From: Gemmatimonadaceae bacterium
GTDB lineage: Bacteria > Gemmatimonadota > Gemmatimonadetes > Gemmatimonadales > Gemmatimonadaceae
Length of the DNA stretch: 64,000 nt
NCBI GenBank assembly: GCA_025934775.1
Contig: JAICWO010000014.1
Span: 1 to 64,000 of the forward strand
Direction: 5' to 3'
A model generated the notes under the pieces. That model saw only the letters and a list, made by a program, of their open reading frames with translations. It ran no database searches and had not been told where the DNA came from. The position numbers and the translations under genes are program-made. Shown one piece after another: positions 1-64,000 of the stretch (positions are counted from its first letter, which is position 1; every line of letters begins with the position of its first letter).

Positions 1-631
1 GACGCGAGACGACGATGTTGCGGCGACGCTTGTTCAACTTGATGATCTTGAACTCGAACTTCTGGCCGAGCAGCTCGTCGATGTTCGGCACGCGCCGGAG
101 CGCGATCTGAGAGCCCGGGAGGAACGCGTCGACGCCCATGAGGTCGACGACGACACCGCCCTTGATCTTCTTGACGAGCGTGCCCTCGACCGGCTGGTCG
201 TTCTCGTACGCGAGGCGGATCTTCTCCCACACCCGCATGAAGTCGGCTTTCTTCTTCGACAGGACGACGGAGCCTTCCTGATCCTCGAGGTGCTCGAGCA
301 GGACCTCGACTTCGTCGCCCGGCTTCAGATCCGGGTGGTCCTTGAACTCTTCGAGCGGAACGCTGCCTTCCGATTTGAAGCCGATGTCGAGCACGACCAT
401 GTTGTCGCGAATCTCGAGCACTTTGCTCTTCACGATCTCGCCCTCGTCGATCGACGCGAGCGTCCCGTTGTAGAGCTCCATCATCTTCTCGTACTCGGCG
501 GACGAGTACTCGTCCTCGTCGTACAGTTCGGGGCGGCGGTTGGCAAGCGGACGAAGCTGGGCGCGCTGCGCATCGCGCTTTTCGCGCTCGGTCACGGCCG
601 TGCCGGTTATGGTGGATTCGAACTCTGGCAT
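1..631 (-). CDS. rpsA: 30S ribosomal protein S1, N-terminal part (runs off window)
   Basis: This is the first ~210 residues of ribosomal protein S1, which binds mRNA on the small subunit and helps initiation. The start is the ATG ending at 631, with an AGGAG Shine-Dalgarno about 13 bases upstream; the frame stays open to base 1, so the 3' end lies outside the window. An acidic N-terminal lead-in precedes a first S1 fold (about residues 50-110, KVLEIRDNMVVLDIGFKSEG) and a second divergent one (about 125-190, GTLVKKIKGGVVVDLMGVDAF), the usual first two repeats of S1. It follows cmk on the same strand, an order common in bacteria, but has its own promoter. Confidence 0.95.
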   Translation of the reverse strand, partial: MPEFESTITGTAVTEREKRDAQRAQLRPLANRRPELYDEDEYSSAEYEKMMELYNGTLASIDEGEIVKSKVLEIRDNMVVLDIGFKSEGSVPLEEFKDHPDLKPGDEVEVLLEHLEDQEGSVVLSKKKADFMRVWEKIRLAYENDQPVEGTLVKKIKGGVVVDLMGVDAFLPGSQIALRRVPNIDELLGQKFEFKIIKLNKRRRNIVVSR

Positions 632-749
632 ACCGAAAATGTTATCTCCTGGCGTTCCGCGGAGGTTTCGACTCGCCGCGACGAGGTTGGGGCTGCGTGG
701 ACCGTTGTGCGTGGACGGTGGTCCACTGGCTAAACTGCGCGAACCGTAG

Positions 750-778
750 AAGGTAGCCTAGCGGAGCTGAGTCGTCAA
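750..778 (-). promoter_or_regulatory. Sigma70-type promoter of rpsA
   Basis: On the minus strand TTGACG (778-773) is followed by a 17-base spacer and TACCTT (755-750). The start of transcription would be near 743, giving a leader of about 110 bases before rpsA. The -35 box overlaps the cmk stop codon (777-775). The leader contains a GTGGAC/GTCCAC hairpin and repeated GTCCACG words. Read from sequence only. Confidence 0.6.
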
Positions 779-1479
779 CCTGCCGAAGTCTCGTCCGCAC
801 GGTGAGTTACGGCCTTCGCCAATGCCACGATTCGCTCCACCTGATCCTCCTGCGTCAGGTAAGTGGTATCGATCAGCACGGCATCGCTCGCCTGCACCGT
901 CTGCGTCGCGTCCTTGGCATCGCGATGCACGATGAGGTCCGTCTCCTCCGCAATCTCGGCGTCGCTTGGCGATCGGCCCAGCCGCTGGACGAGTCGCCGT
1001 CGCGCCCGCTCCCACGGATCCGCGATGAGGAACACTTTCAAATCGGCGTTCGGAAACACGACGGTCCCGATATCCCGCCCGTCCACCACGACCGAATGCG
1101 ATTCCGACGCCCGCCGGACCTGCGCATTGACCCACGCTCGTACACGCGGCATGCGCGCGACGCGCGAGACGTTTCGCGTCACTTCGACGCCGCGAAGCAC
1201 CTCGTCGGCCGATACACCGTCGATGAGCGGCACGAACGCGCCGTTGTCCGGAACGAACCCAATCCGTCCGGTTGCGGCGAGGATCTCGTCTTCGGCCCAG
1301 CGTTCAGGATCGGTGTGTGCATCGAGTTGCACGGCCGTCGCCGCCCGGTACAACGCACCAGAATCCACGTGATGAAACGCGAGGCGGCGCGCGACCCACT
1401 GCGCCGTCGACGACTTTCCCGATGCCGCCGGGCCGTCGATCGCGATTACGAAGCGCTTCTCCGGCACGCCCGCGCTCAC
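775..1479 (-). CDS. cmk: Cytidylate kinase
   Basis: Phosphorylates CMP/dCMP with ATP in the cytoplasm. 234 residues from a GTG whose last two bases form the aroA stop (GTGA overlap), close to the family's usual length; a longer in-frame start exists at 1536 but would reach far into aroA. The P-loop GPAASGKSS lies near residues 16-24. DGRDIGTVVFPNADLK in the middle is the typical NMP-binding stretch, and the RDAKDATQ segment near the C-terminus is the lid/CMP-kinase signature. Translationally coupled to aroA and followed by rpsA. Confidence 0.96.
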   Translation of the reverse strand: MSAGVPEKRFVIAIDGPAASGKSSTAQWVARRLAFHHVDSGALYRAATAVQLDAHTDPERWAEDEILAATGRIGFVPDNGAFVPLIDGVSADEVLRGVEVTRNVSRVARMPRVRAWVNAQVRRASESHSVVVDGRDIGTVVFPNADLKVFLIADPWERARRRLVQRLGRSPSDAEIAEETDLIVHRDAKDATQTVQASDAVLIDTTYLTQEDQVERIVALAKAVTHRADETSAG

Positions 1480-2735
1480 GCCGTGTGGGCGCGCGCGAGA
1501 TCGCGCCAGAAATCGGGATACGACACGGCCACACACTCCCGATCATCGATTTCGATCGAGGCGTCGCGTGACGCGCCCAGGACCCCGAACGCCATCGCGA
1601 GACGATGGTCGCCATGTGTCACGATCCGCCCGGTGAGCGGCTTGTCCGATCCCCGGACGCACATGCCGTCGGGCAACTCCTCGGCGTCCACGCCAAGCGC
1701 TCGCAGATTCGAGACGACGGCGGTGATTCGATCGCTCTCCTTCACCCGGAGCTCGTTCGCGCCGGTGATCACCGTTTCCCCCTCCGCTCGCGCCGCCACG
1801 CACGCGAGCAGTGGCAGCTCGTCGATCATCGAGGGGACGTCGGCCTCGCCGACCGTCGCACCCCGCAAGGCCGCCGGCGTCACGAGGAGATCGGCAACCC
1901 ACTCGCCCCCCTCGAGTCGGCGGTTCTCCTCCGCGATGCGCACGCCCATGCGACGCAGCACGTGGAAGAATCCCGTGCGCGTCTCGTTGACGCACACGCC
2001 CTCGAGCCGGAGCTCGCCGCTCTGCGCCAAGGCCGCGAGTCCCGCGAAGAACGAGGCCGACGACGGATCGCCCGGCACGTGCGTGTCGAGCGCGCGGAGC
2101 GCCTGGTTCGGCTCGATCGAGACCGCGCGGCCGTCGATCGTCACCGCGGCGCCGCGGGCCGACAACATCCGCTCGGTGTGGTCGCGCGAGCGCGCCGGCT
2201 CCGAGACGCGCGCCCGCACTCCCGAGACGAGCGCGGCGAGCAGGATCGCGCTCTTTACCTGCGCGCTCGCCATTTCGCCCGTCCAATCGACGTCGTGGAG
2301 CGCGCCGCCGTGCACGATCATCGGGAGTCCGCCGTGTGACGGCAGCTCAAACCGCGCCCCCATCGCCTCGAGCGGTCGAGACACGCGCCGCATGGGGCGC
2401 CGGCTGAGGCTCGCATCGCCGGTGAACGTCGCCGTGATCGGGCGCGCCGCGACGACCCCCGCGATGAGGCGCGTGGTCGTACCGCTGTTGCCGCAGTCGA
2501 GATCAGCCTCGGGCTGCCGGAGGCTGTCCGGCCCGCGGCCCATGATCACGAAGTTTGATGAGAGTTCTGGAATGTGGGCGCCGAGCGTCCGGAGCACGCC
2601 GGCCGTGGAGTGCACGTCGGCGGACTGCAGAATGTCCGTCACGCGCGACGGGCCGACGCCCAGCACGCCCATGATGAGCGACCGGTGCGACACGGACTTG
2701 TCGCCGGGCACGCGCAGCGATCCGGCGACGTTCAT
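1476..2735 (-). CDS. aroA: 3-phosphoshikimate 1-carboxyvinyltransferase (EPSP synthase)
   Basis: Sixth step of the shikimate pathway: joins phosphoenolpyruvate to shikimate-3-phosphate. 419 residues. I chose the ATG at 2735 because it forms ATGA with the dapD stop and has GAGGGG upstream; a GTG three codons earlier is the alternative. Recognisable motifs are [11 protein letters not shown] near the N-terminus (substrate-binding Lys/Ser), GNSGTTTR around residue 85, RVKESDRI around 330, and GDHRLAMA near the C-terminus. Embedded in the lysine operon, between dapD and cmk, with 4-base overlaps on both sides. Confidence 0.96.
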
Positions 2736-3580
2736 CGGAGCCACCCCTCGAGCGTCGTCGCGAGGTCCGTTTTTTCGTCGCGGTATTTCACGATCACCGG
2801 TGCTTGAAGTCCAAGCTGCTGCGCCGCGCCCCAGCCGTCCTTGATCGCCCGGGTCCCGGGCACGACCACCGCCGCTTCAGGAATCTCTAACGGCCGATCC
2901 GCCGTCGCGCGATACACCGTTTCCCGGACCAGGTCGAACACCGGCGTGCCGCGTGTCAGAATTACCCCGGCGCCGAGCACGGCGCGCGCGCGCACGATCG
3001 TTCCCTCGTACACGCCGCAATTGCCGCCCACGAGCACGTCGTCCTCGATCACTATCGGCGCCGCATTCACGGGCTCGAGCACGCCGCCGATCTGCGCCGC
3101 CGCGCTCAAATGCACGCGCTTGCCCACCTGCGCACACGAGCCGACGAGGGCGTGCGAGTCCACCATCGTTCCCGTATCGATGTACGCCCCGGCGTTCACG
3201 TACATCGGCGGCATGCACACCACGCCCGAGGCGACGTACGCGCCGCGTCGCACGCTCGACCCTCCAGGCACGATGCGCACGCCGTCGCGCGAGTCGAACC
3301 GCCGAATGGGATACGTGTCCTTGTCCACGAACCAGAGGCAATCGCCGCCCGAGCCCTCGAGCTGTCCGGCGCGGAAGCCGAGCAGGATTCCGCGCTTGAC
3401 CCACGCGTTCGCCTGCCACTCTCCATCGGCCGTGCGGTGTGCCGAACGCACCTCGCCGCTCTCCAACGCATCGAGCAACGCGCTGACGAGCCTCGGCGCG
3501 TCGGTCGGGAGCGGATCGCCGACAGGCGTTCCCGCGTACTGGTCTATGCGCGACTTCAGTTCATCGATCGACACCGTCAC
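2732..3580 (-). CDS. dapD: 2,3,4,5-tetrahydropyridine-2,6-dicarboxylate N-succinyltransferase
   Basis: Succinylates tetrahydrodipicolinate using succinyl-CoA, committing the pathway to the succinylase branch of diaminopimelate synthesis. 282 residues from the GTG at 3580, which overlaps the dapA stop as GTGA. The N-terminal third is helical; the rest shows hexapeptide-repeat periodicity of a left-handed beta-helix (for example [17 protein letters not shown], then [18 protein letters not shown]). The segment [18 protein letters not shown] is characteristic of the family. The partner desuccinylase DapE heads the same operon; the aminotransferase (DapC) is not in the window. Confidence 0.95.
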
Positions 3581-4470
3581 GACAACGCCCCGGCGCTCTT
3601 GAATGCGCTGCGCACTGTTTCGACGTGTGCGTCCGCGAGCGGGACGAGCGGCAAACGCAGCCGGTTCTCGCACCGCTTCATCATCGCGAGGCCCGCCTTC
3701 ACCGGAATCGGGTTCGACTCGACGAACGCGGCGCGCATCAGCGGCAGCAGCGTGAAGTGAATCTCGCGCGCGCCGACCACGTCGCCCGTGAACATTTTCT
3801 CACAGAGCTGCGACATCAGCCGCGGCGCCGCGTTCGAGATCACCGAGACGATGCCGTCGCCGCCGAGAGCCATCACGGCGAGCGTGAGCTCGTCGTCGCC
3901 CGACAACACCGAGAAGCCCTCCGGACGCCCGCGAATGATGTCCGCGATCTGCGACGGCTGACCGGACGCTTCCTTGATGGCCGTCACGTTCGGAATGCGC
4001 GCCATCTCCAGCGTCGTCTTCGCTTCGATGTTGCTCGCTGTGCGCCCGGGTACGTTGTAGATCACGATCGGCAAGTCCACCGCCTCGGCGATCGCACGGT
4101 AGTGCGCCACGATGCCGCGCTGCGGAGGCTTGTTGTACATGGGCGACGTGTGCAGCAGATGCGTCGCGCCCACGTCGCGCATCCGATGTGAGAGCTCGAT
4201 CGCCTTCTGCGTGTCATTGCTTCCGGCCCCGGCGAGCACGGGTACACGCCCATTGGTCTGCTGCACGGTCAGCTCCACGACGCGGCAGTGCTCCTCGATC
4301 GTCATCGTCGCCGCTTCGCCAGTGCTGCCGCATGGCACGAGAAAGTGAATGCCTTCCGCGATCTGCCAATCCACGAGCGCACGCAGCGCTCCCTCGTCGA
4401 TGCCGCCGCTCGCATTGAACGGCGTGATCATGGCTGTCCCGCAGCCGCGAAGCCGAGTGGTCGTGGTCAT
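3577..4470 (-). CDS. dapA: 4-hydroxy-tetrahydrodipicolinate synthase
   Basis: Condenses pyruvate with aspartate semialdehyde. 297 residues, start ATG at 4470, two bases after the dapB stop. The TIM-barrel signature is clear: GSTGEAATM near residues 48-56, the catalytic tyrosine in VIYNVPGRT (Tyr138), and the Schiff-base lysine in TAIKEASG (Lys166). It sits immediately downstream of dapB and overlaps dapD by 4 bases. No lysine riboswitch-like leader is present, so control, if any, is at the enzyme or at the operon promoter. Confidence 0.96.
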
Positions 4471-4472
4471 CG

Positions 4473-5171
4473 TCAGGTCTCGTTGGAGGTACCGAGTACG
4501 TCGGCCATGGAATACACGCCCCGCCGGCCGATCAGCCATGCAGCGGCAACGAGCGCGCCGTCGGCGAACACGCGGCGGTCGCGCGCGATGTGCTCGAGAT
4601 GAATCTGCTCGAATGCCGCGTCGAAAATGAGCTCGTGCGTACCGGGAACCGATCCCGTGCGCACACTCGTGATCGGAATGTCGCGCCCCCACGCGGCGGC
4701 GGCGGTCTTCTCGAGCGAGATTGCCGTTCCCGACGGCGCATCCTTTTTCGTCGAGTGGTGCGTTTCCAGCACGTGCGCCTCGAATCCCGGCGCTTTCGCG
4801 AGCAGTCGAGCCGCGGTCGCCGCGATCTGCAGAAAGATGTTCACGCCGATCGAGAAGTTGGTCGCCGATAGCAGCGCGCCCGATTGCGAATCGACGTCTC
4901 GGTGAATCGAATCGAGCTGATCGTACCAGCCCGTGGTCCCGACGACGACCGGAATTCCCGCGGCGACGATCGCGCGAATGTTCTTCGGCGCGGCAGCCGG
5001 GGTGGTGAACTCGACCGCGACATCCGCGTCGCCGAGCATTGCGCGTGTGATCCCGTCCGCGGTATCCGCCTCGTCGAGTTGCGCGACGACGTCCCAGCCG
5101 CGCGACGGCGCCAGCTCCGCGATCGCATGCCCCATTTTTCCCATGCCGACGATCGCCAGTCGTTTCGTCAT
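4473..5171 (-). CDS. dapB: 4-hydroxy-tetrahydrodipicolinate reductase
   Basis: NAD(P)H-dependent reduction of the DapA product. 232 residues, shorter than the E. coli enzyme (~270). The nucleotide-binding GMGKMG is at residues 9-14. The family signature HHSTKKDAPSGTA carries the catalytic His/Lys pair. The ATG overlaps the lysC stop (ATGA), and dapA starts two bases after its own stop. The short length comes from a reduced segment between the Rossmann fold and the catalytic domain, seen also in other phyla. Confidence 0.95.
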   Translation of the reverse strand: MTKRLAIVGMGKMGHAIAELAPSRGWDVVAQLDEADTADGITRAMLGDADVAVEFTTPAAAPKNIRAIVAAGIPVVVGTTGWYDQLDSIHRDVDSQSGALLSATNFSIGVNIFLQIAATAARLLAKAPGFEAHVLETHHSTKKDAPSGTAISLEKTAAAAWGRDIPITSVRTGSVPGTHELIFDAAFEQIHLEHIARDRRVFADGALVAAAWLIGRRGVYSMADVLGTSNET

Positions 5172-6532
5172 GCGTTCGCTCCGCCGAAGAATGCCGCGTG
5201 GAGCCGCTGCATCGCCGGCTTCACCTGATCGTCATCCACCACCATCGTGAGATTGATTCCCGTCGCGCTGAGCGAGAGCATGTGCACGTGCACACCGCCG
5301 AGCGCCGCCAGCGCGCGCGCCATCGTCTCACCGCCCTCGGAGATCGCTCCCCCGACTACGGCGACGATGCCGCGCGCGCGCTCGACGGAAACGTCGCCGA
5401 GCTCGCGCAGATCGGACAGGATCGCCTCGAGGCGAGAGGCGTCGTCCACGGTGAGCGAGACCGAAACCTCCGACGTCGCCACGACGTCGACTGACGTACG
5501 GTTTCGTTCAAAGATCTCGAACAACGCGCGCAGAAAGCCCTCCGTGAGCAGCATGCGAGGCGACCCGACTTTGACGAGCGACACGTTGTTCTTGCCCGCG
5601 ATCGCGCTCACCGCGCGCTTTGGCGCGTCGAACGTGATCTTGGTGCCGGCGCCTTCCGGCCGTCGCGAGTTGAGCACGTAGACTGGAATCCCCAGTCGAA
5701 CCGCCGGCGCGATCGTGTTCGGATGCAACACCTTGGCGCCGAACGACGCCAGCTCCGACGCTTCCTCGAACGCGATCTGCGCAATGAGCCGCGCGTCCGG
5801 CACGACACGCGGGTCCGCCGTGAGCATTCCATCGACGTCGGTCCAGATCTCGATCGCGTCCGCCTTCACGGCGGCGCCGAACAGCGACGCGCTGTAATCG
5901 CCGCCGCCGCGGCCGAGCGTCGTGATCACGCCGGTGTCTTTGACCGACCCAATGAAGCCGCCCATGACGGGCACTTTTTTCTTTCGCACCAGCGGCAGCA
6001 ACGCGGTCCGGCACGCCGCCGAGATCTCATCGGGCAGCGGCTCGGCGCGCGTATGCGCCGCGTCGGTGATCATCACGTCGCACGAATCCACATGCACGGC
6101 CGGCACGCCCTGCTTGCAGAACGCGGCCACACAAAGCAGTGACGACATCTTCTCGCCGATCGCCGCGATCGCGTCGAGGCTGCGCGGGGTCAGATCGCCG
6201 AGCGTGGCCAGCGCCTCCGCCAGATGCGCCAGCTCGTCGATCATCGCGCTCAACTCGGCGCTCGTCTCATTGCACTCGTCGGTCCCAGCGCCGAGCAGCA
6301 GCTCGGCTTGCGCGAGATGCCGCTCGCGAAGCCCTTCGACCGCGCGCAACGCGCCAATCAAGTGCCCCTTCGCCGCCTGCTCCGCGAGCGCGAGCAGCGC
6401 GTTCGTTACGCCGGAGAGCGCCGAGACGACCACGATCGGACCACGGTCGAGGCGCGACGCGACGATGCGCCCCGCCCGCTCGATCGCCTCCGCGTCGGCG
6501 ACCGACGTTCCGCCGAACTTGAGGACGATCAC
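5168..6532 (-). CDS. lysC: Aspartate kinase (lysine-type, with ACT domains)
   Basis: First step of the aspartate family pathway, phosphorylating aspartate. 454 residues, the length of the E. coli LysC type. The start is the GTG at 6532, overlapping the asd stop as GTGA; it places VLKFGGTSVADA at the N-terminus as in the family. VVSALSGVTNALL follows, then GRGGGDYSASLFGAAV and EIWTDVDGM of the kinase core. The last ~150 residues carry the paired ACT regulatory region. The ACT domains suggest allosteric feedback, probably by lysine; the effector cannot be read from sequence. Confidence 0.94.
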   Translation of the reverse strand: MIVLKFGGTSVADAEAIERAGRIVASRLDRGPIVVVSALSGVTNALLALAEQAAKGHLIGALRAVEGLRERHLAQAELLLGAGTDECNETSAELSAMIDELAHLAEALATLGDLTPRSLDAIAAIGEKMSSLLCVAAFCKQGVPAVHVDSCDVMITDAAHTRAEPLPDEISAACRTALLPLVRKKKVPVMGGFIGSVKDTGVITTLGRGGGDYSASLFGAAVKADAIEIWTDVDGMLTADPRVVPDARLIAQIAFEEASELASFGAKVLHPNTIAPAVRLGIPVYVLNSRRPEGAGTKITFDAPKRAVSAIAGKNNVSLVKVGSPRMLLTEGFLRALFEIFERNRTSVDVVATSEVSVSLTVDDASRLEAILSDLRELGDVSVERARGIVAVVGGAISEGGETMARALAALGGVHVHMLSLSATGINLTMVVDDDQVKPAMQRLHAAFFGGANA

Positions 6533-7608
6533 GTGCCGCCGATCAGGCCGCGGTGCACCATCAGCTCGGCGTTGAGCACCGACGCGCCGGCGGCGCCGCG
6601 CATGATGTTGTCCCCCATCGCCACGAGCTTGACGTCGAGAATTGGATCCGGCCGCACGCGTCCAACGACGATGCTCATACCGCCGCCCGTGCCGACTTGC
6701 CGGCGCGGCTGCGGCTGGTCGGGAACCATCGTCAGCACGAGGGGACGCTCCGGGGCACTCGGCAGCTCGCCGAGGCATTCCGCGCCGCGCCAGTCGGCGA
6801 TCGCCCGCGCCACGTCGTCAGCGGACGCCTTCTGTTCGAGCGCAATGGAAAGACAGACCGTGTGCCCATTCTCGACGGGCACGCGGTTGGCGTGCGCGCT
6901 CACGGGAAACGTGGCGCTCGAGATCGCGCTGCCGTTGGACGTCCCGAGGAATTTCTGGATCTCTGATTCGATCTTGGGCTCTTCGTCGCCGATGTACGGG
7001 ATCACGTTTCCGAGAATGTCGAGCGCCGGCACCCCGGGATAGCCGGCCCCCGAGATCGCCTGCATCGTCATCACGAAGACTTTGTTAATGCCAAACTGCT
7101 GATGGATCGGCGCCAGCGGCAGTGTCGAGACGATCGCCGAACAGTTGCCGTTGGCGACGATGGCGCCCGTCCATCCGCGATTCTTCCGCTGCGCATCCAG
7201 CACGTCGAGGTGCGACGGATTGACCTCGGCGATCACGAGCGGCACGTCGGGCGGCATCCGATAGTTCTTCGCGTTCGTCAGCACCGTCTTCCCCGCGCGC
7301 GCGAATGCCGGTTCCGCGTCCTGCGCTGCGCCGGAATCCAGCGCCGAGAAGACGATGTCGGCCGTCACCCGACCCGGGTCACACGGCAGCACGGTCATCT
7401 CGGCCACGCACGCCGGAAGCGGCTCCGTGCCGAGCCACCGCGCCGCTTCGCCGTACGCCTTCCCCGCCGAACGTTCGGACGCCGCGACCTCGGCGAGCTC
7501 GAACCACGGATGATTCGCCAGAAGCCGCACGAACGTCTGGCCCACGGCGCCCGTCGCGCCAAGCACCGCGACCCGGTGCCGCTGTCTCACCGCTGCTCCC
7601 TTCGTCAT
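6529..7608 (-). CDS. asd: Aspartate-semialdehyde dehydrogenase
   Basis: Reduces aspartyl phosphate to the semialdehyde with NADPH. 359 residues, starting at the ATG that overlaps the dapE stop. VLGATGAVGQTFVRLL is the NADP Rossmann motif. The catalytic cysteine is Cys156 in ANGNCSAIV. AISGAGYPG and the overall length resemble the archaeal/fungal-type ASADH rather than the E. coli type. The gene lies between dapE and lysC, so substrate-making and substrate-using steps are translated together. Confidence 0.94.
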   Translation of the reverse strand: MTKGAAVRQRHRVAVLGATGAVGQTFVRLLANHPWFELAEVAASERSAGKAYGEAARWLGTEPLPACVAEMTVLPCDPGRVTADIVFSALDSGAAQDAEPAFARAGKTVLTNAKNYRMPPDVPLVIAEVNPSHLDVLDAQRKNRGWTGAIVANGNCSAIVSTLPLAPIHQQFGINKVFVMTMQAISGAGYPGVPALDILGNVIPYIGDEEPKIESEIQKFLGTSNGSAISSATFPVSAHANRVPVENGHTVCLSIALEQKASADDVARAIADWRGAECLGELPSAPERPLVLTMVPDQPQPRRQVGTGGGMSIVVGRVRPDPILDVKLVAMGDNIMRGAAGASVLNAELMVHRGLIGGT

Positions 7609-8600
7609 GCGCTCAACAGGCTCCGCGCAATGCGCTCGTATACACCCACCGCCGCGCGCAGCTCGTTGACGTTGATGTACTCGTCGGGTGTGTGCGCCAC
7701 GTGGATCGACCCCGGTCCGAACAGCAGCGGCGTGCCCCAGCGGCCGAGCAGCGGGATGTCCGACGTGTACGCCACCGGCGCCACCTCGAACCCTTCGATC
7801 GTGTGAAAGTGCTGTGCCGGGATGTAGGATCCGAAGTCGAGCTCAGCGCGTCCTTTCGCCCAGCGCTCGACCTCGCCGCGCACCGACTCCACGTCGCCGA
7901 CCAGGCGAAACATCAGCTCGGCTTCGCATTGCGCCGGGACGATGTTCGCCTCGGTGCCGCCGCGAATCGTGCCGATGTTCACGGTCGTCTCGCCGAGCAC
8001 GGCGTCGCTCGGCAGATGAATCGAGTCGATCGTCGGCAGCAGTGCGAGCATCGGCTTGATTGCCGATTCGCCAAGCTGCGCATAGGCGGAATGCGCCGCG
8101 CGGCCGTGCGTGCGCACGATGACGCGCAGCGACCCTTTCGCGCCGCTCGCGAGCTTGCTCTCCGTCGGCTCGCCATTCACGAGGAACTTGCTCGTTGCCG
8201 GAAGCCGGTTTGCCGCGCGCGCGCCGTCAGAACCCTTCTCCTCGCCGACCACGAACAGGAGATCGATCCGCTGCTCGCCGGCCTTCGCGAGGTTGTCGGC
8301 CGCCACGAGCATGGCGGCCGCGATTCCCTTCGCGTCGCAGGCGCCGCGTCCGTACAGGCGATCGCCCTCGAGGCGCGGCGCAACGTACGGGGGCACCGTG
8401 TCGAGATGTGTGGAGAGCGTCACGCCGCGCCCGCCGCGTGACGCAAACACGTTCGCGCGACCGCGCGTCACTTCCTGCAAGGTGACGTTCCAGCCGCGCG
8501 CGATGAGCCACTTGGAGACGAAGTCGACGGCGCTGCCCTCCGCGCCCGTCGACGAATCGATTGTGAGGAGTTCGGCGGCGAGCGCGACGACGTCGGTCAT
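7605..8600 (-). CDS. dapE: M20 family succinyl-diaminopimelate desuccinylase
   Basis: Zinc metallohydrolase removing succinate from N-succinyl-LL-diaminopimelate. 331 residues; start ATG at 8600. Metal-binding motifs of the M20 family are visible: STHLDTVPPY (His/Asp), GACDAKGI (bridging Asp) and VVGEEKGSDG (catalytic Glu pair). The protein is shorter than E. coli DapE (375) and closer to LysK/ArgE-like members, so deacetylase activity on another substrate is conceivable. The dapD-dapA-dapB-lysC-asd context argues strongly for DapE. It lies 31 bases after the xre gene with no obvious promoter in the gap. Confidence 0.85.
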   Translation of the reverse strand: MTDVVALAAELLTIDSSTGAEGSAVDFVSKWLIARGWNVTLQEVTRGRANVFASRGGRGVTLSTHLDTVPPYVAPRLEGDRLYGRGACDAKGIAAAMLVAADNLAKAGEQRIDLLFVVGEEKGSDGARAANRLPATSKFLVNGEPTESKLASGAKGSLRVIVRTHGRAAHSAYAQLGESAIKPMLALLPTIDSIHLPSDAVLGETTVNIGTIRGGTEANIVPAQCEAELMFRLVGDVESVRGEVERWAKGRAELDFGSYIPAQHFHTIEGFEVAPVAYTSDIPLLGRWGTPLLFGPGSIHVAHTPDEYINVNELRAAVGVYERIARSLLSA

Positions 8601-8631
8601 GCGGGCAAAGTTAGCTGGTCCTTTCGCCGCC

Positions 8632-9075
8632 TCACAGTTCTTTGGCGAGCACTCTCCGGCGCAATTCGAAGAACGCTGCATCGAGCGCGTGGCCGTCGCG
8701 CATCGCGCAGTCCTCGAGCAGATCGAGGAAGCGCCGCTTGAGTGCGCGACCCGATTCGCCCGCCGGCATCGTCGCAATCGACTGCGCGATCGCCGCGCTG
8801 TCGGCGAGGTAGCCGCGAATGTTCGGTATGCCAGCCGTCGCGGGCTGGGCATGCGACACGGTCAACGATTGCACCTGGAGCGCGTCGGCGAGTCGGAGAT
8901 TGAGCGTGGCGGTCAATTCGGATTTACCCGTCATCACCCGCCACAACTGCTGTCGCGAGGTGCCGGCTTGCTTCGCGAGGCTCTGCTTCGACAGTCCGCT
9001 TTGAATCCGAAGCAGCTCGATCTGCTTGCCGAGCTCGGTGAGCTCAGGAAATCCGGATGCGGCCGCGTGAGACAT
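8632..9075 (-). CDS. XRE-family helix-turn-helix transcriptional regulator
   Basis: 147 residues, start ATG at 9075. Residues ~14-70 form a lambda-Cro-type helix-turn-helix (LSKQSLAKQAGTSRQQLWRV is the HTH core). A ~75-residue C-terminal part (GYLADSAAIAQSIATM, then a basic helix ending LRRRVLAKEL) has no motif I recognise. The gene is divergent from the Rad52-like operon through face-to-face promoters, and only 31 bases upstream of dapE, so it could control both sides or simply itself. In Deinococcus, the XRE repressor DdrO controls ddrA; the arrangement here is reminiscent, but I do not claim orthology to DdrO. Confidence 0.85.
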   Translation of the reverse strand: MSHAAASGFPELTELGKQIELLRIQSGLSKQSLAKQAGTSRQQLWRVMTGKSELTATLNLRLADALQVQSLTVSHAQPATAGIPNIRGYLADSAAIAQSIATMPAGESGRALKRRFLDLLEDCAMRDGHALDAAFFELRRRVLAKEL

Positions 9076-9087
9076 CTCTCGATCCAA

Positions 9088-9116
9088 TTGACCCTTGACG
9101 TAACAAACGCTACATT
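9088..9116 (+). promoter_or_regulatory. Plus-strand promoter of the Rad52-like operon
   Basis: TTGACC (9088-9093), 17-base spacer, TACATT (9111-9116): the same two hexamers and spacing as the infC promoter. Expected start of transcription is near 9123. It lies just upstream of the xre start codon (9075) on the opposite strand, so a repressor bound here would act on both directions. Confidence 0.6.
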
Positions 9117-9149
9117 CAAATACCGAACAGACCCCGAATTCATGCAACG

Positions 9150-9177
9150 TATGTAACTTCGTGAGGTTATGGGTCAA
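9150..9177 (-). promoter_or_regulatory. Minus-strand promoter of xre
   Basis: On the minus strand TTGACC (9177-9172), 16-base spacer, TACATA (9155-9150), start near 9143. It points toward the plus-strand promoter at 9088-9116, so the two transcripts would overlap by about 20 bases. Two imperfect dyads built on GTAAC/GTTAT or GTAAC/GCTAC lie at about 9100-9113 and 9153-9170 and could be operator sites. Confidence 0.4.
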
Positions 9178-9178
9178 G

Positions 9179-9541
9179 GTGGCGAAAGTCAAGAAAACAG
9201 GGGCTGTTAGGAGGTCGAAGACCGCAAAGCGAGGCTCGGCGAAATCGGCTCGGAGGAAGCCGAAGCGACGCACGAAACACACGCCTCCCGCCCCCGTCGC
9301 GACGTTCGCGGTTCGCCCGCTCGACCCGGTTCGGAAATGCGGGCCAGGCACATCGGTCGAGCAGCTGTACCGGGTTGACGAATCGAGCAACGGCAACGCG
9401 CGGGTGCACCTGATCTTCTTCGACCGGCACGGCTGGTACTGTGAGCACGGCCGCGACTGCCCGGCAGTCTCGCACGCACGGAAATTTGGTGATCGCGCAC
9501 GACACAATGGACCTACTCGAAACGGAAGGATGAGAGCATGA
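9179..9541 (+). CDS. Small basic protein with a zinc-knuckle-like motif, unknown function
   Basis: I do not recognise this as a named family. From the GTG at 9179 (GAGG 11 bases upstream) it is 120 residues; a GTG at 9161 would add six. The first ~40 residues are Lys/Arg/Ala-rich, like histone-H1-type tails, suggesting nucleic-acid binding. The second half has a compact segment VHLIFFDRHGWYCEHG followed by RDCPAVSHARK, a C-x-H-x3-C-x4-H pattern that could bind zinc. The stop overlaps the next gene's ATG (ATGA), so it is probably co-translated with the Rad52-like protein and may be its partner. Confidence 0.7.
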   Translation: MAKVKKTGAVRRSKTAKRGSAKSARRKPKRRTKHTPPAPVATFAVRPLDPVRKCGPGTSVEQLYRVDESSNGNARVHLIFFDRHGWYCEHGRDCPAVSHARKFGDRARHNGPTRNGRMRA

Positions 9542-10311
9542 TCGCACGACATGAGGCGAATGGGGAGAAACTGGACATCTGGACGCAGTTGTCGGCGCCG
9601 CTTGCCGCGGACGTGATCTTCTGGCGACAGGATGGCCGGCCGATTCAGCGCGAGGGGAAGTATTTCGCGCGCTTCGTTGCGTACATCGAAGCGAACACGG
9701 TGCGTGAGCGATTGGACGGCGTCGTCCCCGGCGAATGGGACCTGACGCTCGAGCTGCTGCCGACGCTCCCCGCCGAGGACCACGACGAAAGCGCCTGCTC
9801 CTTCAAGGCGCGGCTCCAGATCCTGGGTGTGATTCGCGAGGACGTCGGCACCGGACGCGACTACAAGCAGGCGGCGACGGACGCGTTCAAACGCGCCGCG
9901 GTTCGGTTCGGGATCGCGCACGAGCTCTACGCGTACGAGCAGAACTGGGTGCAGGTCGACGGCGATGGCAAGTTCGCGCGGCCCCTCGAGGATCCGGCGG
10001 ACGCGTACGCGCGCCGCCAGCGGCGCGAAGCCAAGCATGTCATCGCGACGAACGATGAGACCGCACCATCCGAGGTCGTGGCGGCCGACGTGAGGGCGAC
10101 GGGTCCGCTGGCGACGGAGGAGCCGAGCTGCCCCAAGTGCGGCGGCCGCATGTGGGACAACCGCATCTCGAAGCGGAATCCCAAGGCGCCCGACTTCAAA
10201 TGCCGGAGCCGCTCGTGCGACGGCGTGATCTGGCCCGCGCGCGCCAACTCCGACCGCGCCGCCGCCGAGTCGATGGAGCCGCTCGCGGGGCAAGCGGACC
10301 TCACGATCTAA
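9538..10311 (+). CDS. Rad52/DdrA-type single-strand annealing protein with C-terminal zinc ribbon
   Basis: 257 residues, ATG at 9538 with GGAAGGA upstream. The stretch YKQAATDAFKRAAVRFGI (about residues 104-121), followed by HELY, matches the K-x-A-x-x-DA-x-KRAA-x-x-FGI-x-x-LY signature of the Rad52_Rad22/DdrA family, which anneals complementary single strands. Near the C-terminus, CPKCGGRMWDN and KCRSRSCDGVIWP form a CxxC...Cx4C ribbon of a kind I associate with phage-borne Rad52-like proteins. Likely role: DNA end protection or annealing during repair. Phage ancestry is possible, though no other phage genes are nearby. Confidence 0.75.
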   Translation: MIARHEANGEKLDIWTQLSAPLAADVIFWRQDGRPIQREGKYFARFVAYIEANTVRERLDGVVPGEWDLTLELLPTLPAEDHDESACSFKARLQILGVIREDVGTGRDYKQAATDAFKRAAVRFGIAHELYAYEQNWVQVDGDGKFARPLEDPADAYARRQRREAKHVIATNDETAPSEVVAADVRATGPLATEEPSCPKCGGRMWDNRISKRNPKAPDFKCRSRSCDGVIWPARANSDRAAAESMEPLAGQADLTI

Positions 10312-10328
10312 GAAGTCTCATTGCCGCA

Positions 10329-10358
10329 GGACGGACGCCCTCGAGCGGGCGCCCGTCC
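10329..10358 (+). terminator. Hairpin after the Rad52-like gene
   Basis: Twelve-base arms GGACGGACGCCC (10329-10340) and GGGCGCCCGTCC (10347-10358) pair with one mismatch around a 6-base loop, 18 bases after the stop. There is no T-run, so it may work as a stabilising hairpin or a weak terminator. Confidence 0.5.
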
Positions 10359-10382
10359 GCGCGGCCGGCGTGGTGCCGAACG

Positions 10383-10422
10383 GAAAATGGCGTTGCGTGA
10401 TTCATCGCGCAGCGCCATTTTC
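10383..10422. terminator. Strong symmetric hairpin with A- and T-tracts
   Basis: Seventeen-base arms, 10383-10399 and 10406-10422, pair at 15 of 17 positions around loop ATTCAT. The outer ends are GAAAATGGCG and CGCCATTTTC, so both directions end in a short T-tract, as in a bidirectional terminator. It lies 32 bases before the next gene. Confidence 0.55.
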
Positions 10423-10454
10423 GCGCATCATCGACCCGCGAGCTCGTCCGACTG

Positions 10455-11228
10455 ATGATTCGTATGCGCCGGCTGTGCACGTTCGCGCTACTCGGCGCGG
10501 CCCTACCGGGCGCGGGCGCGCAGCAGCCCGTCGCGGCGCCGCACCTCACGCTGGAGCCGGCGCCCGCCGGGTCAGTGCTGTCCGGCGACGTCCGCGACTC
10601 GCTCGGACATCCAATCGCCTACGCCACGGTGTACGTAGACGGTGGGAGCGCGACGACGGCGAACGAGCTCGGTCACTTCCGTCTCGCCGACGTGCAACCC
10701 GGCAAGACGATGTTCGGCGTGCGGCGGATGGGCTACGGTCAGGTCGGGTTTTCGATCGTGATGCCGCCCGACACGACCGTACTCGTCACGATCCACCTGC
10801 ACCAGGTGGTGTCTCAGCTGCGCGAAGTGACCGTCGAGGAAAAGCTGCTGTCGATGTCGCTCTACCGGGCCGGCTTCTACGACAGGCAGAAATCGGGTGT
10901 CGGCTACTTTCTGCTGCCGGTGGACGTCACCGATCGCGCGCCAAAGCGGATTGAAGATCTCTTATACGGAATTCCTGGTGTCACCGTGCTGAACCTCAAC
11001 GGCAACCCGGCGGCATACGGACTCTCCTCGACCGGGTACTGCCGCCTCTCGGTCGTGCTCGATGGCCACCGGTACAAGATGCAGGGCGAGCAGACGGAGC
11101 TGTCGATCGATCCCCACGACGTGAAGGCGGCCGAGGTGTACGCGCGTCCCACGGACGTGCCCGCGCAGTTCCACGACCCCGACAATCCGCTCTGCGGCGT
11201 ACTCGTGCTCTGGACAAAAGTGGATTGA
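10455..11228 (+). CDS. Secreted carboxypeptidase-regulatory-like protein with TonB-plug-like domain
   Basis: 257 residues. The first ~22 residues (MIRMRRLCTFALLGAALPG, then AGAQQ) look like a Sec signal peptide. Residues ~40-120 form a carboxypeptidase-regulatory-like beta-sandwich (SGDVRDSLGHPIAYATVYV). The rest resembles the plug domain of TonB-dependent receptors (RIEDLLYGIPGVTV), but there is no barrel: the protein ends just after the plug. Such barrel-less fusions recur in Gemmatimonadota and Bacteroidota; their function is unknown. Probably exported to the periplasm or outer membrane. No linked substrate gene is present. Confidence 0.75.
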   Translation: MIRMRRLCTFALLGAALPGAGAQQPVAAPHLTLEPAPAGSVLSGDVRDSLGHPIAYATVYVDGGSATTANELGHFRLADVQPGKTMFGVRRMGYGQVGFSIVMPPDTTVLVTIHLHQVVSQLREVTVEEKLLSMSLYRAGFYDRQKSGVGYFLLPVDVTDRAPKRIEDLLYGIPGVTVLNLNGNPAAYGLSSTGYCRLSVVLDGHRYKMQGEQTELSIDPHDVKAAEVYARPTDVPAQFHDPDNPLCGVLVLWTKVD

Positions 11229-11242
11229 TTTGCATCCAGTGG

Positions 11243-11257
11243 AACGGAAGTTCCGTT
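11243..11257. promoter_or_regulatory. Perfect 7+1+7 palindrome upstream of a small gene
   Basis: AACGGAA-G-TTCCGTT is a perfect inverted repeat with a one-base centre, too tight for an RNA hairpin and therefore operator-like. It lies 45 bases before the ATG of the following small gene and 15 bases after the preceding stop. No matching known regulator motif comes to mind. Confidence 0.35.
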
Positions 11258-11302
11258 AGTGAGCATCGCACGCCATTTCACCAGAGCAGCAGTGAAGGCG
11301 AG

Positions 11303-11611
11303 ATGTCATACCGGCGGTTCACGGACGGATCGGGTCGTGTGTGGGAGGCGTGGGAGGTGCATCCGGCCGCGGTGGAGCGGCGCGTGAATGCGGAGCGCCG
11401 CCGCGCGCGCAGGATCGAGCCGCTCGACCGGCGAAGCGTGCGCGACCTGCGGCTGGTGATTCCGCGCGAGCTGCGGGACGGGTGGCTCGCCTGTCAGGGC
11501 ACGGCGGGCAAGCTGCGCATCACGCCGATTCCCGACGGGTGGGTGCATCTCAGCGACGAGCAGCTCGGCAGACTCGTGGCGCGATCGCAGCGGACCAGTA
11601 GCGCGAGCTGA
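11303..11611 (+). CDS. Small conserved-looking protein, unknown function
   Basis: 102 residues from the ATG at 11303 (GAAGGCGAG upstream). The N-terminus YRRFTDGSGRVWEAWEV is a compact aromatic stretch, followed by an Arg/Glu-rich helix and a C-terminal segment LRLVIPRELRDGWLACQG. There is no signal peptide or membrane segment. I do not recognise the family; a single-domain cytoplasmic protein is likely. A palindrome lies upstream. A longer start at 11225 would overlap the preceding stop and lacks a ribosome binding site. Confidence 0.65.
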   Translation: MSYRRFTDGSGRVWEAWEVHPAAVERRVNAERRRARRIEPLDRRSVRDLRLVIPRELRDGWLACQGTAGKLRITPIPDGWVHLSDEQLGRLVARSQRTSSAS

Positions 11612-11628
11612 TGCGTGAACAACGCGAA

Positions 11629-11712
11629 TGCCAGGGGCGGGACTCGAACCCGCAAGGGGTTACCCCCACAAGATTTTAAGTCTCGCGCGTCTACCCATTT
11701 CGCCACCCCGGC
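11629..11712 (-). tRNA. tRNA-Leu (UAA)
   Basis: 84 bases, 5' end at 11712. Acceptor GCCGGGG pairs with CCCTGGC (one G-T). The anticodon loop CTTAAAA gives UAA, and a long variable arm (GTGGGGGTAACCCCT) marks it as class II leucine. T-arm GCGGG/CCCGC. The CCA end is not encoded. Confidence 0.95.
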
Positions 11713-11738
11713 ATGTACGGCTCGCGGGGCACGGGCTC

Positions 11739-11782
11739 GCGTCTAGTTCGTCGCTAGATGAGACCCGCTAGCCGCTAGACGC
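11739..11782. repeat. CTAG-rich inverted repeat between two tRNA genes
   Basis: GCGTCTAG (11739-11746) and CTAGACGC (11775-11782) are perfect inverted arms. Between them CGCTAG recurs, giving three CGCTAG words in 30 bases. It may be a processing hairpin in the Gly-Leu tRNA precursor. Confidence 0.45.
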
Positions 11783-11789
11783 TACACAG

Positions 11790-11862
11790 AGCGGGAAACG
11801 GGACTCGAACCCGCGACCCCAACCTTGGCAAGGTTGTGCTCTACCAACTGAGCTATTCCCGC
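11790..11862 (-). tRNA. tRNA-Gly (GCC)
   Basis: 73 bases, 5' end at 11862. Acceptor GCGGGAA/TTCCCGC, anticodon arm CAACC-TTGCCAA-GGTTG with anticodon GCC, T-arm CGCGGG/CCCGT. CCA is not encoded. Transcribed first, followed by tRNA-Leu. Confidence 0.95.
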
Positions 11863-11871
11863 GCGCGGCGA

Positions 11872-11901
11872 AATATATCCGAGCCGTCAGCAGCCTGACA
11901 G
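11872..11901 (-). promoter_or_regulatory. Promoter of the tRNA-Gly/tRNA-Leu pair
   Basis: Minus-strand CTGTCA (11901-11896), 18-base spacer, TATATT (11877-11872). The predicted start, near 11865, is only about three bases before the mature tRNA-Gly 5' end. Confidence 0.55.
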
Positions 11902-11914
11902 AGGCGCCGCGCGG

Positions 11915-13690
11915 CTACGGTCGCTCGCCGAGTGCGTTCACCGCGTACCACACGGACCACGCGAGAAGCCCCGAGAGCGCCGCATCGCCGCCGTTCGCGA
12001 TCGCGCGGCCGTCCGCGTCGACGATCTCCGCGGCGGTTCCATTGTCGAGCGGCGCGCGGCGCAGCCACTGGAGCACGCTGCTCGCGTCGGGACCGAGCAG
12101 CCGCGCGCACTGCTGCGCCAGCGCGTGCGGTGCGACGTCGATGGCACGCACGGTGCGGCGGTACGTCGAATCGTGGCGCGGCACGGCGTCGTACAGCGGA
12201 AGCCAGAAGGTCGACGCGGAGGGATCGTCGGCCATCGTCGCGGCGCCGGCGAGATCGATCGCCGCCGCGTAGCGCGACTGTCCGGCGTGATCGATCACGA
12301 AATGACGTGTGATCGCGGCGCGCACCGCGTCGGGATCCTCGAGGGCCCGAGCGGTCTCCTCGTCAAGCGTGCGCCTGAGCACGTCGAGCGCCTGCGCCGC
12401 GACGGCATTCGCATGGAGCGTGAATGGATGCGCGACCGGTTCGCCGGACGGGCTCACCTCGGTCGAATAGAGCGGCACACGCGAATCGCGCCGCGCATCG
12501 AGATCCTCGGAGCTCAGGTACAGTGTATCCGCGAGCACCGGCTCGTCGACGATCCGGTCGTCGCCCGAATCGCGAATGTAGCGCTCCGCCGCGAGCGGAT
12601 ACGCGGCGACGCCCTCGAGCGAGAAGCCGGGCTCGAACAACGTGCCGTCCAGATAATGAACGCCGCGACCCGGGGCGTAGCCGTGGAGCTCGCACACGCG
12701 CAGCAGGAGCTCGCGGGCGAGCGACTGATCGGCGAGCTGCACCGCCGGCAGCGTCCACGACAGCGCTTCCCAATCGCGCACCGTCACCCCGTGCCCGTTC
12801 CACGGGACGCGCGTGCGCACGAGATAATACTGCGCGTCGTCGAGCGCGCGGCCCACGCCGTAGAAATAGGAGAACAGTAAATTGCGATTGATCAGGCGAT
12901 CGAGCGCCTCGTAGCTCGTGCTCTGCTCCAGGCTCTGGAGCGCGTCCCGGGTGGCCGCGAGCAGGTCGCGCCAGCCGCGCCGCCGCAGCACCTGCGCGGT
13001 GGCTTCCGCGCCGTCGTGCTCCGGGCCGACGGCGACATAGAATCCGATCTGCGCGCGTCCCTTCGCGGGAAGGTTGAGCGTTCTCTCGATAGAAAACTCT
13101 CTATCCGTGATCTGCGTCGGCCCCTCGGCGTCCGCCGTGACCGCGACGGCCACCAGCCCCGGCGCGCTCGCCCCCTCGAGCAGCACGGCGCCCGACGCGC
13201 CCTCGACGACTCGCGTGGAGTCGCCGCCCGGACGCGGGGTGCGCACGCGAAGCTGTCGATGCCCGAACGTGCCGGTGAGCGCGAGCTCGATCTCGACGTC
13301 GTCGGCGCGGCGGCTCTCGAGGGTGAGCGCGTACACCGCGCCCGGAACGTCGGCATCGCGCCCGTACGGCGCGAAGATGGTGCCGCGCACGACCACGTCG
13401 CCCACCGTGCACGTGAAGGTGGGAATCCAGCCGAGGGCGCGCTCCCACGCGATCGGAACATCGGAGAGCTCGTGGCGTACACCGCCAATGGTCAGCCGTG
13501 GGCGGAGCAGCGCCGGGCTGGCGCCGCTCGCGAAGTCGTCACCGCCGGCGAGCTCGATCGCCGCGCGCGCGGCGCGGTGCAGCACGCCGATCGCGTGCAC
13601 CGACGCGTCGGCGGGATGGATGCACGGCAAGGCAACCCAATGGTTGCCGGTGATCTGCCACGGGATCGTGGGCGGCGGGAGCAGTGTCAC
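11915..13690 (-). CDS. Six-hairpin glycosidase-superfamily protein (glycogen-debranching-like)
   Basis: 591 residues from the GTG at 13690; no good Shine-Dalgarno is visible, so the start is uncertain. The N-terminal ~230 residues are beta-rich. The C-terminal part looks like an (alpha/alpha)6 barrel of the amylo-alpha-1,6-glucosidase/GH15-like superfamily: NLLFSYFYGVGRALDD, VRTRVPWNGHG then VRDWEALSWTLPA, GVHYLDGTLFEPGFSLEG. There is no signal peptide, so it probably acts in the cytoplasm on an oligosaccharide. Substrate and catalytic acids cannot be assigned. It is divergent from a secreted barrel-like protein across about 90 bases. Confidence 0.6.
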   Translation of the reverse strand: MTLLPPPTIPWQITGNHWVALPCIHPADASVHAIGVLHRAARAAIELAGGDDFASGASPALLRPRLTIGGVRHELSDVPIAWERALGWIPTFTCTVGDVVVRGTIFAPYGRDADVPGAVYALTLESRRADDVEIELALTGTFGHRQLRVRTPRPGGDSTRVVEGASGAVLLEGASAPGLVAVAVTADAEGPTQITDREFSIERTLNLPAKGRAQIGFYVAVGPEHDGAEATAQVLRRRGWRDLLAATRDALQSLEQSTSYEALDRLINRNLLFSYFYGVGRALDDAQYYLVRTRVPWNGHGVTVRDWEALSWTLPAVQLADQSLARELLLRVCELHGYAPGRGVHYLDGTLFEPGFSLEGVAAYPLAAERYIRDSGDDRIVDEPVLADTLYLSSEDLDARRDSRVPLYSTEVSPSGEPVAHPFTLHANAVAAQALDVLRRTLDEETARALEDPDAVRAAITRHFVIDHAGQSRYAAAIDLAGAATMADDPSASTFWLPLYDAVPRHDSTYRRTVRAIDVAPHALAQQCARLLGPDASSVLQWLRRAPLDNGTAAEIVDADGRAIANGGDAALSGLLAWSVWYAVNALGERP

Positions 13691-13708
13691 GGAGGTCCGT
13701 TTATCTTT

Positions 13709-13770
13709 GAGGCGATTCGCAGGAATGATAACCCGGCCTGGACACCTTCCACACCGCGCGAGGCGATTCG
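13709..13770. repeat. Direct repeat GAGGCGATTCG in a divergent promoter region
   Basis: GAGGCGATTCG occurs at 13709-13719 and again at 13760-13770, 51 bases apart, in the ~90-base region between the glycosidase gene (minus) and the barrel-like gene (plus). It could be a regulator site shared by both, or chance. Confidence 0.3.
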
Positions 13771-13780
13771 TCGATTGACC

Positions 13781-15406
13781 GTGCGTTCCGTGCTTCGATC
13801 GAGCGTCATCCTGCTCGCTCTCTCGTCGTCGCGTGCGATGGCTCAGGCGACGACGAGTCTTCTCCCCAACGCCGCGACGCTGCCGTCGCGGGAGTGGCGC
13901 GTCCGGCTCCTCACCGCGTGGACGCGGTACGACGCACTGTTCACCGATTCCTCGAGCGCGCCGCGGAACCTCGCCGCGAGCTTCAACTCTGATTCGCTCG
14001 GCGTCGCTCAACTGCCGATCCTCGCGCCCGAGGAGACAGCGATTCGCGCGCTGACGGGCGACCCGTCGTTTCGACTGACCGCCGGACAACTCGTGTCGGC
14101 GGCGAACTCGCGCGTCGTCACGGCGCCGCTCATTCTCGAATACGGACTCACGCGCCGCCTCACGCTCGGCGTGGTAGTCCCGCTCGTCGAGACGCGCACG
14201 ACGCTGTACGCGCAGCTCAATCCGCGGCTGGGACTCGCGAATGTCGGGCCCAATCCGGTCGCACTGGGAAACAGCGCCGCGGCCGCGCAAAACCAGGCGC
14301 TCGTCGCGGCGATTCGCGCGGACAGCGCCGCGCTTCAATCACAATTCAGCGGTTGTCAGAGCACGCCGTCGGGGACGAACTGCGCGGCGATCTTGTCGAG
14401 CGCACCCACACTGCTGCAATCCGCGGGCACGTTCGCGTCGACGGTCACGCGACTATATGGAACGAGTGCCGGCGCGGGTCAGGCGTTCGTGCCGCTGCAC
14501 GGGACGGCGCTCGACACCGCGATCGCGCAGCGGATCCAGAGTCTGAGCCAGAGCTTTCAATCGCTGGGTGAAGCGGCGCTGAGCGGAGCACCGGCGAACG
14601 CGGCAGGACCGGCGGCGAACGCGCAGTTGAATGCGCTGCTCGGCCACTTCGGCATCGACACACTGCAATCGACCGATCGCTCGTCGATCGGCGACATCAC
14701 GGTCGGCGCGACATTACAGTTGCTCAACACCTTCCCCGACTCCGCGCCGCTCACGGCCTCGGGACTCGATTACCGCGTCGCCGTAAACGGCGCGTTCCGC
14801 ATCGGTACCGGGGAGCCGGCAAGTCGCACGCGGTTGTTCGACGTCGCCACAGGGTACGGGCAGCCTGGGATCATCGGCGGCGCGGCGGCGGATGTCCGGT
14901 TCGGATCGCGATTCATGACCTCGGCGATCGGTACTTACACCGCGCAATTGGGGACGGTGAACGTCGGGCGCGTTCCGAACGCCAACAACGCAGTATTCCC
15001 ACTCGATGCCGGGGTGCCGGGCACGTACAGCGCGGGCAACGTGCTGCAGCTCACTGTGCTCCCGCGATACCGGCTCGCCGGCTCCCTGTCGATCGACGGC
15101 GTGTACTCGCTGGTGAACGCGGGCGCGGACAAGTACGGTGCGACGCTTCCACCGCTCCCGTCTGATGTCACCGGCGCGCCCCTCCCCACGCCGGCGACCG
15201 TTGCGCCGTTCGGGCTTCCCTCGACCACGGCGCAACAGGTTGGATTCGGATTCTCGTATTCGACAACCGTAACGCCCGATCGCGCGCCGGGGAGACTCCC
15301 GTTCGAGGTGAGCTTTCAGCATCTGGAGACGCTGGCCGGCAGCGGCGGTCCGGTGGCGAAGGCGTTCCGCGATCAGATCGAGCTGCGGGTCTATTTCGGG
15401 CGCTGA
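13781..15406 (+). CDS. Secreted outer-membrane beta-barrel-like protein, unknown function
   Basis: 541 residues from the GTG at 13781 (a TTG two codons earlier is possible). A signal peptide (SSVILLALSSSRAMAQA) is followed by a long Ser/Ala/Thr/Gly-rich protein with alternating hydrophobic strands, for example YGLTRRLTLGVVVPLVETRT and LRVYFGR at the very C-terminus, where an aromatic-ending strand is typical of outer-membrane barrels. I do not recognise a specific family. The middle (~180-330) is rich in Ala/Gln/Ser and may be a periplasmic or surface insert. Convergent with recN, 11 bases apart. Confidence 0.65.
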   Translation: MRSVLRSSVILLALSSSRAMAQATTSLLPNAATLPSREWRVRLLTAWTRYDALFTDSSSAPRNLAASFNSDSLGVAQLPILAPEETAIRALTGDPSFRLTAGQLVSAANSRVVTAPLILEYGLTRRLTLGVVVPLVETRTTLYAQLNPRLGLANVGPNPVALGNSAAAAQNQALVAAIRADSAALQSQFSGCQSTPSGTNCAAILSSAPTLLQSAGTFASTVTRLYGTSAGAGQAFVPLHGTALDTAIAQRIQSLSQSFQSLGEAALSGAPANAAGPAANAQLNALLGHFGIDTLQSTDRSSIGDITVGATLQLLNTFPDSAPLTASGLDYRVAVNGAFRIGTGEPASRTRLFDVATGYGQPGIIGGAAADVRFGSRFMTSAIGTYTAQLGTVNVGRVPNANNAVFPLDAGVPGTYSAGNVLQLTVLPRYRLAGSLSIDGVYSLVNAGADKYGATLPPLPSDVTGAPLPTPATVAPFGLPSTTAQQVGFGFSYSTTVTPDRAPGRLPFEVSFQHLETLAGSGGPVAKAFRDQIELRVYFGR

Positions 15407-15417
15407 CGCGCTCCCGC

Positions 15418-17142
15418 TCAGGCGCGGCGGCGCGGACGCCGCTCCGGTGCGCGGTCCGTGGGCGGCACAACGACGGCGGCGGCCTCCGCCGACTCGAGCA
15501 GCTCGCGCGCGTGGGCCCGGCTGACGTCGCGCTCCGGGTCGCCGCCGAGCATCCGCGCAATCTCGGCCACGCGCGGCTCGCCGCTCAGGACTGACACGTC
15601 GGCGGTGGTCACACCGCCGCGGGCCCCTTTGCTCACGAGAATGTGGTGGTGCGCGCGCGCCGCGATCTGCGGCAAATGCGAGATCGCGAATACCTGGTGA
15701 TACGCCGCGACGCGGCGCATCGTCTCGCCCACCTGCAGCCCGACGCGGCCGCCGATGCCGGCATCCACCTCGTCGAAGACGAGCGTCGGCACGTGGTCCA
15801 GGCGCGCGAGGATGGTCGTGACCGCGAGCATGACGCGCGACAGCTCGCCGCCCGACGCGACGCGCGACAGCGCGCGCGGCTCGTGACCGACGTTGAGCGC
15901 GACGCGAAACTCCACGTCTTCGGCGCCGGTCGCGCGCACCTCGGCGGTCGGCTCGAGCGAGACGGTGAAATGGCCGTCGGGCATGCCGAGCTCCGGGAGC
16001 ACCTCGTCGACCGCGCGCGCCAGCCGTTCCGCGCCGGCGCGCCGCCGCGCCGACAGCTCGGCCGCGGCGGCAGCGAGACACGCCCGCGCCTCGCGCTCGC
16101 GCGATTCGAGTTCTCGAATGTCGAGTCCCGCGGAGTCGACGAGCTCCAGCTCGGCGCGCGCATCGTCGCCGACGCGAATCACGTCCGCGAGCGTGCCGCC
16201 GTACTTCTTCGTCAGCCGGAAGAGGAGGTCCCGCCGCCGCCGCACGTCGTCGAGCCGGGACGGATCGAGATCGATCGACTCCTCGTACTCCTCGAGCTCC
16301 CGCGCGAGCGCCTCGATGGCGTAATACGCGGTATCGTACGAGTCCTGGAGACGCGCGAGCGTTGGATCGATGCGCTGAATGCTCGTGAGGTGCCGCGCGA
16401 TCGCGGCCAGCTTCTGCAGCACGGTCTCCTCTTCGCCGTCGAGGCCGGATGCGATTCCGCTCGCGAGCGAGCGAAGCTCCTCCGCGTTCTCCAAACGCCG
16501 CGCCTCGTCCTCGAGCCGGGCGTCTTCCCCGTCGATCAGCTTCGCGTCGCCGATCTCCTTCACCACGTGGCGGAGATAGTCCGCGCGGCGCTCGGCGTCG
16601 GCGCGGCGTTTGGTGAGATCGACGATCTCGCGGATGATGGCGTGCAACGCCTCGTGCGCGTAGCGAACGGCCGCAGCCTGCTCGGTGGCGCCGGCGAACG
16701 CGTCGAGAATGCGCCGCTGCGCTTCGCCGTCGAGCAGCGTCTGCGCCTCGTGCTGCCCGTGCAGGTTCACGAGCAGCCGTCCGATGTCGGCGAGGATGCC
16801 CGCGTTCACCGGTGTGCCGTTGATCCACGCGCGCGCGCGTCCCGCGGTCACCTCGCGCTTGAGCACTACGTCGGCATCCTCGATCTCGATCCCGCGCTCG
16901 TCGAGCAGCGCGCGAATCTCCGGACGATCGCTCACGTCGAACACGCCCTCGACGGTCGCACGATCGCAGCCGGTGCGAATCACGTCGGCGTTCGCGCGCT
17001 CTCCGAGGAGCAATCCGAGCGCGCCGACGATGATCGACTTGCCGGCGCCCGTTTCGCCGGAGAGCACGTTGAAGCCGCGGCTCAGCGGAAGCGCGAGCGC
17101 CTCGATGATCGCGAAATTCCTGATCCGCAGCTCGGTCAGCAT
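15418..17142 (-). CDS. recN: DNA repair protein RecN
   Basis: SMC-like ATPase acting at double-strand breaks, possibly tethering DNA ends. 574 residues, normal length. The N-terminus MLTELRIRNFAIIEALALP is typical. Walker A GETGAGKS is near residue 30; a central coiled coil spans about 160-370. The ABC signature region LSRVASGGELSRVMLA and Walker B TLVFDEVDAGIGG follow. The ATG immediately follows the nadK stop (TAG-ATG). Last gene of the pheS...recN run. Confidence 0.96.
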   Translation of the reverse strand: MLTELRIRNFAIIEALALPLSRGFNVLSGETGAGKSIIVGALGLLLGERANADVIRTGCDRATVEGVFDVSDRPEIRALLDERGIEIEDADVVLKREVTAGRARAWINGTPVNAGILADIGRLLVNLHGQHEAQTLLDGEAQRRILDAFAGATEQAAAVRYAHEALHAIIREIVDLTKRRADAERRADYLRHVVKEIGDAKLIDGEDARLEDEARRLENAEELRSLASGIASGLDGEEETVLQKLAAIARHLTSIQRIDPTLARLQDSYDTAYYAIEALARELEEYEESIDLDPSRLDDVRRRRDLLFRLTKKYGGTLADVIRVGDDARAELELVDSAGLDIRELESREREARACLAAAAAELSARRRAGAERLARAVDEVLPELGMPDGHFTVSLEPTAEVRATGAEDVEFRVALNVGHEPRALSRVASGGELSRVMLAVTTILARLDHVPTLVFDEVDAGIGGRVGLQVGETMRRVAAYHQVFAISHLPQIAARAHHHILVSKGARGGVTTADVSVLSGEPRVAEIARMLGGDPERDVSRAHARELLESAEAAAVVVPPTDRAPERRPRRRA

Positions 17143-18018
17143 CTAGCGCGTGACGTCTCGCTCCAGCAGTCCGCCCCAGCCGAGCTTCTGTCGCAGCGTG
17201 GCGAAGAAGCTCGTGCCCGGGAACCGTATGATCAGCACGCCGCCTTCGGCGCGGCGCACGCTGAGCGTTTCTCCGCTCGCGAAGGTAGTGCCCACCTGGC
17301 CGTCGACCGTAATCATAAGCTCCTCGGGACCATCTTCCGCTTGCACGGTGACCTCGATGTTCGAGGGGAGGATCACCGGCCGGATCGCGAGGGTGTGCGG
17401 CGAGACTGGGGTGACGACGATCGTCTCGAGCGTCGGGAAGACGACGGGGCCGCCGGCGGACAGGCTGTACGCGGTCGATCCCGTCGGCGTGGAGAGCACG
17501 ACGCCATCGGCCGCGTAGGTGGCGATGGTCTGGCCGTCCGCGGCGACGCGGACGCTCACCACGCGCGCGAATCCGCCCTTGTGCATCACCACGTCATTGA
17601 GCGCGAACCAGTGCTGCCGCTCCTTGCCGTGCGCGTCGAGCACGCGAGCGTGGAGCGCCATACGCGGCTCGACGAGATAGTCGCCGCGGGCGAAGCGCAT
17701 CAGCGCGCCGGAGAGCTGATCGGCATTGCAGCAGGTGAGAAACCCGAGCCGCCCGAGATTGATGCCGAGTATTGGTACGCCATGCGGCGCGATGGTGCGC
17801 GCGCCGCGGAGGAGCGTGCCGTCGCCGCCGAGGGTGAGCAGCGCGTCGAGCTGCGACGGGTTTTCCAGTAGGTGGCCGTCGGCGCCGCCCGAAAGATCGA
17901 ACAGTTCTTGCTCATACCAGAGCTCTAAACCCAGCGCCGGCGCGTGATCGCGCAGCGTACGCAGCACGGCGGTCGCGCCGGGATACCCCAGGTGCCCGAC
18001 GACGCCGAGGCGGATCAC
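17143..18018 (-). CDS. nadK: NAD kinase
   Basis: Phosphorylates NAD to NADP. 291 residues, GTG start overlapping the dxs stop (GTGA). Signature GGDGTLLRGAR near residue 63, NDVVMHKGG, and DGVVLSTPTGSTAYSLSAGGP near 175 are the conserved NAD-kinase blocks. Lies between dxs and recN, a common order in many phyla; NADP supply suits the neighbouring isoprenoid genes, although this may be coincidence. Confidence 0.96.
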   Translation of the reverse strand: MIRLGVVGHLGYPGATAVLRTLRDHAPALGLELWYEQELFDLSGGADGHLLENPSQLDALLTLGGDGTLLRGARTIAPHGVPILGINLGRLGFLTCCNADQLSGALMRFARGDYLVEPRMALHARVLDAHGKERQHWFALNDVVMHKGGFARVVSVRVAADGQTIATYAADGVVLSTPTGSTAYSLSAGGPVVFPTLETIVVTPVSPHTLAIRPVILPSNIEVTVQAEDGPEELMITVDGQVGTTFASGETLSVRRAEGGVLIIRFPGTSFFATLRQKLGWGGLLERDVTR

Positions 18019-19904
18019 TCTGCGATTACCTCAGTCTCGAGGAGCGCGCGCACCTTCTCCGCGATCCCCACGGCATCGAGCCCGCATGCCGCGAGCTGGC
18101 GCACGCGCGACGCGGCGTGCATGACGCGGTCGGGGACGCCGTGCGCCGCCACGCGGACGCTCGCGTCGTAGCGCGCGATCACGGTCGACATGAATGCGCC
18201 GAAGCCGTTGATCACCGTGCCCTCCTCGACCACGAGGACGTGCTTGTGGTCGGCCAGGATCGCGGCGAGCGTGATCTCGTCGTACGGCTTGAGATAGCGG
18301 CAGTTGACGACCGTGACGTTGAGCCCGTGCGCCGCAAGCGATTCGGCCGCGTCGAGCGCGGGCAGGACCATCGTGCCCACGGCGAGGATGGCGACGTCGG
18401 CGCCGCGGCGCACGACGTCCCACGTGCCATACGGGACGGGCTCGATCTCCTTGATGCTGACCGGCCGGTCGGGCGCGGCGTCGCGCGGATACCGGATCGC
18501 GAACGGGCCATCGTGCCGAACGGCCGTGCGCAGCAATCCGAGCATCTCGCGCGAGGTCATGGGCGCGGTCACGGTGACGCCGGGCACCGCGAGCAGATAC
18601 GCGATGTCGTACAGGCCCATGTGCGTCTCGCCGTCCTCGCCGACGAGTCCCGCGCGGTCCATGCAGAACGTCACGGGCAGCGACTGGATCGCCACGTCGT
18701 GAATGATGTTGTCGTATCCGCGCTGCAGGAACGTGGAATAGATCGCGACGACGGGTCGCACGCCGCGCGTCGCCATGCCCGCGGCGAACGTCACGGCGTG
18801 CCCCTCGGCGATCCCAACATCGAAGAAGCGCGCCGGATGCTGCTTTGCGAAGGCGTCCGTGCCGGTGCCGCTCGGCATCGCGGCGGTGATCGCCACGAGC
18901 TCCGGCACTTCGGCCCCAAGCTCCGCCAGCCCGGCGCCGAACACTTTGGTGTAGGTGGGATTCGCGCTCGACGGCTTGAGCTGCGCTCCGGTCGCGGGAT
19001 CGTGGCCCGGCGGCAGCGCGTGCCACTTCTCGCGGCTGTCGCCGGCGGGAAAGCCCCGCCCCTTCTGGGTGATGACGTGGACGAGGCGCGGCCCTTCGAG
19101 GCCGCGCACCACCGACAGCGTCTCGATCAGACTATCGATGTCGTGGCCGTCGATCGGGCCGAAATAGCGGAAGCCGAGCTCCTCGAACAACACGCCGGGC
19201 GTGAGGAACGTCTTCACGCTCTCCTCCCACTTGCGCACGAGGGTGCTCATGGACGAGAGCGGGCCGGGGGCGTGATCGACGAAGTCGCCGATCATCGAAC
19301 GGAGGCGATTGTAGAGCGAATTGCGCTGAATTGAATTCAAGTACTTTGACATCGCGCCCACGTTCGGCGCGATCGACATCTCGTTGTCGTTGAGCACCAC
19401 GACGACGTCGCGATCCGAGTGGCCGGCGTTGTTCAGCCCCTCGTACGCCAGCCCCGAGGTCAGCGCGCCGTCGCCGAGGATCGCCGCGACCTTGAAGGTC
19501 TCGCCCATCACGTCGCGACCCGCCGCGATGCCGAGCGCGGCGGAGATCGACGTGGCCGCGTGGCCGGCGCCGAACGCGTCGTACTCGCTCTCGCTGCGCT
19601 TGAGAAAACCGGAAACTCCGCCCTCTTGCCGCAGCGTTTCCATGCGATCGTTGCGGCCGGTGAGCAGCTTGTGCGGATACCCCTGATGCCCCACGTCCCA
19701 CACGAGCTGATCGCGGGGCGTGTCGAACGCGTAGTGCAGCGCGATCGTCAGCTCGACCACGCCGAGGCCGGCGCCGATGTGCCCGCCCGTCCGCGAGCAG
19801 ACGTCGATCAGGCGCGCGCGAACATCGTCGGCGAGCTGGCGTAGCTCGTCGCGGGTGAGGGTCCGAACGTCGGAGGGCGATGCAACTCGATCGAGAACGC
19901 TCAT
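18015..19904 (-). CDS. dxs: 1-deoxy-D-xylulose-5-phosphate synthase
   Basis: First step of the MEP isoprenoid pathway: thiamine-diphosphate-dependent condensation of pyruvate and glyceraldehyde-3-phosphate. 629 residues. Conserved blocks include DVGHQGYPHKLLTGR, GAGHAATSISAALG, the ThDP/Mg motif ILGDGALTSGLAYEGLNNAG, VLNDNEMSIAPNVG, and AEGHAVTFAAGMA in the transketolase pyrimidine domain. Start ATG at 19904. It follows ispA (39-base gap) and overlaps nadK by 4 bases. Confidence 0.97.
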   Translation of the reverse strand: MSVLDRVASPSDVRTLTRDELRQLADDVRARLIDVCSRTGGHIGAGLGVVELTIALHYAFDTPRDQLVWDVGHQGYPHKLLTGRNDRMETLRQEGGVSGFLKRSESEYDAFGAGHAATSISAALGIAAGRDVMGETFKVAAILGDGALTSGLAYEGLNNAGHSDRDVVVVLNDNEMSIAPNVGAMSKYLNSIQRNSLYNRLRSMIGDFVDHAPGPLSSMSTLVRKWEESVKTFLTPGVLFEELGFRYFGPIDGHDIDSLIETLSVVRGLEGPRLVHVITQKGRGFPAGDSREKWHALPPGHDPATGAQLKPSSANPTYTKVFGAGLAELGAEVPELVAITAAMPSGTGTDAFAKQHPARFFDVGIAEGHAVTFAAGMATRGVRPVVAIYSTFLQRGYDNIIHDVAIQSLPVTFCMDRAGLVGEDGETHMGLYDIAYLLAVPGVTVTAPMTSREMLGLLRTAVRHDGPFAIRYPRDAAPDRPVSIKEIEPVPYGTWDVVRRGADVAILAVGTMVLPALDAAESLAAHGLNVTVVNCRYLKPYDEITLAAILADHKHVLVVEEGTVINGFGAFMSTVIARYDASVRVAAHGVPDRVMHAASRVRQLAACGLDAVGIAEKVRALLETEVIAE

Positions 19905-19943
19905 GCTTCTGGCCGCTGGTCAACTTCGAAAATTAGCGCGACG

Positions 19944-20867
<924 letters not shown>

Positions 20868-21041
20868 CGGCACGCTCCACGAGTCGTTGCACGCGCGCTT
20901 CAGCGCGCGCTAGCTCGTCGGCGGCCGCGCGCAGATTCTCGATCCCCTCCTCGAACAGCTCGAGGGCCCGCGCCAGATCGACGCCGTCGTGCTCGAGTGC
21001 GCTCGCGATCGCCTCGAGCCGGGCCACCCGTTCCTCGAACG

Positions 21042-22316
21042 TCATGCGTCCTCGCCCGCGCGCTCGACTCGCGCCGACACGGTTCCGTCCCGCACGACGA
21101 GGTCGAACGGCAGTCCGTCGCTGAGCTGCGCGACCGTTGACAGCGTGCTTCCGTCGCGGCCGCGCGCGACGGCGTAGCCGCGCGCGAGCGTGGCGAGCGG
21201 ACTGAGCGCGTGCAAGCGGCCAGACACGGCGCCGCGCTGCGTCCGGCGCCGCGCCACCTGTTCGCCGCCGCCCGACGCGAGGTCGCGCCCGATGTGTCGC
21301 AACCGGTCGCCGCGCGCGCGGACGAGCGCGCGGGTGGCGCTTCGCATCCGCAATGAGAGTTTTCTTAACTCGCCTTCGAGCTCGCCGCGGGAGCGCGTCG
21401 CGGCTTCGGCCGCCGCGGACGGCGTGGCCGCGCGCAGGTCGGCGACGAGATCGCAGATCGAGACGTCGATCTCGTGTCCGACCGCGGAGATCGTCGGCAC
21501 GCGGCAGGCCGCCACCGCCCGCGCGACACGCTCGTCGTTGAATGCCCACAGGTCTTCGCGCGCGCCGCCGCCCCGCCCTACGATCACGAGATCGGCGCCG
21601 CCCCAGCGATTCACCTGATCGAGCGCGAAGCACAGCTCTTCGGGCGCGGTCTCGCCCTGCACCGCCGCCGGCACCACGACGAGACGCACGTTCGCTCCGC
21701 GCCGCCGCGTGACCGCGACGATGTCGTGCAGCGCCGCGCCGTCGGGACTCGTCACCACCGCGATCACGCGCGGAAACGGTGGGAGCCGCCGCTTGCGCTC
21801 GGGCGCCAGCAGTCCGTCGGCTTCGAGCCGCGCGCGTGTGATCTCGAGCGCCTTGCGCCGAAGGCCGTCGCCCTCCGCTTCGATGCGCGTGACGCTGAAC
21901 TGCATCTCGCCGCGCGCGGCATACACGGTGAGCCGGCCGAACGCGGCCACTTGCATGCCGTCGTCCGGTGCGGCGGGAATGCCGCGCTGATCGCGCTTCC
22001 ATGCAACACACCGCACCTGCGCCTGCCCGTCGCGAAGACAGAAGTACCAGTGGCCGTTGCGATGCGACTTGAAGTCGCTGATCTCGCCGCGCACCCAGAG
22101 CGGAATGAACGCCCCCTCGATGACGTCCTTCGCCGTCTGCGTCAGCAGAGAGACGGCGATCGCGCTCGCGGCGGTTTCGCCAGGATAGCGCGTCGAGTCG
22201 ATCAGCGGCTCGGGCGCGGGCGGCGGCGCATGCGCGGGTTCGCCGATCGAGCTGGCGAGCGCGAACAGATCGAGGTCGGCGCTCTCCGCACCGCGAGGCG
22301 CACGACGGCTGGTCAC
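21042..22316 (-). CDS. xseA: Exodeoxyribonuclease VII large subunit
   Basis: Catalytic subunit degrading single-stranded DNA. 424 residues from a GTG forming GTGA with the folD stop. An N-terminal OB fold ([20 protein letters not shown], then WYFCLRD) begins near residue 70, after a ~45-residue Pro/Ala-rich extension not usual for the family. The catalytic region [33 protein letters not shown] and [10 protein letters not shown] matches the XseA core. Coupled with xseB. Confidence 0.95.
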
Positions 22317-23230
22317 GAGCGGACTTCGCGCAACTGCGCGGCGGCGCGAGCCGTGTTCGCCATGAGCATGGCGATCGTCATCTTGCCAACACCGCCCGGC
22401 ACGGGCGTGATCATCGACGCGACTTCGCGCGCCGACGCGAATGCCACGTCGCCGACGAGCCGCGTTCCCGACCTCTTCGTGGCGTCGGGAATACGATTCA
22501 TTCCAACGTCGACGACGACGGCGCCCGGCTGGATCATGTCCCCCGTCACCATCTCGGCGCGGCCGGCAGCGACGATGAGAATGTCCGCGCGGCGCGTGTG
22601 TCGCGCGAGATCGCGCGTGCGGCTGTGGCACACCGTCACCGTGGCGTCGACGCCGGGTTGCACCATCAGCGACGCCATTGGTTTGCCCACGATGTTGCTG
22701 CGGCCGATGATCACACAATCAGCGCCGGCGGTCTGCACGCCGTACGCTTGCAGCATGTAGAGCACCCCGGACGGCGTGCACGGCGCGAATCCGTCCTTCT
22801 CGCCGATCAGCAGCTTGCCGACGTTCACCGGATGGAATCCGTCGACGTCCTTGTCGGGGCGAATGCGGCGCACCACGGCGTCGGAGTCGATATGCTTGGG
22901 GAGCGGCATCTGCACGAGAATGCCATGCACCGACGGGTCGTCGTTCAACCGATCGACGATCGCGAGCAGTTCGGCCTGCGAGATCGTGGCCGGTTGACGA
23001 ATCGTTTCACCGTGCATCCCGAGCTCGATGCACGTGCGCTCCTTGGAGCCGACGTACACTGCGCTCGCGGGATCGTCGCCGACGAGCACCACGCTCAGCC
23101 CCGGCGTGATCCCCCGCTCCTCGAGTGCGCGCACCTGCTCGGCGACGTCGGACTTGATCCGCTCGGCGAGCAGTGCACCGTCGATGATCTTGTTCTCCGC
23201 GACCACGGGGCCGTGCGCGGCCGGCGTCAT
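22313..23230 (-). CDS. folD: Bifunctional methylenetetrahydrofolate dehydrogenase/cyclohydrolase
   Basis: Interconverts one-carbon folates using NADP. 305 residues; start ATG at 23230, four bases after the rny stop. Family motifs: [14 protein letters not shown] (the catalytic Lys), [24 protein letters not shown], and [14 protein letters not shown] in the Rossmann fold. It lies between rny and xseA; folD-xseA-xseB-ispA-dxs is a common bacterial order. Confidence 0.96.
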
Positions 23231-23234
23231 CGTC

Positions 23235-24818
23235 TCAGCGCGCAAAGTCCACCGCCCGCGTTTCGCGGATCAGCACCACCTTGATCTGTCCCGGATACTG
23301 CAGCTCGGCCTCGATGCGCCGCGCGATTTCTTCGGACATCGTGGTCATCCGCACATCGTCGACGTCGTCGGGCAGAACGATCACGCGCACCTCGCGTCCG
23401 GCCTGAATCGCGAAGACTTTCTCCACGCCTTTGTAGCTCGACGCGATGCGCTCGAGGCCCTCGAGCCGCTTGACGTACGTCTCGAACGCTTCGCGCCGCG
23501 CGCCAGGCCGCGATCCGGAGATCGCGTCAGCCGCTTGGACGAGCACCGAGACTTCGCTCTCGTGCGGCACGTCGTCGTGATGCGCGGCGATGCAGTTCAC
23601 GACCAGCGGATTCTCACCGTACTTGGTGGCGACTTCCACGCCGAGCTGCACGTGCGTGCCCTCGTGCTCGTGCGTGAGCACCTTGCCGACGTCGTGCAGC
23701 AGCGCGCCGCGGCGCGCCATGTTCACGTCGAGCCCAAGCTCCGCCGCCATGATGCTCGCGAGCCACGCGACTTCCTTGGAATGCTGCAGAATGTTCTGCC
23801 CGTAGCTCGTGCGCCACCGCATGCGGCCGACGAGCTTGATCAGCTCGGGATGCAGGCCGTGCACGCCCGCTTCGTACGCCGCCTGCTCTCCGGTCTCGAC
23901 GATCTGCGTCTCGACTTCCTTGCGCGATTTGTTGACGACTTCCTCGATCCGCCCCGGATGGATGCGTCCGTCCGAGACGAGCTTCTCCAGCGCGAGCCGC
24001 GCCACCTCGCGGCGAATCGGATCGAAGCAGGAGACCACGACCGTGTCCGGCGTGTCGTCGATGATCACGTCGACACCGGTCGCAAGCTCGAACGCGCGAA
24101 TGTTGCGACCCTCGCGCCCGATGATGCGTCCCTTCATTTCATCGTTCGGGAGCGACACCGCCGAGACGGTCGTCTCCGCCGTGTGGTCCGCCGCGATGCG
24201 CTGGATCGCCAGCGCGACGATTTTCTTCGCCTCGCGCTCCGCGTTGCGCTTCGCGCTTTCGCGGATCTCGCGAATGCGATTCGCCGCGTCGGCTTGCGCC
24301 TCCTCCTCCATGCGGCGGATCAGCTCGTTCTTGGCGTCCTGCGCCGACATGCCCGCCATTTGTTCGAGTCGGCGGCGCTCGTCGGCCACGAGCTTCTCGA
24401 GCTCCTGTTCGCGATCGGTTACGGCCTTCTCGCGGCGGCCGAACTCGCTCCCTCGCCGGCCGAGCTCTTTGTCGCGCTGCTCGATCAACTCGTATTTGCG
24501 GTCCAGCACGGTCTCGCGCTCGGAGAGTCGGCGCTCTTCGCGCTCCACCTCTTCGCGCCGTCCGCGAACTTCGCCCTCGAACTTCTCGCGGAGCTTGATC
24601 ATCTCCTCTTTTCCGGAGACGAGCGCGGATTTTTTGATGTTCTCGGCGTCGCGCTCCGCTTCTGCCACAATGCGGCGCGACGTTTCCTCGGCGGTGGACT
24701 TCGCGGCGGCTTGGCGCTCGCGTTCCGCGTTCGTCCCACTCTTGCGGCCGAGTATGAAAAAAGCCGGCGAGGCAACGATGAATGCGCCAAGCGCGGCAAT
24801 AATCGCGATCACGTCCAT
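23235..24818 (-). CDS. rny: Ribonuclease Y
   Basis: Membrane-anchored endoribonuclease that starts mRNA decay. 527 residues. One transmembrane helix (residues ~3-24), then a long Glu/Arg/Lys-rich coiled coil (to ~200), a KH domain ([19 protein letters not shown], near 215) and an HD domain ([10 protein letters not shown], near 365). Start ATG at 24818 with GGAG twelve bases upstream. An apparent structured RNA with its own promoter lies just upstream. Confidence 0.96.
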
Positions 24819-24835
24819 ATGAGATCTATGCTCCA

Positions 24836-24985
24836 CCGCGGCTCGGGGCCGCAGGACAAGGAGAACCAGCGTCCTGCTGCGCTACTGTGCTCGCGTTCCG
24901 ACGCCCCACCGGCGAAGGGTGTTGACGTGGGGACGCTAACTACAAAGCGCGCTTAGACCTACGGGTCAGCTTGCCTACCGCGGCT
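24836..24985 (-). ncRNA. Putative structured RNA between zapA and rny, candidate 6S RNA
   Basis: The 217 bases between zapA and rny are non-coding but structured. On the minus strand, a hairpin CCCCAC/GTGGGG (near 24936-24902, with extra GCG/CGT pairs) and a second GCAGGAC/GTCCTGC hairpin (near 24876-24850) can form. CCGCGG near the 5' end can pair with CCGCGG near the 3' end as a closing stem. A promoter-like pair precedes it. 6S RNA genes lie next to zapA in many bacteria, hence the suggestion. I could not recognise the conserved 6S central bubble, so a 5' leader of rny or another RNA remains possible. Confidence 0.4.
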
Positions 24986-25014
24986 AAGCTACGCGTCGCG
25001 TCGCGAAAAGGCAA
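24986..25014 (-). promoter_or_regulatory. Promoter of the zapA-rny intergenic RNA
   Basis: Minus strand TTGCCT (25014-25009), 17-base spacer, TAGCTT (24991-24986). Start expected near 24979-24984. The -10 hexamer is the same as in front of hrcA and hldA. Confidence 0.45.
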
Positions 25015-25035
25015 CAAAGGCCTGGAGCGTCCCTC

Positions 25036-25344
25036 TCAGGATGCTTGGGCGGGATGGCGCTTGGCCGGCGGAAGCAGCGGGCGGACGTACTCGCTCAACG
25101 CCTCGAGCGATTCGTTCGTCGTCCGCATCGCCGTCCTGGCGTCGAAGAGCTCGGCCGTGATCTGGAGCGCCGCGAGTACCACGGCCCGGTTCGTCTCGAC
25201 GATCGCGCCGCTGGACATGACGCGACGGATCGCCTGATCGAGGTACTGAGCGACCGCCTTCGCATGCTCGGGCGGCGTGTCGCTGCGGATCGCGTACTCC
25301 TCGTTGAGGATCGTGACCCGAACGGTGTGCTTCTTGGTCGTCAC
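25036..25344 (-). CDS. zapA: Cell division protein ZapA
   Basis: FtsZ-ring stabilising protein. 102 residues, the family length. The N-terminal beta segment VRVTILNEEYAIRSDTPPEH and the long C-terminal helix (VVLAALQITAELFDAR) are characteristic. The ATG overlaps the stop of the upstream coiled-coil gene. Downstream lies the candidate 6S-like RNA. Confidence 0.92.
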   Translation of the reverse strand: MTTKKHTVRVTILNEEYAIRSDTPPEHAKAVAQYLDQAIRRVMSSGAIVETNRAVVLAALQITAELFDARTAMRTTNESLEALSEYVRPLLPPAKRHPAQAS

Positions 25345-25637
25345 CGCTCGCCTCCTTGCGTCTGCTGTCTCAAAAACTTCACCCGATCCAGCATCTGCTT
25401 GGCGCGGCTGGTGGCGGTGTCGAGCTTGCCCCGCAGCTGCTCGTTCTCGGCCTCCAGGTGCGACACACGTTCGGCGAGGTCGAGGTTCAACGCGCCGCCG
25501 TCGGTCGACTCGACGTCCTTCAGCTTGGATTCGGCGACCAACGCGCGGCGGCGAAACGCCGCGAGCTCGTCCGCGAGATGATGCACGAGCGCTTCCAGCT
25601 CGCGGATCGCGCGATCAGATGGTTCGCTGTCTGACAT
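25341..25637 (-). CDS. Small coiled-coil protein, ZapB-like
   Basis: 98 residues, almost all predicted coiled coil: LEALVHHLADELAAFRRRAL near the start and VSHLEAENEQLRGKL in the middle, with heptad-like leucines. There is no catalytic motif. Start ATG at 25637, inside the last 23 bases of pheT. Position directly before zapA and the coiled-coil composition suggest a ZapB-like divisome partner; sequence identity to ZapB itself cannot be asserted. Confidence 0.65.
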   Translation of the reverse strand: MSDSEPSDRAIRELEALVHHLADELAAFRRRALVAESKLKDVESTDGGALNLDLAERVSHLEAENEQLRGKLDTATSRAKQMLDRVKFLRQQTQGGER

Positions 25638-28059
25638 TGAGCTCGTCGGCGAGGGCTTTGAGAAGGTCCGAACGGCGCGCTTCGATCTCCCGCTCACGTA
25701 GAGTGCGCTCACCGTGACGGAAGGTCAACCTCCACGCGAGGCTACGATACCCAGGTTCCACTCCCCGGCCGAGATAGCGATCGAACAGGTCCACCCGCTC
25801 GAGCAGTCGGCCAGAGACGCGCCGCATCAGATCTTCGACCTGCGCAGCCGTGACGCTTTCCGGCACCAGCAGCGCCAAATCGAACTCGGCGGCCGGCGTG
25901 GTCGGCAGCGGCTCATACCGCGCGATGACTGCCGGCGGCCGATCCGGTGCACGGTACGCCGATGCGCCTGGCAACGCGATCTGGCTCGAGCTCACCTCAC
26001 CGAGCGAGATCTCGAAACCGTACGCGGGCGCGGCCCAGACTGGCGCGTCGAGCGAGAGCGGTCGAACGAGGCCGACCGACCTCCCGTCGACGATCACGGA
26101 CCACAACGCGCCCTTATCTGCCGCAGGCTCGAGTAAAATCACTGCACCAGGATACGCCGCTCTCGCGGCCAGCTCGGCCATCCCCTTCGCATCCCACTCG
26201 TCGAAGCGGATCCACGCGTCGAACTCGGTCGACTTGGGATCGGTGAAGTGCGGCGGCGTGCGCCGTCCCATCACGACCGCGGCGACGCGCATTTCCTCAT
26301 ATGGAAGTCCGGCGGGCCGCGGCTCGAATACAGACCCGATCTCGAACAGCCGCACGTTGCCGTGCATGCGCGCCAAATTGTATTCGGTGCGCCGCGAGAG
26401 CGTGTCCAGGATTTCGCGGCGCAAGAATGCCTCGTTCTCGGAGAGCGGATTCGCGAGTCGCACGAACGCCTCTCCACCAGCGACGAACGGCATCGGCCGC
26501 GCCTCCAGCATTCCGGCGCCGACGAGTGCTTCGCGCACGCGGCGCGCGGTGAGCCACTGCGGATCGTCAGGCACGCTGCCGGGCCGGAACGGACGCACGT
26601 CGACCGGGAAGCTGTCGTAGCCGCGTAGTCGCGCGATCTCCTCGATGAGATCGACCTCGGCCTTCACATCGCCGCGCCACGTGGGCACGGTCGCGCGTAG
26701 ATTTTCCCCCGCGCGTTCGACACCAAAGCCGATGCGATCGAGATAGGACGCGATCTCTTCGCTCGAGAGCGACTCGCCGAGCACGCGCGCGACACGCGCC
26801 GGCCGAAGATCGATCCGCGTCGGCGGCTCCGGCGCACGCGCGAGATCGACGGGCGCGCCATCTACGCTCCCGCCGGCCAGCGAGATGATCAGCTGCACGA
26901 CGCGCTCGAGCGCGCGCGGCGCCAAGTCGATGTCCACGCCGCGCTCGAAGCGGTAGCTCGCGTCCGTGGACATGCCCAGCGCGCGGCGCGCGTTGCGAAT
27001 GCGCGTCGGGTCGAAGTTTGCGACTTCGACGAACACGTCGGTCGTCGCATCGGTGACCTCGCTGTCACGTCCGCCCATCACGCCGCCGATCGCTTGTGGA
27101 CGCGCGGCGTCGGCGATGACGATCATCTCCGCGCCGAGCGCGCGCTGGACGCCGTCCAGCGTGACGATTCTCTCATCCGAGCGCGCGCGACGCACAACGA
27201 TCACTGCGCCCTCGAGCTTTGCGAGATCGAACGCGTGCGTCGGCTGGCCGAGCTCGTGGAGCACATAGTTGCTCGCGTCCACCACGTTGTTGATCGACCG
27301 CGATCCGACCGACTGCAGCCGCTGGACGAGCCACTCCGGGCTCGGCCCCACCGTGACGCCTCGGACGACGACACCCATGAACCGGCGCACCAGTCCCGGC
27401 TCGGCGATTCGAACTTCCACCGGGCCGGCCGCCGCCGCGGTATGGGCGGAGATCGGGTTCGGAATCTGCGCGTCGAGTTGGCCGATCGAAGGAAGCGACA
27501 GTGTCCGCGACGTGACGGCGGCGATCTCGCGCGCGATGCCGAGGTGCGACAGCAGATCCGGCCGGTTGGCTCCGACGTCGATGACGAGCTGTGTGTCGCC
27601 GAGCGGCATGGCCTCGAGCAGCGGCGTGCCCGGCGGCACGTCGAGCTGCAGCTCGAGAATTCCCTCCTGATCGTCGCCGAGGCCCAGCTCGCGCGACGAG
27701 CAGAGCATGCCGTCGGAGATGGCCCCGCGAATTTTGCGTTTCTGAATCTTGAGGCCGTCCGGCATCACGGTGCCCGTCCGCGCGAACGGGTACAGCTTGC
27801 CCGCCGTGACGTTCGGCGCGCCGCACACGACGTCGAGCAGCGTGCCGGAGCCGTCGTCCACCTTGGTCACGTGCAGGTGGTCGGAGTCCGGATGCGGCCC
27901 CTCCTCGACGACGCGCGCGACGACGAACGACGCGAGATCGCCGCGCAGCGCGATCAGCTCGTCCACCGTGGCGACGTGCGCCGTGATCAGCGCCCGCAGC
28001 TCGGCGGGCGTCGCGTCGAACGGCACGAACGCCTTGAGCCAATCGTACGAGGCGTTCAT
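25615..28059 (-). CDS. pheT: Phenylalanine--tRNA ligase beta subunit
   Basis: 814 residues, typical length. Starts MNASYDWLKAFVPFD. An EMAP-type tRNA-binding domain spans ~40-150 (HPDSDHLHVTKVD), followed by the B3/B4 editing domain, the B5 domain, the catalytic-like core, and a C-terminal ferredoxin-fold anticodon-binding domain ending RSDLLKALADELNVR. ATGA overlap with pheS. It forms the alpha2-beta2 enzyme with PheS in the cytoplasm. Confidence 0.97.
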   Translation of the reverse strand: MNASYDWLKAFVPFDATPAELRALITAHVATVDELIALRGDLASFVVARVVEEGPHPDSDHLHVTKVDDGSGTLLDVVCGAPNVTAGKLYPFARTGTVMPDGLKIQKRKIRGAISDGMLCSSRELGLGDDQEGILELQLDVPPGTPLLEAMPLGDTQLVIDVGANRPDLLSHLGIAREIAAVTSRTLSLPSIGQLDAQIPNPISAHTAAAAGPVEVRIAEPGLVRRFMGVVVRGVTVGPSPEWLVQRLQSVGSRSINNVVDASNYVLHELGQPTHAFDLAKLEGAVIVVRRARSDERIVTLDGVQRALGAEMIVIADAARPQAIGGVMGGRDSEVTDATTDVFVEVANFDPTRIRNARRALGMSTDASYRFERGVDIDLAPRALERVVQLIISLAGGSVDGAPVDLARAPEPPTRIDLRPARVARVLGESLSSEEIASYLDRIGFGVERAGENLRATVPTWRGDVKAEVDLIEEIARLRGYDSFPVDVRPFRPGSVPDDPQWLTARRVREALVGAGMLEARPMPFVAGGEAFVRLANPLSENEAFLRREILDTLSRRTEYNLARMHGNVRLFEIGSVFEPRPAGLPYEEMRVAAVVMGRRTPPHFTDPKSTEFDAWIRFDEWDAKGMAELAARAAYPGAVILLEPAADKGALWSVIVDGRSVGLVRPLSLDAPVWAAPAYGFEISLGEVSSSQIALPGASAYRAPDRPPAVIARYEPLPTTPAAEFDLALLVPESVTAAQVEDLMRRVSGRLLERVDLFDRYLGRGVEPGYRSLAWRLTFRHGERTLREREIEARRSDLLKALADELNVRQRTI

Positions 28060-29108
28060 CGGGCGCCTCCGGGGTGGCCGGCGCCGGCGATCTGCTCCAG
28101 GAACCGCGCGTCGGAATCGTAGAGTATTCTTATATCCGGAATCTTATAACGACTGATCGCGATCCGCGCCGGCCCCATGCCGAACGCCCAGCCGGTATAC
28201 CGCTCGCTGTCGAGACCCGCCGCCTCGAGCACGCTCGGGTGCACCATCCCCGAACCGAGGATCTCGATCCAGCCGGTGCCTTTGCAGGCCGCGCATCCCG
28301 CGCCGCCGCAGATGCCGCACTGCACGTCCATCTCCGCCGACGGCTCCGTGAACGGGAAAAACGACGGCCGGAAGCGCGTGCGCGACGCGCCGAAGAAGCG
28401 CTTGGCGAACAGGTTCAGCGTCGCCTTGAGGTCGACGAAGCTGATGCCTTCGTCCACGCACAGCCCTTCGATCTGCTCGAACGCCGGCGCGTGCGACGCA
28501 TCGAACGGGTCGCGCCGATACACCTTGCCGGGGATCAACACCCGAATGGGCGGCGCGAATCGTTGCAGCGTGCGCACCTGCACCGGCGACGTGTGCGTGC
28601 GGAGCAACCCCTCCCGCTCGAGGTACATCGTGTCGTGCGCGTCGAGCGCCGGGTGGTTCGGCGGAAAGTTGAGCGCACCGAAATTGTACCACTCGGTTTC
28701 TGCCTCGGGGCCGACCGCGATGGTGAAGCCGAGCTCGCGGAAGATGCCCTCGATCTCCTCGATCACGAGCGTGACCGGATGCTTCGCGCCCTCCCACTGG
28801 CGCCGTGCGGGAAGCGTGAGGTCCTCGGCTGCGCCGGCACCCGCCGCGCGATCGACGGCGGATTTGCGCTCGGCGAGCAGCGCCTCGAGGCGCGTTCGCG
28901 CTTCGTTGAAGCGCTTGCCCGCCGCGGGCTTGCTCTCTTTCGGAATGGACTTGAGAGATTCCTGAAGCGCCTTGATTCGGCCGCTCCGATCGCCGAGGAA
29001 CGCGATGCGGGCCGCCTCGAGCGCGTCGGCATCGGCGGCCGCGGCGAGCGCCGCCGCGCCATCGCGCTCGATCTCGTCCGCTGTGCGTAGATACTCGTGC
29101 AGTTCCAT
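28056..29108 (-). CDS. pheS: Phenylalanine--tRNA ligase alpha subunit
   Basis: Catalytic subunit charging tRNA-Phe. 350 residues, start ATG at 29108. An N-terminal coiled coil (~1-90) precedes the class II core. Motif 2 is around FEQIEGLCVDEGISF, and motif 3 is GWAFGMGPARIAISRYKI near the C-terminus. A short cysteine-rich insert (CGICGGAGCAACKGTG) is present, as in many bacterial PheS. First gene of the long pheS...recN run; the leader (29109-29208) has a CCGCG/CGCGG hairpin but no clear promoter. Confidence 0.97.
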   Translation of the reverse strand: MELHEYLRTADEIERDGAAALAAAADADALEAARIAFLGDRSGRIKALQESLKSIPKESKPAAGKRFNEARTRLEALLAERKSAVDRAAGAGAAEDLTLPARRQWEGAKHPVTLVIEEIEGIFRELGFTIAVGPEAETEWYNFGALNFPPNHPALDAHDTMYLEREGLLRTHTSPVQVRTLQRFAPPIRVLIPGKVYRRDPFDASHAPAFEQIEGLCVDEGISFVDLKATLNLFAKRFFGASRTRFRPSFFPFTEPSAEMDVQCGICGGAGCAACKGTGWIEILGSGMVHPSVLEAAGLDSERYTGWAFGMGPARIAISRYKIPDIRILYDSDARFLEQIAGAGHPGGAR

Positions 29109-29208
29109 GTTGTGTGGCGTATGCCGCGGAGTACACGGGATCCGCGGGAGAACGCGGAAATGAAGTTGATGTTGCCACCTGGTCGGCGCATGCGGCGCGT
29201 TCGGCGGC

Positions 29209-29252
29209 AAAAGCAACGGCGGCAGTACGACTCAGGGTCGCGCTGCCGCCGT
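29209..29252 (-). terminator. Rho-independent terminator of infC-rpmI-rplT
   Basis: Perfect 10-base arms ACGGCGGCAG (29216-29225) and CTGCCGCCGT (29243-29252). On the minus strand the hairpin is followed by TTGCTTTT. It lies 18 bases after the rplT stop. Confidence 0.75.
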
Positions 29253-29269
29253 GTATGACTAGCGAGAAC

Positions 29270-29632
29270 TTACGCTGCGTTCAACGCGGAGCGCGCCTTG
29301 TCGGCGAGCGCCGTAAACGCGGCGGGATCGTGCACCGCGAGGTCGGCGAGAATCTTTCGATTCACTTCGATGCCCGCGAGCTTGAGGCCGTTCATGAACG
29401 TGTTGTAGCTCATGTCGTTCTGATGCGCGCCGGCGTTGATACGCGTGATCCAGAGGCGGCGGAAATCGCGCTTCTTGTTCTTGCGGTCGCGGTACGCGTA
29501 CTTCCAGCCGCGCTCGACCGTCTCTTTCGCCGGCCTCCACAACTTGCTGCGCGCGCCAAAGGCGCCGCGCGCGGCCTTCATGATCTGCTTCTTCCGCTTC
29601 AGGCGCGGAACGTTGGATACGGCACGAGGCAT
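29270..29632 (-). CDS. rplT: 50S ribosomal protein L20
   Basis: 120 residues, standard length. [20 protein letters not shown] and [20 protein letters not shown] are diagnostic of L20, an early 23S assembly protein. Ribosome binding site GGGAGGAG six bases before the ATG. Third gene of the infC-rpmI-rplT operon; in Firmicutes, L20 represses this operon by binding its leader, which has a matching architecture here. Confidence 0.97.
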
Positions 29633-29645
29633 GGTTCGCTCCTCC

Positions 29646-29840
29646 CTAAGCCTGGATCAGGCGCTTGACGCGCTTGGTGTCGCCGGTCGTCGCGACGATG
29701 CCGGCCTGGCGCAGGCGACGCTTCCGCTTCGACGTCTTCTTCGTCAGGATGTGGCTCTTGAAGGCCTTGTAGCGGCGGACCTTGCCCGAACCCGTCACCT
29801 TGAAGCGCTTTTTCGCGCCCTTGTGGGTTTTCATTTTCAT
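29646..29840 (-). CDS. rpmI: 50S ribosomal protein L35
   Basis: 64 residues: [20 protein letters not shown] is the typical L35 N-terminus, and the rest is strongly basic. GAGGA lies eight bases before the start. Located between infC (13 bases) and rplT (13 bases). Confidence 0.96.
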
Positions 29841-29853
29841 GTGAACATCCTCA

Positions 29854-30369
29854 TTATTTCGGCGCGAGAATCATGGTGATCGACTTCCCTTCCAGTCGGC
29901 CCGCGCTTTCGATTTTGCCAACATCCGCGAGTTGGGTCGCCACGCGATCGAGCACGGCCTGACCGAGCTCGGGGTGCGCGACCTGCCGCCCGCGGAACAT
30001 CATCGTGACCTTCACTTTGTTCTTCTCTTCGAGGAACCGGCGCGCGTGCCGCGTCTTGGTGTCGAAGTCGTGATCGTCGATGCCCGGTCGGTACTTCACT
30101 TCCTTGAGCTCGATCACGTGCTGCTTCTTCTTTGCCTGCCGCGCCTGCTTCGCCATCTCGAACTTGTACTTCCCGTAATCCATGATGCGGACCACGGGCG
30201 GGCGAGCCGTTGCGGCCACTTCGACGAGATCCAAGCCTTGGTCTTCTGCCATCCGCAGCGCGGCGTCCACTTCGAGAATGCCGAGCTGCGATCCGTCGGA
30301 GCCGATCACGCGGACCGGGGTGATGCGGATCTGACGGTTGACCCGCACGCGCTTCGTTGTGTCCTGAAT
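29854..30369 (-). CDS. infC: Translation initiation factor IF-3 with an AUU start
   Basis: 171 residues from an ATT codon ending at 30369, nine bases after AGAGG. IF3 genes commonly use AUU, which lets IF3 limit its own translation. The downstream protein ([20 protein letters not shown] then [24 protein letters not shown]) matches the N-domain and linker; the C-domain carries [16 protein letters not shown]. Longer in-frame ORFs reaching 30498 would read straight through the leader terminator hairpin and are not credible. IF3 keeps ribosomal subunits apart and checks start-codon pairing. Confidence 0.93.
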
Positions 30370-30549
30370 ACCGAAATTCCTCTGAGAGAGAAAACAAAAA
30401 ACGCGGACCTGCTCGTTGCCGCAGGGTCCGCGCAAAGCACCACGCCGCCGCATCGAGCGGAGGTGGGCGAAGTTGGACGCCTGTAGCACACCACGCATCG
30501 CAGCGTGGGCCAGAGGGTGGGACCAGCGACGGTCCGCTTTCCGAGTTGT
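30370..30549 (-). promoter_or_regulatory. Long infC leader with attenuator (L20-leader-like)
   Basis: About 180 bases between the predicted start of transcription and infC. Close to the gene is a terminator (30391-30432). Near the 5' end AGCGGACC (30535-30528) can pair with GGTCCGCG (30409-30402), which is also the 3' arm of the terminator. The two pairings exclude each other, as in a terminator/antiterminator switch. In Bacillus, ribosomal protein L20 acts on the comparable leader; that this one is L20-responsive is inference. Confidence 0.6.
30391..30432 (-). terminator. Attenuator terminator upstream of infC
   Basis: Minus-strand stem CGCGGACCCTGC (30432-30421) pairs with GCAGGTCCGCG (30412-30402) with one bulged base and an 8-base loop. 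It is followed directly by TTTTTTGTTTT. It ends about 21 bases before the infC start codon. Confidence 0.8.
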
Positions 30550-30555
30550 CGGCTA

Positions 30556-30584
30556 AATGTAGGTGGAGCGGGAGGTTAGGTCAA
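30556..30584 (-). promoter_or_regulatory. Promoter of infC-rpmI-rplT
   Basis: Minus strand TTGACC (30584-30579), 17-base spacer, TACATT (30561-30556). The -35 box overlaps the stop codon of the preceding methyltransferase gene (30583-30581). Predicted start near 30549. Confidence 0.75.
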
Positions 30585-31759
30585 GATGGCGGAAGTAGGT
30601 AGTTGACGCACACGAACGCCCACGGCCGATCCTCCACCCGCGTCAACACCACCAGCGCCGCTCGGCTCCCTCGTAGCTTGAGCTTCCGCTGCAGCTCATC
30701 GACGTCCACCGGCGATCCACGCTTCCGAATATCCGCCCGCCCGATATCGAGCGACCTGAGCGCCTCGTTGAGCCGCTTCAGATTCCACGGGAGCGATGCG
30801 AGAATCTCGAGCGGCCGCCCGAATGGTGTCACAATGGGCGCATCCGACGACAGAAAGCCGATCCGCTCGTCGATCTTCCAGCAATCGCCAATCGACGCAC
30901 CCAGCTCGTCGACCAGTCCGGCGCGTGTCACGGACGGATCCACGTCGAGCAAATAGCGACCCGAAGCTCGAACGCGGACGTTCGCGCCGGAGCCACTCAC
31001 GATCGTGTGGCCTTCCGGAAGCACGGTCGCGCGGCGCGCGCTCGACCGCAGCGACGGCGACCAGAGCACCGATTCCTTGAGCTCCCGGCCCTCCGAGACG
31101 AACTCCAATTCCCAGTCGTGCGGCACAACGTCGACGGCAATGCCGGGAGACGACTTGATCCCCATCGCCGCGACACGCGCGGCGAGCGCGAAACACCACT
31201 CCAGCGACGGCTCGCTCTCGCCGCCGCGGAGACGGCGATCGTCCACGCGGCGCGCCGGATCGATGAACACGGCGTCGCCCGGCGAGAGCGGCACGTCCGC
31301 GACATCGGCGCACACGATCGCGACGCGCGCGCCGACGCCATTCACCTGGGCGTTGTAGCCGGCGAGCCGCGCGTGCACCGGATCGCGGTCCACGCCGGTC
31401 ACGTCGTGCGACTCGGCGAGCGCGATCAGGTCGCCGCCCAATCCGCAACAGAGATCTCTAATAGGCGCGAACGCATCGTAGCGTGCCGCGTGATGGCGCG
31501 CCATGCGCTCGCTGGACGCCTGCTCCAGTCCTGCCGCGGTGAACAGCATCTCGTCCGCGCGCGAGAACTTGGGTTTGGCGCGATGGCGAAGCGCGGATTG
31601 CGTGATCGCGAGGCGCACCAACTCCGGCGCATAGCGACCGCGGAGACGGTCGATCGTCCGGATCTCGTTCTCCTCACGAACCTCAGCCGACGCGAGCTCG
31701 GGGAGAATTGCGCGGCCCGGCGGCGACAGGAGCTCGTCGATCCAGGCGTCGCTCGGCAT
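30581..31759 (-). CDS. SAM-dependent methyltransferase with THUMP-like C-terminal domain
   Basis: 392 residues. The SAM-binding glycine motif DLCCGLGGDLIALAESH is near residue 100. FIDPARRVDDRR near 165 is a DPxR-type motif typical of this class I family. The C-terminal ~80 residues (DIRKRGSPVDVDELQRKLKL) match the THUMP-like domain seen after such methyltransferases, suggesting an RNA substrate; the target nucleotide is unknown. Start ATG at 31759. The end of the gene carries the infC -35 box. Confidence 0.8.
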   Translation of the reverse strand: MPSDAWIDELLSPPGRAILPELASAEVREENEIRTIDRLRGRYAPELVRLAITQSALRHRAKPKFSRADEMLFTAAGLEQASSERMARHHAARYDAFAPIRDLCCGLGGDLIALAESHDVTGVDRDPVHARLAGYNAQVNGVGARVAIVCADVADVPLSPGDAVFIDPARRVDDRRLRGGESEPSLEWCFALAARVAAMGIKSSPGIAVDVVPHDWELEFVSEGRELKESVLWSPSLRSSARRATVLPEGHTIVSGSGANVRVRASGRYLLDVDPSVTRAGLVDELGASIGDCWKIDERIGFLSSDAPIVTPFGRPLEILASLPWNLKRLNEALRSLDIGRADIRKRGSPVDVDELQRKLKLRGSRAALVVLTRVEDRPWAFVCVNYLLPPS

Positions 31760-31791
31760 GGCGTTCGTGACAGCTCGTTCGCGGCCGACGG

Positions 31792-32658
31792 CTATGCTCT
31801 CACGCCGTACGTCTTCCCATCATGCGCGATCTTCGTCCACGGCGTCCTGGCGTCGTGCTCGAAGATCATCAGCCAGTCCTCGTCCACGGCGCGCCGCAGG
31901 ATGCGCCGCTTGGTTTCGAGCGTCACGAGCGGCTCGACGTCGTAGCCCATGATCCACGCCAGCGGCAGATGCGCGGTCGTCGGCACGAGATCGGCGAGAT
32001 AGAATGCGCGCTCGCCATCGGACTCGATGAGCAAACCGTGATGATGCGGCGTGTGCCCCGGCGTCGGGATCGCGCGGATCCCTGCCACGATGTCGGCCTC
32101 GCCGTCGACGAAGTCGTACGCGCCCGCCTCGTTCACCGGAACGAAGTTGTGCTCGAAGTAGCTCGCCGCGGTGCGCTCGTTCGTGTGCGTGGCGTACTCG
32201 TATTCTCCGCGCTGCACGACGTACCGCGCCTTGGGAAACGCCGGACGCAGGGCGCCGCCGGAATCCCGCACGGTGTTGCCGCCCGCGTGGTCGAAATGCA
32301 GGTGGCTGTTGATGACGAGCGTCACGTCATCCGGTGCGTAGCCGAGCTGCGCGAGCCCATCCTGCAAGCGCGTCGGGCTGCCGCGATTCTCGATGCCGTA
32401 GATGTCGTAGAACTTCTCGGTCTCCTTGTCGCCGGCGCCGGTGTCGATCAGCACGAGTCCAATGTCGTGCTCGATCAGGAGACAGCGCATCCCGAGCTGA
32501 ATGCGATTGCGCTCGTCGGCGGGAATCCGGCGTTCCCAGAGCGGTTTGGGGACGACGCCGAACATCGCGCCGCCGTCGAGCCGCTGGCCGCCGGCCTGGA
32601 TCGCGTGAATGCGCAAGCGCCCGAGTTGGCGCGTCTCAACGAGAGGTTCGGGGATCAT
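31792..32658 (-). CDS. MBL-fold metallo-hydrolase
   Basis: 288 residues. The metal-binding signature SHLHFDHAGG (HxHxDH) is near residue 118, a second histidine lies in PTPGHTPHHHG, and further ligands are the Asp in FYLADLVPT and the His in MIFEHDA. This matches the beta-lactamase-like group that includes lactonases such as AHL lactonases; the substrate is unknown. The ATG overlaps the stop of the exonuclease gene (ATGA). No signal peptide, so probably cytoplasmic. Confidence 0.85.
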   Translation of the reverse strand: MIPEPLVETRQLGRLRIHAIQAGGQRLDGGAMFGVVPKPLWERRIPADERNRIQLGMRCLLIEHDIGLVLIDTGAGDKETEKFYDIYGIENRGSPTRLQDGLAQLGYAPDDVTLVINSHLHFDHAGGNTVRDSGGALRPAFPKARYVVQRGEYEYATHTNERTAASYFEHNFVPVNEAGAYDFVDGEADIVAGIRAIPTPGHTPHHHGLLIESDGERAFYLADLVPTTAHLPLAWIMGYDVEPLVTLETKRRILRRAVDEDWLMIFEHDARTPWTKIAHDGKTYGVRA

Positions 32659-33551
32659 GCGGTCGTGTCGTCGGTCATCGGGCGCGGCATCGCGGGCGGA
32701 CGGCGCGCGCGCTTGCGCGCTCCGGTTCCCGTGCGCAGCAGCGTCTCGAGATCGTCAAGGGTGAGACAGCCGCGATCGCGCGCGGCGTCGAGCAGCCGCA
32801 ACAAGATCTGCGCGGTCGCGATGGCATCGCCGCCCGCCCGATGGCGCGCGATGTTGTCGATGCCGTAGAAGTGCGCGAGCGCATCCAGATTTCGCCGGCC
32901 AACCTGCGGCAGCAGCCGGCGAGCCATGCGGACGGTGCAGAGCTTTCGCCCTCGGAGCGGGCGCCGCGTCACGCGCTCGATCTCCGCCGAGAGAAAGCGC
33001 CAATCGAAGCTCGCGTTGTGCGCGACGAAGACATTCCCCTCGAGCACGCCGAGGAGCTGATCGCAGACGTCCACGAACCTGGGCGCATCCTTCACCATCT
33101 CCCACGTGATGTTCGTGATCGCGATGATCGCTGGCGGGATCGGCCGCTCGGGGTTGATCAACGTGTCGAACACCGGCGTCACCGCGCCGTCGCGAACCTG
33201 CACGACCGCGACCTCGGTCACGCGATCGCCGGCGTTCGGGCTCGTCCCCGTCGTCTCCACGTCGACGACCACGAACGTCTCGCGCTGCAGGGCGTTCGTC
33301 GTCCCCCTCGGCGCGACGTCGAGCACCGCCGCGTCGCGCAGCCGCCACCGTCCGTCGCCGTCCTTTAGAAAACGCTGATGGCCGGCGAATAGCGCCGACG
33401 CCAGGTGCTCCGCGACGTTCGCCGGTGCGCCGGGGAGTTGGCAGACGTAGGAGATCAGCGTCGCCGCGTCAGCCGGGCCCGCCGAGAGAAAGTCCGCGGC
33501 GCGATTCGTGAGCAGCGAGTCGGCGTCGCCGAGGGTGAGGCCGCTGGTCAC
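32655..33551 (-). CDS. DnaQ-like 3'-5' exonuclease with an N-terminal extension
   Basis: 298 residues, GTG start one base after the arcA stop. The exonuclease fold occupies ~90-265: ExoI VVVDVETTGTSP, ExoII VFVAHNASFDWRFL, ExoIII HRAGGDAIATAQ, the DEDDh type like Pol III epsilon and RNase T. The first ~85 residues (helical) are not part of the fold. The basic C-terminal tail (GARKRARRPP) may bind DNA or protein. Could be a proofreading subunit or a free exonuclease; no polymerase gene is nearby. Confidence 0.85.
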   Translation of the reverse strand: MTSGLTLGDADSLLTNRAADFLSAGPADAATLISYVCQLPGAPANVAEHLASALFAGHQRFLKDGDGRWRLRDAAVLDVAPRGTTNALQRETFVVVDVETTGTSPNAGDRVTEVAVVQVRDGAVTPVFDTLINPERPIPPAIIAITNITWEMVKDAPRFVDVCDQLLGVLEGNVFVAHNASFDWRFLSAEIERVTRRPLRGRKLCTVRMARRLLPQVGRRNLDALAHFYGIDNIARHRAGGDAIATAQILLRLLDAARDRGCLTLDDLETLLRTGTGARKRARRPPAMPRPMTDDTTA

Positions 33552-33552
33552 G

Positions 33553-34788
33553 TCAGCCCCATGGATCGTCTCGACACACCGGGAGCGTCATGCAGCGCGG
33601 GCCGCCACCGCCGCGCACGAGCTCCGCCCCCTCGAAGGTGATCACGGCACGCTGCCCTTCCCCGATGCGTTCTTCGCCCGTGAGAAACGCCGTCCCCGAG
33701 ACGACGCGAAAGCCCATCCGCTCGAGCTCGTGCAGTGTGGCTTCGTTGCGCTGATAGGAGAGAATCACGCCCGGGCGCATTGCCACGAAGTTGCACCCCG
33801 ACGCCCACTGCTCGCGCTCCTGCAGCGTGCGCACGCTGCCACCGCAGAAGATCGGCTCGATCGGCATGTCGCATTGACGCAGCGCGTCGAAGATCGTCGC
33901 GCGCTCGTGAATCGTGTCGTCGCCCTTGCGCCAGTGCAGAATGGACAGCCGCTCGGGCCCGATGAAGTGCGGCGGGAAGATCACACACAGCTCGCGATCG
34001 ACCTGCGTGAAGATCATGTCGAGATGGATCGCCGTGTTCTCCTTCGGCATGACGACCACGATGACATCGCAGACGGCGGTCTTCTCGAAGAACAGTGACG
34101 CGAGCTGATCGATCGCCGCCGGACTGGAACGCTCGCTGAAGCCGAGCACCACGAGGTCGCGGCGGAGCGGATGCACGTCGCCGCCTTCCACCGTGTAATT
34201 CACCCGCCGCTCCGCCGATCCATCGTACAGAATCCCGTCGCTGGCGAGCTCCGGGTGATGGGTGAACAAGGCTTTCATGATGATCGCCTCGGTCCACCGG
34301 ATCGCGTAGCGCATCGATCCCACGAGCACGCGGCGGTCGGCGATCATGCAACTGTCGCGCGTGAAGAACAGGTTCGGCAGCGGCGGCAGCACGTAGCCGG
34401 GCTCATTGAGCGCCTTGGCGATCGGTCCAGGCGGCTCTTCGCGTCCTTCAATGAGCATTCGCACGAGCGCGTCCGCGTCCAGCTCGCTGATGTCGCGCGC
34501 GAGCGGCTCGGACGGGACGATGTCCATCGTCTCGCGAATGAGCAGCTCGCGCGATTCGGGCGTGGCCAGCACGTCGGCGAGCATCGAGCGCACGTGGTGC
34601 ACCGTCGCGAACCGCTCGAGGATCGCGACGAAGCGCCGGTGCTCGCGCCGCGCCTGATCGGCTTCGATGATGTCGTCGTAGAGATACGCGGCCTTGTTCC
34701 CGGGCGTCACGGCGAGCAGCTCGGGTCCCGGCGAGTGCACCAGAACGCTGCGTAAGCGACCGATTTCCGAGGTGACGCCGGCGGGCAT
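33553..34788 (-). CDS. arcA: Arginine deiminase
   Basis: Hydrolyses arginine to citrulline and ammonia. 411 residues. Catalytic blocks of the family are present: FTRDSC near residue 148, EGGDVHPL near 207, HLDMIFTQVD near 258 and the nucleophile cysteine in GGPRCMTLP at the C-terminus. There is no arcB, arcC or arcD nearby, so the citrulline must be used elsewhere, or this is not for ATP production. Divergent from rex with a Rex operator between them, which suggests redox control. Confidence 0.93.
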   Translation of the reverse strand: MPAGVTSEIGRLRSVLVHSPGPELLAVTPGNKAAYLYDDIIEADQARREHRRFVAILERFATVHHVRSMLADVLATPESRELLIRETMDIVPSEPLARDISELDADALVRMLIEGREEPPGPIAKALNEPGYVLPPLPNLFFTRDSCMIADRRVLVGSMRYAIRWTEAIIMKALFTHHPELASDGILYDGSAERRVNYTVEGGDVHPLRRDLVVLGFSERSSPAAIDQLASLFFEKTAVCDVIVVVMPKENTAIHLDMIFTQVDRELCVIFPPHFIGPERLSILHWRKGDDTIHERATIFDALRQCDMPIEPIFCGGSVRTLQEREQWASGCNFVAMRPGVILSYQRNEATLHELERMGFRVVSGTAFLTGEERIGEGQRAVITFEGAELVRGGGGPRCMTLPVCRDDPWG

Positions 34789-34842
34789 GGCGGCAAACTA
34801 ACGCTGGGCCGATGGCTGGTGCAGTTCAGACGGCTCCTTTAA

Positions 34843-34862
34843 CTTGTGAATGAATTCACAAG
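34843..34862. promoter_or_regulatory. Rex operator between arcA and rex
   Basis: CTTGTGAATGAATTCACAAG: 9-base inverted arms with a two-base centre, matching the TTGTGAA-N4-TTCACAA Rex box. It lies 54 bases upstream of the arcA start and 10 bases before the preferred rex start, consistent with autoregulation and possible control of arcA. Confidence 0.85.
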
Positions 34863-34872
34863 CGCATTTCTC

Positions 34873-35496
34873 GTGAAACACATTGCTGATTCCACGGTCC
34901 GGCGACTCTCGGCGTACCTGCGGTTCTTGGAGGATTTCGAGCATCGGGGATTGACCACGATCTCGAGCGACGAGCTGGCGAAGCAAGGTGGCACCACCTC
35001 GGCGCAAGTGAGAAAGGACCTGTCGTTTTTCGGGTCGTTCGGCAAACGCGGGCTCGGATATTCGGTCCCTGAGCTCTCCGGACGGCTGCGAGAGATTCTG
35101 GGGCTGAGCCAGCACTGGCGGGTCATCATCATCGGCGCGGGCAAGATCGGGGCGGCGCTGGCGCAGTATCGCGGGTTCCGGCAGCGCGGCTTTTCCATCG
35201 TCGCCGCGTACGACAACAACCCCGAAAAGATCGGCCGTACGCTCGAAGGAATTCCGGTTCGCGACATCGCGCAGATCGAGCACGACATTCAGCGCGAGGC
35301 GCCGGAGATCGCGGTGCTCACCGTACCAGCGGAAGCCGCGCAGCCGATGCTCGATCGGCTGGTGCGCGCCGGGATTCACGCGATTCTCAACTTCGCGCCC
35401 ACGCAGCTCCAGGCACCGCCCGAGGTCACGGTGAAGACGGTGAACATGGCGATGGAGCTCGAGGGACTCAGCTTCGCGCTGACGAACCGCGAATAG
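34873..35496 (+). CDS. rex: Redox-sensing transcriptional repressor Rex
   Basis: NADH/NAD-sensing repressor. 207 residues from the GTG at 34873 (MKHIADSTVRRLSAYLRFLE, the usual Rex N-terminus). An upstream GTG at 34846 lies inside the operator and is less likely. The winged helix spans ~1-75 (SSDELAKQGGTTSAQVRKDL), then a Rossmann fold with IIGAGKIGAALAQY. The C-terminal helix swaps between subunits in known Rex dimers. No strong Shine-Dalgarno. Convergent with rsmA 17 bases downstream. Confidence 0.94.
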   Translation: MKHIADSTVRRLSAYLRFLEDFEHRGLTTISSDELAKQGGTTSAQVRKDLSFFGSFGKRGLGYSVPELSGRLREILGLSQHWRVIIIGAGKIGAALAQYRGFRQRGFSIVAAYDNNPEKIGRTLEGIPVRDIAQIEHDIQREAPEIAVLTVPAEAAQPMLDRLVRAGIHAILNFAPTQLQAPPEVTVKTVNMAMELEGLSFALTNRE

Positions 35497-35513
35497 CGCG
35501 ACAGTAGCTGGCG

Positions 35514-36329
35514 CTACAGCGCGCGCACGAGCGCCGCGAACTGCGCCGGCGTCAGCGTCTCGGGACGCGCGCTCGGATCCACGCCGGCGCGCTCGAGGGC
35601 GACATCCGCTTGGCCCGCGTCCAGCGAGCACAGGTCGCGAATCACGCGACGCATCTGCTTGCGTCGCATGCCGAACGCGTCGATCACGAACCGGCGAAAC
35701 CGCGGCTCCTCGTCTCGCGCAATCACGGGATCGGTGCGCGGCTCGATTCGGATCACCGCGCTCTCGACTTTGGGCGGCGGCTGAAACGCGCCCGGTGGCA
35801 CGCGAAACATGATCTTCGCATTCGCCACGGCTTGCACGTTCACGGACAGCGCGCCGTATTCCGCGGCCCCCGCGGTCGCGACGACGCGCTCCGCGACCTC
35901 GCGCTGAATGAGATAGACGGCGCGCCCGGGGCGTGGCGGCTCGAGCGCGTGAAAGAGAATCGGTGTGGTGATGTAGTACGGCACGTTGCCCACGAGCACG
36001 AACGGCTCGCCCGCGGCCTCGGCGAGATTCACCGTGCGCACGTCGGCTTCGATTACGACGACGTTCGGATTCGCCGCATACCGTTCGCGCAGAAGCGCGG
36101 CAAGCTTGCGATCATACTCGATCAGCACGAGCCGTTTCGCGCGTGGGAGCAGCTTGGCGGTCAAGCTTCCCCGCCCCGGGCCCACCTCGATCACGGTCTC
36201 GGTTCCGCTCAGCTCGAGCGCGTCCACGATGCGCGTGAGAATGCGCGGATCGTTCAGAAAATGCTGACCGAGGTTCTTGCGGATCGGCGGGAGCCGGCGC
36301 GCGGGGCGATCCTCGCGCTCATCTGACAC
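35514..36329 (-). CDS. rsmA: 16S rRNA dimethyladenosine transferase
   Basis: Also called KsgA; dimethylates two adjacent adenines near the 3' end of 16S rRNA. 271 residues, GTG start at 36329, five bases after the phosphatase stop. The N-terminal motif RKNLGQHFLNDPRIL, SAM motif VIEVGPGRGSLTAKLL and catalytic LVGNVPYYITTPI are diagnostic. The C-terminal small domain (DAFGMRRKQMRRVIRDLC) is normal. The start lacks a clear ribosome binding site, so it may depend on translation of the gene before it. Confidence 0.95.
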   Translation of the reverse strand: MSDEREDRPARRLPPIRKNLGQHFLNDPRILTRIVDALELSGTETVIEVGPGRGSLTAKLLPRAKRLVLIEYDRKLAALLRERYAANPNVVVIEADVRTVNLAEAAGEPFVLVGNVPYYITTPILFHALEPPRPGRAVYLIQREVAERVVATAGAAEYGALSVNVQAVANAKIMFRVPPGAFQPPPKVESAVIRIEPRTDPVIARDEEPRFRRFVIDAFGMRRKQMRRVIRDLCSLDAGQADVALERAGVDPSARPETLTPAQFAALVRAL

Positions 36330-36334
36330 GGGCG

Positions 36335-37930
36335 TCAGCTTCGGACGAGGACCATCGTCAGATCATCGCGCCGCGGTGCGTCCTCGGTGTGCTCGTCGAG
36401 AACGGCGACCACGTGCTCCAGAATCTCGCGCGGGTCCTCGTCGCGATGCGCGCGAATCGTCTGCAGGACTTTCTCCTCTCCGAGTCGTTCGCCCGCAGGA
36501 TTCCGCGCGTCCGTCACACCGTCGGTGAACAGCACGAGCAGATCACGTCCCGCCGACCACCCCCGGCGAGCGGTGAGCGGCGGACGCTCGTCCATGCCAA
36601 GCGGCGGGTCGGTCGCGGCGAGCCGCTCGAATTCCTGGCCGTGCGGCAGCATGAACGCATGCGGATGGCCGGTGTTCGCGAAATGCATCTGGTTCGCCGC
36701 CGGGTCGATCACGGCGTAGAACGCCGAGATGAACATCTCCGTGGTCGCGAGCTCTTCGCGCATCGTACCTACGAGCGACGCGAGCATCTCACCGGGATCC
36801 GTCGTCGACTGCGCGTGGATCGCGGACGCGCTCATCGAGAGCGCCATGATGAGCGCGGCCTGGTAGCCGTGGCCGGAGACGTCGCCGATCATGACGCCGG
36901 TGCGACCGCCGGAGAGTCGAAAGAGATTATAAAAGTCGCCGCCCACGCTCTCGGCGGGCACCACGCGCGCCGCAACGATCGCTTCGGGGGCGACGATGTC
37001 GTCGTCGGGGAGGAGCTTCATCTGCAGCTCGTGGGCGAGCTGCATCTCGTGCGCGAGCCGCTGCTGCTCGACCGACGCGCGGACGAGCCGCGTGTTCTGA
37101 ATCGCCGTGCCGATCTGCGTCGCGATCGCGGCGATGAGCTTCTGATCGCCCGCGGTGAACGACTGTCCACTGCGCCGGTCCGACAAGTTCACCACGCCGA
37201 GGGGTTCGGCACCGCGCGGCGCCGGCGCGGTCCACATGATCGGCACGGAGAGCATGGCGCCGCGACGATACTGCGCTTCTTCGGGACACAGCATCTCGCC
37301 GTCCTCGGCGAGCACGAGGTGCTGGGCGCGGAATGCGCGCGCGCTGACGCTGCACGCATCGTCGGCGCTGATCGGGTGCACGTCGGCGAGCGGAGCGCCG
37401 AGCGCGGCGACGGGGTGCAGCGAATTGGTCGCGCGATCGAAGACGAGCACCGAGCCGCGGCGTGCGCCGACCGTCTCGGAGACTTCGCTCAGAATCGTCC
37501 GCGCCGCCTCGTCGAGCGCCACGGTGCGGCCAAGGATTTCGCTGATCGTGTAGAGGAGATTGATCTCCTCGTAGCGCTCGGCGAGCTCGTTCGCCGCATG
37601 CTCCACCTCGAGCGCGGACTGGAGGTACTGCCCCACGACGGGCAGGAGGAAAGTCATACAGGCGCGCAGCGCGATGCTCTGCGATGTGCACGGCCCCAGC
37701 GCGAGCCACGCGCGACGCGGCCCGGGCACGGCGGCGACGAGCGCGTCGCCCGCCGGCGTCGCGATCGTTTGCTCGCCGTCCGCGACCGATGGAAAGTGAT
37801 GGACCGTCGGCGCGTTCGCCGTGCCGGCGCCGAGCGAGGGCGGCGCGTTGGGATTGGGTTGCGTCCAGACGCTGGCCTCGCAGTCCGTCGCGGCGCGAAA
37901 AGCGTCGAGGACCCGCGCGAGGTCGATCAT
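36335..37930 (-). CDS. RsbU-like PP2C phosphatase with GAF domain
   Basis: 531 residues. A helical/GAF-like N-terminal region is followed by a GAF domain (~140-285, GARRGSVLVFDRATNS) and a linker helix (QRLAHEMQLAHELQMKLLPD). The PP2C/SpoIIE phosphatase domain (~315-531) has VGGDFYNLF, MIGDVSGHGYQAALIM, FTDGVTDARN and RRDDLTMVLV, the conserved aspartates for Mn/Mg. By family analogy it dephosphorylates a STAS antagonist, and the gene order with an HATPase and a STAS gene supports that. The ligand sensed by GAF is unknown. Confidence 0.9.
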   Translation of the reverse strand: MIDLARVLDAFRAATDCEASVWTQPNPNAPPSLGAGTANAPTVHHFPSVADGEQTIATPAGDALVAAVPGPRRAWLALGPCTSQSIALRACMTFLLPVVGQYLQSALEVEHAANELAERYEEINLLYTISEILGRTVALDEAARTILSEVSETVGARRGSVLVFDRATNSLHPVAALGAPLADVHPISADDACSVSARAFRAQHLVLAEDGEMLCPEEAQYRRGAMLSVPIMWTAPAPRGAEPLGVVNLSDRRSGQSFTAGDQKLIAAIATQIGTAIQNTRLVRASVEQQRLAHEMQLAHELQMKLLPDDDIVAPEAIVAARVVPAESVGGDFYNLFRLSGGRTGVMIGDVSGHGYQAALIMALSMSASAIHAQSTTDPGEMLASLVGTMREELATTEMFISAFYAVIDPAANQMHFANTGHPHAFMLPHGQEFERLAATDPPLGMDERPPLTARRGWSAGRDLLVLFTDGVTDARNPAGERLGEEKVLQTIRAHRDEDPREILEHVVAVLDEHTEDAPRRDDLTMVLVRS

Positions 37931-38379
37931 TCGCGGTGCAGCGTCATCCGGACCACGCTGCCGCTCGGCGCGTCGACGCGCTCGACGCGGTCCATCAGCT
38001 TGCGCATGAGGAACAGCCCGCGGCCGTCCTCGCGCGCGAGGTTGTCCGGCGTGGTGGGATCGCTGAGCGCCGAATCCAGATCGAACCCCGTGCCCTCGTC
38101 GCCGACTTCGACGATCAGCCCACTCGTGTCGATGCGCGCGCGGACGTGCACCTGCTTGGCGGGATCATCGTGATTGCCGCGCAGGATCGCGTTGGAGAGC
38201 GCCTCGGTCAGGGCGACGGGGACGTTGAACGCGGTTTGCCGCTTGGCGAACGCCATGCTCTCGCATTCGCGACGCACCAGCTCCACGACGCGCTCGATGT
38301 AACGCACGTCGCTCGGGATGTCGACTTCGACGACCCGGACGCGATCGTCGGAGCGCTCGTCATTCAACGCAGGAGGCAT
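37927..38379 (-). CDS. RsbW-like serine kinase/anti-sigma factor
   Basis: 150 residues. GHKL ATPase motifs: N-box VALTEALSNAILRGN near residue 57, G1 VGDEGTGFDLD near 92, G2 DGRGLFLMRKLMD near 117. That is the RsbW/SpoIIAB group, which phosphorylates a STAS protein and may sequester a sigma factor. The ATGA junction couples it to the phosphatase gene. Whether a sigma factor is the real target cannot be told from this window; none is encoded here. Confidence 0.88.
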   Translation of the reverse strand: MPPALNDERSDDRVRVVEVDIPSDVRYIERVVELVRRECESMAFAKRQTAFNVPVALTEALSNAILRGNHDDPAKQVHVRARIDTSGLIVEVGDEGTGFDLDSALSDPTTPDNLAREDGRGLFLMRKLMDRVERVDAPSGSVVRMTLHRE

Positions 38380-38406
38380 CCGAGAATTCTAGTGGCATAC
38401 GTGACG

Positions 38407-38446
38407 CGTGGCTCGAGTCTCCGCTGACGGCGAGACACGAGCCACG
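38407..38446. repeat. Long intergenic hairpin in the partner-switching operon
   Basis: CGTGGCTCG-A-GTCTC (38407-38421) pairs with GAGAC-A-CGAGCCACG (38432-38446): 14 pairs around one A-A mismatch and a 10-base loop. No T-run. It lies between the STAS gene and the RsbW-like gene, so it may set their relative expression or stabilise the STAS mRNA. Confidence 0.55.
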
Positions 38447-38468
38447 ATGGCCGACGCGGGTCGGCGAC

Positions 38469-38801
38469 TCAGAAGCTCTGCAGCGCGCGTTCGCGGGTGT
38501 CGGCAATCTGAAAGAGCGTATCCAGCTTCGTGAGCTCGAACAGCGTCTTGAGATCGTCGTTCAGGTTGGCGAGGCGCAGCTCACCGCCCTGCTCGCGAAT
38601 CTTTTTCGAGAGCGACACGAGGACGCCGAGCCCGGAGCTATCGATGTAGCCGGTCTGGGAGAAGTCGATGAGAAACTTCTTTTCGCCGCGCTCCAGCTCA
38701 TCGAGCACCTTCTGCTTCAGCTCCTGGCGGTTGCCGACGATCAACTGGCCTTCGACGTCCACCACCACGACCTCTCCGTCTTTCTTGATCGAGAAGCTCA
38801 T
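38469..38801 (-). CDS. STAS-domain anti-sigma factor antagonist (RsbV/SpoIIAA-like)
   Basis: 110 residues, a single STAS domain. VVVVDVEGQLIVGNRQELK is the first strand and helix, and the phosphorylation-site loop FSQTGYIDSSGLGVLVSL carries the conserved serine (DSSG, about residue 55). It should be phosphorylated by the RsbW-like kinase and dephosphorylated by the RsbU-like phosphatase encoded downstream. Separated from them by a strong hairpin; pta begins 11 bases upstream. Confidence 0.92.
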   Translation of the reverse strand: MSFSIKKDGEVVVVDVEGQLIVGNRQELKQKVLDELERGEKKFLIDFSQTGYIDSSGLGVLVSLSKKIREQGGELRLANLNDDLKTLFELTKLDTLFQIADTRERALQSF

Positions 38802-38812
38802 GTCGTACTCTC

Positions 38813-39826
38813 CTAGCGAGACTCGTTCGTTGCCATCGGGACGCCCGCCGCCTGGAGCGCGGTGATGGCCGCAACATGGATAATGTCATCGACAACCGCG
38901 CCGCGCGAGAGATCACTGCATGGGCGCCGCAGCCCTTGAATGATGGGACCCACGGCACTCGCGTCGGCGAGACGCTGCACCAGCTTGTACGCGATATTCC
39001 CGGCATCGAGCGAGGGGAACACGAGCACGTTCGCTCGACCGGCGACGGGGCTTCCCGGTGCCTTGCGGTGCGCCACGGCGCTGGCGAGCGCTGCATCTCC
39101 TTGCAATTCTCCGTCCACAGCGAGGTGAGGCGCTCGCGCGCGCACCAACGCGACGGCGGCCCGCACCAGATCGATCGAGGAGCCTTCGGCGCTTGCTTTG
39201 GTGCTGAACGATAGAAACGCAACGCGCGCCTCGTCGCCCACGATTCGCGCACGATCAGCGGCCGCGGCAATGGCGATATCCGCGAGCTGCTCTGCCGTTG
39301 GATAGCGCACGACGGCGCAGTCAGTAAACGTCAGCACTTCAGACTCGGGCCCGCGGAATGGCGCCACGACCATGTAGAACGCACTGGAGATCGTTCGCAC
39401 GCCCCGCTCGGGTCCGACGAGCCAGAGTGCGGCGCGCATCACGTCAGCGGTCGTGTGCACCGCGCCTGCCACGCAGCCGTCCACGGATCCATTCGCGACG
39501 AGGGCATCCGCGAAGTACAACGGCGTGTGGAGAAGCGCCGTTGCTTGCTCTTTTGTGAGGCCCTTGTGCTTGCGCTGCTCGGCCAGGAGTGCGGCCGCCT
39601 CTTCGACGAGCGGATCGCGGCGTGGATCGCGCGTCTCGACGCCAAGCGCGCGGACGGCATCGTGCGTCTCGGGCGCCGCGGGATCGAGGACGGCGATTGG
39701 CTCGACGAGGCCGCGCCGACGCAGCTCGACGATCGCGGCGCGCGTCCGCTCGTCGCTCGTCTCCGGGAACGCGATTCGACGAATATTTGCCGCGGCGCGC
39801 GCCTGCACCTCGGCCAGGAAGCTCAT
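38813..39826 (-). CDS. pta: Phosphate acetyltransferase
   Basis: Converts acetyl-CoA and phosphate to acetyl phosphate and CoA. 337 residues, the single-domain Pta length. Motifs include [38 protein letters not shown], and the C-terminal [20 protein letters not shown] followed by [14 protein letters not shown] butyryl-specific variant is less likely given these blocks. The ATG overlaps the coaD stop. No ackA is nearby. Confidence 0.92.
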
Positions 39827-40305
39827 TTCGGCGGCAGCTTGGCGCGGAGCGCGCTCGCCACGACCGGATGGACCAGGCTCGTGACGTCGCCGCCGAAGCG
39901 GGCAATCTCGCGGACCAGACTCGCGCTGATGTACGTGGTGTCGAGCGACGGCACCATGAACACCGTCTCGAGCTTGGTCGAGAGATGGCGATTCATGAGC
40001 GCCATCTGATATTCATATTCAAAATCGCTCACGGCGCGCAGGCCGCGGATGAGCAGGTGGGCGCCCTCCTGCCGCGCGAAATCCACCAGCAGGCCGCCAA
40101 AGCTCTTGACCGCGATCCGCGGCTGATCGCCCATCGCCATCCGGATCATCTCGACGCGCTCGTCGATCGAGAAGAGCGGCTGCTTGGACGAGTTGGTGGC
40201 GACGCCGACGATGAGCCGGTCGACGAACTCCAAGCTGCGCACCATGAGATCCTCATGGCCGCGCGTCATCGGATCGAAGCTGCCGGCGTAAATGGCTATG
40301 CGCAT
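39823..40305 (-). CDS. coaD: Phosphopantetheine adenylyltransferase
   Basis: Penultimate step of CoA synthesis. 160 residues from the ATG at 40305. [17 protein letters not shown] carries the (H/T)xGH nucleotidyl-transfer motif in the form TRGH, and [20 protein letters not shown] is diagnostic. Overlaps pta by 4 bases; placing CoA synthesis next to acetyl-CoA use may be functional. Confidence 0.95.
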
Positions 40306-40333
40306 GACTGAAACTATAAACGGTCCAGGCCGT

Positions 40334-40876
40334 TCACGCGGGCTCGCGCAGTCGCGGCGAGTCCGCCCGATAGATGGTGACGACGGTGCTCCCGTATTTC
40401 CGTCGCTCACCGGCGCCGGGCAGCCGCTCGTTCGCCCGATGCTCGATTCCGATCACGCGCGCGAACGGAACGGCCAGCCACCGTGCGGCGACGGCGGTGC
40501 CGAGCGCGTGATCGTACGGCGGATCGGCGAACGCGACATCGTAATCGTTCGCTTGCAGCGATTCGAGATATCGAATCGCGTCGGCGCGATGGATCTGATA
40601 GGCGCCCGCCGCGCCAAGCGAGTCCGCGTTCGCGTGAATGACGGCGATGCTCTTCGGTGCGGATTCCACGAAGTCGACGCGCTCGGCGCCGCGCGACAAC
40701 GCCTCGAGGCCGAGCGCACCCGAGCCGGCGAAGAGATCGAGCACCTTCGCGCCGGGGAGCAACGGACCGACGATGCTCATCCAGGCCTCGCGCACGCGGT
40801 CGCCGGTGGGACGAACCGCATCGCCGGACGGCGCCTCGATGCGCCGCCCTCGCCATCGACCGCCGATGATACGCAT
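40334..40876 (-). CDS. rsmD: 16S rRNA (guanine966-N2)-methyltransferase
   Basis: 180 residues. MRIIGGRWRGRRIEAPSG is the usual N-terminus. The SAM motif VLDLFAGSGALGLEALSRGA and the catalytic ADPPYDHAL complete the family pattern. It lies three bases after recJ and 28 bases before coaD; rsmD-coaD is a widespread pair. Confidence 0.94.
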   Translation of the reverse strand: MRIIGGRWRGRRIEAPSGDAVRPTGDRVREAWMSIVGPLLPGAKVLDLFAGSGALGLEALSRGAERVDFVESAPKSIAVIHANADSLGAAGAYQIHRADAIRYLESLQANDYDVAFADPPYDHALGTAVAARWLAVPFARVIGIEHRANERLPGAGERRKYGSTVVTIYRADSPRLREPA

Positions 40877-40879
40877 GCG

Positions 40880-42601
40880 CTACACGCGGAAGTCGGCGAG
40901 TCGCGCCTGCAGGCGCGACTCGCCATTCCACTCGTCGCGCTCCAGGCGGTACGCGATGTCGATCACCGCCCCGGCCTCCAGCTCGCGAGCGCGCGGCCCC
41001 ATGCCCCAGCCGAGCGCCACGAGCTCTCGCCCGTTCGAGTGCAGCAGAAGCTTGAGACCGTCTTTGCCGACGACACGCGGCGGCGCGCCGACGGTGATGC
41101 CGCGGGCCATGAACAGCGGCGACGGATTTCCGATGCCGCACGGCTCCATGTGGCGGAGCAATGCCTCGAGCTCTTCGTCCGCGTGTTCGATCGGCAGCTC
41201 GAGATCAACGCGAAGCTCGGGCACGAGATCGTCGGGCGTGAGCCGAGTGGCGGCAACGGCGTTGAAACGCGCCGCGAATTCGGCCACACGATTCGCGGCG
41301 ATCGTCACGCCAGCCGCTGCGCGGTGGCCACCGAAGCGGAGGAGCAGGTCCGAGCACTCGCGGAGCCCCGAGTGCAGATCGAAGGGTCCGATCGATCGGC
41401 CGGAGCCCTTCCCTTCATCGCCGTCGAGCGCGACGAGCACCGTCGGTCGCCCGAACTCTTCGACGATGCGCGAGGCGACGATTCCAATCACGCCGGGATG
41501 CCACCCCTGCTCGGCGACGACGATGCCGTACGTCGTCGAGAGGTCCATCTGCTGGACGAGGGCGCGCGCCCGCTCGAGCGTCTCGCGATCGAGCTCCTGC
41601 CGCTTCGCGTTGAGCTCCTCCAGCTCGCGCGCGATCGGATTCGCGATCTGTTCCGAGGGGGCCATGAGCAGCTCGACGCCGCGCAGCGCGCTCCCGAGCC
41701 GGCCCGCCGCATTTAGTCTCGGAGCGAGAATAAATCCCACGCGCCCCGAGGTGAGCGGCTTCCGCTCGAGTCCCGCGGCGCGAATCATCGCGCGCAATCC
41801 CGGGCGCTGCGCGTCGTTGAGCAGCTTGAGCCCATAGCGCACGAGCACGCGGTTCTCGCCGCGCAGCGGCGCGACGTCCGCGATCGTGGCGAGCGCCACG
41901 AGGTCGAGCATGCCGTAGACGAGATTCTCGTTCCCCCCCACCGCGCGCGTGAGCGCGAGCGCGAGCTTGAACGCGACGCCGACGGCGGCCAGATCCTTGT
42001 CGGGCGACGTACACTCCGGCCGCTTGGGATTGAGAATCGCGAATGCCGGCGGGAGCGGTCCGCCAGGCAAGTGGTGGTCGCTCACGATCACGTCGATCCC
42101 CGCCGCCTGGAGCTCGGCGATGGGCCCGAACGCGCTCGTGCCGCAGTCGCACGTCACGACCAGCGTGGCGCCGGCCTCGCGCGCGGCGCGCACGCCGGCG
42201 GCGGTCAGGTCGTAGCCGTCCTCGAGACGACGCGGGATGAACGCGGTCGCGCGTCCGCCGAGCGCGGCGATCGTGCGGACGGTGAGCGTCGTCGAACAGA
42301 TTCCGTCGACGTCGTAGTCGCCGTGGACGAGAATCGTCTCATCTTCGCGCAACGCGCGCACGAGCCGCGCGACGGCGCGGTCGAGGTCCGCGAGGCAGTC
42401 GGGATCGTGCAACTGCTCGAGCCGCGGGCGCAGATACGCCTTCGCGTCGTCGGGCGCGCCAAGGCCTCGGGTGGCGAGGAGGCGGCAGATCGCCGCCGGG
42501 AGTCGCAGCTCCTCTTGGAGGCGCGCGACGTCGGCGGGGCTTGGCTCATCGGGAAGCAACCAGCGCGCGCGGGGCCGCGCGCGAACAGCGGTGGCGGTCA
42601 C
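40880..42601 (-). CDS. recJ: Single-stranded-DNA-specific exonuclease RecJ
   Basis: 5'-3' exonuclease in mismatch and recombinational repair. 573 residues from a GTG. Catalytic DHH core: ILVHGDYDVDGICSTTL, TCDCGTSAFGPI, SDHHLPGGPLP. The DHHA1 domain has FGGHRAAAGVTI. An OB-fold tail (LRVDLELPIEHADEE onward) completes the RecJ architecture. Lies after the zinc-ribbon coiled-coil gene (38-base gap). Confidence 0.95.
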   Translation of the reverse strand: MTATAVRARPRARWLLPDEPSPADVARLQEELRLPAAICRLLATRGLGAPDDAKAYLRPRLEQLHDPDCLADLDRAVARLVRALREDETILVHGDYDVDGICSTTLTVRTIAALGGRATAFIPRRLEDGYDLTAAGVRAAREAGATLVVTCDCGTSAFGPIAELQAAGIDVIVSDHHLPGGPLPPAFAILNPKRPECTSPDKDLAAVGVAFKLALALTRAVGGNENLVYGMLDLVALATIADVAPLRGENRVLVRYGLKLLNDAQRPGLRAMIRAAGLERKPLTSGRVGFILAPRLNAAGRLGSALRGVELLMAPSEQIANPIARELEELNAKRQELDRETLERARALVQQMDLSTTYGIVVAEQGWHPGVIGIVASRIVEEFGRPTVLVALDGDEGKGSGRSIGPFDLHSGLRECSDLLLRFGGHRAAAGVTIAANRVAEFAARFNAVAATRLTPDDLVPELRVDLELPIEHADEELEALLRHMEPCGIGNPSPLFMARGITVGAPPRVVGKDGLKLLLHSNGRELVALGWGMGPRARELEAGAVIDIAYRLERDEWNGESRLQARLADFRV

Positions 42602-42639
42602 GCGGGAAAGCTAGGTCGCGCGCACCACACCAACAACCA

Positions 42640-43344
42640 TCATTCCGCCGCGTACAACATCACGCCACACCCTTCGCAGATCTCCGTCGCGCCCGTGCCT
42701 TCCATCACGCTGCGACGCTGCAGCGGGATCATCGTGTCGCAGTGGCTACACGAGGCGCCGCGAAGCGGAAAGACCGCGTGCACGCGTTTGCGCGAGCGAA
42801 TGCGCTCGTATCGCGTGAGCAGCGTGCGCGGAACGGACTTCGCTTTGCCCTCGCGCGCCTTGCGCGCATCGGCGATCTGGGTCTCGAGCTGCTTCTGGTC
42901 GGCGGCCAGCGACTCGCGCGCTTCGCGCTGCGCGGCCTCGAGCTCCTCGAGCCGGCGCTCGCGATCCTCGACGTGGTGGTTCGCCTCGACGAGCCGCTGC
43001 CCGATCATCGCGAGCTCGCGTTCGTCCTCGTCGATCATGCGCCTCGCCGCCTCGAGCTGCGCGGTGGCCGCGGTCGCTTCCCGCATCGACGTGACGCTGT
43101 TCAGCGCCGACTGATGCTTTTCCTGGAGGCTCTTGTGCTGGCCGACGCGGGCCGCGACTTCCTGTCGTCGCTTTTCCTCCGCGTCCGCCGTCTGTCGCGC
43201 GCTGGCCAGCGCGGCGGCGGCCTTGTCGCGCTCGCGCGACATCTGCTCGAGGCGCGGCATCAGCTCGGCCAGCCGCGTCTCGAGTTGGTGAATGACGACG
43301 TCGTCGTCCTGCACAGCGAGCAATGCTGCAACGTCTGGATGCAC
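42640..43344 (-). CDS. Coiled-coil protein with C-terminal zinc ribbon (CT398-like)
   Basis: 234 residues. I chose the GTG at 43344 because GGAGG lies six bases upstream; a start at 43398 would overlap dnaG. Residues ~15-175 form a long coiled coil rich in Glu/Arg/Gln. The C-terminus carries a CxxC...CxxC ribbon (ASCSHCDTMIPL, then ICEGCGVMLY), as in the C4-type zinc ribbon protein CT398, an uncharacterised but widespread family. Position after dnaG is typical; a role near transcription or the flagellum has been suggested for relatives, not shown here. Confidence 0.85.
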   Translation of the reverse strand: MHPDVAALLAVQDDDVVIHQLETRLAELMPRLEQMSRERDKAAAALASARQTADAEEKRRQEVAARVGQHKSLQEKHQSALNSVTSMREATAATAQLEAARRMIDEDERELAMIGQRLVEANHHVEDRERRLEELEAAQREARESLAADQKQLETQIADARKAREGKAKSVPRTLLTRYERIRSRKRVHAVFPLRGASCSHCDTMIPLQRRSVMEGTGATEICEGCGVMLYAAE

Positions 43345-43367
43345 GAACTTCCTCCACACGATTGAAG

Positions 43368-45182
43368 TCAATTTCGCGTCGGGCCATAGCCCTTCCACCG
43401 CGGCCGTCCCAGCGCCTGCAATTCCTGCCGCAACTTCTGTTTCTCGGCGATCAACTGATCCTGCTCATCGGACGGCACCATCGCAAACAGTCGATCGATC
43501 TCCCGGAGCCGCACGTCGATGTCGCGCGCGAGCAGCGCATTCACGCTTCCCTCGATCGTCTCCTCGGCGCGGTCCAACCCTCCGTTCTCCTCGAGCAGCG
43601 ACTGCAACTCCTCGGTGGCGGTCTCGTCCAAGTCCGCCGCGATCTCGTCGATCGGTGCTTCTGCATCTCGCGAGGTGATCGCGGCGAAGATGGCGCGGTA
43701 GGCGGGATCCGCGAACATCTCGGGACCCAACTTTTCTGCCGCTGGTTCAACATAACGCCGTTGGTGCAGCAGCATACGGACCAGCTCGCGCTCCGCCCGC
43801 GCGCCGCGGACCCGGTGATTGGTCCGCCGGTCCGTGTGACGAACCGGGAACGCGTGGGCCGCGGGCGGTTCGGGCGACGGCTGAGCGGCACCGCGGCGCC
43901 CGCGCGGCGCGGCCGCGAGCTCCCGAAGGAGCATGTCGCGCGAGACGCCGGCGACTTCGCTCGTGCGCGAGATGTACAAGTCTCGCGTGATCTCGTCGCT
44001 TGCGGCGCGGATCGTGGGAAGCAGCTTGTCGACCGCCTGGCGCTTGCGGCGCAGATCGGAGAACCAGCCGCCGCGCTCCAGGATCTGAATCTTGCGATCG
44101 AACACGTCGACCGAAACGGCGGCGGCGCGCTCGAACCCCTCCGCACCATGCCGGGCGACGTACGTGTCGGGATCCTCGCCCTCGGGCAGCGTGATCACGC
44201 GGACGGAGATGCCGTGCGCGAGCAGCACGTCGCCCGAGCGAAAGGTCGCTTTCAGTCCGGCCTGATCGCTGTCGTAGAGCAGGAAGACGTTCTTTGTGTA
44301 TTTTTGAATGAGCAAAGCCTGCTGTTCCGTGAGCGCGGTGCCCAACGGCGCCACCACCTCCCCGATGCCGGCGAGCATGACCCGGATCGCGTCGAAATAG
44401 CCTTCGACCACCACGAGGCGATCGGCCTTCCGAATCGCCTGCTTGGCCCAATTCAGCCCGTACAGAAGCTGCCGTTTCGCGAAGATCTCCGACTCGCCGG
44501 AGTTGAGGTACTTCGGCTCGCCGTCGCCGAGTACGCGGCCGCCGAAGCCCACGAGGTGGCCCGGCGCGTCGAAGATCGGAAACATGAGCCGATCGCGAAA
44601 GCGCGCGCGCGGCTCCGGATTGTCTTCGCGCACGAACAGCACGCCCGCGGCGAGCTGACGCGCGTCGTCGAATCCGAGAGCGGCGAGCGCGGCACGCATC
44701 GCGTTCGGGTCGCGGGGCGCGTAGCCGAGAGTGAACCGCTCGGTATCGTCCCGCGAGAGACCGCGGCCGGCGAGATAATCACGCGCGACCTTGCCCGCGT
44801 CCTCATCCCAGAGCTGCCGCCGAAAGAACTCCGCCGCGCTCGCGTTCACCTCCCAGAGCGGCTCGCGATGGTCGCGCTCCTCGGTGCGCCGATGCACCTC
44901 GGTGACTTCCACGCCCGTCTTGCCGCCGACCCACTTCACCGCCTCGACAAAATCGAGGCCGAGGTGTTTCTCGATGAACGTGAACACGTCGCCCGATTCG
45001 CCGCAGACGAAGCACTTGTAGCCGCCACGCGCCGTCACCGAAAAGTTGTCGTTCTTGCCGTGATGAAACGGACACGGTCCGCGGAAGCTGTTGCCGACGC
45101 GCTTGAGTTTCACGAACTCGCCGACGATCGAGACGATGTCGGCTTCCTCGCGAACGCGCTCGACGACGTCATCCGGAATCAC
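43368..45182 (-). CDS. dnaG: DNA primase
   Basis: 604 residues from the GTG at 45182, overlapping the mutS2 stop (GTGA). The N-terminal CHC2 zinc finger is present: CPFHHGKNDNF, then YKCFVCGESGDVF, near residues 37-70. The TOPRIM catalytic region (VVVEGYFDAIRVMLAG, LLYDSDQAGLKA) follows at ~260-330. The C-terminal helicase-binding part is less conserved. Makes RNA primers at the replication fork. Confidence 0.96.
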   Translation of the reverse strand: MIPDDVVERVREEADIVSIVGEFVKLKRVGNSFRGPCPFHHGKNDNFSVTARGGYKCFVCGESGDVFTFIEKHLGLDFVEAVKWVGGKTGVEVTEVHRRTEERDHREPLWEVNASAAEFFRRQLWDEDAGKVARDYLAGRGLSRDDTERFTLGYAPRDPNAMRAALAALGFDDARQLAAGVLFVREDNPEPRARFRDRLMFPIFDAPGHLVGFGGRVLGDGEPKYLNSGESEIFAKRQLLYGLNWAKQAIRKADRLVVVEGYFDAIRVMLAGIGEVVAPLGTALTEQQALLIQKYTKNVFLLYDSDQAGLKATFRSGDVLLAHGISVRVITLPEGEDPDTYVARHGAEGFERAAAVSVDVFDRKIQILERGGWFSDLRRKRQAVDKLLPTIRAASDEITRDLYISRTSEVAGVSRDMLLRELAAAPRGRRGAAQPSPEPPAAHAFPVRHTDRRTNHRVRGARAERELVRMLLHQRRYVEPAAEKLGPEMFADPAYRAIFAAITSRDAEAPIDEIAADLDETATEELQSLLEENGGLDRAEETIEGSVNALLARDIDVRLREIDRLFAMVPSDEQDQLIAEKQKLRQELQALGRPRWKGYGPTRN

Positions 45183-47572
45183 GAAAGCTCCGCGATGGTG
45201 ACGCCGGCGCCGCCTTCGTTCCACGCGCCGAGTCGAAAGGCGCGAACGCGCGTATCCTTGCGCAGCATCTCGGCGACGCGATCGCGCAATGCTCCGGTCC
45301 CTTTTCCGTGAATGATGCGAAGCGATCGCAGGTCGGCGCGCACCGAGGCATCGAGCGCCTGGAGCACGGCCGATTCTGCTTCGTCCGGCCGCATGCCGCG
45401 AAGATCGATCTCCGTTGGAACGTGCACCTCGGGGAGATCGCCTGTCCAGGTACTGGCGGTCTCAGAGGTGATCCGCTGCTCCGACCGCGCGATCGAGTTG
45501 CGCGGCACCGTGAGCTTGATCGCGCCGACGGCGACGATCGCGTCGCCGTCGCGCAGCTCGATCACGCGACCGAGCTTCCCGCCGACGGTGCCGACTTCGA
45601 CGGTGTCGCCAACGGCGATCGGCTCGTTACGGCGCGACGGAGGCGCGGCGCGCCGCTGGACGTTGGCTTCCTCTCGCTCCAGCCGATCGAGCTCCGCGTT
45701 CTGATGCGCCGCGAGCTCCTCGGCGCGCTTCCGCGCTTCGCGTCCGGCTTGATCGACAGCCTCCGCGCCCTGCGCCTTGAGACTCTTGATCGTGCGCTCG
45801 ATCTCGGTGCGCGCGTCGAGTAGATACCGTCGCGCATCCTGGCGCGACTCGCGCTCGGCGAGCCGCTCGCGCTCGCGAACGTTGCGTTCGCGGCGCGCGG
45901 TATCCGCGATCCGGCGCCGCGCGTCGTCGAGAATCGCCGCCGCCTCGGCGTCGCGGCGATTGAGCTCTTCCTCGCGGTTCTCCAACTGCTCGATGAGCGC
46001 CGCGACGTCGCGCTCTTGCTGTGGGAGTCGCTCTTCGGCACGATCCACTACGCGCTCCGGAAGACGGAGCCGACGCGCGATGGAGATCCCGTACGATCGG
46101 CCGGGAATGCCCTTGATCAACCGATATGTCGGCTCGAGCGCGACGGCGTCGAACTGGAGCGAGGCGTTCACCACCGCGGGCACTTGCGTGGCGAGCTCCT
46201 TGAGGGTGCCAAGGTGCGTGGTGGCGAGCGTCAGCGTGCCCCGCGCGGTGAGGTCCTCGAGGATCGCCCAGCCGAGCGCGGCGCCCTCGATCGGATCCGT
46301 ACCCGATCCCAGCTCGTCGACGAGCACCAGCGAGTCGGGCGTGGCGAGGCGCAGGATCTCCGCGAGATTCTTGAGATGCGCGCTGAAGGTGGAGAGGCTC
46401 GCCTCGATCGATTGCTCGTCGCCGACATCCGCGAACGCATCGTCGAAGATCGCGACCCGACTCTCGGGCCCGACCGGCGCGGGTATTCCGCTCTGCGCGA
46501 GCGCCGAGATGAGCCCGATGGCCTTGAGCAGCACCGTCTTGCCCCCGGTGTTCGGTCCGGAGACCAGGAGCGTGCGTTCGTCAGCGCGCATCTCGAGATC
46601 GAACGGCACCACATCGGCGCCCTGCGCGAGGAGCAGCGGATGGCGGCCGTTGCGAATCGCGAAGCCTTCGCGCGACGGCACGAGCGTGACGGGCGCGCAC
46701 GCGTACGTCTCGCCGAATCGCGCGCGTGCGTAGAGCGAATCGAGCGTGACGAGCGCGCCGAGCGTGGCAATGATCTCGTCGCGCCGCGGCCGGAATTGAT
46801 CGGTGATCTCGCGCAGGATGCGGTCGATCTCTTCGATCTCGTCGGACTCGAGCTCGCGCATGCGATTGCCGAATTCCACGGCCGCCGGCGGCTCGACGAA
46901 CAGCGTCGCGCCGCTCGCCGACGTGTCGTGCACGATGGCGCCCGACGCCATGCGCGCTTCGCGCCGGACGGGGATCACGTACCGGCCGTTCCGCACGGTG
47001 ACCGACATGTCGGCCACGCGGTGGTGCGGCTCGAGACGCGACATCTCTCGTTCGAGAATGCGAACGAGCTCCCCCTGTGCGGAGCGGAGCTCGCGGCGGA
47101 TTCGGCGGAGCGCCGGCGATGCGTCGTCCTTGACGGTGCCATCGTCCTGAATCGCATGCTCGACCAGGTCCTCGAGCGCGGGTGCGGCGATGAGCGCGTC
47201 GAGCAACGGCGCGAGCAGCGCGCGCACGATCGCGGGGCGCTTGGGGTCGCGGAGAAATGCCTGCGTCCGGCGCGACGAGCGGAGCAGCGTTGCGCCGGCC
47301 ATCAACTCGACACCGGTCCATGCCGCACCGATCACGCGCAGCCGGGTGAGTGGGCTCGTGAGATCGGGGATCGGGTCCGGGCGCCATGGATCGTCGCCGG
47401 CGGCAGCCGCACGAACCGCGGCGACGCGCGCGTGCTCGCTCTCGAGCCACGACCGATCTGCTTGGGGCGTGAGCGCGCGAATCCGGGCGGCGCCGAGGTC
47501 CGACGTCGCATGCCCGGCGACGACGTCGAGCACGCGCGGGAACTCGAGCACCGCGAGAGCGTGCGAGTTCAT
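45179..47572 (-). CDS. mutS2: Endonuclease MutS2
   Basis: 797 residues, lacking the mismatch-recognition domains of MutS. A central coiled region precedes the ATPase: Walker A VSGPNTGGKTVLLK near residue 335 and Walker B LVLVDELGSGTDPIEG near 410. A second coiled coil is followed by a C-terminal Smr nuclease domain (IDLRGMRPDEAESAVLQALD, LRIIHGKGTGALRD). Implicated in other bacteria in suppressing recombination and in rescuing collided ribosomes. Start ATG at 47572; between yqeY and dnaG. Confidence 0.95.
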   Translation of the reverse strand: MNSHALAVLEFPRVLDVVAGHATSDLGAARIRALTPQADRSWLESEHARVAAVRAAAAGDDPWRPDPIPDLTSPLTRLRVIGAAWTGVELMAGATLLRSSRRTQAFLRDPKRPAIVRALLAPLLDALIAAPALEDLVEHAIQDDGTVKDDASPALRRIRRELRSAQGELVRILEREMSRLEPHHRVADMSVTVRNGRYVIPVRREARMASGAIVHDTSASGATLFVEPPAAVEFGNRMRELESDEIEEIDRILREITDQFRPRRDEIIATLGALVTLDSLYARARFGETYACAPVTLVPSREGFAIRNGRHPLLLAQGADVVPFDLEMRADERTLLVSGPNTGGKTVLLKAIGLISALAQSGIPAPVGPESRVAIFDDAFADVGDEQSIEASLSTFSAHLKNLAEILRLATPDSLVLVDELGSGTDPIEGAALGWAILEDLTARGTLTLATTHLGTLKELATQVPAVVNASLQFDAVALEPTYRLIKGIPGRSYGISIARRLRLPERVVDRAEERLPQQERDVAALIEQLENREEELNRRDAEAAAILDDARRRIADTARRERNVRERERLAERESRQDARRYLLDARTEIERTIKSLKAQGAEAVDQAGREARKRAEELAAHQNAELDRLEREEANVQRRAAPPSRRNEPIAVGDTVEVGTVGGKLGRVIELRDGDAIVAVGAIKLTVPRNSIARSEQRITSETASTWTGDLPEVHVPTEIDLRGMRPDEAESAVLQALDASVRADLRSLRIIHGKGTGALRDRVAEMLRKDTRVRAFRLGAWNEGGAGVTIAELS

Positions 47573-47621
47573 GGTACTGGAAAACGGCAAAACGCGGACT
47601 CGCGAAGGGGGTCGCAGTCGC

Positions 47622-48074
47622 TCAGGCTGGCCGCGACGTGCGCGCCAATTCCTCTCGAACGATCGCGTTGATGGCGCCGCCTTCGGCGCGTCCCTTGAAC
47701 TGGGCCATGACCTTGCCCATGACCGCGCCCACGTTGTTCGCGCCGGCTTGGATCACCGTCACGACGGCGGCGCGAATCTCGTCATCGCTCGCGCCGGCGG
47801 GCAGGTAGGCGCCGAGCATGTCGACTTCGGCCTTCTCGGTGGCGGCGAGATCGGGTCGAGCGCCCTTCTCGTACATCTCGATCGACTCGCGACGGCGCTT
47901 GATGCCGCGCCGGAGGACCTCGATGATATCGTCATCCGTGATGTCGCGCTTCAGCTCGATTTCACGATTCTTGATATCAGAAATGATAGTGCCGAGCAGC
48001 AGCACCCGGCCCTTGTCGTGCGATTTCCGGGCGGTGTTGAGATCGTTCTGCAACCGCGCGAGCAGCGGCGCCAT
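47622..48074 (-). CDS. yqeY: GatB/YqeY domain protein
   Basis: 150 residues. [20 protein letters not shown] and the block IEMYEKGARPDLAATEKAEV are typical of the YqeY family, which resembles the tRNA-binding tail of GatB. VIQAGANNVGAVMGKVM near the C-terminus is also conserved. Function is not established. The ATG overlaps the rpsU stop by one base (TAATG), the usual rpsU-yqeY pairing. Confidence 0.93.
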   Translation of the reverse strand: MAPLLARLQNDLNTARKSHDKGRVLLLGTIISDIKNREIELKRDITDDDIIEVLRRGIKRRRESIEMYEKGARPDLAATEKAEVDMLGAYLPAGASDDEIRAAVVTVIQAGANNVGAVMGKVMAQFKGRAEGGAINAIVREELARTSRPA

Positions 48075-48262
48075 TACGAGTGGCGGCTGCGGCGGTTCTT
48101 CCGGATCGCCGCGTTGAGCTTGCGCTTCCGGCGCTCGCTCGGCTTCTCGTAATGCCGATGCTTGCGGAGATCCGACAGGATCCCCGCCTTCTCGCACTTC
48201 TTCTTGAAGCGCTTCAACGCGCGCTCGAAGTTCTCATCGTCGTGGATGATGACTTCCGACAA
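48074..48262 (-). CDS. rpsU: 30S ribosomal protein S21 with a TTG start
   Basis: 62 residues: [20 protein letters not shown] and [15 protein letters not shown] are diagnostic. The start is TTG ending at 48262, seven bases after GGGGGGAG, a very strong ribosome binding site compensating for a weak start codon. No ATG or GTG fits. First gene of the rpsU-yqeY-mutS2-dnaG run. Confidence 0.93.
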
Positions 48263-48320
48263 GCTGGTTCTCCCCCCTTCGCGGCGTTTTTGTGCGCCAG
48301 TTAAGTGTAAAGAGCCAAGT

Positions 48321-48350
48321 AACTTATGTGCGTTGGCAAATCGCTGTCAA
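48321..48350 (-). promoter_or_regulatory. Promoter of the rpsU operon
   Basis: Minus strand TTGACA (48350-48345), 18-base spacer, TAAGTT (48326-48321). The -35 box is consensus and the -10 is weak. Start near 48314, about 50 bases before rpsU. Confidence 0.5.
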
Positions 48351-48366
48351 GCAATGCTCCAGCTCG

Positions 48367-48708
48367 TCATCCCGGCGGCCATCCCAGCGGTCGGCCGCCG
48401 AGCAAATGCAGGTGCACGTGAAAAACCGTTTGACCGGCATCCCGGTTCGTGTTGATCAGCGTCCGGTAGCCGCCTTCCGCCACGCCTTCGCGCTTCGCGA
48501 GCTGAGCGGCGACCAGCGACAGCCCCCCAATCAATCCGGCGTCCGTCGCTTCGTTCAGTGATGCGACGTGCTCCTTCGGCACCACGAGCACGTGCAACGG
48601 CGCTTGCGGATTGATGTCGCGGAAGGCGACGTAGGCATCGTTCTCGAAGACGATGTTCGCCGGAATCTCTTTTCGGATGATGCGGCAAAAGAGGCAGTCG
48701 TCCGCCAT
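48367..48708 (-). CDS. HIT family protein (histidine triad)
   Basis: 113 residues from the ATG at 48708 (GAGGGAG upstream). DDCLFCRIIRKEIPANIVFE and the active-site triad TVFHVHLHLLGG identify a Hint-type purine nucleoside phosphoramidase/hydrolase. Last gene after hrcA-dnaJ-prmA-rsmE; 104 bases to rpsU. Physiological substrate unknown. Confidence 0.93.
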   Translation of the reverse strand: MADDCLFCRIIRKEIPANIVFENDAYVAFRDINPQAPLHVLVVPKEHVASLNEATDAGLIGGLSLVAAQLAKREGVAEGGYRTLINTNRDAGQTVFHVHLHLLGGRPLGWPPG

Positions 48709-48722
48709 GGTCTCCCTCGGGT

Positions 48723-49457
48723 TCACAGACTAGACGCGCGCAGCACGGCGATCGCTGCGATGCCAGCCGTCTCGAAACGCAGTGTCGCCGGCGCCAGCCG
48801 GGCAGGCACCCAGTTCGAGGCCGCGAGCATCGCCCGCTCCGCGGGTTCAATGCCACCCTCCGGTCCAACAAGGACGACGGGCTCCGAATCGTTCGCGCGG
48901 CGAACGACGTCGCCGATGGACGCGCCGGAGACGTCGAGCATGATCCCCGCTTGGTGCTCTCCGATGGTCAGTGCGTCGATGGACGTCTCGGGCAACAGTG
49001 CCGGAAGCCATGCCCCGCCCGACTGCTCGAGCGCCGCGCGCATGCGTGCGGCGACCTTGGCCGCGAAGGCATCGCCTTCGCCGCGCGGTGACACGCTCAT
49101 CGAACGGCGAAAGCGAACGGCCTGCCACGACGCGACGCCAAGCTCCGTCGCCTTTTCTGCGAGCCAGAGCATCCGCTCACGATCCGCGACGGGTGCGCGC
49201 AGGTGGATCGGCGCGGGTCGGGGGATCCGCTCGGTCGTATGCACCGCGATCTCGAGCGAGCCGCGCGTGAGCTCGACAATCTCACCGGTCGCCAGCAGCC
49301 CGGCACCATCGGTCGCGCGCACGCTGTCGCCCACAGCGAGGCGTTTGACGCGCGCGTGGTGCGCGGCCTCGTCGCCAAGCCGCAGTGCGACGCCGGTGGC
49401 GAGCCGGGCATCGCAGACGAACGTGGCTACCGGCGCGTGATCGTGGTGCTCCACCAT
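48723..49457 (-). CDS. rsmE: 16S rRNA (uracil1498-N3)-methyltransferase
   Basis: 244 residues. SPOUT-type knotted methyltransferase: VVLVGPEGGIEPAERAML and LRFETAGIAAIAVLRA at the C-terminus form the trefoil knot SAM site, and an N-terminal PUA-like domain is present. The ATG lies inside the last 31 bases of prmA, so translation is coupled. Confidence 0.95.
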   Translation of the reverse strand: MVEHHDHAPVATFVCDARLATGVALRLGDEAAHHARVKRLAVGDSVRATDGAGLLATGEIVELTRGSLEIAVHTTERIPRPAPIHLRAPVADRERMLWLAEKATELGVASWQAVRFRRSMSVSPRGEGDAFAAKVAARMRAALEQSGGAWLPALLPETSIDALTIGEHQAGIMLDVSGASIGDVVRRANDSEPVVLVGPEGGIEPAERAMLAASNWVPARLAPATLRFETAGIAAIAVLRASSL

Positions 49458-50260
49458 ACATCCTCGCGGTCCTCGGCCACGACGCGCCAGCCGGCCGCGT
49501 CGAGCGCGCGAAGCATCTCGTCACGCTCATTGAGCAAGATGCCGCTCAGAATGGCCGCGCCGCCGGCCGCGAGCGCGTCGCGAATCGCCGGCAGCAGACC
49601 CAGAAGCACGGAGGAGATGATGTTCGCGGTAATCACGCGCACGGGCGCCACGAGCGGCAGCAGCACGGATGCGTCACCCTCGATCACCACTACCCGGTCG
49701 GCGACGCCGTTCCGCGCGACGTTGGCCTCGGCGTTGGCGATCGCGTCATGGTCGATCTCGATCGCCGCCACGTGCGCCGCGCCGAGCTTCGCCGCGGCGA
49801 TCGACAGCACGGCGCTGCCGGCGCCGAGGTCGGCGACGCGGTCATCTTCATGAACCACTGATTGAAGAAGTCGTACAACGCCGCGCGTCGTGGCATGCTC
49901 GCCCGTGCCGAAGGCCATCTCCGGCTCGATGACGATGGTCGTCGCCGGATCGAGATCGGCGGCGAGCCACGGCGGCGCGATCTTCAGCCGATCGAGGTGC
50001 TGCACGCCGATGCCGCGCTTCCACTCCACGCTCCAATCCACGTCCGGGAGCGGCTCGGTCTCGACGCGCGCGTCCGGGCTCGCCGCCAGCGCCGCGCAGA
50101 GCAGCGCGTTGGCCGCCGCCATGTCAGGCACGTGGGTGACGAGCGAATCGCCGAGCTCCTGCACGCCCTGCGCGCCCGCGTCGAAGAGCGCGGCGGCGAC
50201 CGCCTCCGGGTTGCCACCCGGATGCACGCGAACCGTGACCCATCGCGCGCGATCGCTCAC
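49427..50260 (-). CDS. prmA: Ribosomal protein L11 methyltransferase
   Basis: 277 residues, GTG start overlapping the dnaJ stop (GTGA). PrmA motifs: EPEMAFGTGEHATTRG, ADLGAGSAVLSIAAAKLGA (SAM) and ITANIISSVLLGLLP. Methylates L11 on the large subunit. dnaJ-prmA-rsmE is a common order. Confidence 0.95.
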   Translation of the reverse strand: MSDRARWVTVRVHPGGNPEAVAAALFDAGAQGVQELGDSLVTHVPDMAAANALLCAALAASPDARVETEPLPDVDWSVEWKRGIGVQHLDRLKIAPPWLAADLDPATTIVIEPEMAFGTGEHATTRGVVRLLQSVVHEDDRVADLGAGSAVLSIAAAKLGAAHVAAIEIDHDAIANAEANVARNGVADRVVVIEGDASVLLPLVAPVRVITANIISSVLLGLLPAIRDALAAGGAAILSGILLNERDEMLRALDAAGWRVVAEDREDVWWSTTITRR

Positions 50261-51396
50261 GCGCGCAGGGCTTCTTTCATCTTGGCCCAGAAGCCCTTGC
50301 CGCGGCCGTCCGCGGGCACGCCGGGCTGAATCTCGGCCAGTCGCGCGACGAGCGCGCGCTCCTCTTCCGTCACACGGTCGGGCGTCCAGAGCTGCACGCG
50401 CACGTGCAGGTCGCCGCTGCCGCCCGCGTTGACGCGCGGCAGCCCCTTGTTGCGCAGATGAAACACGTGGCCGCTCTGCGTGCCCGGCGGAATCGTCAGC
50501 GTCGCGTGCGAGGTGACCGTCGGGACGCTCACCTCCGCGCCGAGGAGGAGCTGCGGGTAGGTGACGAGCAGCTCCGTGTAGAGGTCCTCGCCGTCGCGCT
50601 CGAATCGCGGATCCTCGGCGACCTCGAACAGCACGTGCACGTCGCCGCGCGGAGCGCCGCGGCTGCCGGCGTTGCCGACGCCGCGGAGGGTCATGTACTG
50701 GCCGGTGGCGACGCCAGCCGGGATCTGGACGTTCAGCTCGTGATCGGCGCGTAGGCGGCCTTCGCCGCGGCACTTCTTGCACGGCGTGGCGATGATGCGG
50801 CCCTCGCCGCGGCAATTGGGGCACGGCGCCACGGTGACGAACTGGCCGAAGAACGAACGCTGGGCCCGCCGCACCTCGCCGGAGCCCGAGCACGTCGGAC
50901 ACACCTGCGACGACGTGCCCGGCTCGGCGCCCGAGCCCTCGCAGCGATCGCAGGGATCGAGAATTTTAATATTTATTTTCTTATCGACGCCGCTCGCGAC
51001 CTCGGTCAGCGTGAGCGGCACCGTCATCTTCACGTCGGCGCCCGGGCGAGGACCGCCGCCGCCCCCTCGCGCCGCGCCGAACATCTCCTCGAAGCCCGTG
51101 AAGCCGCCGAAGTCGCGCATGAAGATCCCGAGCGCCTCGGAGAGATCCACGTGGTGGAAGCCGGCGGGGCCGCCGCCGCGAAGACCGGCCTCGCCGTAGC
51201 GGTCGTACGCCGCGCGCTTCTGCGCGTCGCGCAGCACGTCGTACGCCTCCGTGATGTCCTTGAACCGCTCCTCGGCCTCCTTCGCGCCGTTGTTGCGGTC
51301 CGGATGATAGGTCATCGCGAGCTTGCGATACGCCTTCTTGATCTCGTCGTCGGACGCGGTGCGTGCCACGCCGAGCGTCGCATAGTAGTCAGCCAT
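50257..51396 (-). CDS. dnaJ: Chaperone protein DnaJ
   Basis: 379 residues. J domain with YHPDRN near residue 30, a Gly-rich linker, then four zinc-binding CxxCxGxG repeats (CDRCEGSG, CPTCSGSG, CPNCRGEG, CKKCRGEG) and the C-terminal substrate-binding domains. Delivers clients to DnaK. dnaK and grpE are not next to it, only hrcA 9 bases upstream. Confidence 0.97.
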   Translation of the reverse strand: MADYYATLGVARTASDDEIKKAYRKLAMTYHPDRNNGAKEAEERFKDITEAYDVLRDAQKRAAYDRYGEAGLRGGGPAGFHHVDLSEALGIFMRDFGGFTGFEEMFGAARGGGGGPRPGADVKMTVPLTLTEVASGVDKKINIKILDPCDRCEGSGAEPGTSSQVCPTCSGSGEVRRAQRSFFGQFVTVAPCPNCRGEGRIIATPCKKCRGEGRLRADHELNVQIPAGVATGQYMTLRGVGNAGSRGAPRGDVHVLFEVAEDPRFERDGEDLYTELLVTYPQLLLGAEVSVPTVTSHATLTIPPGTQSGHVFHLRNKGLPRVNAGGSGDLHVRVQLWTPDRVTEEERALVARLAEIQPGVPADGRGKGFWAKMKEALRA

Positions 51397-51405
51397 GGGG
51401 TGCCG

Positions 51406-52458
51406 TCAGTCGAGCAGGTCGCTCAGGAGCTGGGAGGTGTGGCTTACGAGCGAGATGACTTTCTCGTACGGCATGCGTGTGGGCCCGATGACGCCAATGA
51501 CGCCGGTGAGCGTTCCCACGCGATACTCGGACGTGACGACCGTGAAATCCTCGAGCCGCGGGTCGTCGTGCTCGGAGCCGATCGTGATCGAGATGCCCGG
51601 CGCCTGTGAGCGTTTTCGAATGGCCTCACCGAGCGCGCGCGGCGTCTCGGTGAGCGCCATGAGGCGGCGCAGGCGGTCGGCGCCGGAAAACTCCGGCTGC
51701 TCGGCGAGCACCGACGCCGCGCCGAGCACCACCTGGTGTTCGTCGCCGATCGGCAGCGCCGCCTCGAAGAGCTGCTCGCCTTCTTGCACGAAGATGTTGA
51801 GCAGCTCCGCGGCACTGCGGTCGGCGCCCGTGTCGCGGAGCCGCGAGGCGAGCGAGCTGCGAATCTGCGAGAGCGGCAAGCCCGCGAGACGCTCGTTGAG
51901 GACCGTCGTCACTTCGGTCAGCGCGCTGTCGGCGATCTCGCCCGCGACCTCGACGAACACCGTCCGCACCACGCCGCCCTCGAGAGTGAGCACCATGAGC
52001 AAACGCTCACTGCTCACGCGCACGAGCTCGAGCCGGCGGAGTATCGAGTGATCGAGGCGCGGCCCGAGGGCGACCCCCAGCTCCTGGGTCAGCACGCCGA
52101 GCGTCTGCGCAGCGCGTCGGAGAATCGTCTCGATCGGCGAGGCCGACGCGCTCGTGGCGAATTCCTCGGCCAGGCGCTCGGCTTCCGACGCGCGGACCGG
52201 CGGAAGCCCGAGCAGTCCATCCACATATGCTCGATACGCCTTGTTCGTGGGCACCCGTCCCGCCGACGTGTGCGGATGAAAGAGAAATCCCTTCTCTTCG
52301 AGATCACTCATCGTGTTCCGGATCGTCGCGGGCGACACCCCCAGCCCGAATCGACGCGACAGCGTCCGCGACCCGGCAGGCTCGGCAGTTTCGACATACG
52401 TGCGGATCACCGCCTCCAGAACGCGGCGCTCTCGCCTGCTGAGCTCTTCGGATGCCAT
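51406..52458 (-). CDS. hrcA: Heat-inducible transcription repressor HrcA
   Basis: 350 residues. The N-terminal winged helix (LSRRERRVLEAVIRTYVETA, then VSPATIRNTMSDLEEKGFL) and GRVPTNKAYRAYVD are diagnostic. It represses heat-shock genes through the CIRCE operator, but no CIRCE-like repeat lies upstream here. The predicted start of transcription falls one base before the ATG and there is no Shine-Dalgarno, so the mRNA may be leaderless. Ten bases after hemW. Confidence 0.95.
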   Translation of the reverse strand: MASEELSRRERRVLEAVIRTYVETAEPAGSRTLSRRFGLGVSPATIRNTMSDLEEKGFLFHPHTSAGRVPTNKAYRAYVDGLLGLPPVRASEAERLAEEFATSASASPIETILRRAAQTLGVLTQELGVALGPRLDHSILRRLELVRVSSERLLMVLTLEGGVVRTVFVEVAGEIADSALTEVTTVLNERLAGLPLSQIRSSLASRLRDTGADRSAAELLNIFVQEGEQLFEAALPIGDEHQVVLGAASVLAEQPEFSGADRLRRLMALTETPRALGEAIRKRSQAPGISITIGSEHDDPRLEDFTVVTSEYRVGTLTGVIGVIGPTRMPYEKVISLVSHTSQLLSDLLD

Positions 52459-52465
52459 AACTTCA

Positions 52466-52495
52466 AAGCTAGGAATGACTTCGGACGAGTGTCAA
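52466..52495 (-). promoter_or_regulatory. Promoter of hrcA, apparently leaderless
   Basis: Minus strand TTGACA (52495-52490), 18-base spacer, TAGCTT (52471-52466), then seven bases and ATG. The box lies inside the 3' end of hemW. Same geometry as the hldA promoter. Confidence 0.55.
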
Positions 52496-53617
52496 GTCAG
52501 CCGCGAGCGCGTCGAGCCGCAGCCAGCCGAGCGGCGTCAGTCGAAGCGTCCCTTCCGGATCGAGCGTCGCCCACCCCGCCGCGATCCACGGCTCCGCCCG
52601 GGCCGATTCCCGCACGTCGAGACGGAGCCCCCGCTGCGTGCGGAGGCCGAGATAGACCTCCTCGGCGATCCGATTGTCCGCGCTCAGGACCTCGCTCGAC
52701 TCCATCGGGTCGTCGCCCCGCTCGAGCCGTTGCTGCCACGCGACGTACGCGGGCGCGTTCCATCGGCGCGCGCCGCCGTCGAATTCATGCGCGGACGGCC
52801 CCACGCCCGCATACGGCGCGCCAGTCCAGTACGCGGAATTGTGTCGCGACCACCGCCCGGGCCGACCGAAGTTCGAAACCTCGTAATGCTCCATTCCCGC
52901 GGCGCACAGACGTTCGTGCGCAAACAGGAACTCTTCCTCGTATCGCTCGTCGGGCGACTCCAGGACCTCGCCACGCCCGTGCGAGCGGCCGAGCGGCGTG
53001 TGCGGCTCGATGGTGAGCCCATAGAGCGAGAGATGCTCGGGCTCGAGCGCGAGCGCGGAATCGAGATCGGACGCCCAAGACCGTTCGAGCGCCCGCGGCA
53101 ATGCGAAGATGAGATCGAGCGAGATGTTATCGATACCGGCATCGCGAGCCGCGCCAACGGCCCGAGCAATCGCCGCCGCGTCGTGCGTGCGATGCATCCA
53201 CGCCAGCACGGCGTCGTCGAACGACTGCGACCCGATCGAGAGGCGGTTCACCCCCGCGCGGACCCACTCCGCCGCCGAACGCGTGATGTCCTCCGGGTTC
53301 GCCTCGATCGTCAGCTCGGCGTGCTCGCTGCACGTGATGCGCTCCCGCAGCACGTCGAGCACGCGCGCGACGCCGGATCCCCCAAGCCGCGAGGGCGTCC
53401 CACCGCCGAGGTAGATCGTGTCGGCGACCCACTCATTATTGTCGGGAAATCGGACCGCGAGCTCGGCGCGCAGTGATTCCGCGTACTCGCGCACGGGCAC
53501 TTCGCGCCGCACCGCGATCGAGAAATCGCAGTACGTGCAGCGGCGGGCGCAGAATGGAACGTGAGCGTAGACGTGTCGCGGAGGCACGCCGAAAGATACG
53601 GACGCGTCGCGACTCAC
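52469..53617 (-). CDS. hemW: Radical SAM heme chaperone HemW
   Basis: 382 residues from a GTG overlapping the dprA stop (GTGA). HVPFCARRCTYCDF carries the CxxxCxxC cluster motif. TIYLGGGTPSRL, TIEANPEDITRS and NRLSIGSQSFDDAVL are the HemN/HemW blocks. The CDF after the cysteines and the absence of a longer N-terminus favour HemW (heme trafficking) over coproporphyrinogen oxidase HemN. Next to hrcA, a common order. Confidence 0.9.
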   Translation of the reverse strand: MSRDASVSFGVPPRHVYAHVPFCARRCTYCDFSIAVRREVPVREYAESLRAELAVRFPDNNEWVADTIYLGGGTPSRLGGSGVARVLDVLRERITCSEHAELTIEANPEDITRSAAEWVRAGVNRLSIGSQSFDDAVLAWMHRTHDAAAIARAVGAARDAGIDNISLDLIFALPRALERSWASDLDSALALEPEHLSLYGLTIEPHTPLGRSHGRGEVLESPDERYEEEFLFAHERLCAAGMEHYEVSNFGRPGRWSRHNSAYWTGAPYAGVGPSAHEFDGGARRWNAPAYVAWQQRLERGDDPMESSEVLSADNRIAEEVYLGLRTQRGLRLDVRESARAEPWIAAGWATLDPEGTLRLTPLGWLRLDALAADLTLVRSHS

Positions 53618-54507
53618 CGCCGGCGAATTTCGCCCGTGAGCCCGCACTCGAGCGCGCCGCGGATCTCGAGCGCGGTCACGGCGCTCAAGCATTCACGCAC
53701 CGGCAGCGCGACGCGCGAGCACAACTCGTCCAGCGAGCTCGCGCCCTTCGTGAGCGCGTCCCACACCGCGCGCTGCGCCGGGTCATCGAACGCGTGCGGA
53801 CTCCGCGGGACGATCTCGAGCCCCGCGAGCTTGAGGAGATCGTCGGCGCACGTGATCGGGTGTGCGCCTTCGCGGATGAGGAGGTTCGTCCCCGCGCTTT
53901 GCGGGGAGTCGATCGGGCCGGGCACCGCCGCGACGTCCCGCCCGAGCTCGAGGGCCACGCCAGCGGTGCTGAGCGCGCCGCTCGCCACGGGCGCTTCGAC
54001 GACCAACGTCAGCCGGGAGAGGCCCGCGATGATGCGATTGCGCTCGAGGAACGACCCGCGATGCGAGCGCGCCCCGGGCGGCATCTCCGAGAGAATGAGC
54101 CCGCGATGAGCAATCTCTGAATGCAGCGCCACGTGCGCACGCGGGTATGCAACGTCGGCACCGGTGCCGAGGACGGCGACCGTGCGCCCGCCGGCATCGA
54201 GCGCGGCGCGGTGCGCTCTCGCGTCGACACCGAGCGCCATGCCGCTCACCACGCACGCGCCGCCGCGCGCGAGCGCGTCGACCAGCTCGCGCGTGACGCG
54301 CAGACCGTAGCTGGTGGCGCGGCGCGTTCCGACGACGGCCACCGCGGGAGCCGCCAGCACATTCCAATCCCCGATGGACCATAATGCCGCGGGCGCATCG
54401 GGGAGGTCGCTCAGCGCGCTCGGATAGCGCGCATCCCCGGCGAGCACGCGCGACGCGGCCTCGCTGACCGGATCAGGGCAGCGAGACGGACGGGTCGGTG
54501 CGGACAC
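53614..54507 (-). CDS. dprA: DNA processing protein DprA
   Basis: 297 residues from a GTG inside the end of obgE. The Rossmann-like core has VAVVGTRRATSYGLRVTREL, VVSGMALGVDARAHRAAL and SGALSTAGVALELGRDVAAV. The last ~70 residues form a winged-helix tail. DprA loads RecA on incoming single strands during transformation. The protein begins close to the core, without the usual N-terminal SAM-like helices. Confidence 0.94.
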   Translation of the reverse strand: MSAPTRPSRCPDPVSEAASRVLAGDARYPSALSDLPDAPAALWSIGDWNVLAAPAVAVVGTRRATSYGLRVTRELVDALARGGACVVSGMALGVDARAHRAALDAGGRTVAVLGTGADVAYPRAHVALHSEIAHRGLILSEMPPGARSHRGSFLERNRIIAGLSRLTLVVEAPVASGALSTAGVALELGRDVAAVPGPIDSPQSAGTNLLIREGAHPITCADDLLKLAGLEIVPRSPHAFDDPAQRAVWDALTKGASSLDELCSRVALPVRECLSAVTALEIRGALECGLTGEIRRR

Positions 54508-55492
54508 TCGCCTTCTTCATCTCGAGGAGCCGCGACCACCATGCGGCGAGCAGCGGATCGAGCCCCGTGCGCGCGGCGGCGCTGATCGCGAACACGCCGA
54601 ACGCGTCGGGCGCCTCGATCGGCGGCGGCGCATCGTCGCCAAGCAGATCCATCTTCGTGAACACGACGCAATGCGGCTTCTGCGCGAGCTCGATCGAATA
54701 CGCACCGACCTCGCGCCGAAGCTGGTCGTATTCCTCCTGCCAGTCCATCGCGTCGATCGGTACGAGGAACGCGAGCAATCGCGTGCGCTCGATGTGCCGC
54801 AGGAATTGGAGGCCGAGTCCCCGCCCCTCGTGCGCCCCCTCGATGATGCCCGGAATATCGGCGACGACGAACGTGCGCGCGTCCGAGAGCTGCACGACGC
54901 CGAGGTTGGGGCTGAGCGTCGTGAAGGGATAGTCACCGATCTTTGGCCGGGCCGCCGAGATGACGGACAACAGCGTGGACTTGCCCGCATTGGGCTGGCC
55001 GACGAGGCCGACGTCGGCGATCAACTTGAGCTCGAGCTCCAGCGTTCGCGTCTGGCCGTCTTCGCCGGGCTGGTACTCGCGGGGCGATTGATGCGTGGCG
55101 GTCGCGAAGTGCGCGTTCCCCTTTCCGCCGCGCCCGCCCTTGGCGACGACCATGCGCGCGCCGTCGTCGAGCACTTCGCCGATCAACTCGCCACTTTCCA
55201 GATCTCTAATGATCGTGCCGACGGGCACCGGGAGCACCACGTCGTCGCCCGACCGCCCGGACTTGTTCGCCCCCGAGCCGTGGTCACCGGGAGGCGCGGT
55301 CCACGAGTCGCGATAGGTGTAGTCGAGAAGCGTCGAGAGATTGCTGTCGCCGACGACGATCACGTCGCCGCCGCGGCCCCCGTCGCCGCCGTCCGGGCCC
55401 CCCATCGGGACGAACTTCTCCCGGCGGAAGGAGATGATCCCCGAGCCGCCGTCGCCGGCTTTGACGTTGACCACTACGCGATCGATGAACAT
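54473..55492 (-). CDS. obgE: GTPase Obg
   Basis: 339 residues, start ATG at 55492. The Gly-rich Obg fold (KAGDGGSGIISFRREKFV) precedes the G domain with GQPNAGKSTLL and ADIPGIIEGAHEGRGLG; VFTKMDLLGD is the NKxD-type specificity motif. It lacks the OCT tail found in Bacillus Obg. Involved in large-subunit assembly and stress control. Followed by dprA, overlapping by 35 bases. Confidence 0.95.
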   Translation of the reverse strand: MFIDRVVVNVKAGDGGSGIISFRREKFVPMGGPDGGDGGRGGDVIVVGDSNLSTLLDYTYRDSWTAPPGDHGSGANKSGRSGDDVVLPVPVGTIIRDLESGELIGEVLDDGARMVVAKGGRGGKGNAHFATATHQSPREYQPGEDGQTRTLELELKLIADVGLVGQPNAGKSTLLSVISAARPKIGDYPFTTLSPNLGVVQLSDARTFVVADIPGIIEGAHEGRGLGLQFLRHIERTRLLAFLVPIDAMDWQEEYDQLRREVGAYSIELAQKPHCVVFTKMDLLGDDAPPPIEAPDAFGVFAISAAARTGLDPLLAAWWSRLLEMKKASVRTDPSVSLP

Positions 55493-55496
55493 TCCG

Positions 55497-56132
55497 TCAC
55501 TTCCCCCGAACTCGCGCCCAGAGCATGCGCGCCGCGTGCGCGCGTGCCGCGTCGATGACCTCGGCGATCGCCTCGAGCGCGCGATCGATGACCGCGGGCG
55601 CGACACCGACGTTCACCGCGCCGTGCAAATGCGAATGGAGCTGCCGATCCTGCCCCGCCGCCGCGCATGCCGCCACGATGCACAGCTCGCGCCGGGGCAG
55701 GTCGAGCGCGGCGCGCGATAGCACCTTGCCGTATCCCTCGGTGATCATCCACTCGTCGAGCAGCGGATGCAGCGCGCGAATGTTCTCGCGCAGCCGTTCA
55801 TACATGGATCCATAGACGGCGTGGCACGTCGCCTCGCCGGCGCGATGCCACGCGACGACGTCGGGCGTGGCGTCCACGCCGGCCGGCGCCGCTCGCCCGA
55901 GCCGGCGCCACTCGCGCATCGCGTTCAGCGCTCGCGGAAAACCCGCGAACAGATAGGTCTGCAGCAGCAATTCTTCCACCCAATCCGACGGAATGTTCGG
56001 TGTGGACCGCGCGAGCTCGTCGCGCACCTGGCGCTCGTCGCCCGCCGTGACGACAGCCGACAGGCGCACGAGCGCGCGCGTTGCGTCATCGAGGTCGTTC
56101 AAGGTAGATGGGGTGGACTCGCGCGGCGTCAT
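55497..56132 (-). CDS. Carboxymuconolactone-decarboxylase-family protein
   Basis: 211 residues. A CMD/AhpD-like helical fold: WVEELLLQTYLFAGFPRALN near residue 50 and ELCIVAACAAAGQDRQLHSH near 150, the latter with the His pair and an upstream Cys. The AhpD CxxC pair is not intact, so peroxidase activity is doubtful. Function unknown. Four bases before obgE. Confidence 0.8.
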   Translation of the reverse strand: MTPRESTPSTLNDLDDATRALVRLSAVVTAGDERQVRDELARSTPNIPSDWVEELLLQTYLFAGFPRALNAMREWRRLGRAAPAGVDATPDVVAWHRAGEATCHAVYGSMYERLRENIRALHPLLDEWMITEGYGKVLSRAALDLPRRELCIVAACAAAGQDRQLHSHLHGAVNVGVAPAVIDRALEAIAEVIDAARAHAARMLWARVRGK

Positions 56133-56177
56133 CGATCGGCGTCGCCTCGGTGCAGAGAATTGCGCGATGGGGCGTGG

Positions 56178-57167
56178 TCAGGACGCGAGGCGGATCTCGC
56201 CTACCGTCTCGCCGCGCGTGTTGCGCACCGGACGCCGAAGATACTCATCGAGCCGCGGCGGCAGAGACGACCCAAGCACGTCGAACATTTGAAGGAGCCG
56301 GATGACGACCGGGAACTGCGCCCGCTGCGCGCCATCGTCGACCTTCACGGCGAAGCCGATGCCTTGCTCCGGAATGGCCACGGAGTGAACGCCCTCGGCG
56401 CCGATCTTCGCGACCGCGCGTCCGTCGGTCTCCTCGATGAGAATCGAATCGAAGCGATCGGTGCCGCCGATGAGAAACGGCCGCGTGCGCATCGCGTGCA
56501 CGATGCGCCGCGGAACTTCGTCTTCATCGCGGTACGCGCGAGCGAGCCGCGACCAGGCGCGCGCCATGTTCTCGAGCGGCAGCGCGAACGCCACGACGCC
56601 GCATCCGTCGACCGCCTGCCCGACTCGCTCCTCCGGCAATCCCGCCCACTGCGCGGCCGCTTGCAAGCAACAGCGCTGCACCGGATGCTCGCGCCGCTCG
56701 TAGCCGTACGTGTGCCAGCCCGCGGTGTGCGCGCGGGCGAGCATCGCGGCGTGCTTGCCGGAGCAGTTGTTGTGCAGTCGCGTCAGGCGAGCGCCCGATT
56801 CGCGCAGAAGCTTCATCCCGCGGGCCGACAACGGATCGTGCGGGCCGCACGCGAGATCGCCTTCTTCCAGTCCGAGATCGTTGAGCATCCGCTCGGCGAG
56901 AGCGACGTGCTCGGGCTCACCGCCGTGCGACGCGCACGAGAGCGCGAGCTGGTCGTCGCCCCAGTGCAGATCGTCGAATCCGCCCGACTCGAGCAGCGGC
57001 ATCACCTGGAAGGGCTTCGCGCAGGACCGCCATGAGCTGACGAGACTCGTGTCGCGCGCCGATGCGATGACCGCGTCGTCTGCTCCGACGACCGCCGCAT
57101 GCACGGCATGCCGCGATTCGATCTCCGCGCCTCTCGTGGCGACGACGTCCAGCTCGAGCGATGTCAT
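56178..57167 (-). CDS. L-asparaginase II family protein
   Basis: 329 residues, start ATG at 57167. SWRSCAKPFQVMPLLESGGF, ALSCASHGGEPEHV, HNNCSGKHAAMLA and DGCGVVAFALPLENMARAW are the conserved blocks of the Rhizobium etli-type asparaginase family, unrelated to E. coli AnsA/AnsB. Likely hydrolyses asparagine in the cytoplasm; activity on other amides cannot be excluded. 71 bases after the exporter gene. Confidence 0.85.
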   Translation of the reverse strand: MTSLELDVVATRGAEIESRHAVHAAVVGADDAVIASARDTSLVSSWRSCAKPFQVMPLLESGGFDDLHWGDDQLALSCASHGGEPEHVALAERMLNDLGLEEGDLACGPHDPLSARGMKLLRESGARLTRLHNNCSGKHAAMLARAHTAGWHTYGYERREHPVQRCCLQAAAQWAGLPEERVGQAVDGCGVVAFALPLENMARAWSRLARAYRDEDEVPRRIVHAMRTRPFLIGGTDRFDSILIEETDGRAVAKIGAEGVHSVAIPEQGIGFAVKVDDGAQRAQFPVVIRLLQMFDVLGSSLPPRLDEYLRRPVRNTRGETVGEIRLAS

Positions 57168-57238
57168 GCGGTGGGTGTCCGTCGTAAGACGTGAAGCGCG
57201 GTGCGCGCGGCGCCGCCCTTCGGACTGCTCACCGTAAA

Positions 57239-58171
57239 CTAATCGCAGGCTTCGCGCGAAAGGGTAGCCCCGCCGGAAGGCGCGCGCCTGAGCGCGGAAC
57301 GCGCCGTGCGCGCGGTGACGTAAATGCCGGCGAGTATGAGCGCGCCGCCGAGCAACGTCGACACGCCCGGCGTTTCGCGGATGCCCGGGAGAATCGCCGC
57401 GAGCACCGTGGCGCCCACCGGCTCGCCGAGCAGCGTCAAATTCACCACGTACGCGGGCAGGTACTTGAGCGCCCAGTTCAGTCCCGTGTGCCCGAACAAC
57501 ATCGGCCCGATCGCAAGCGCGACGAAGATGCCGAGCTCGCGCGGCGGCTGATGGATGATCGGCGCATTCACGATCGCGGCGAACAGGATCAGCACGACGA
57601 AGCACGTCCCGTAGACCATCGCGACGTACGGCCAGAGATCGAGCGTGGAGCGCAGTCGCCGGCCCGAGACGAAATACACCGAGGCCGCGGCGGCGCCGGC
57701 CAGCGCGAGAAAATCTCCAAGCTCCGCGTGCGCGGCGGCGTTGCTCGACGAGAGGAGGTCGGGGAGCGCGACGACGAACGCGCCGAGCATCGCGATGGCG
57801 ATACCGAGCCACTGCCGCCGCGAGGGCGGTTCGCGGAGCCAGACCACGGACAGGACCGCGACGAGCACCGGCTGCATGTTGACCAGTACGACGGAGGCGG
57901 CGACCGTCGTCAGATCGACCGACGCATTCCACGTCCAGAAATGGATCGCGAGCATCGCGCCGGCCCCGGTCGCGACCGCCACTTCCCTGCGCGTGAGCCG
58001 CTTCCATTGCCGCCACGAGCCCGTCGCGATCAACGCGATCGCGATGATGATCAGCGAGAACCCGATCCGCCAGATGGCGATCGCCAGCGGGTGCGCGTGC
58101 GAGAGGCGCACCAGCGGGCCGGCAAACGAAATTCCAATGAGAGCAAGTGCAAGGACGAGCGAGGCGGGCAT
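57239..58171 (-). CDS. EamA-family drug/metabolite exporter
   Basis: 310 residues, about ten predicted transmembrane helices in two repeats (first half LVLALALIGISFAGPLVRLS, second half ALAIGPMLFGHTGLNWALKY). This is the DMT/EamA superfamily; substrate not predictable, and direction usually export. Stand-alone gene between mlaD and the asparaginase gene. Confidence 0.88.
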   Translation of the reverse strand: MPASLVLALALIGISFAGPLVRLSHAHPLAIAIWRIGFSLIIIAIALIATGSWRQWKRLTRREVAVATGAGAMLAIHFWTWNASVDLTTVAASVVLVNMQPVLVAVLSVVWLREPPSRRQWLGIAIAMLGAFVVALPDLLSSSNAAAHAELGDFLALAGAAAASVYFVSGRRLRSTLDLWPYVAMVYGTCFVVLILFAAIVNAPIIHQPPRELGIFVALAIGPMLFGHTGLNWALKYLPAYVVNLTLLGEPVGATVLAAILPGIRETPGVSTLLGGALILAGIYVTARTARSALRRAPSGGATLSREACD

Positions 58172-58219
58172 AGGCGCGGGAGTGTACCCCCGCGCCTCAT
58201 GGTCGTCAATCGCGCCCGG

Positions 58220-59206
58220 TCATTTGCAGAAGATGAGACAGATCAACCCGCGCGTGTACCGGTGCGGATCGCGCCGCACGTCCTCGAGGATCGCATTCAA
58301 GTCCGTCGTCAACTTGTTCAAGCGGTCGTACAGCGTCGTGTCGTTGAGCAGGCGGCCGGCGAGTCCCTGCCCGCTCGAGATCGCCTTCATGATCGAATCG
58401 CCCGCCGTCGCCATGCCGACGAGGTGCGTATAGAGCGTATCATCGCGGAGCAGCTTCCCGATCGTCCCGTTCTTGTCGTTGAGCGCGCGCACGAGCGAGT
58501 CCGCGCTCGTGACGACGGTGACGAAGCGGTTGTACAACGTGGGATCGTCGAGCATGCGCCCCACGGTGCCATTCGGATTCTCGAATCGCGTGAGCATCGC
58601 GTTGGCCCGGCCGATCGTGCCGACGAACTGGTCGTACAGCGCGCGGTTGGTCATCAGCTGGCCGACCGTTCCCTTCCCCTCGACGATCCCGCTCGTGATG
58701 TCGCGGAGGTCGTGCGTGAGCCCGACCATGTCGTTCACCGCGCCGGCCGCCTGGGAGAGCACCGCCTCGTAGTCGAGGGATGGCAGCACGGTGATCGTGT
58801 CGCCCGGCCGGAGCGGCGAGTAGCGCGGCGTCCCGATCGAGATGTCGATCACCTTGTCGCCGAGCAGCCCGAGCGTTCGCACCCGCGCCTTGGAGTCGGT
58901 GCGGATCTGGGTCTCGAGCGACCGGTCGACGGCCATCGCGACGCGCAGGTTGCGCGTGGTGTCGTTGTCGACCGGGAGGAAGTCGATCGACTTGATCGTC
59001 CCCGCGAACTGGCCCGCGACGAGCACCGTCCCGCCGGCGGCGAGCCCGTTCGCGTCGGCGAGATACGCGTACAGCGTGTAGCGCCGGGAGAACAGGTTCG
59101 CGGACTGCCCCAGCTTGTACACGGCGAACGCGAGCACGACCAGCGCGGCCACGATGACCGCGCCGACCTTGAGCTGCTCCCAGGTGATGAACGATGAGCG
59201 TTTCAT
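58220..59206 (-). CDS. mlaD: MlaD-like MCE-domain lipid-transport protein with C-terminal repeats
   Basis: 328 residues. One N-terminal transmembrane helix (VGAVIVAALVVLAFAVYKLG), then an MCE domain (~40-125, YLADANGLAAGGTVLVAG). The C-terminal half has four repeats of about 38 residues: GTVGQLMTNRALYDQ, GTVGRMLDDPTLYNR, GTIGKLLRDDTLYTH, GLAGRLLNDTTLYDR. Such G-T-hydrophobic repeats form a helical stalk in longer MCE proteins. Part of the Mla inner-membrane ABC system with MlaE and MlaF. Confidence 0.9.
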   Translation of the reverse strand: MKRSSFITWEQLKVGAVIVAALVVLAFAVYKLGQSANLFSRRYTLYAYLADANGLAAGGTVLVAGQFAGTIKSIDFLPVDNDTTRNLRVAMAVDRSLETQIRTDSKARVRTLGLLGDKVIDISIGTPRYSPLRPGDTITVLPSLDYEAVLSQAAGAVNDMVGLTHDLRDITSGIVEGKGTVGQLMTNRALYDQFVGTIGRANAMLTRFENPNGTVGRMLDDPTLYNRFVTVVTSADSLVRALNDKNGTIGKLLRDDTLYTHLVGMATAGDSIMKAISSGQGLAGRLLNDTTLYDRLNKLTTDLNAILEDVRRDPHRYTRGLICLIFCK

Positions 59207-59208
59207 GA

Positions 59209-60037
59209 TTAGAACCCGCCCAGGAAGTCCTGGAGGTACGGATCGTCGGACGCGGTCATCTCTTCCGGCGTGCCAAAGAACGTGATGTGATGCTCGTTGA
59301 GGAGCGCCACGTGGCTCGCCATGCGGAACACCGAGCGGATGTCGTGCGAGACGACGATGCTCGTCACCCCCAGCTCGCGCTGGAGCTTCATGATGAGCCG
59401 CGTGATCGTCGCCGTGGTGAGCGGGTCGAGACCCGACGTCGGCTCGTCGTAGAGCATGATCTGCGGGTTGTTCGCCATGCCGCGCGCCACGCCCACCCGC
59501 TTCCGCATGCCGCCCGACAGCTCGGCCGGAAACTGCTCCATCACGCGGTCCGGATCGAGGTCGACGAACTCGAGCTTCTCGCGGACGCGCTGCTCGATCT
59601 CCTCTTCACCAAGATCGGTGTGCTCGCGAACCGGGTAGGCCACGTTCTCGAACACGGTCATGGAATCAAAGAGCGCCGCGCCCTGAAAGACCATCCCCAT
59701 GCGCTGGCGCACGGTGAGCGCCTCCTCGAACGAGAGCGGCGTGATGTCCTCGCCGTCGACGAGCACGCGACCTTTGTCGGGCACGAGCAAGCGCAGGATG
59801 AGCTTGAGAATGGTCGATTTGCCCGTCCCCGACTCCCCGACGATCGCGACCGTGTCCCCCTCGTGCGCGACGAACGAGACGTCGTCGAGCACGGGCACGT
59901 CGAACGCGAGCGACACGTGCTGCAGCTCGACGATCGGCTTGCCCTCGCCCTCGCGCGCGTCGGCCGCGTGCGCCTCGTCGTGCGCATCCACGGCCAGCTC
60001 CGACCGGATGGCCTTGCGAACCGCCGCGGATCGCTGT

Positions 60038-60048
<11 letters not shown>
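59209..60048 (-). CDS. mlaF: MlaF-like ABC transporter ATP-binding protein
   Basis: 279 residues. Walker A VGESGTGKSTILK near residue 75, Q-loop MVFQGAALFDSMTVFE, signature LSGGMRKRVGVARG, Walker B IMLYDEPTSGLDP, and the switch His in VSHD. A 35-residue acidic N-terminal lead precedes the domain. Starts inside the last 11 bases of mlaE and lies two bases before mlaD. Powers phospholipid transport between the membranes. Confidence 0.94.
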
Positions 60049-60856
<808 letters not shown>

Positions 60857-60932
60857 GCGAGTGTGGTCAGGGGTCGTGCGAGTGCGGTCGAGTCCGGAAA
60901 GGGCAAAGCCTGTGCCGAAGACAGCCGTTCGG

Positions 60933-60962
60933 TTGACCTCGGATCGAGGCGAGGGCTAGCTT
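60933..60962 (+). promoter_or_regulatory. Promoter of hldA, apparently leaderless
   Basis: TTGACC (60933-60938), 18-base spacer, TAGCTT (60957-60962), then seven bases and the hldA ATG at 60970. The expected start of transcription is at or one base before the ATG. Same geometry as the hrcA promoter. Confidence 0.55.
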
Positions 60963-60969
60963 GAGCCCG

Positions 60970-61980
60970 ATGCCTCGCTCCCTCTCCCGCGACCGGCTCG
61001 TTCACCTGCTCGAGGCCGCCGCCGCGACCCGCGTCGCCGTGGTCGGCGACGCGATGCTCGACGTCTACCTCCGCGGCGACGTCGAGCGGATCTCGCCCGA
61101 AGCGCCCGTCCCGGTCCTTCGCGTCCGCGAACGCCGGCACGCGCTCGGCGGCGCCGGCAACGTGGCGCAGAACGTTCGCGCCGTCGGCGCGGTGTGCGAT
61201 CTCGTCGCCGCGATCGGCGACGATCCCGGCGGCCGGCAGTTGTGCGCGATGCTCTCCTCGATGGGCGCGCCGCTCACGTCGCTCGTGACCGTCGATCGGC
61301 CGACGACGACGAAGACGCGCATCGTCGCGCGATCGCAGCAGGTCGTGCGCGTGGACGAGGAGGAGGACGCCGATCTCGCCGGCGACGAGGTCGAGCGGCT
61401 GCTCGTGTCCGTACGCGATGCGGTCGCCGAAGCCGACGCGTTGATCCTCGAGGATTACAACAAGGGCGTGCTCGTGAGCCGCGTGATCGAAGCGGCGATG
61501 CTGGCCGCGCGCACCAAGGGCATTCCGATCGTCGTCGACCCGAAGTACCGGAATTTTTTCCTCTATCGGGGCGCGACGATCTTCAAGCCGAATCGTCGCG
61601 AGCTCGAGGCGGCGCTCGGCGCCGCGGTCGACCTCGATCATCCCAAGGCGCTGCCGTCGACGCTCGACCGCCTCGGGGTCGAGCATTTGCTCCTCACGCT
61701 CGGCGAGCGCGGCATGGTGCTCTTGTCCAACGACGGGCACGTGAAGCACGTGCCCACGGTGGCGCGCGAGGTGTACGACGTCGTGGGCGCCGGCGACACC
61801 GTGACGGCGTATCTGGCCCTCGCGCTCGCGGCGGGAAGCACGCCGACTGAAGCGGCGATCATCGCGAACTTCGCCGCTGGCGTGGAGGTTGGAAAGCTCG
61901 GCGCCGCGACGGTCTCACCCGACGAAGTGATTCAAGCCTACGACGAGTTCATCGCGACACCCGATCCCGCCGTCGCGTGA
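60970..61980 (+). CDS. hldA: D-glycero-beta-D-manno-heptose-7-phosphate kinase
   Basis: 336 residues, PfkB fold, corresponding to the kinase half of RfaE/HldE only (no cytidylyltransferase domain). GDAMLDVYLRGDVERISPEA, VRERRHALGGAGNVAQNV, VVDPKYRNFFLYRGATIFKP and DVVGAGDTVTAYLALA are the family motifs. Makes heptose-1,7-bisphosphate for LPS core, so the organism probably makes heptose-containing surface glycans. Start ATG at 60970; a TTG nine bases earlier is possible. Followed by tRNA genes on the same strand. Confidence 0.92.
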   Translation: MPRSLSRDRLVHLLEAAAATRVAVVGDAMLDVYLRGDVERISPEAPVPVLRVRERRHALGGAGNVAQNVRAVGAVCDLVAAIGDDPGGRQLCAMLSSMGAPLTSLVTVDRPTTTKTRIVARSQQVVRVDEEEDADLAGDEVERLLVSVRDAVAEADALILEDYNKGVLVSRVIEAAMLAARTKGIPIVVDPKYRNFFLYRGATIFKPNRRELEAALGAAVDLDHPKALPSTLDRLGVEHLLLTLGERGMVLLSNDGHVKHVPTVAREVYDVVGAGDTVTAYLALALAAGSTPTEAAIIANFAAGVEVGKLGAATVSPDEVIQAYDEFIATPDPAVA

Positions 61981-61988
61981 TCGGGGCT

Positions 61989-62006
61989 GCGCCGGCAATG
62001 CGGCGC
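61989..62006 (+). terminator. Weak hairpin after hldA
   Basis: GCGCCG (61989-61994) pairs with CGGCGC (62001-62006) around GCAATG, eight bases after the stop, with no T-run. May be a weak terminator. Confidence 0.35.
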
Positions 62007-62027
62007 GATAGATTTGAAGCGGCAGTC

Positions 62028-62101
62028 GGTCCCGTAGCTCAGCCGGTTAGAGCACTCGACTCATAATCGAAGGGTCGTGGGTTCAAGTCCCACCGGGACC
62101 A
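62028..62101 (+). tRNA. tRNA-Met (CAU), possibly the Ile2 precursor
   Basis: 74 bases. Acceptor GGTCCCG/CGGGACC, anticodon loop CTCATAA (CAU), T-arm GTGGG/CCCAC. The lack of the three G-C pairs of initiator tRNA rules out tRNA-fMet. The anticodon stem resembles both elongator Met and tRNA-Ile2 (which gets lysidine), so the identity is not certain. CCA not encoded. Confidence 0.85.
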
Positions 62102-62110
62102 CTGAAGGGC

Positions 62111-62131
62111 GGAGGTTGGAGGCTGGAGGTG
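62111..62131 (+). repeat. Three GGAGGNN heptamers between tRNA genes
   Basis: GGAGGTT GGAGGCT GGAGGTG, three tandem 7-base units, in the 87-base spacer between tRNA-Met and tRNA-Val. Confidence 0.5.
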
Positions 62132-62188
62132 TTGCGCTCTCCTACTACACCAACCGGCTCCACAGCTTTATCTTTTGAGACTCATCCC

Positions 62189-62262
62189 GGGCGCGTAGCT
62201 CAGCTGGTTAGAGCGCTGCTTTCACACAGCAGAGGTCCACGGTTCGAGTCCGTGCGTGCCCA
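62189..62262 (+). tRNA. tRNA-Val (CAC)
   Basis: 74 bases. Acceptor GGGCGCG/CGTGCCC, anticodon arm CTGCT-TTCACAC-AGCAG with anticodon CAC, T-arm CACGG/CCGTG. CCA not encoded. Confidence 0.94.
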
Positions 62263-62280
62263 TCTCGTTTCGCGGTCGAA

Positions 62281-62312
62281 CGGCCCGCCTCCGTCAGGAG
62301 CGCGGGCCGTTT
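62281..62312 (+). terminator. Terminator after tRNA-Val, overlapping the hflX end
   Basis: CGGCCCGC (62281-62288) and GCGGGCCG (62302-62309) are perfect arms followed by TTTCCGTTT on the plus strand. It overlaps the last 19 bases of hflX, on the other strand. Confidence 0.7.
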
Positions 62313-63580
62313 CCGTTTCCGTTACTCACCGTCGCCCCGGCACGCCTGAGGCGTCCGGCAAGCGCGTCGTTCAATCGCGCGGTGAGCACGAGCTCGTCCC
62401 CGTCCATCTGTTGATCGACGACCTCCGCCTCGCGATGGATCTCCGACAGCAGCTTGCCGTCCGTCGGTGACATGCGGATCTCGGCGAGCGGCCGGCGCGC
62501 GCGCGCGGCGCCGAGGAGCGCGCGCCGGAGAGGCTCGAGGCCGCCGTCCGCCACCGTCGACACGAACACCGACGACGGGACGAGGTGGCTGATCCGCTCC
62601 TGCAGCCCCATGAGCGTTTCCTGATCGAGCAGATCGATCTTGTTGAACACGAGCAGCTTTGGCCGGTCGTTGACGCCCAGCTCGTCGAGCACCTGATCGA
62701 CGACGACGCGCTGCTCCTCCCACGTCGGCGCGCTCGCGTCGATCACGTGGAGCAGGAGATCGGCCTCGCTCGTCTCCTCGAGCGTGGCGCGGAACGACGC
62801 GACGAGATGGTGCGGCAGCTTGCGAATGAATCCGACGGTGTCGGTGAGCAGAACGTGCGTGCGGTCGCCCAGGTCGACCTCGCGCGTGAGCGGGTCGAGC
62901 GTGGCGAACAGCCGGTTCTCGACGAAGACCTCGCTCGCGCCGGAGAGCGCACGCAGAATCGACGACTTGCCCGCGTTGGTGTAGCCCACGAGCGAGGCCT
63001 TGAATTCGCCCCGGCGCGACTGCCGCTGGATGGCGCGGCCGCGCTGCACGTCGGCGAGCCGCTCGCGCAGCACCTTGATGCGATGGCTGATGAGCCGCCG
63101 GTCGGTCTCGAGCTGCGTCTCACCGGGGCCGCGCATGCCGATGCCGCCGCGGAACTTCTCGAGGTGCGTCCACATGCGCGTGAGCCGCGGCAGCATGTAC
63201 TCGAGCTGCGCCAGCTCCACCTGCATCTTCGCTTCGCTCGTGCGCGCACGCGTCGCGAAGATGTCGAGAATCAGCTCGGCGCGGTCCATCACGCGCTTGC
63301 CGATCGCGTCCTCGATGTTCTTCCCCTGGCTCGGACTCAGCTCGTCGTCGAAGATGACGAGCGACGCGTTGGACTCCGCGACCCGGTCGCGAAGCTCCTC
63401 GATCTTGCCCGACCCCAGGTACGTGCGCGGGTCGGGCCGGTCGATCTGCTGCGTCATGTCGCCGATCACGTCGGCGCCGGCGGTGTCGGCGAGCTCCGCG
63501 AGCTCCTTCAGGTGCTCGTCCACAGCGCGGCGCGCGCCCGGACGCTTGAGCGGAGCCCCCACGAGGAGGGCCCGCTCCAC
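62294..63580 (-). CDS. hflX: Ribosome-associated GTPase HflX
   Basis: 428 residues from the GTG at 63580. The HflX domain (~1-190: RTYLGSGKIEEL, DDELSPSQGKNIEDAIG, RGPGETQLETDRRLI) precedes the G domain with VGYTNAGKSSIL, DTVGFIRKLPHHLV and VFNKIDLLD. Splits stalled ribosomes. The GTG has no ribosome binding site, whereas an ATA codon at 63613 has AGAGGA seven bases upstream and would add eleven in-frame residues; that possible AUA start is unusual. It follows the LEA-like gene. Confidence 0.93.
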   Translation of the reverse strand: MERALLVGAPLKRPGARRAVDEHLKELAELADTAGADVIGDMTQQIDRPDPRTYLGSGKIEELRDRVAESNASLVIFDDELSPSQGKNIEDAIGKRVMDRAELILDIFATRARTSEAKMQVELAQLEYMLPRLTRMWTHLEKFRGGIGMRGPGETQLETDRRLISHRIKVLRERLADVQRGRAIQRQSRRGEFKASLVGYTNAGKSSILRALSGASEVFVENRLFATLDPLTREVDLGDRTHVLLTDTVGFIRKLPHHLVASFRATLEETSEADLLLHVIDASAPTWEEQRVVVDQVLDELGVNDRPKLLVFNKIDLLDQETLMGLQERISHLVPSSVFVSTVADGGLEPLRRALLGAARARRPLAEIRMSPTDGKLLSEIHREAEVVDQQMDGDELVLTARLNDALAGRLRRAGATVSNGNGNGPRS

Positions 63581-63636
63581 GGGCGGGGCGATGACGATCG
63601 GTTCGCGGCTTATGTTGAAGTCCTCTTATGAGAAAA

Positions 63637-64000
63637 CTATCGACCGATGCCGGTGGTCGTGAACCGTCCCGTCGACGAATACGGCACCGTGAAGTTGCCG
63701 ACGGGCGAGCCGACGGTGACGTCGCCGAGCACGTGGTAATCTACCGCTCCCTGATTGAGCAGCGAGCGGCCCGCGGCGCCGATGCCGGCGTACGTGAAGC
63801 TCACCGGAATGGTGACCACGCTCGAGTCGTTGTCCTGCACCGTGAAGCGGCTGTCCATCGAGCCGTTCGCCACCATGACGCTGTCGCCGGCCAGGTTCAC
63901 CCGATAGGTGAGCCGCGTGGCGTCGAGTCGATAGTGATTGGGATTGTACACGCTGAGCAGCACGTCCAGGCTGCCGCCCGTGAGGCCGAGCCCACGGATC
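63637..64000 (-). CDS. LEA type 2/WHy-domain protein, C-terminal part (start outside window)
   Basis: The last ~120 residues of a protein whose start lies beyond base 64000. LLSVYNPNHYRLDATRLTYR with the N-P-N-x-x dipeptide region, and ending TVPYSSTGRFTTTGIGR, matches the LEA14/WHy fold, a beta-sandwich seen in desiccation-related and secreted bacterial proteins. Usually exported or a lipoprotein; the signal cannot be seen here. Upstream of hflX in the same direction. Confidence 0.75.
   Translation of the reverse strand, partial: IRGLGLTGGSLDVLLSVYNPNHYRLDATRLTYRVNLAGDSVMVANGSMDSRFTVQDNDSSVVTIPVSFTYAGIGAAGRSLLNQGAVDYHVLGDVTVGSPVGNFTVPYSSTGRFTTTGIGR

Follow-up and report, generated by a model that had tools for sequence, protein, structure and literature searches.

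A probable SOS-controlled operon for a Rad52-type annealing protein and a small partner protein in the chromosome of Gemmatimonadaceae

Which regulator controls a chromosomal operon that encodes a Rad52-type single-strand annealing protein, and what could the products of such an operon do? The question is raised by a locus in the window, the 64,000-nucleotide stretch analysed here, which belongs to a Gemmatimonadaceae genome of 4.9 Mb. At this locus a gene for an XRE-type regulator is divergent from an operon consisting of a small gene and rad52 (Table 1). A preliminary description had taken the three genes for a DNA-damage-responsive annealing module, possibly captured from a phage, with opposing promoters and with the XRE protein as a DdrO-like repressor. 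It is partly confirmed by our analysis: the genes are real, but we arrive at another reading of their regulation. We consider it probable, from sequence comparison, that the locus is a LexA-controlled (SOS) two-protein annealing operon which has long been domesticated in the Gemmatimonadaceae chromosome.

Table 1. Positions of genes, predicted control elements and protein features at the locus, numbered from the first letter of the window.
Feature	Position	Strand	Basis
XRE-family HTH regulator, 147 aa	8632..9075	-	Pfam HTH_31/HTH_3 over cut-off; tblastn synteny
Sigma-70-like promoter TTGACC-N17-TACATT of the small-rad52 operon	9088..9116	+	scan; conservation
Putative LexA (SOS) box ACCGAACAGACCCCGAA, direct repeat, 11-bp phasing	9122..9138	+	5 bp after the -10
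Small basic protein, 120 aa from the more likely start GTG 9179	9179..9541	+	conserved beside rad52
Rad52/Sak-type single-strand annealing protein, 257 aa	9538..10311	+	PF04098, phrog_1097, orthologs
Annealing domain, residues 15-140	9580..9957	+	PF04098; ortholog alignment
C-terminal zinc ribbon, residues 198-227, CPKCGGRMWDNR...FKCRSRSCD	10129..10218	+	ortholog alignment
Degenerate SSB-like tip QADLTI of the window's annealing protein	10291..10308	+	ortholog ends

The genes hold up as they had been described. The product of the minus-strand gene matches HTH_31 with 37.9 bits and HTH_3 with 26.9 bits, each above the Pfam cut-off, and is of the XRE type. The two plus-strand genes form an operon in which the TGA of the small gene shares a four-base overlap (9538-9541) with the ATG of the 257-aa gene. 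The longest frame of the small gene begins at 9161. We regard the GTG as the more likely start, because relatives keep the resulting N-terminus (MAKVKK...) behind a Shine-Dalgarno sequence.

The profile matches of the 257-aa product place it among the annealing proteins of the Rad52/Sak type, and an annealing activity is predicted for it. It reached 37 bits against PF04098 (Rad52_Rad22; curated cut-off 20.3), which agrees with the Rad52/DdrA-like family assigned to it previously, and an E value of 3e-16 against phrog_1097, 'Erf-like ssDNA annealing protein'. The orthologs are 56-80% identical, and inside the annealing domain the stretch DYK.A.TDAFKR..VRFG is invariant in their alignment. The C-terminal zinc ribbon, also named in the preliminary description, was borne out: the pattern C-x2-C...C-x4-C does not vary across 21 aligned orthologs. 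The same ribbon recurs in many viral contigs and in proteins of Gemmatimonadaceae that are prophage-like and, judged by eye rather than by profile, of the RecT, Erf, and Sak4 types. The AlphaFold model of the protein, with a pLDDT of 60, was too poor for a fold search, and no significant PDB match was obtained.

Orthologs of full length were found in the window's own family only, in 19 genomes including its own among 298 genomes of the phylum. A profile search found Rad52_Rad22 in 14 of 200 genomes, and among 85,000 scanned species genomes we found 25 loci, nearly all of them labelled Gemmatimonadetes and one 'unidentified bacterium'. Of 33 distinct loci, 32 have the small gene directly upstream of rad52 on the same strand, and at the remaining one the contig ends; in most loci the pair is flanked by dapE, asd, and/or recN, as in the window. 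The three genes had been proposed as a conserved trio. The small-rad52 pair is indeed kept, but an XRE gene accompanies it at only 12 of the 33 loci; what is conserved as a unit is therefore the pair, without the XRE gene. In two genomes (L069 and L070) a small gene with the putative SOS box stands next to dapE, where rad52 is missing; the small protein can thus be retained alone.

The operon promoter TTGACC-17-TACATT was the sole sigma-70-like match in 2 kb (shuffles gave 0.2). Relatives keep it as TTGACA-17-TATAAT/TAGATT, with TTGACA-17-TATAAT at L064, and the plus-strand promoter proposed with its TTGACC -35 box can be retained. This does not apply to the opposing promoter, which had been read from a TTGACC on the minus strand (9172-9177). 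Here the scan gave no acceptable -10, and in most XRE-bearing relatives the place of this TTGACC is taken by TAGGAG, which serves the small gene as ribosome-binding site. Since the opposing promoter was neither found nor is conserved, the proposed overlap of transcripts is unsupported. Nor is there support for a face-to-face switch of the kind described for phage P2, which needs two overlapping convergent promoters.

A direct repeat, which the preliminary description had overlooked, is found in the promoter region of all XRE-bearing loci. It was searched for as [AC]CCGAA-N5-[AC]CCGAA, with the reversed motif as control. Upstream of the Rad52-paired small genes (type I loci) the box was present in 32 of 32 cases, 26 of them exact and six with one mismatch; since these operon promoters supplied the first reading of the motif, this count is partly given by construction, and the independent support comes from other SOS genes. 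The background was 0.03 per kb, and none of 21 loci with a stand-alone small gene (type II) had the box. Nine genomes together contained 83 exact matches compared with six for the reversed control, and in each of the nine the box occurred once in front of the small-rad52 operon. In the window's own genome ACCGAA-N6-CCGAA was found five times and the reversed control not at all.

The neighbours of the box in the nine genomes include lexA, recA, uvrA, uvrB, uvrD/pcrA, ruvB, gyrB, and gyrA, as well as the imuB cassette, Rv2578c-type and UDG-linked radical SAM genes, Ku, LigD, and others. Representative identities were checked by profile, except that the imuA-like gene matched none and was named by position and resemblance. 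Some sites precede genes without a known link to repair. In the window's own genome lexA is preceded by two tandem copies of the box; a box in this place commonly indicates that lexA regulates itself. A degenerate copy lies 83 bp upstream of recA in this genome, and an exact one is found at recA in genome G023. As the neighbours have the make-up of an SOS response and lexA itself carries the box, we read these sites as an SOS regulon, and the direct repeat is very probably the LexA (SOS) box of Gemmatimonadaceae. The damage response that had been postulated for the annealing module would in this way be supported on other grounds than those originally argued, namely by a LexA-type box shared with lexA, recA, uvrA, uvrB, and ruvB.

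The genes at ten of the box-bearing loci (L230, L282, L221, L247, L251, L254, L262, L277, L217, and L245) are recA, uvrA, uvrB, ruvB, gyrB, gyrA, and those for LigD, Ku, and DUF5131 proteins. A second LexA-like gene of the window's own genome (L208, G000:C23:61053) had no box that we could see upstream.

In the open-access literature we found no published LexA box for Gemmatimonadetes. Seventeen LexA-type motifs have been reported, and direct-repeat motifs, including GTTC-N7-GTTC, are described with a similar gene set (PMC8565304). The alphaproteobacterial box GTTC-N7-GTTC (cited in PMC8565304) is likewise an 11-bp-phased direct repeat in front of SOS genes, but the half-site in Gemmatimonadaceae is CCGAA (TTCGG) instead of GTTC.

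We considered two other explanations for the locus as a whole. The divergent XRE protein could be a dedicated damage-sensitive repressor of the operon, in the manner of DdrO or of a phage switch, and the direct repeat its operator. The XRE gene does adjoin the operon divergently at 12 loci, and CGT[TA][AG]C-type elements, which could be the XRE protein's own operator, are enriched around the promoter at XRE-bearing loci (mean 1.7 versus 0.55). Yet the box remains at the 21 of 33 loci that have no XRE gene, genomes that lack this XRE arrangement also have it at lexA, recA, and uvr genes, and the opposing promoter is not conserved. Control of the DdrO kind, as had been suggested, is not supported: the XRE gene is absent from most of the loci, and no RDRM palindrome was found in 3 kb around the locus when searched with one RDRM-like consensus at up to three mismatches. 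In addition, phmmer against PDB chains, a set in which the presence of DdrO was unchecked, returned generic HTH matches and none to DdrO. We judge XRE control through the direct repeat unlikely. GTNAC-type dyads were also looked at as XRE operators; they showed a weak association with XRE-bearing loci and we make no claim for them. Even less credible to us is a recent phage remnant, in which the operon would be a phage module for recombination that is still on the move and the XRE protein a repressor of the phage type. Viral contigs encode Rad52 proteins that are 59-67% identical to the window's, and the zinc ribbon is common to phage recombinases. Against this, the synteny is fixed over many genera, no phage genes were seen around the operon, and the small partner was found in none of the phages and viral contigs searched. 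Because the two genes are paired and usually fixed between dapE/asd and recN, we take the operon to be domesticated rather than freshly captured. Of the suggested phage capture there remains an event that is plausible as an old one: the phage relatives point to an old phage-type gene, but the synteny indicates that it has since been domesticated and is now a vertically kept chromosomal locus.

A further choice between two explanations concerns the C-terminus of the annealing protein. The end of the protein could be read in 32 distinct orthologs, and 27 of them close with a mostly acidic stretch and [ILV]-P-F (for example DDDLPF, DEIPF, DELPF), behind a linker that is variable in length and sequence. 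The SSB of the window's own genome ends in EEDDDLPF. SSB tips dock and recruit annealing and repair proteins (PMC5928155), and annealing proteins use C-terminal regions for partner interactions (PMC11783212). The tips of SSB (DDDIPF in E. coli; NDYPPF in phage HK620, PMC5928155) likewise combine acidic residues and Pro-Phe after a disordered linker, whereas here the tip is borne by the annealing protein itself. We found no report of an SSB tip on an annealing protein in the open-access literature. Alternatively, rather than recruit SSB partners, the tip could act as an autoregulatory tail and fold back onto the annealing ring. Acidic tails of SSB-type proteins fold back, and in several proteins a tail of this kind competes with nucleic acid for the binding site; an acidic tip behind a long flexible linker, as in the 27 orthologs, would suit this function. 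The tip, however, matches the docking motif of the same genome's SSB including the terminal Pro-Phe, which would be superfluous in a purely electrostatic tail. Autoregulation is possible in our view but the less favoured function, and we prefer the recruitment of SSB partners.

The window's own copy does not end in the acidic-[ILV]-P-F form. Its ADLTI aligns with DLPF without a shift, and at the codon level two base changes separate them, so the tip has probably decayed. As it is degenerate, tip docking may be lost in the window's strain. The tip is also lost in L191, L192, L193, and L066, through early ends or sequence change. One viral relative of the annealing protein ends in DDLDLPF, and L093, L095, L097, and L098 encode stand-alone tandem double zinc ribbons of the Rad52-protein type which end in SSB-like tips such as DDDLPF.

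The small protein consists of a Lys/Arg-rich tail and a conserved C-terminal domain and had no match in Pfam or NCBIfam. Two subfamilies, Rad52-paired and stand-alone, are seen in the alignment; they diverge too far from each other for a joint alignment to serve in a collection scan. In the paired form the tail is basic, and several relatives have it long and rich in Lys and Ala; C60 (KCG) and C94-x-H96-G-x2-C100 (numbered from 9161) are conserved. The motif C-x-H-x3-C-x4-H by which the protein had been characterised thus stands in part: C94, H96, and C100 are conserved, but the last His is not, and the upstream C60 is conserved instead. The stand-alone form is without C60 and has an N-terminal motif Q-x-[DE]-[LF]-[FW], which we take to resemble the bacterial sliding-clamp (beta-clamp) motif QL[SD]LF. 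The stand-alone proteins (L076-L089, L104-L108) have a QLDLFP-like N-terminus and are mostly encoded beside metabolic genes with no SOS box. Several genomes contain a second, distant Rad52_Rad22 paralog with an SOS box upstream (L242 = G244:C2:826060, L281 = G159:C6:611166); in G159 and G170 a stand-alone-type small protein comes after this paralog.

AlphaFold predicted a confident alpha/beta core for residues 48-110 of the small protein (about 90 pLDDT), for which Foldseek returned no match below E 1. SpoVG, the best match in VIA-align, was rejected as a fold match, as its Z of 5.4 and rmsd of 3.4 over 65 residues are in the range that the tool calls common. The order of elements, strands and then a Cys at a helix start, is reminiscent of the SWIM zinc finger. 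This assignment was rejected as well: there was no match to PF04434 in Pfam, and the ligand pattern and order differ from CxCxnCxH. A profile comparison with SWIM, built from only three SWIM-like rows, gave a probability of 0.1%. On the Thermus plasmid NZ_CP092444.1 (L287) a SWIM zinc-finger gene is located two genes upstream of a Rad52 gene, and at L111 (151-354) a small Cys/His protein is encoded two genes upstream of a phage Rad52. The Thermus plasmid thus likewise encodes a small Cys/His protein upstream of its Rad52 gene, but the window's small protein has no detectable homology to it and another ligand order. No report of a SWIM-Rad52 pairing was found in the open-access literature.

Two groups of known proteins are closest to the window's annealing protein. 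The Sak/Erf-type annealing proteins of phages (phrog_1097; PF04098) have the same annealing domain and are often encoded near recombination genes. In contrast to these the window's gene is chromosomal, syntenic, and under a putative SOS box, and the protein has a zinc ribbon, a dedicated small partner, and, in most relatives, an SSB-like tip. DdrA of Deinococcus, likewise a bacterial Rad52_Rad22 protein, is under DdrO/RDRM control (PMC1978522). The damage-inducibility of the window's protein is predicted from its control box, which is putatively of the LexA type and not RDRM/DdrO. Plasmid-borne relatives from Deinococcus and Thermus are 32-37% identical; the one of Deinococcus aetherius (about 192 aa) is without ribbon and tip.

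What the sequences show is the gene pair and its synteny, the box shared with other genes, the ribbon, and the tip; on these features a model can be built of how the operon could work. Without damage, LexA bound to the direct repeat at the transcription start would block the operon. Upon damage, RecA filaments would trigger the self-cleavage of LexA, and the small protein and the Rad52-type protein would be made together. As in its family, a multimer of the Rad52 domain is expected to bind and anneal single strands, with the zinc ribbon probably adding to the grip on DNA. In most relatives, the SSB-like tip would most likely let the annealing complex recruit host proteins that dock on SSB, or else it would regulate the DNA binding of the annealing protein itself. 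The most likely role of the small partner, which has a basic tail and a compact Cys/His domain, is to bind DNA or the annealing ring and to help in loading or bridging strands. More speculatively, and with doubts of our own, the operon might encode an SOS-induced machine in which the Rad52-type protein mimics the SSB tip and recruits the SSB interactome. The new small family would then be adaptors that connect annealing with the SSB partners and with the replication clamp, the Rad52-paired form binding DNA via its basic tail and the stand-alone form bearing an N-terminal QLDLF-type clamp motif.

The box, the tip, and the small protein family are the previously unreported pieces of this locus. 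If our reading is true, the box would be the first operator motif, with a first outline of the regulon, for the SOS response of Gemmatimonadaceae, for which we found none in the open-access literature, and would add one more LexA-type motif to the 17 reported (PMC8565304). It would also mean that in this family a Rad52-type annealing protein has been brought under the SOS control of the host, and that an annealing protein may recruit repair enzymes by copying the tail of SSB.
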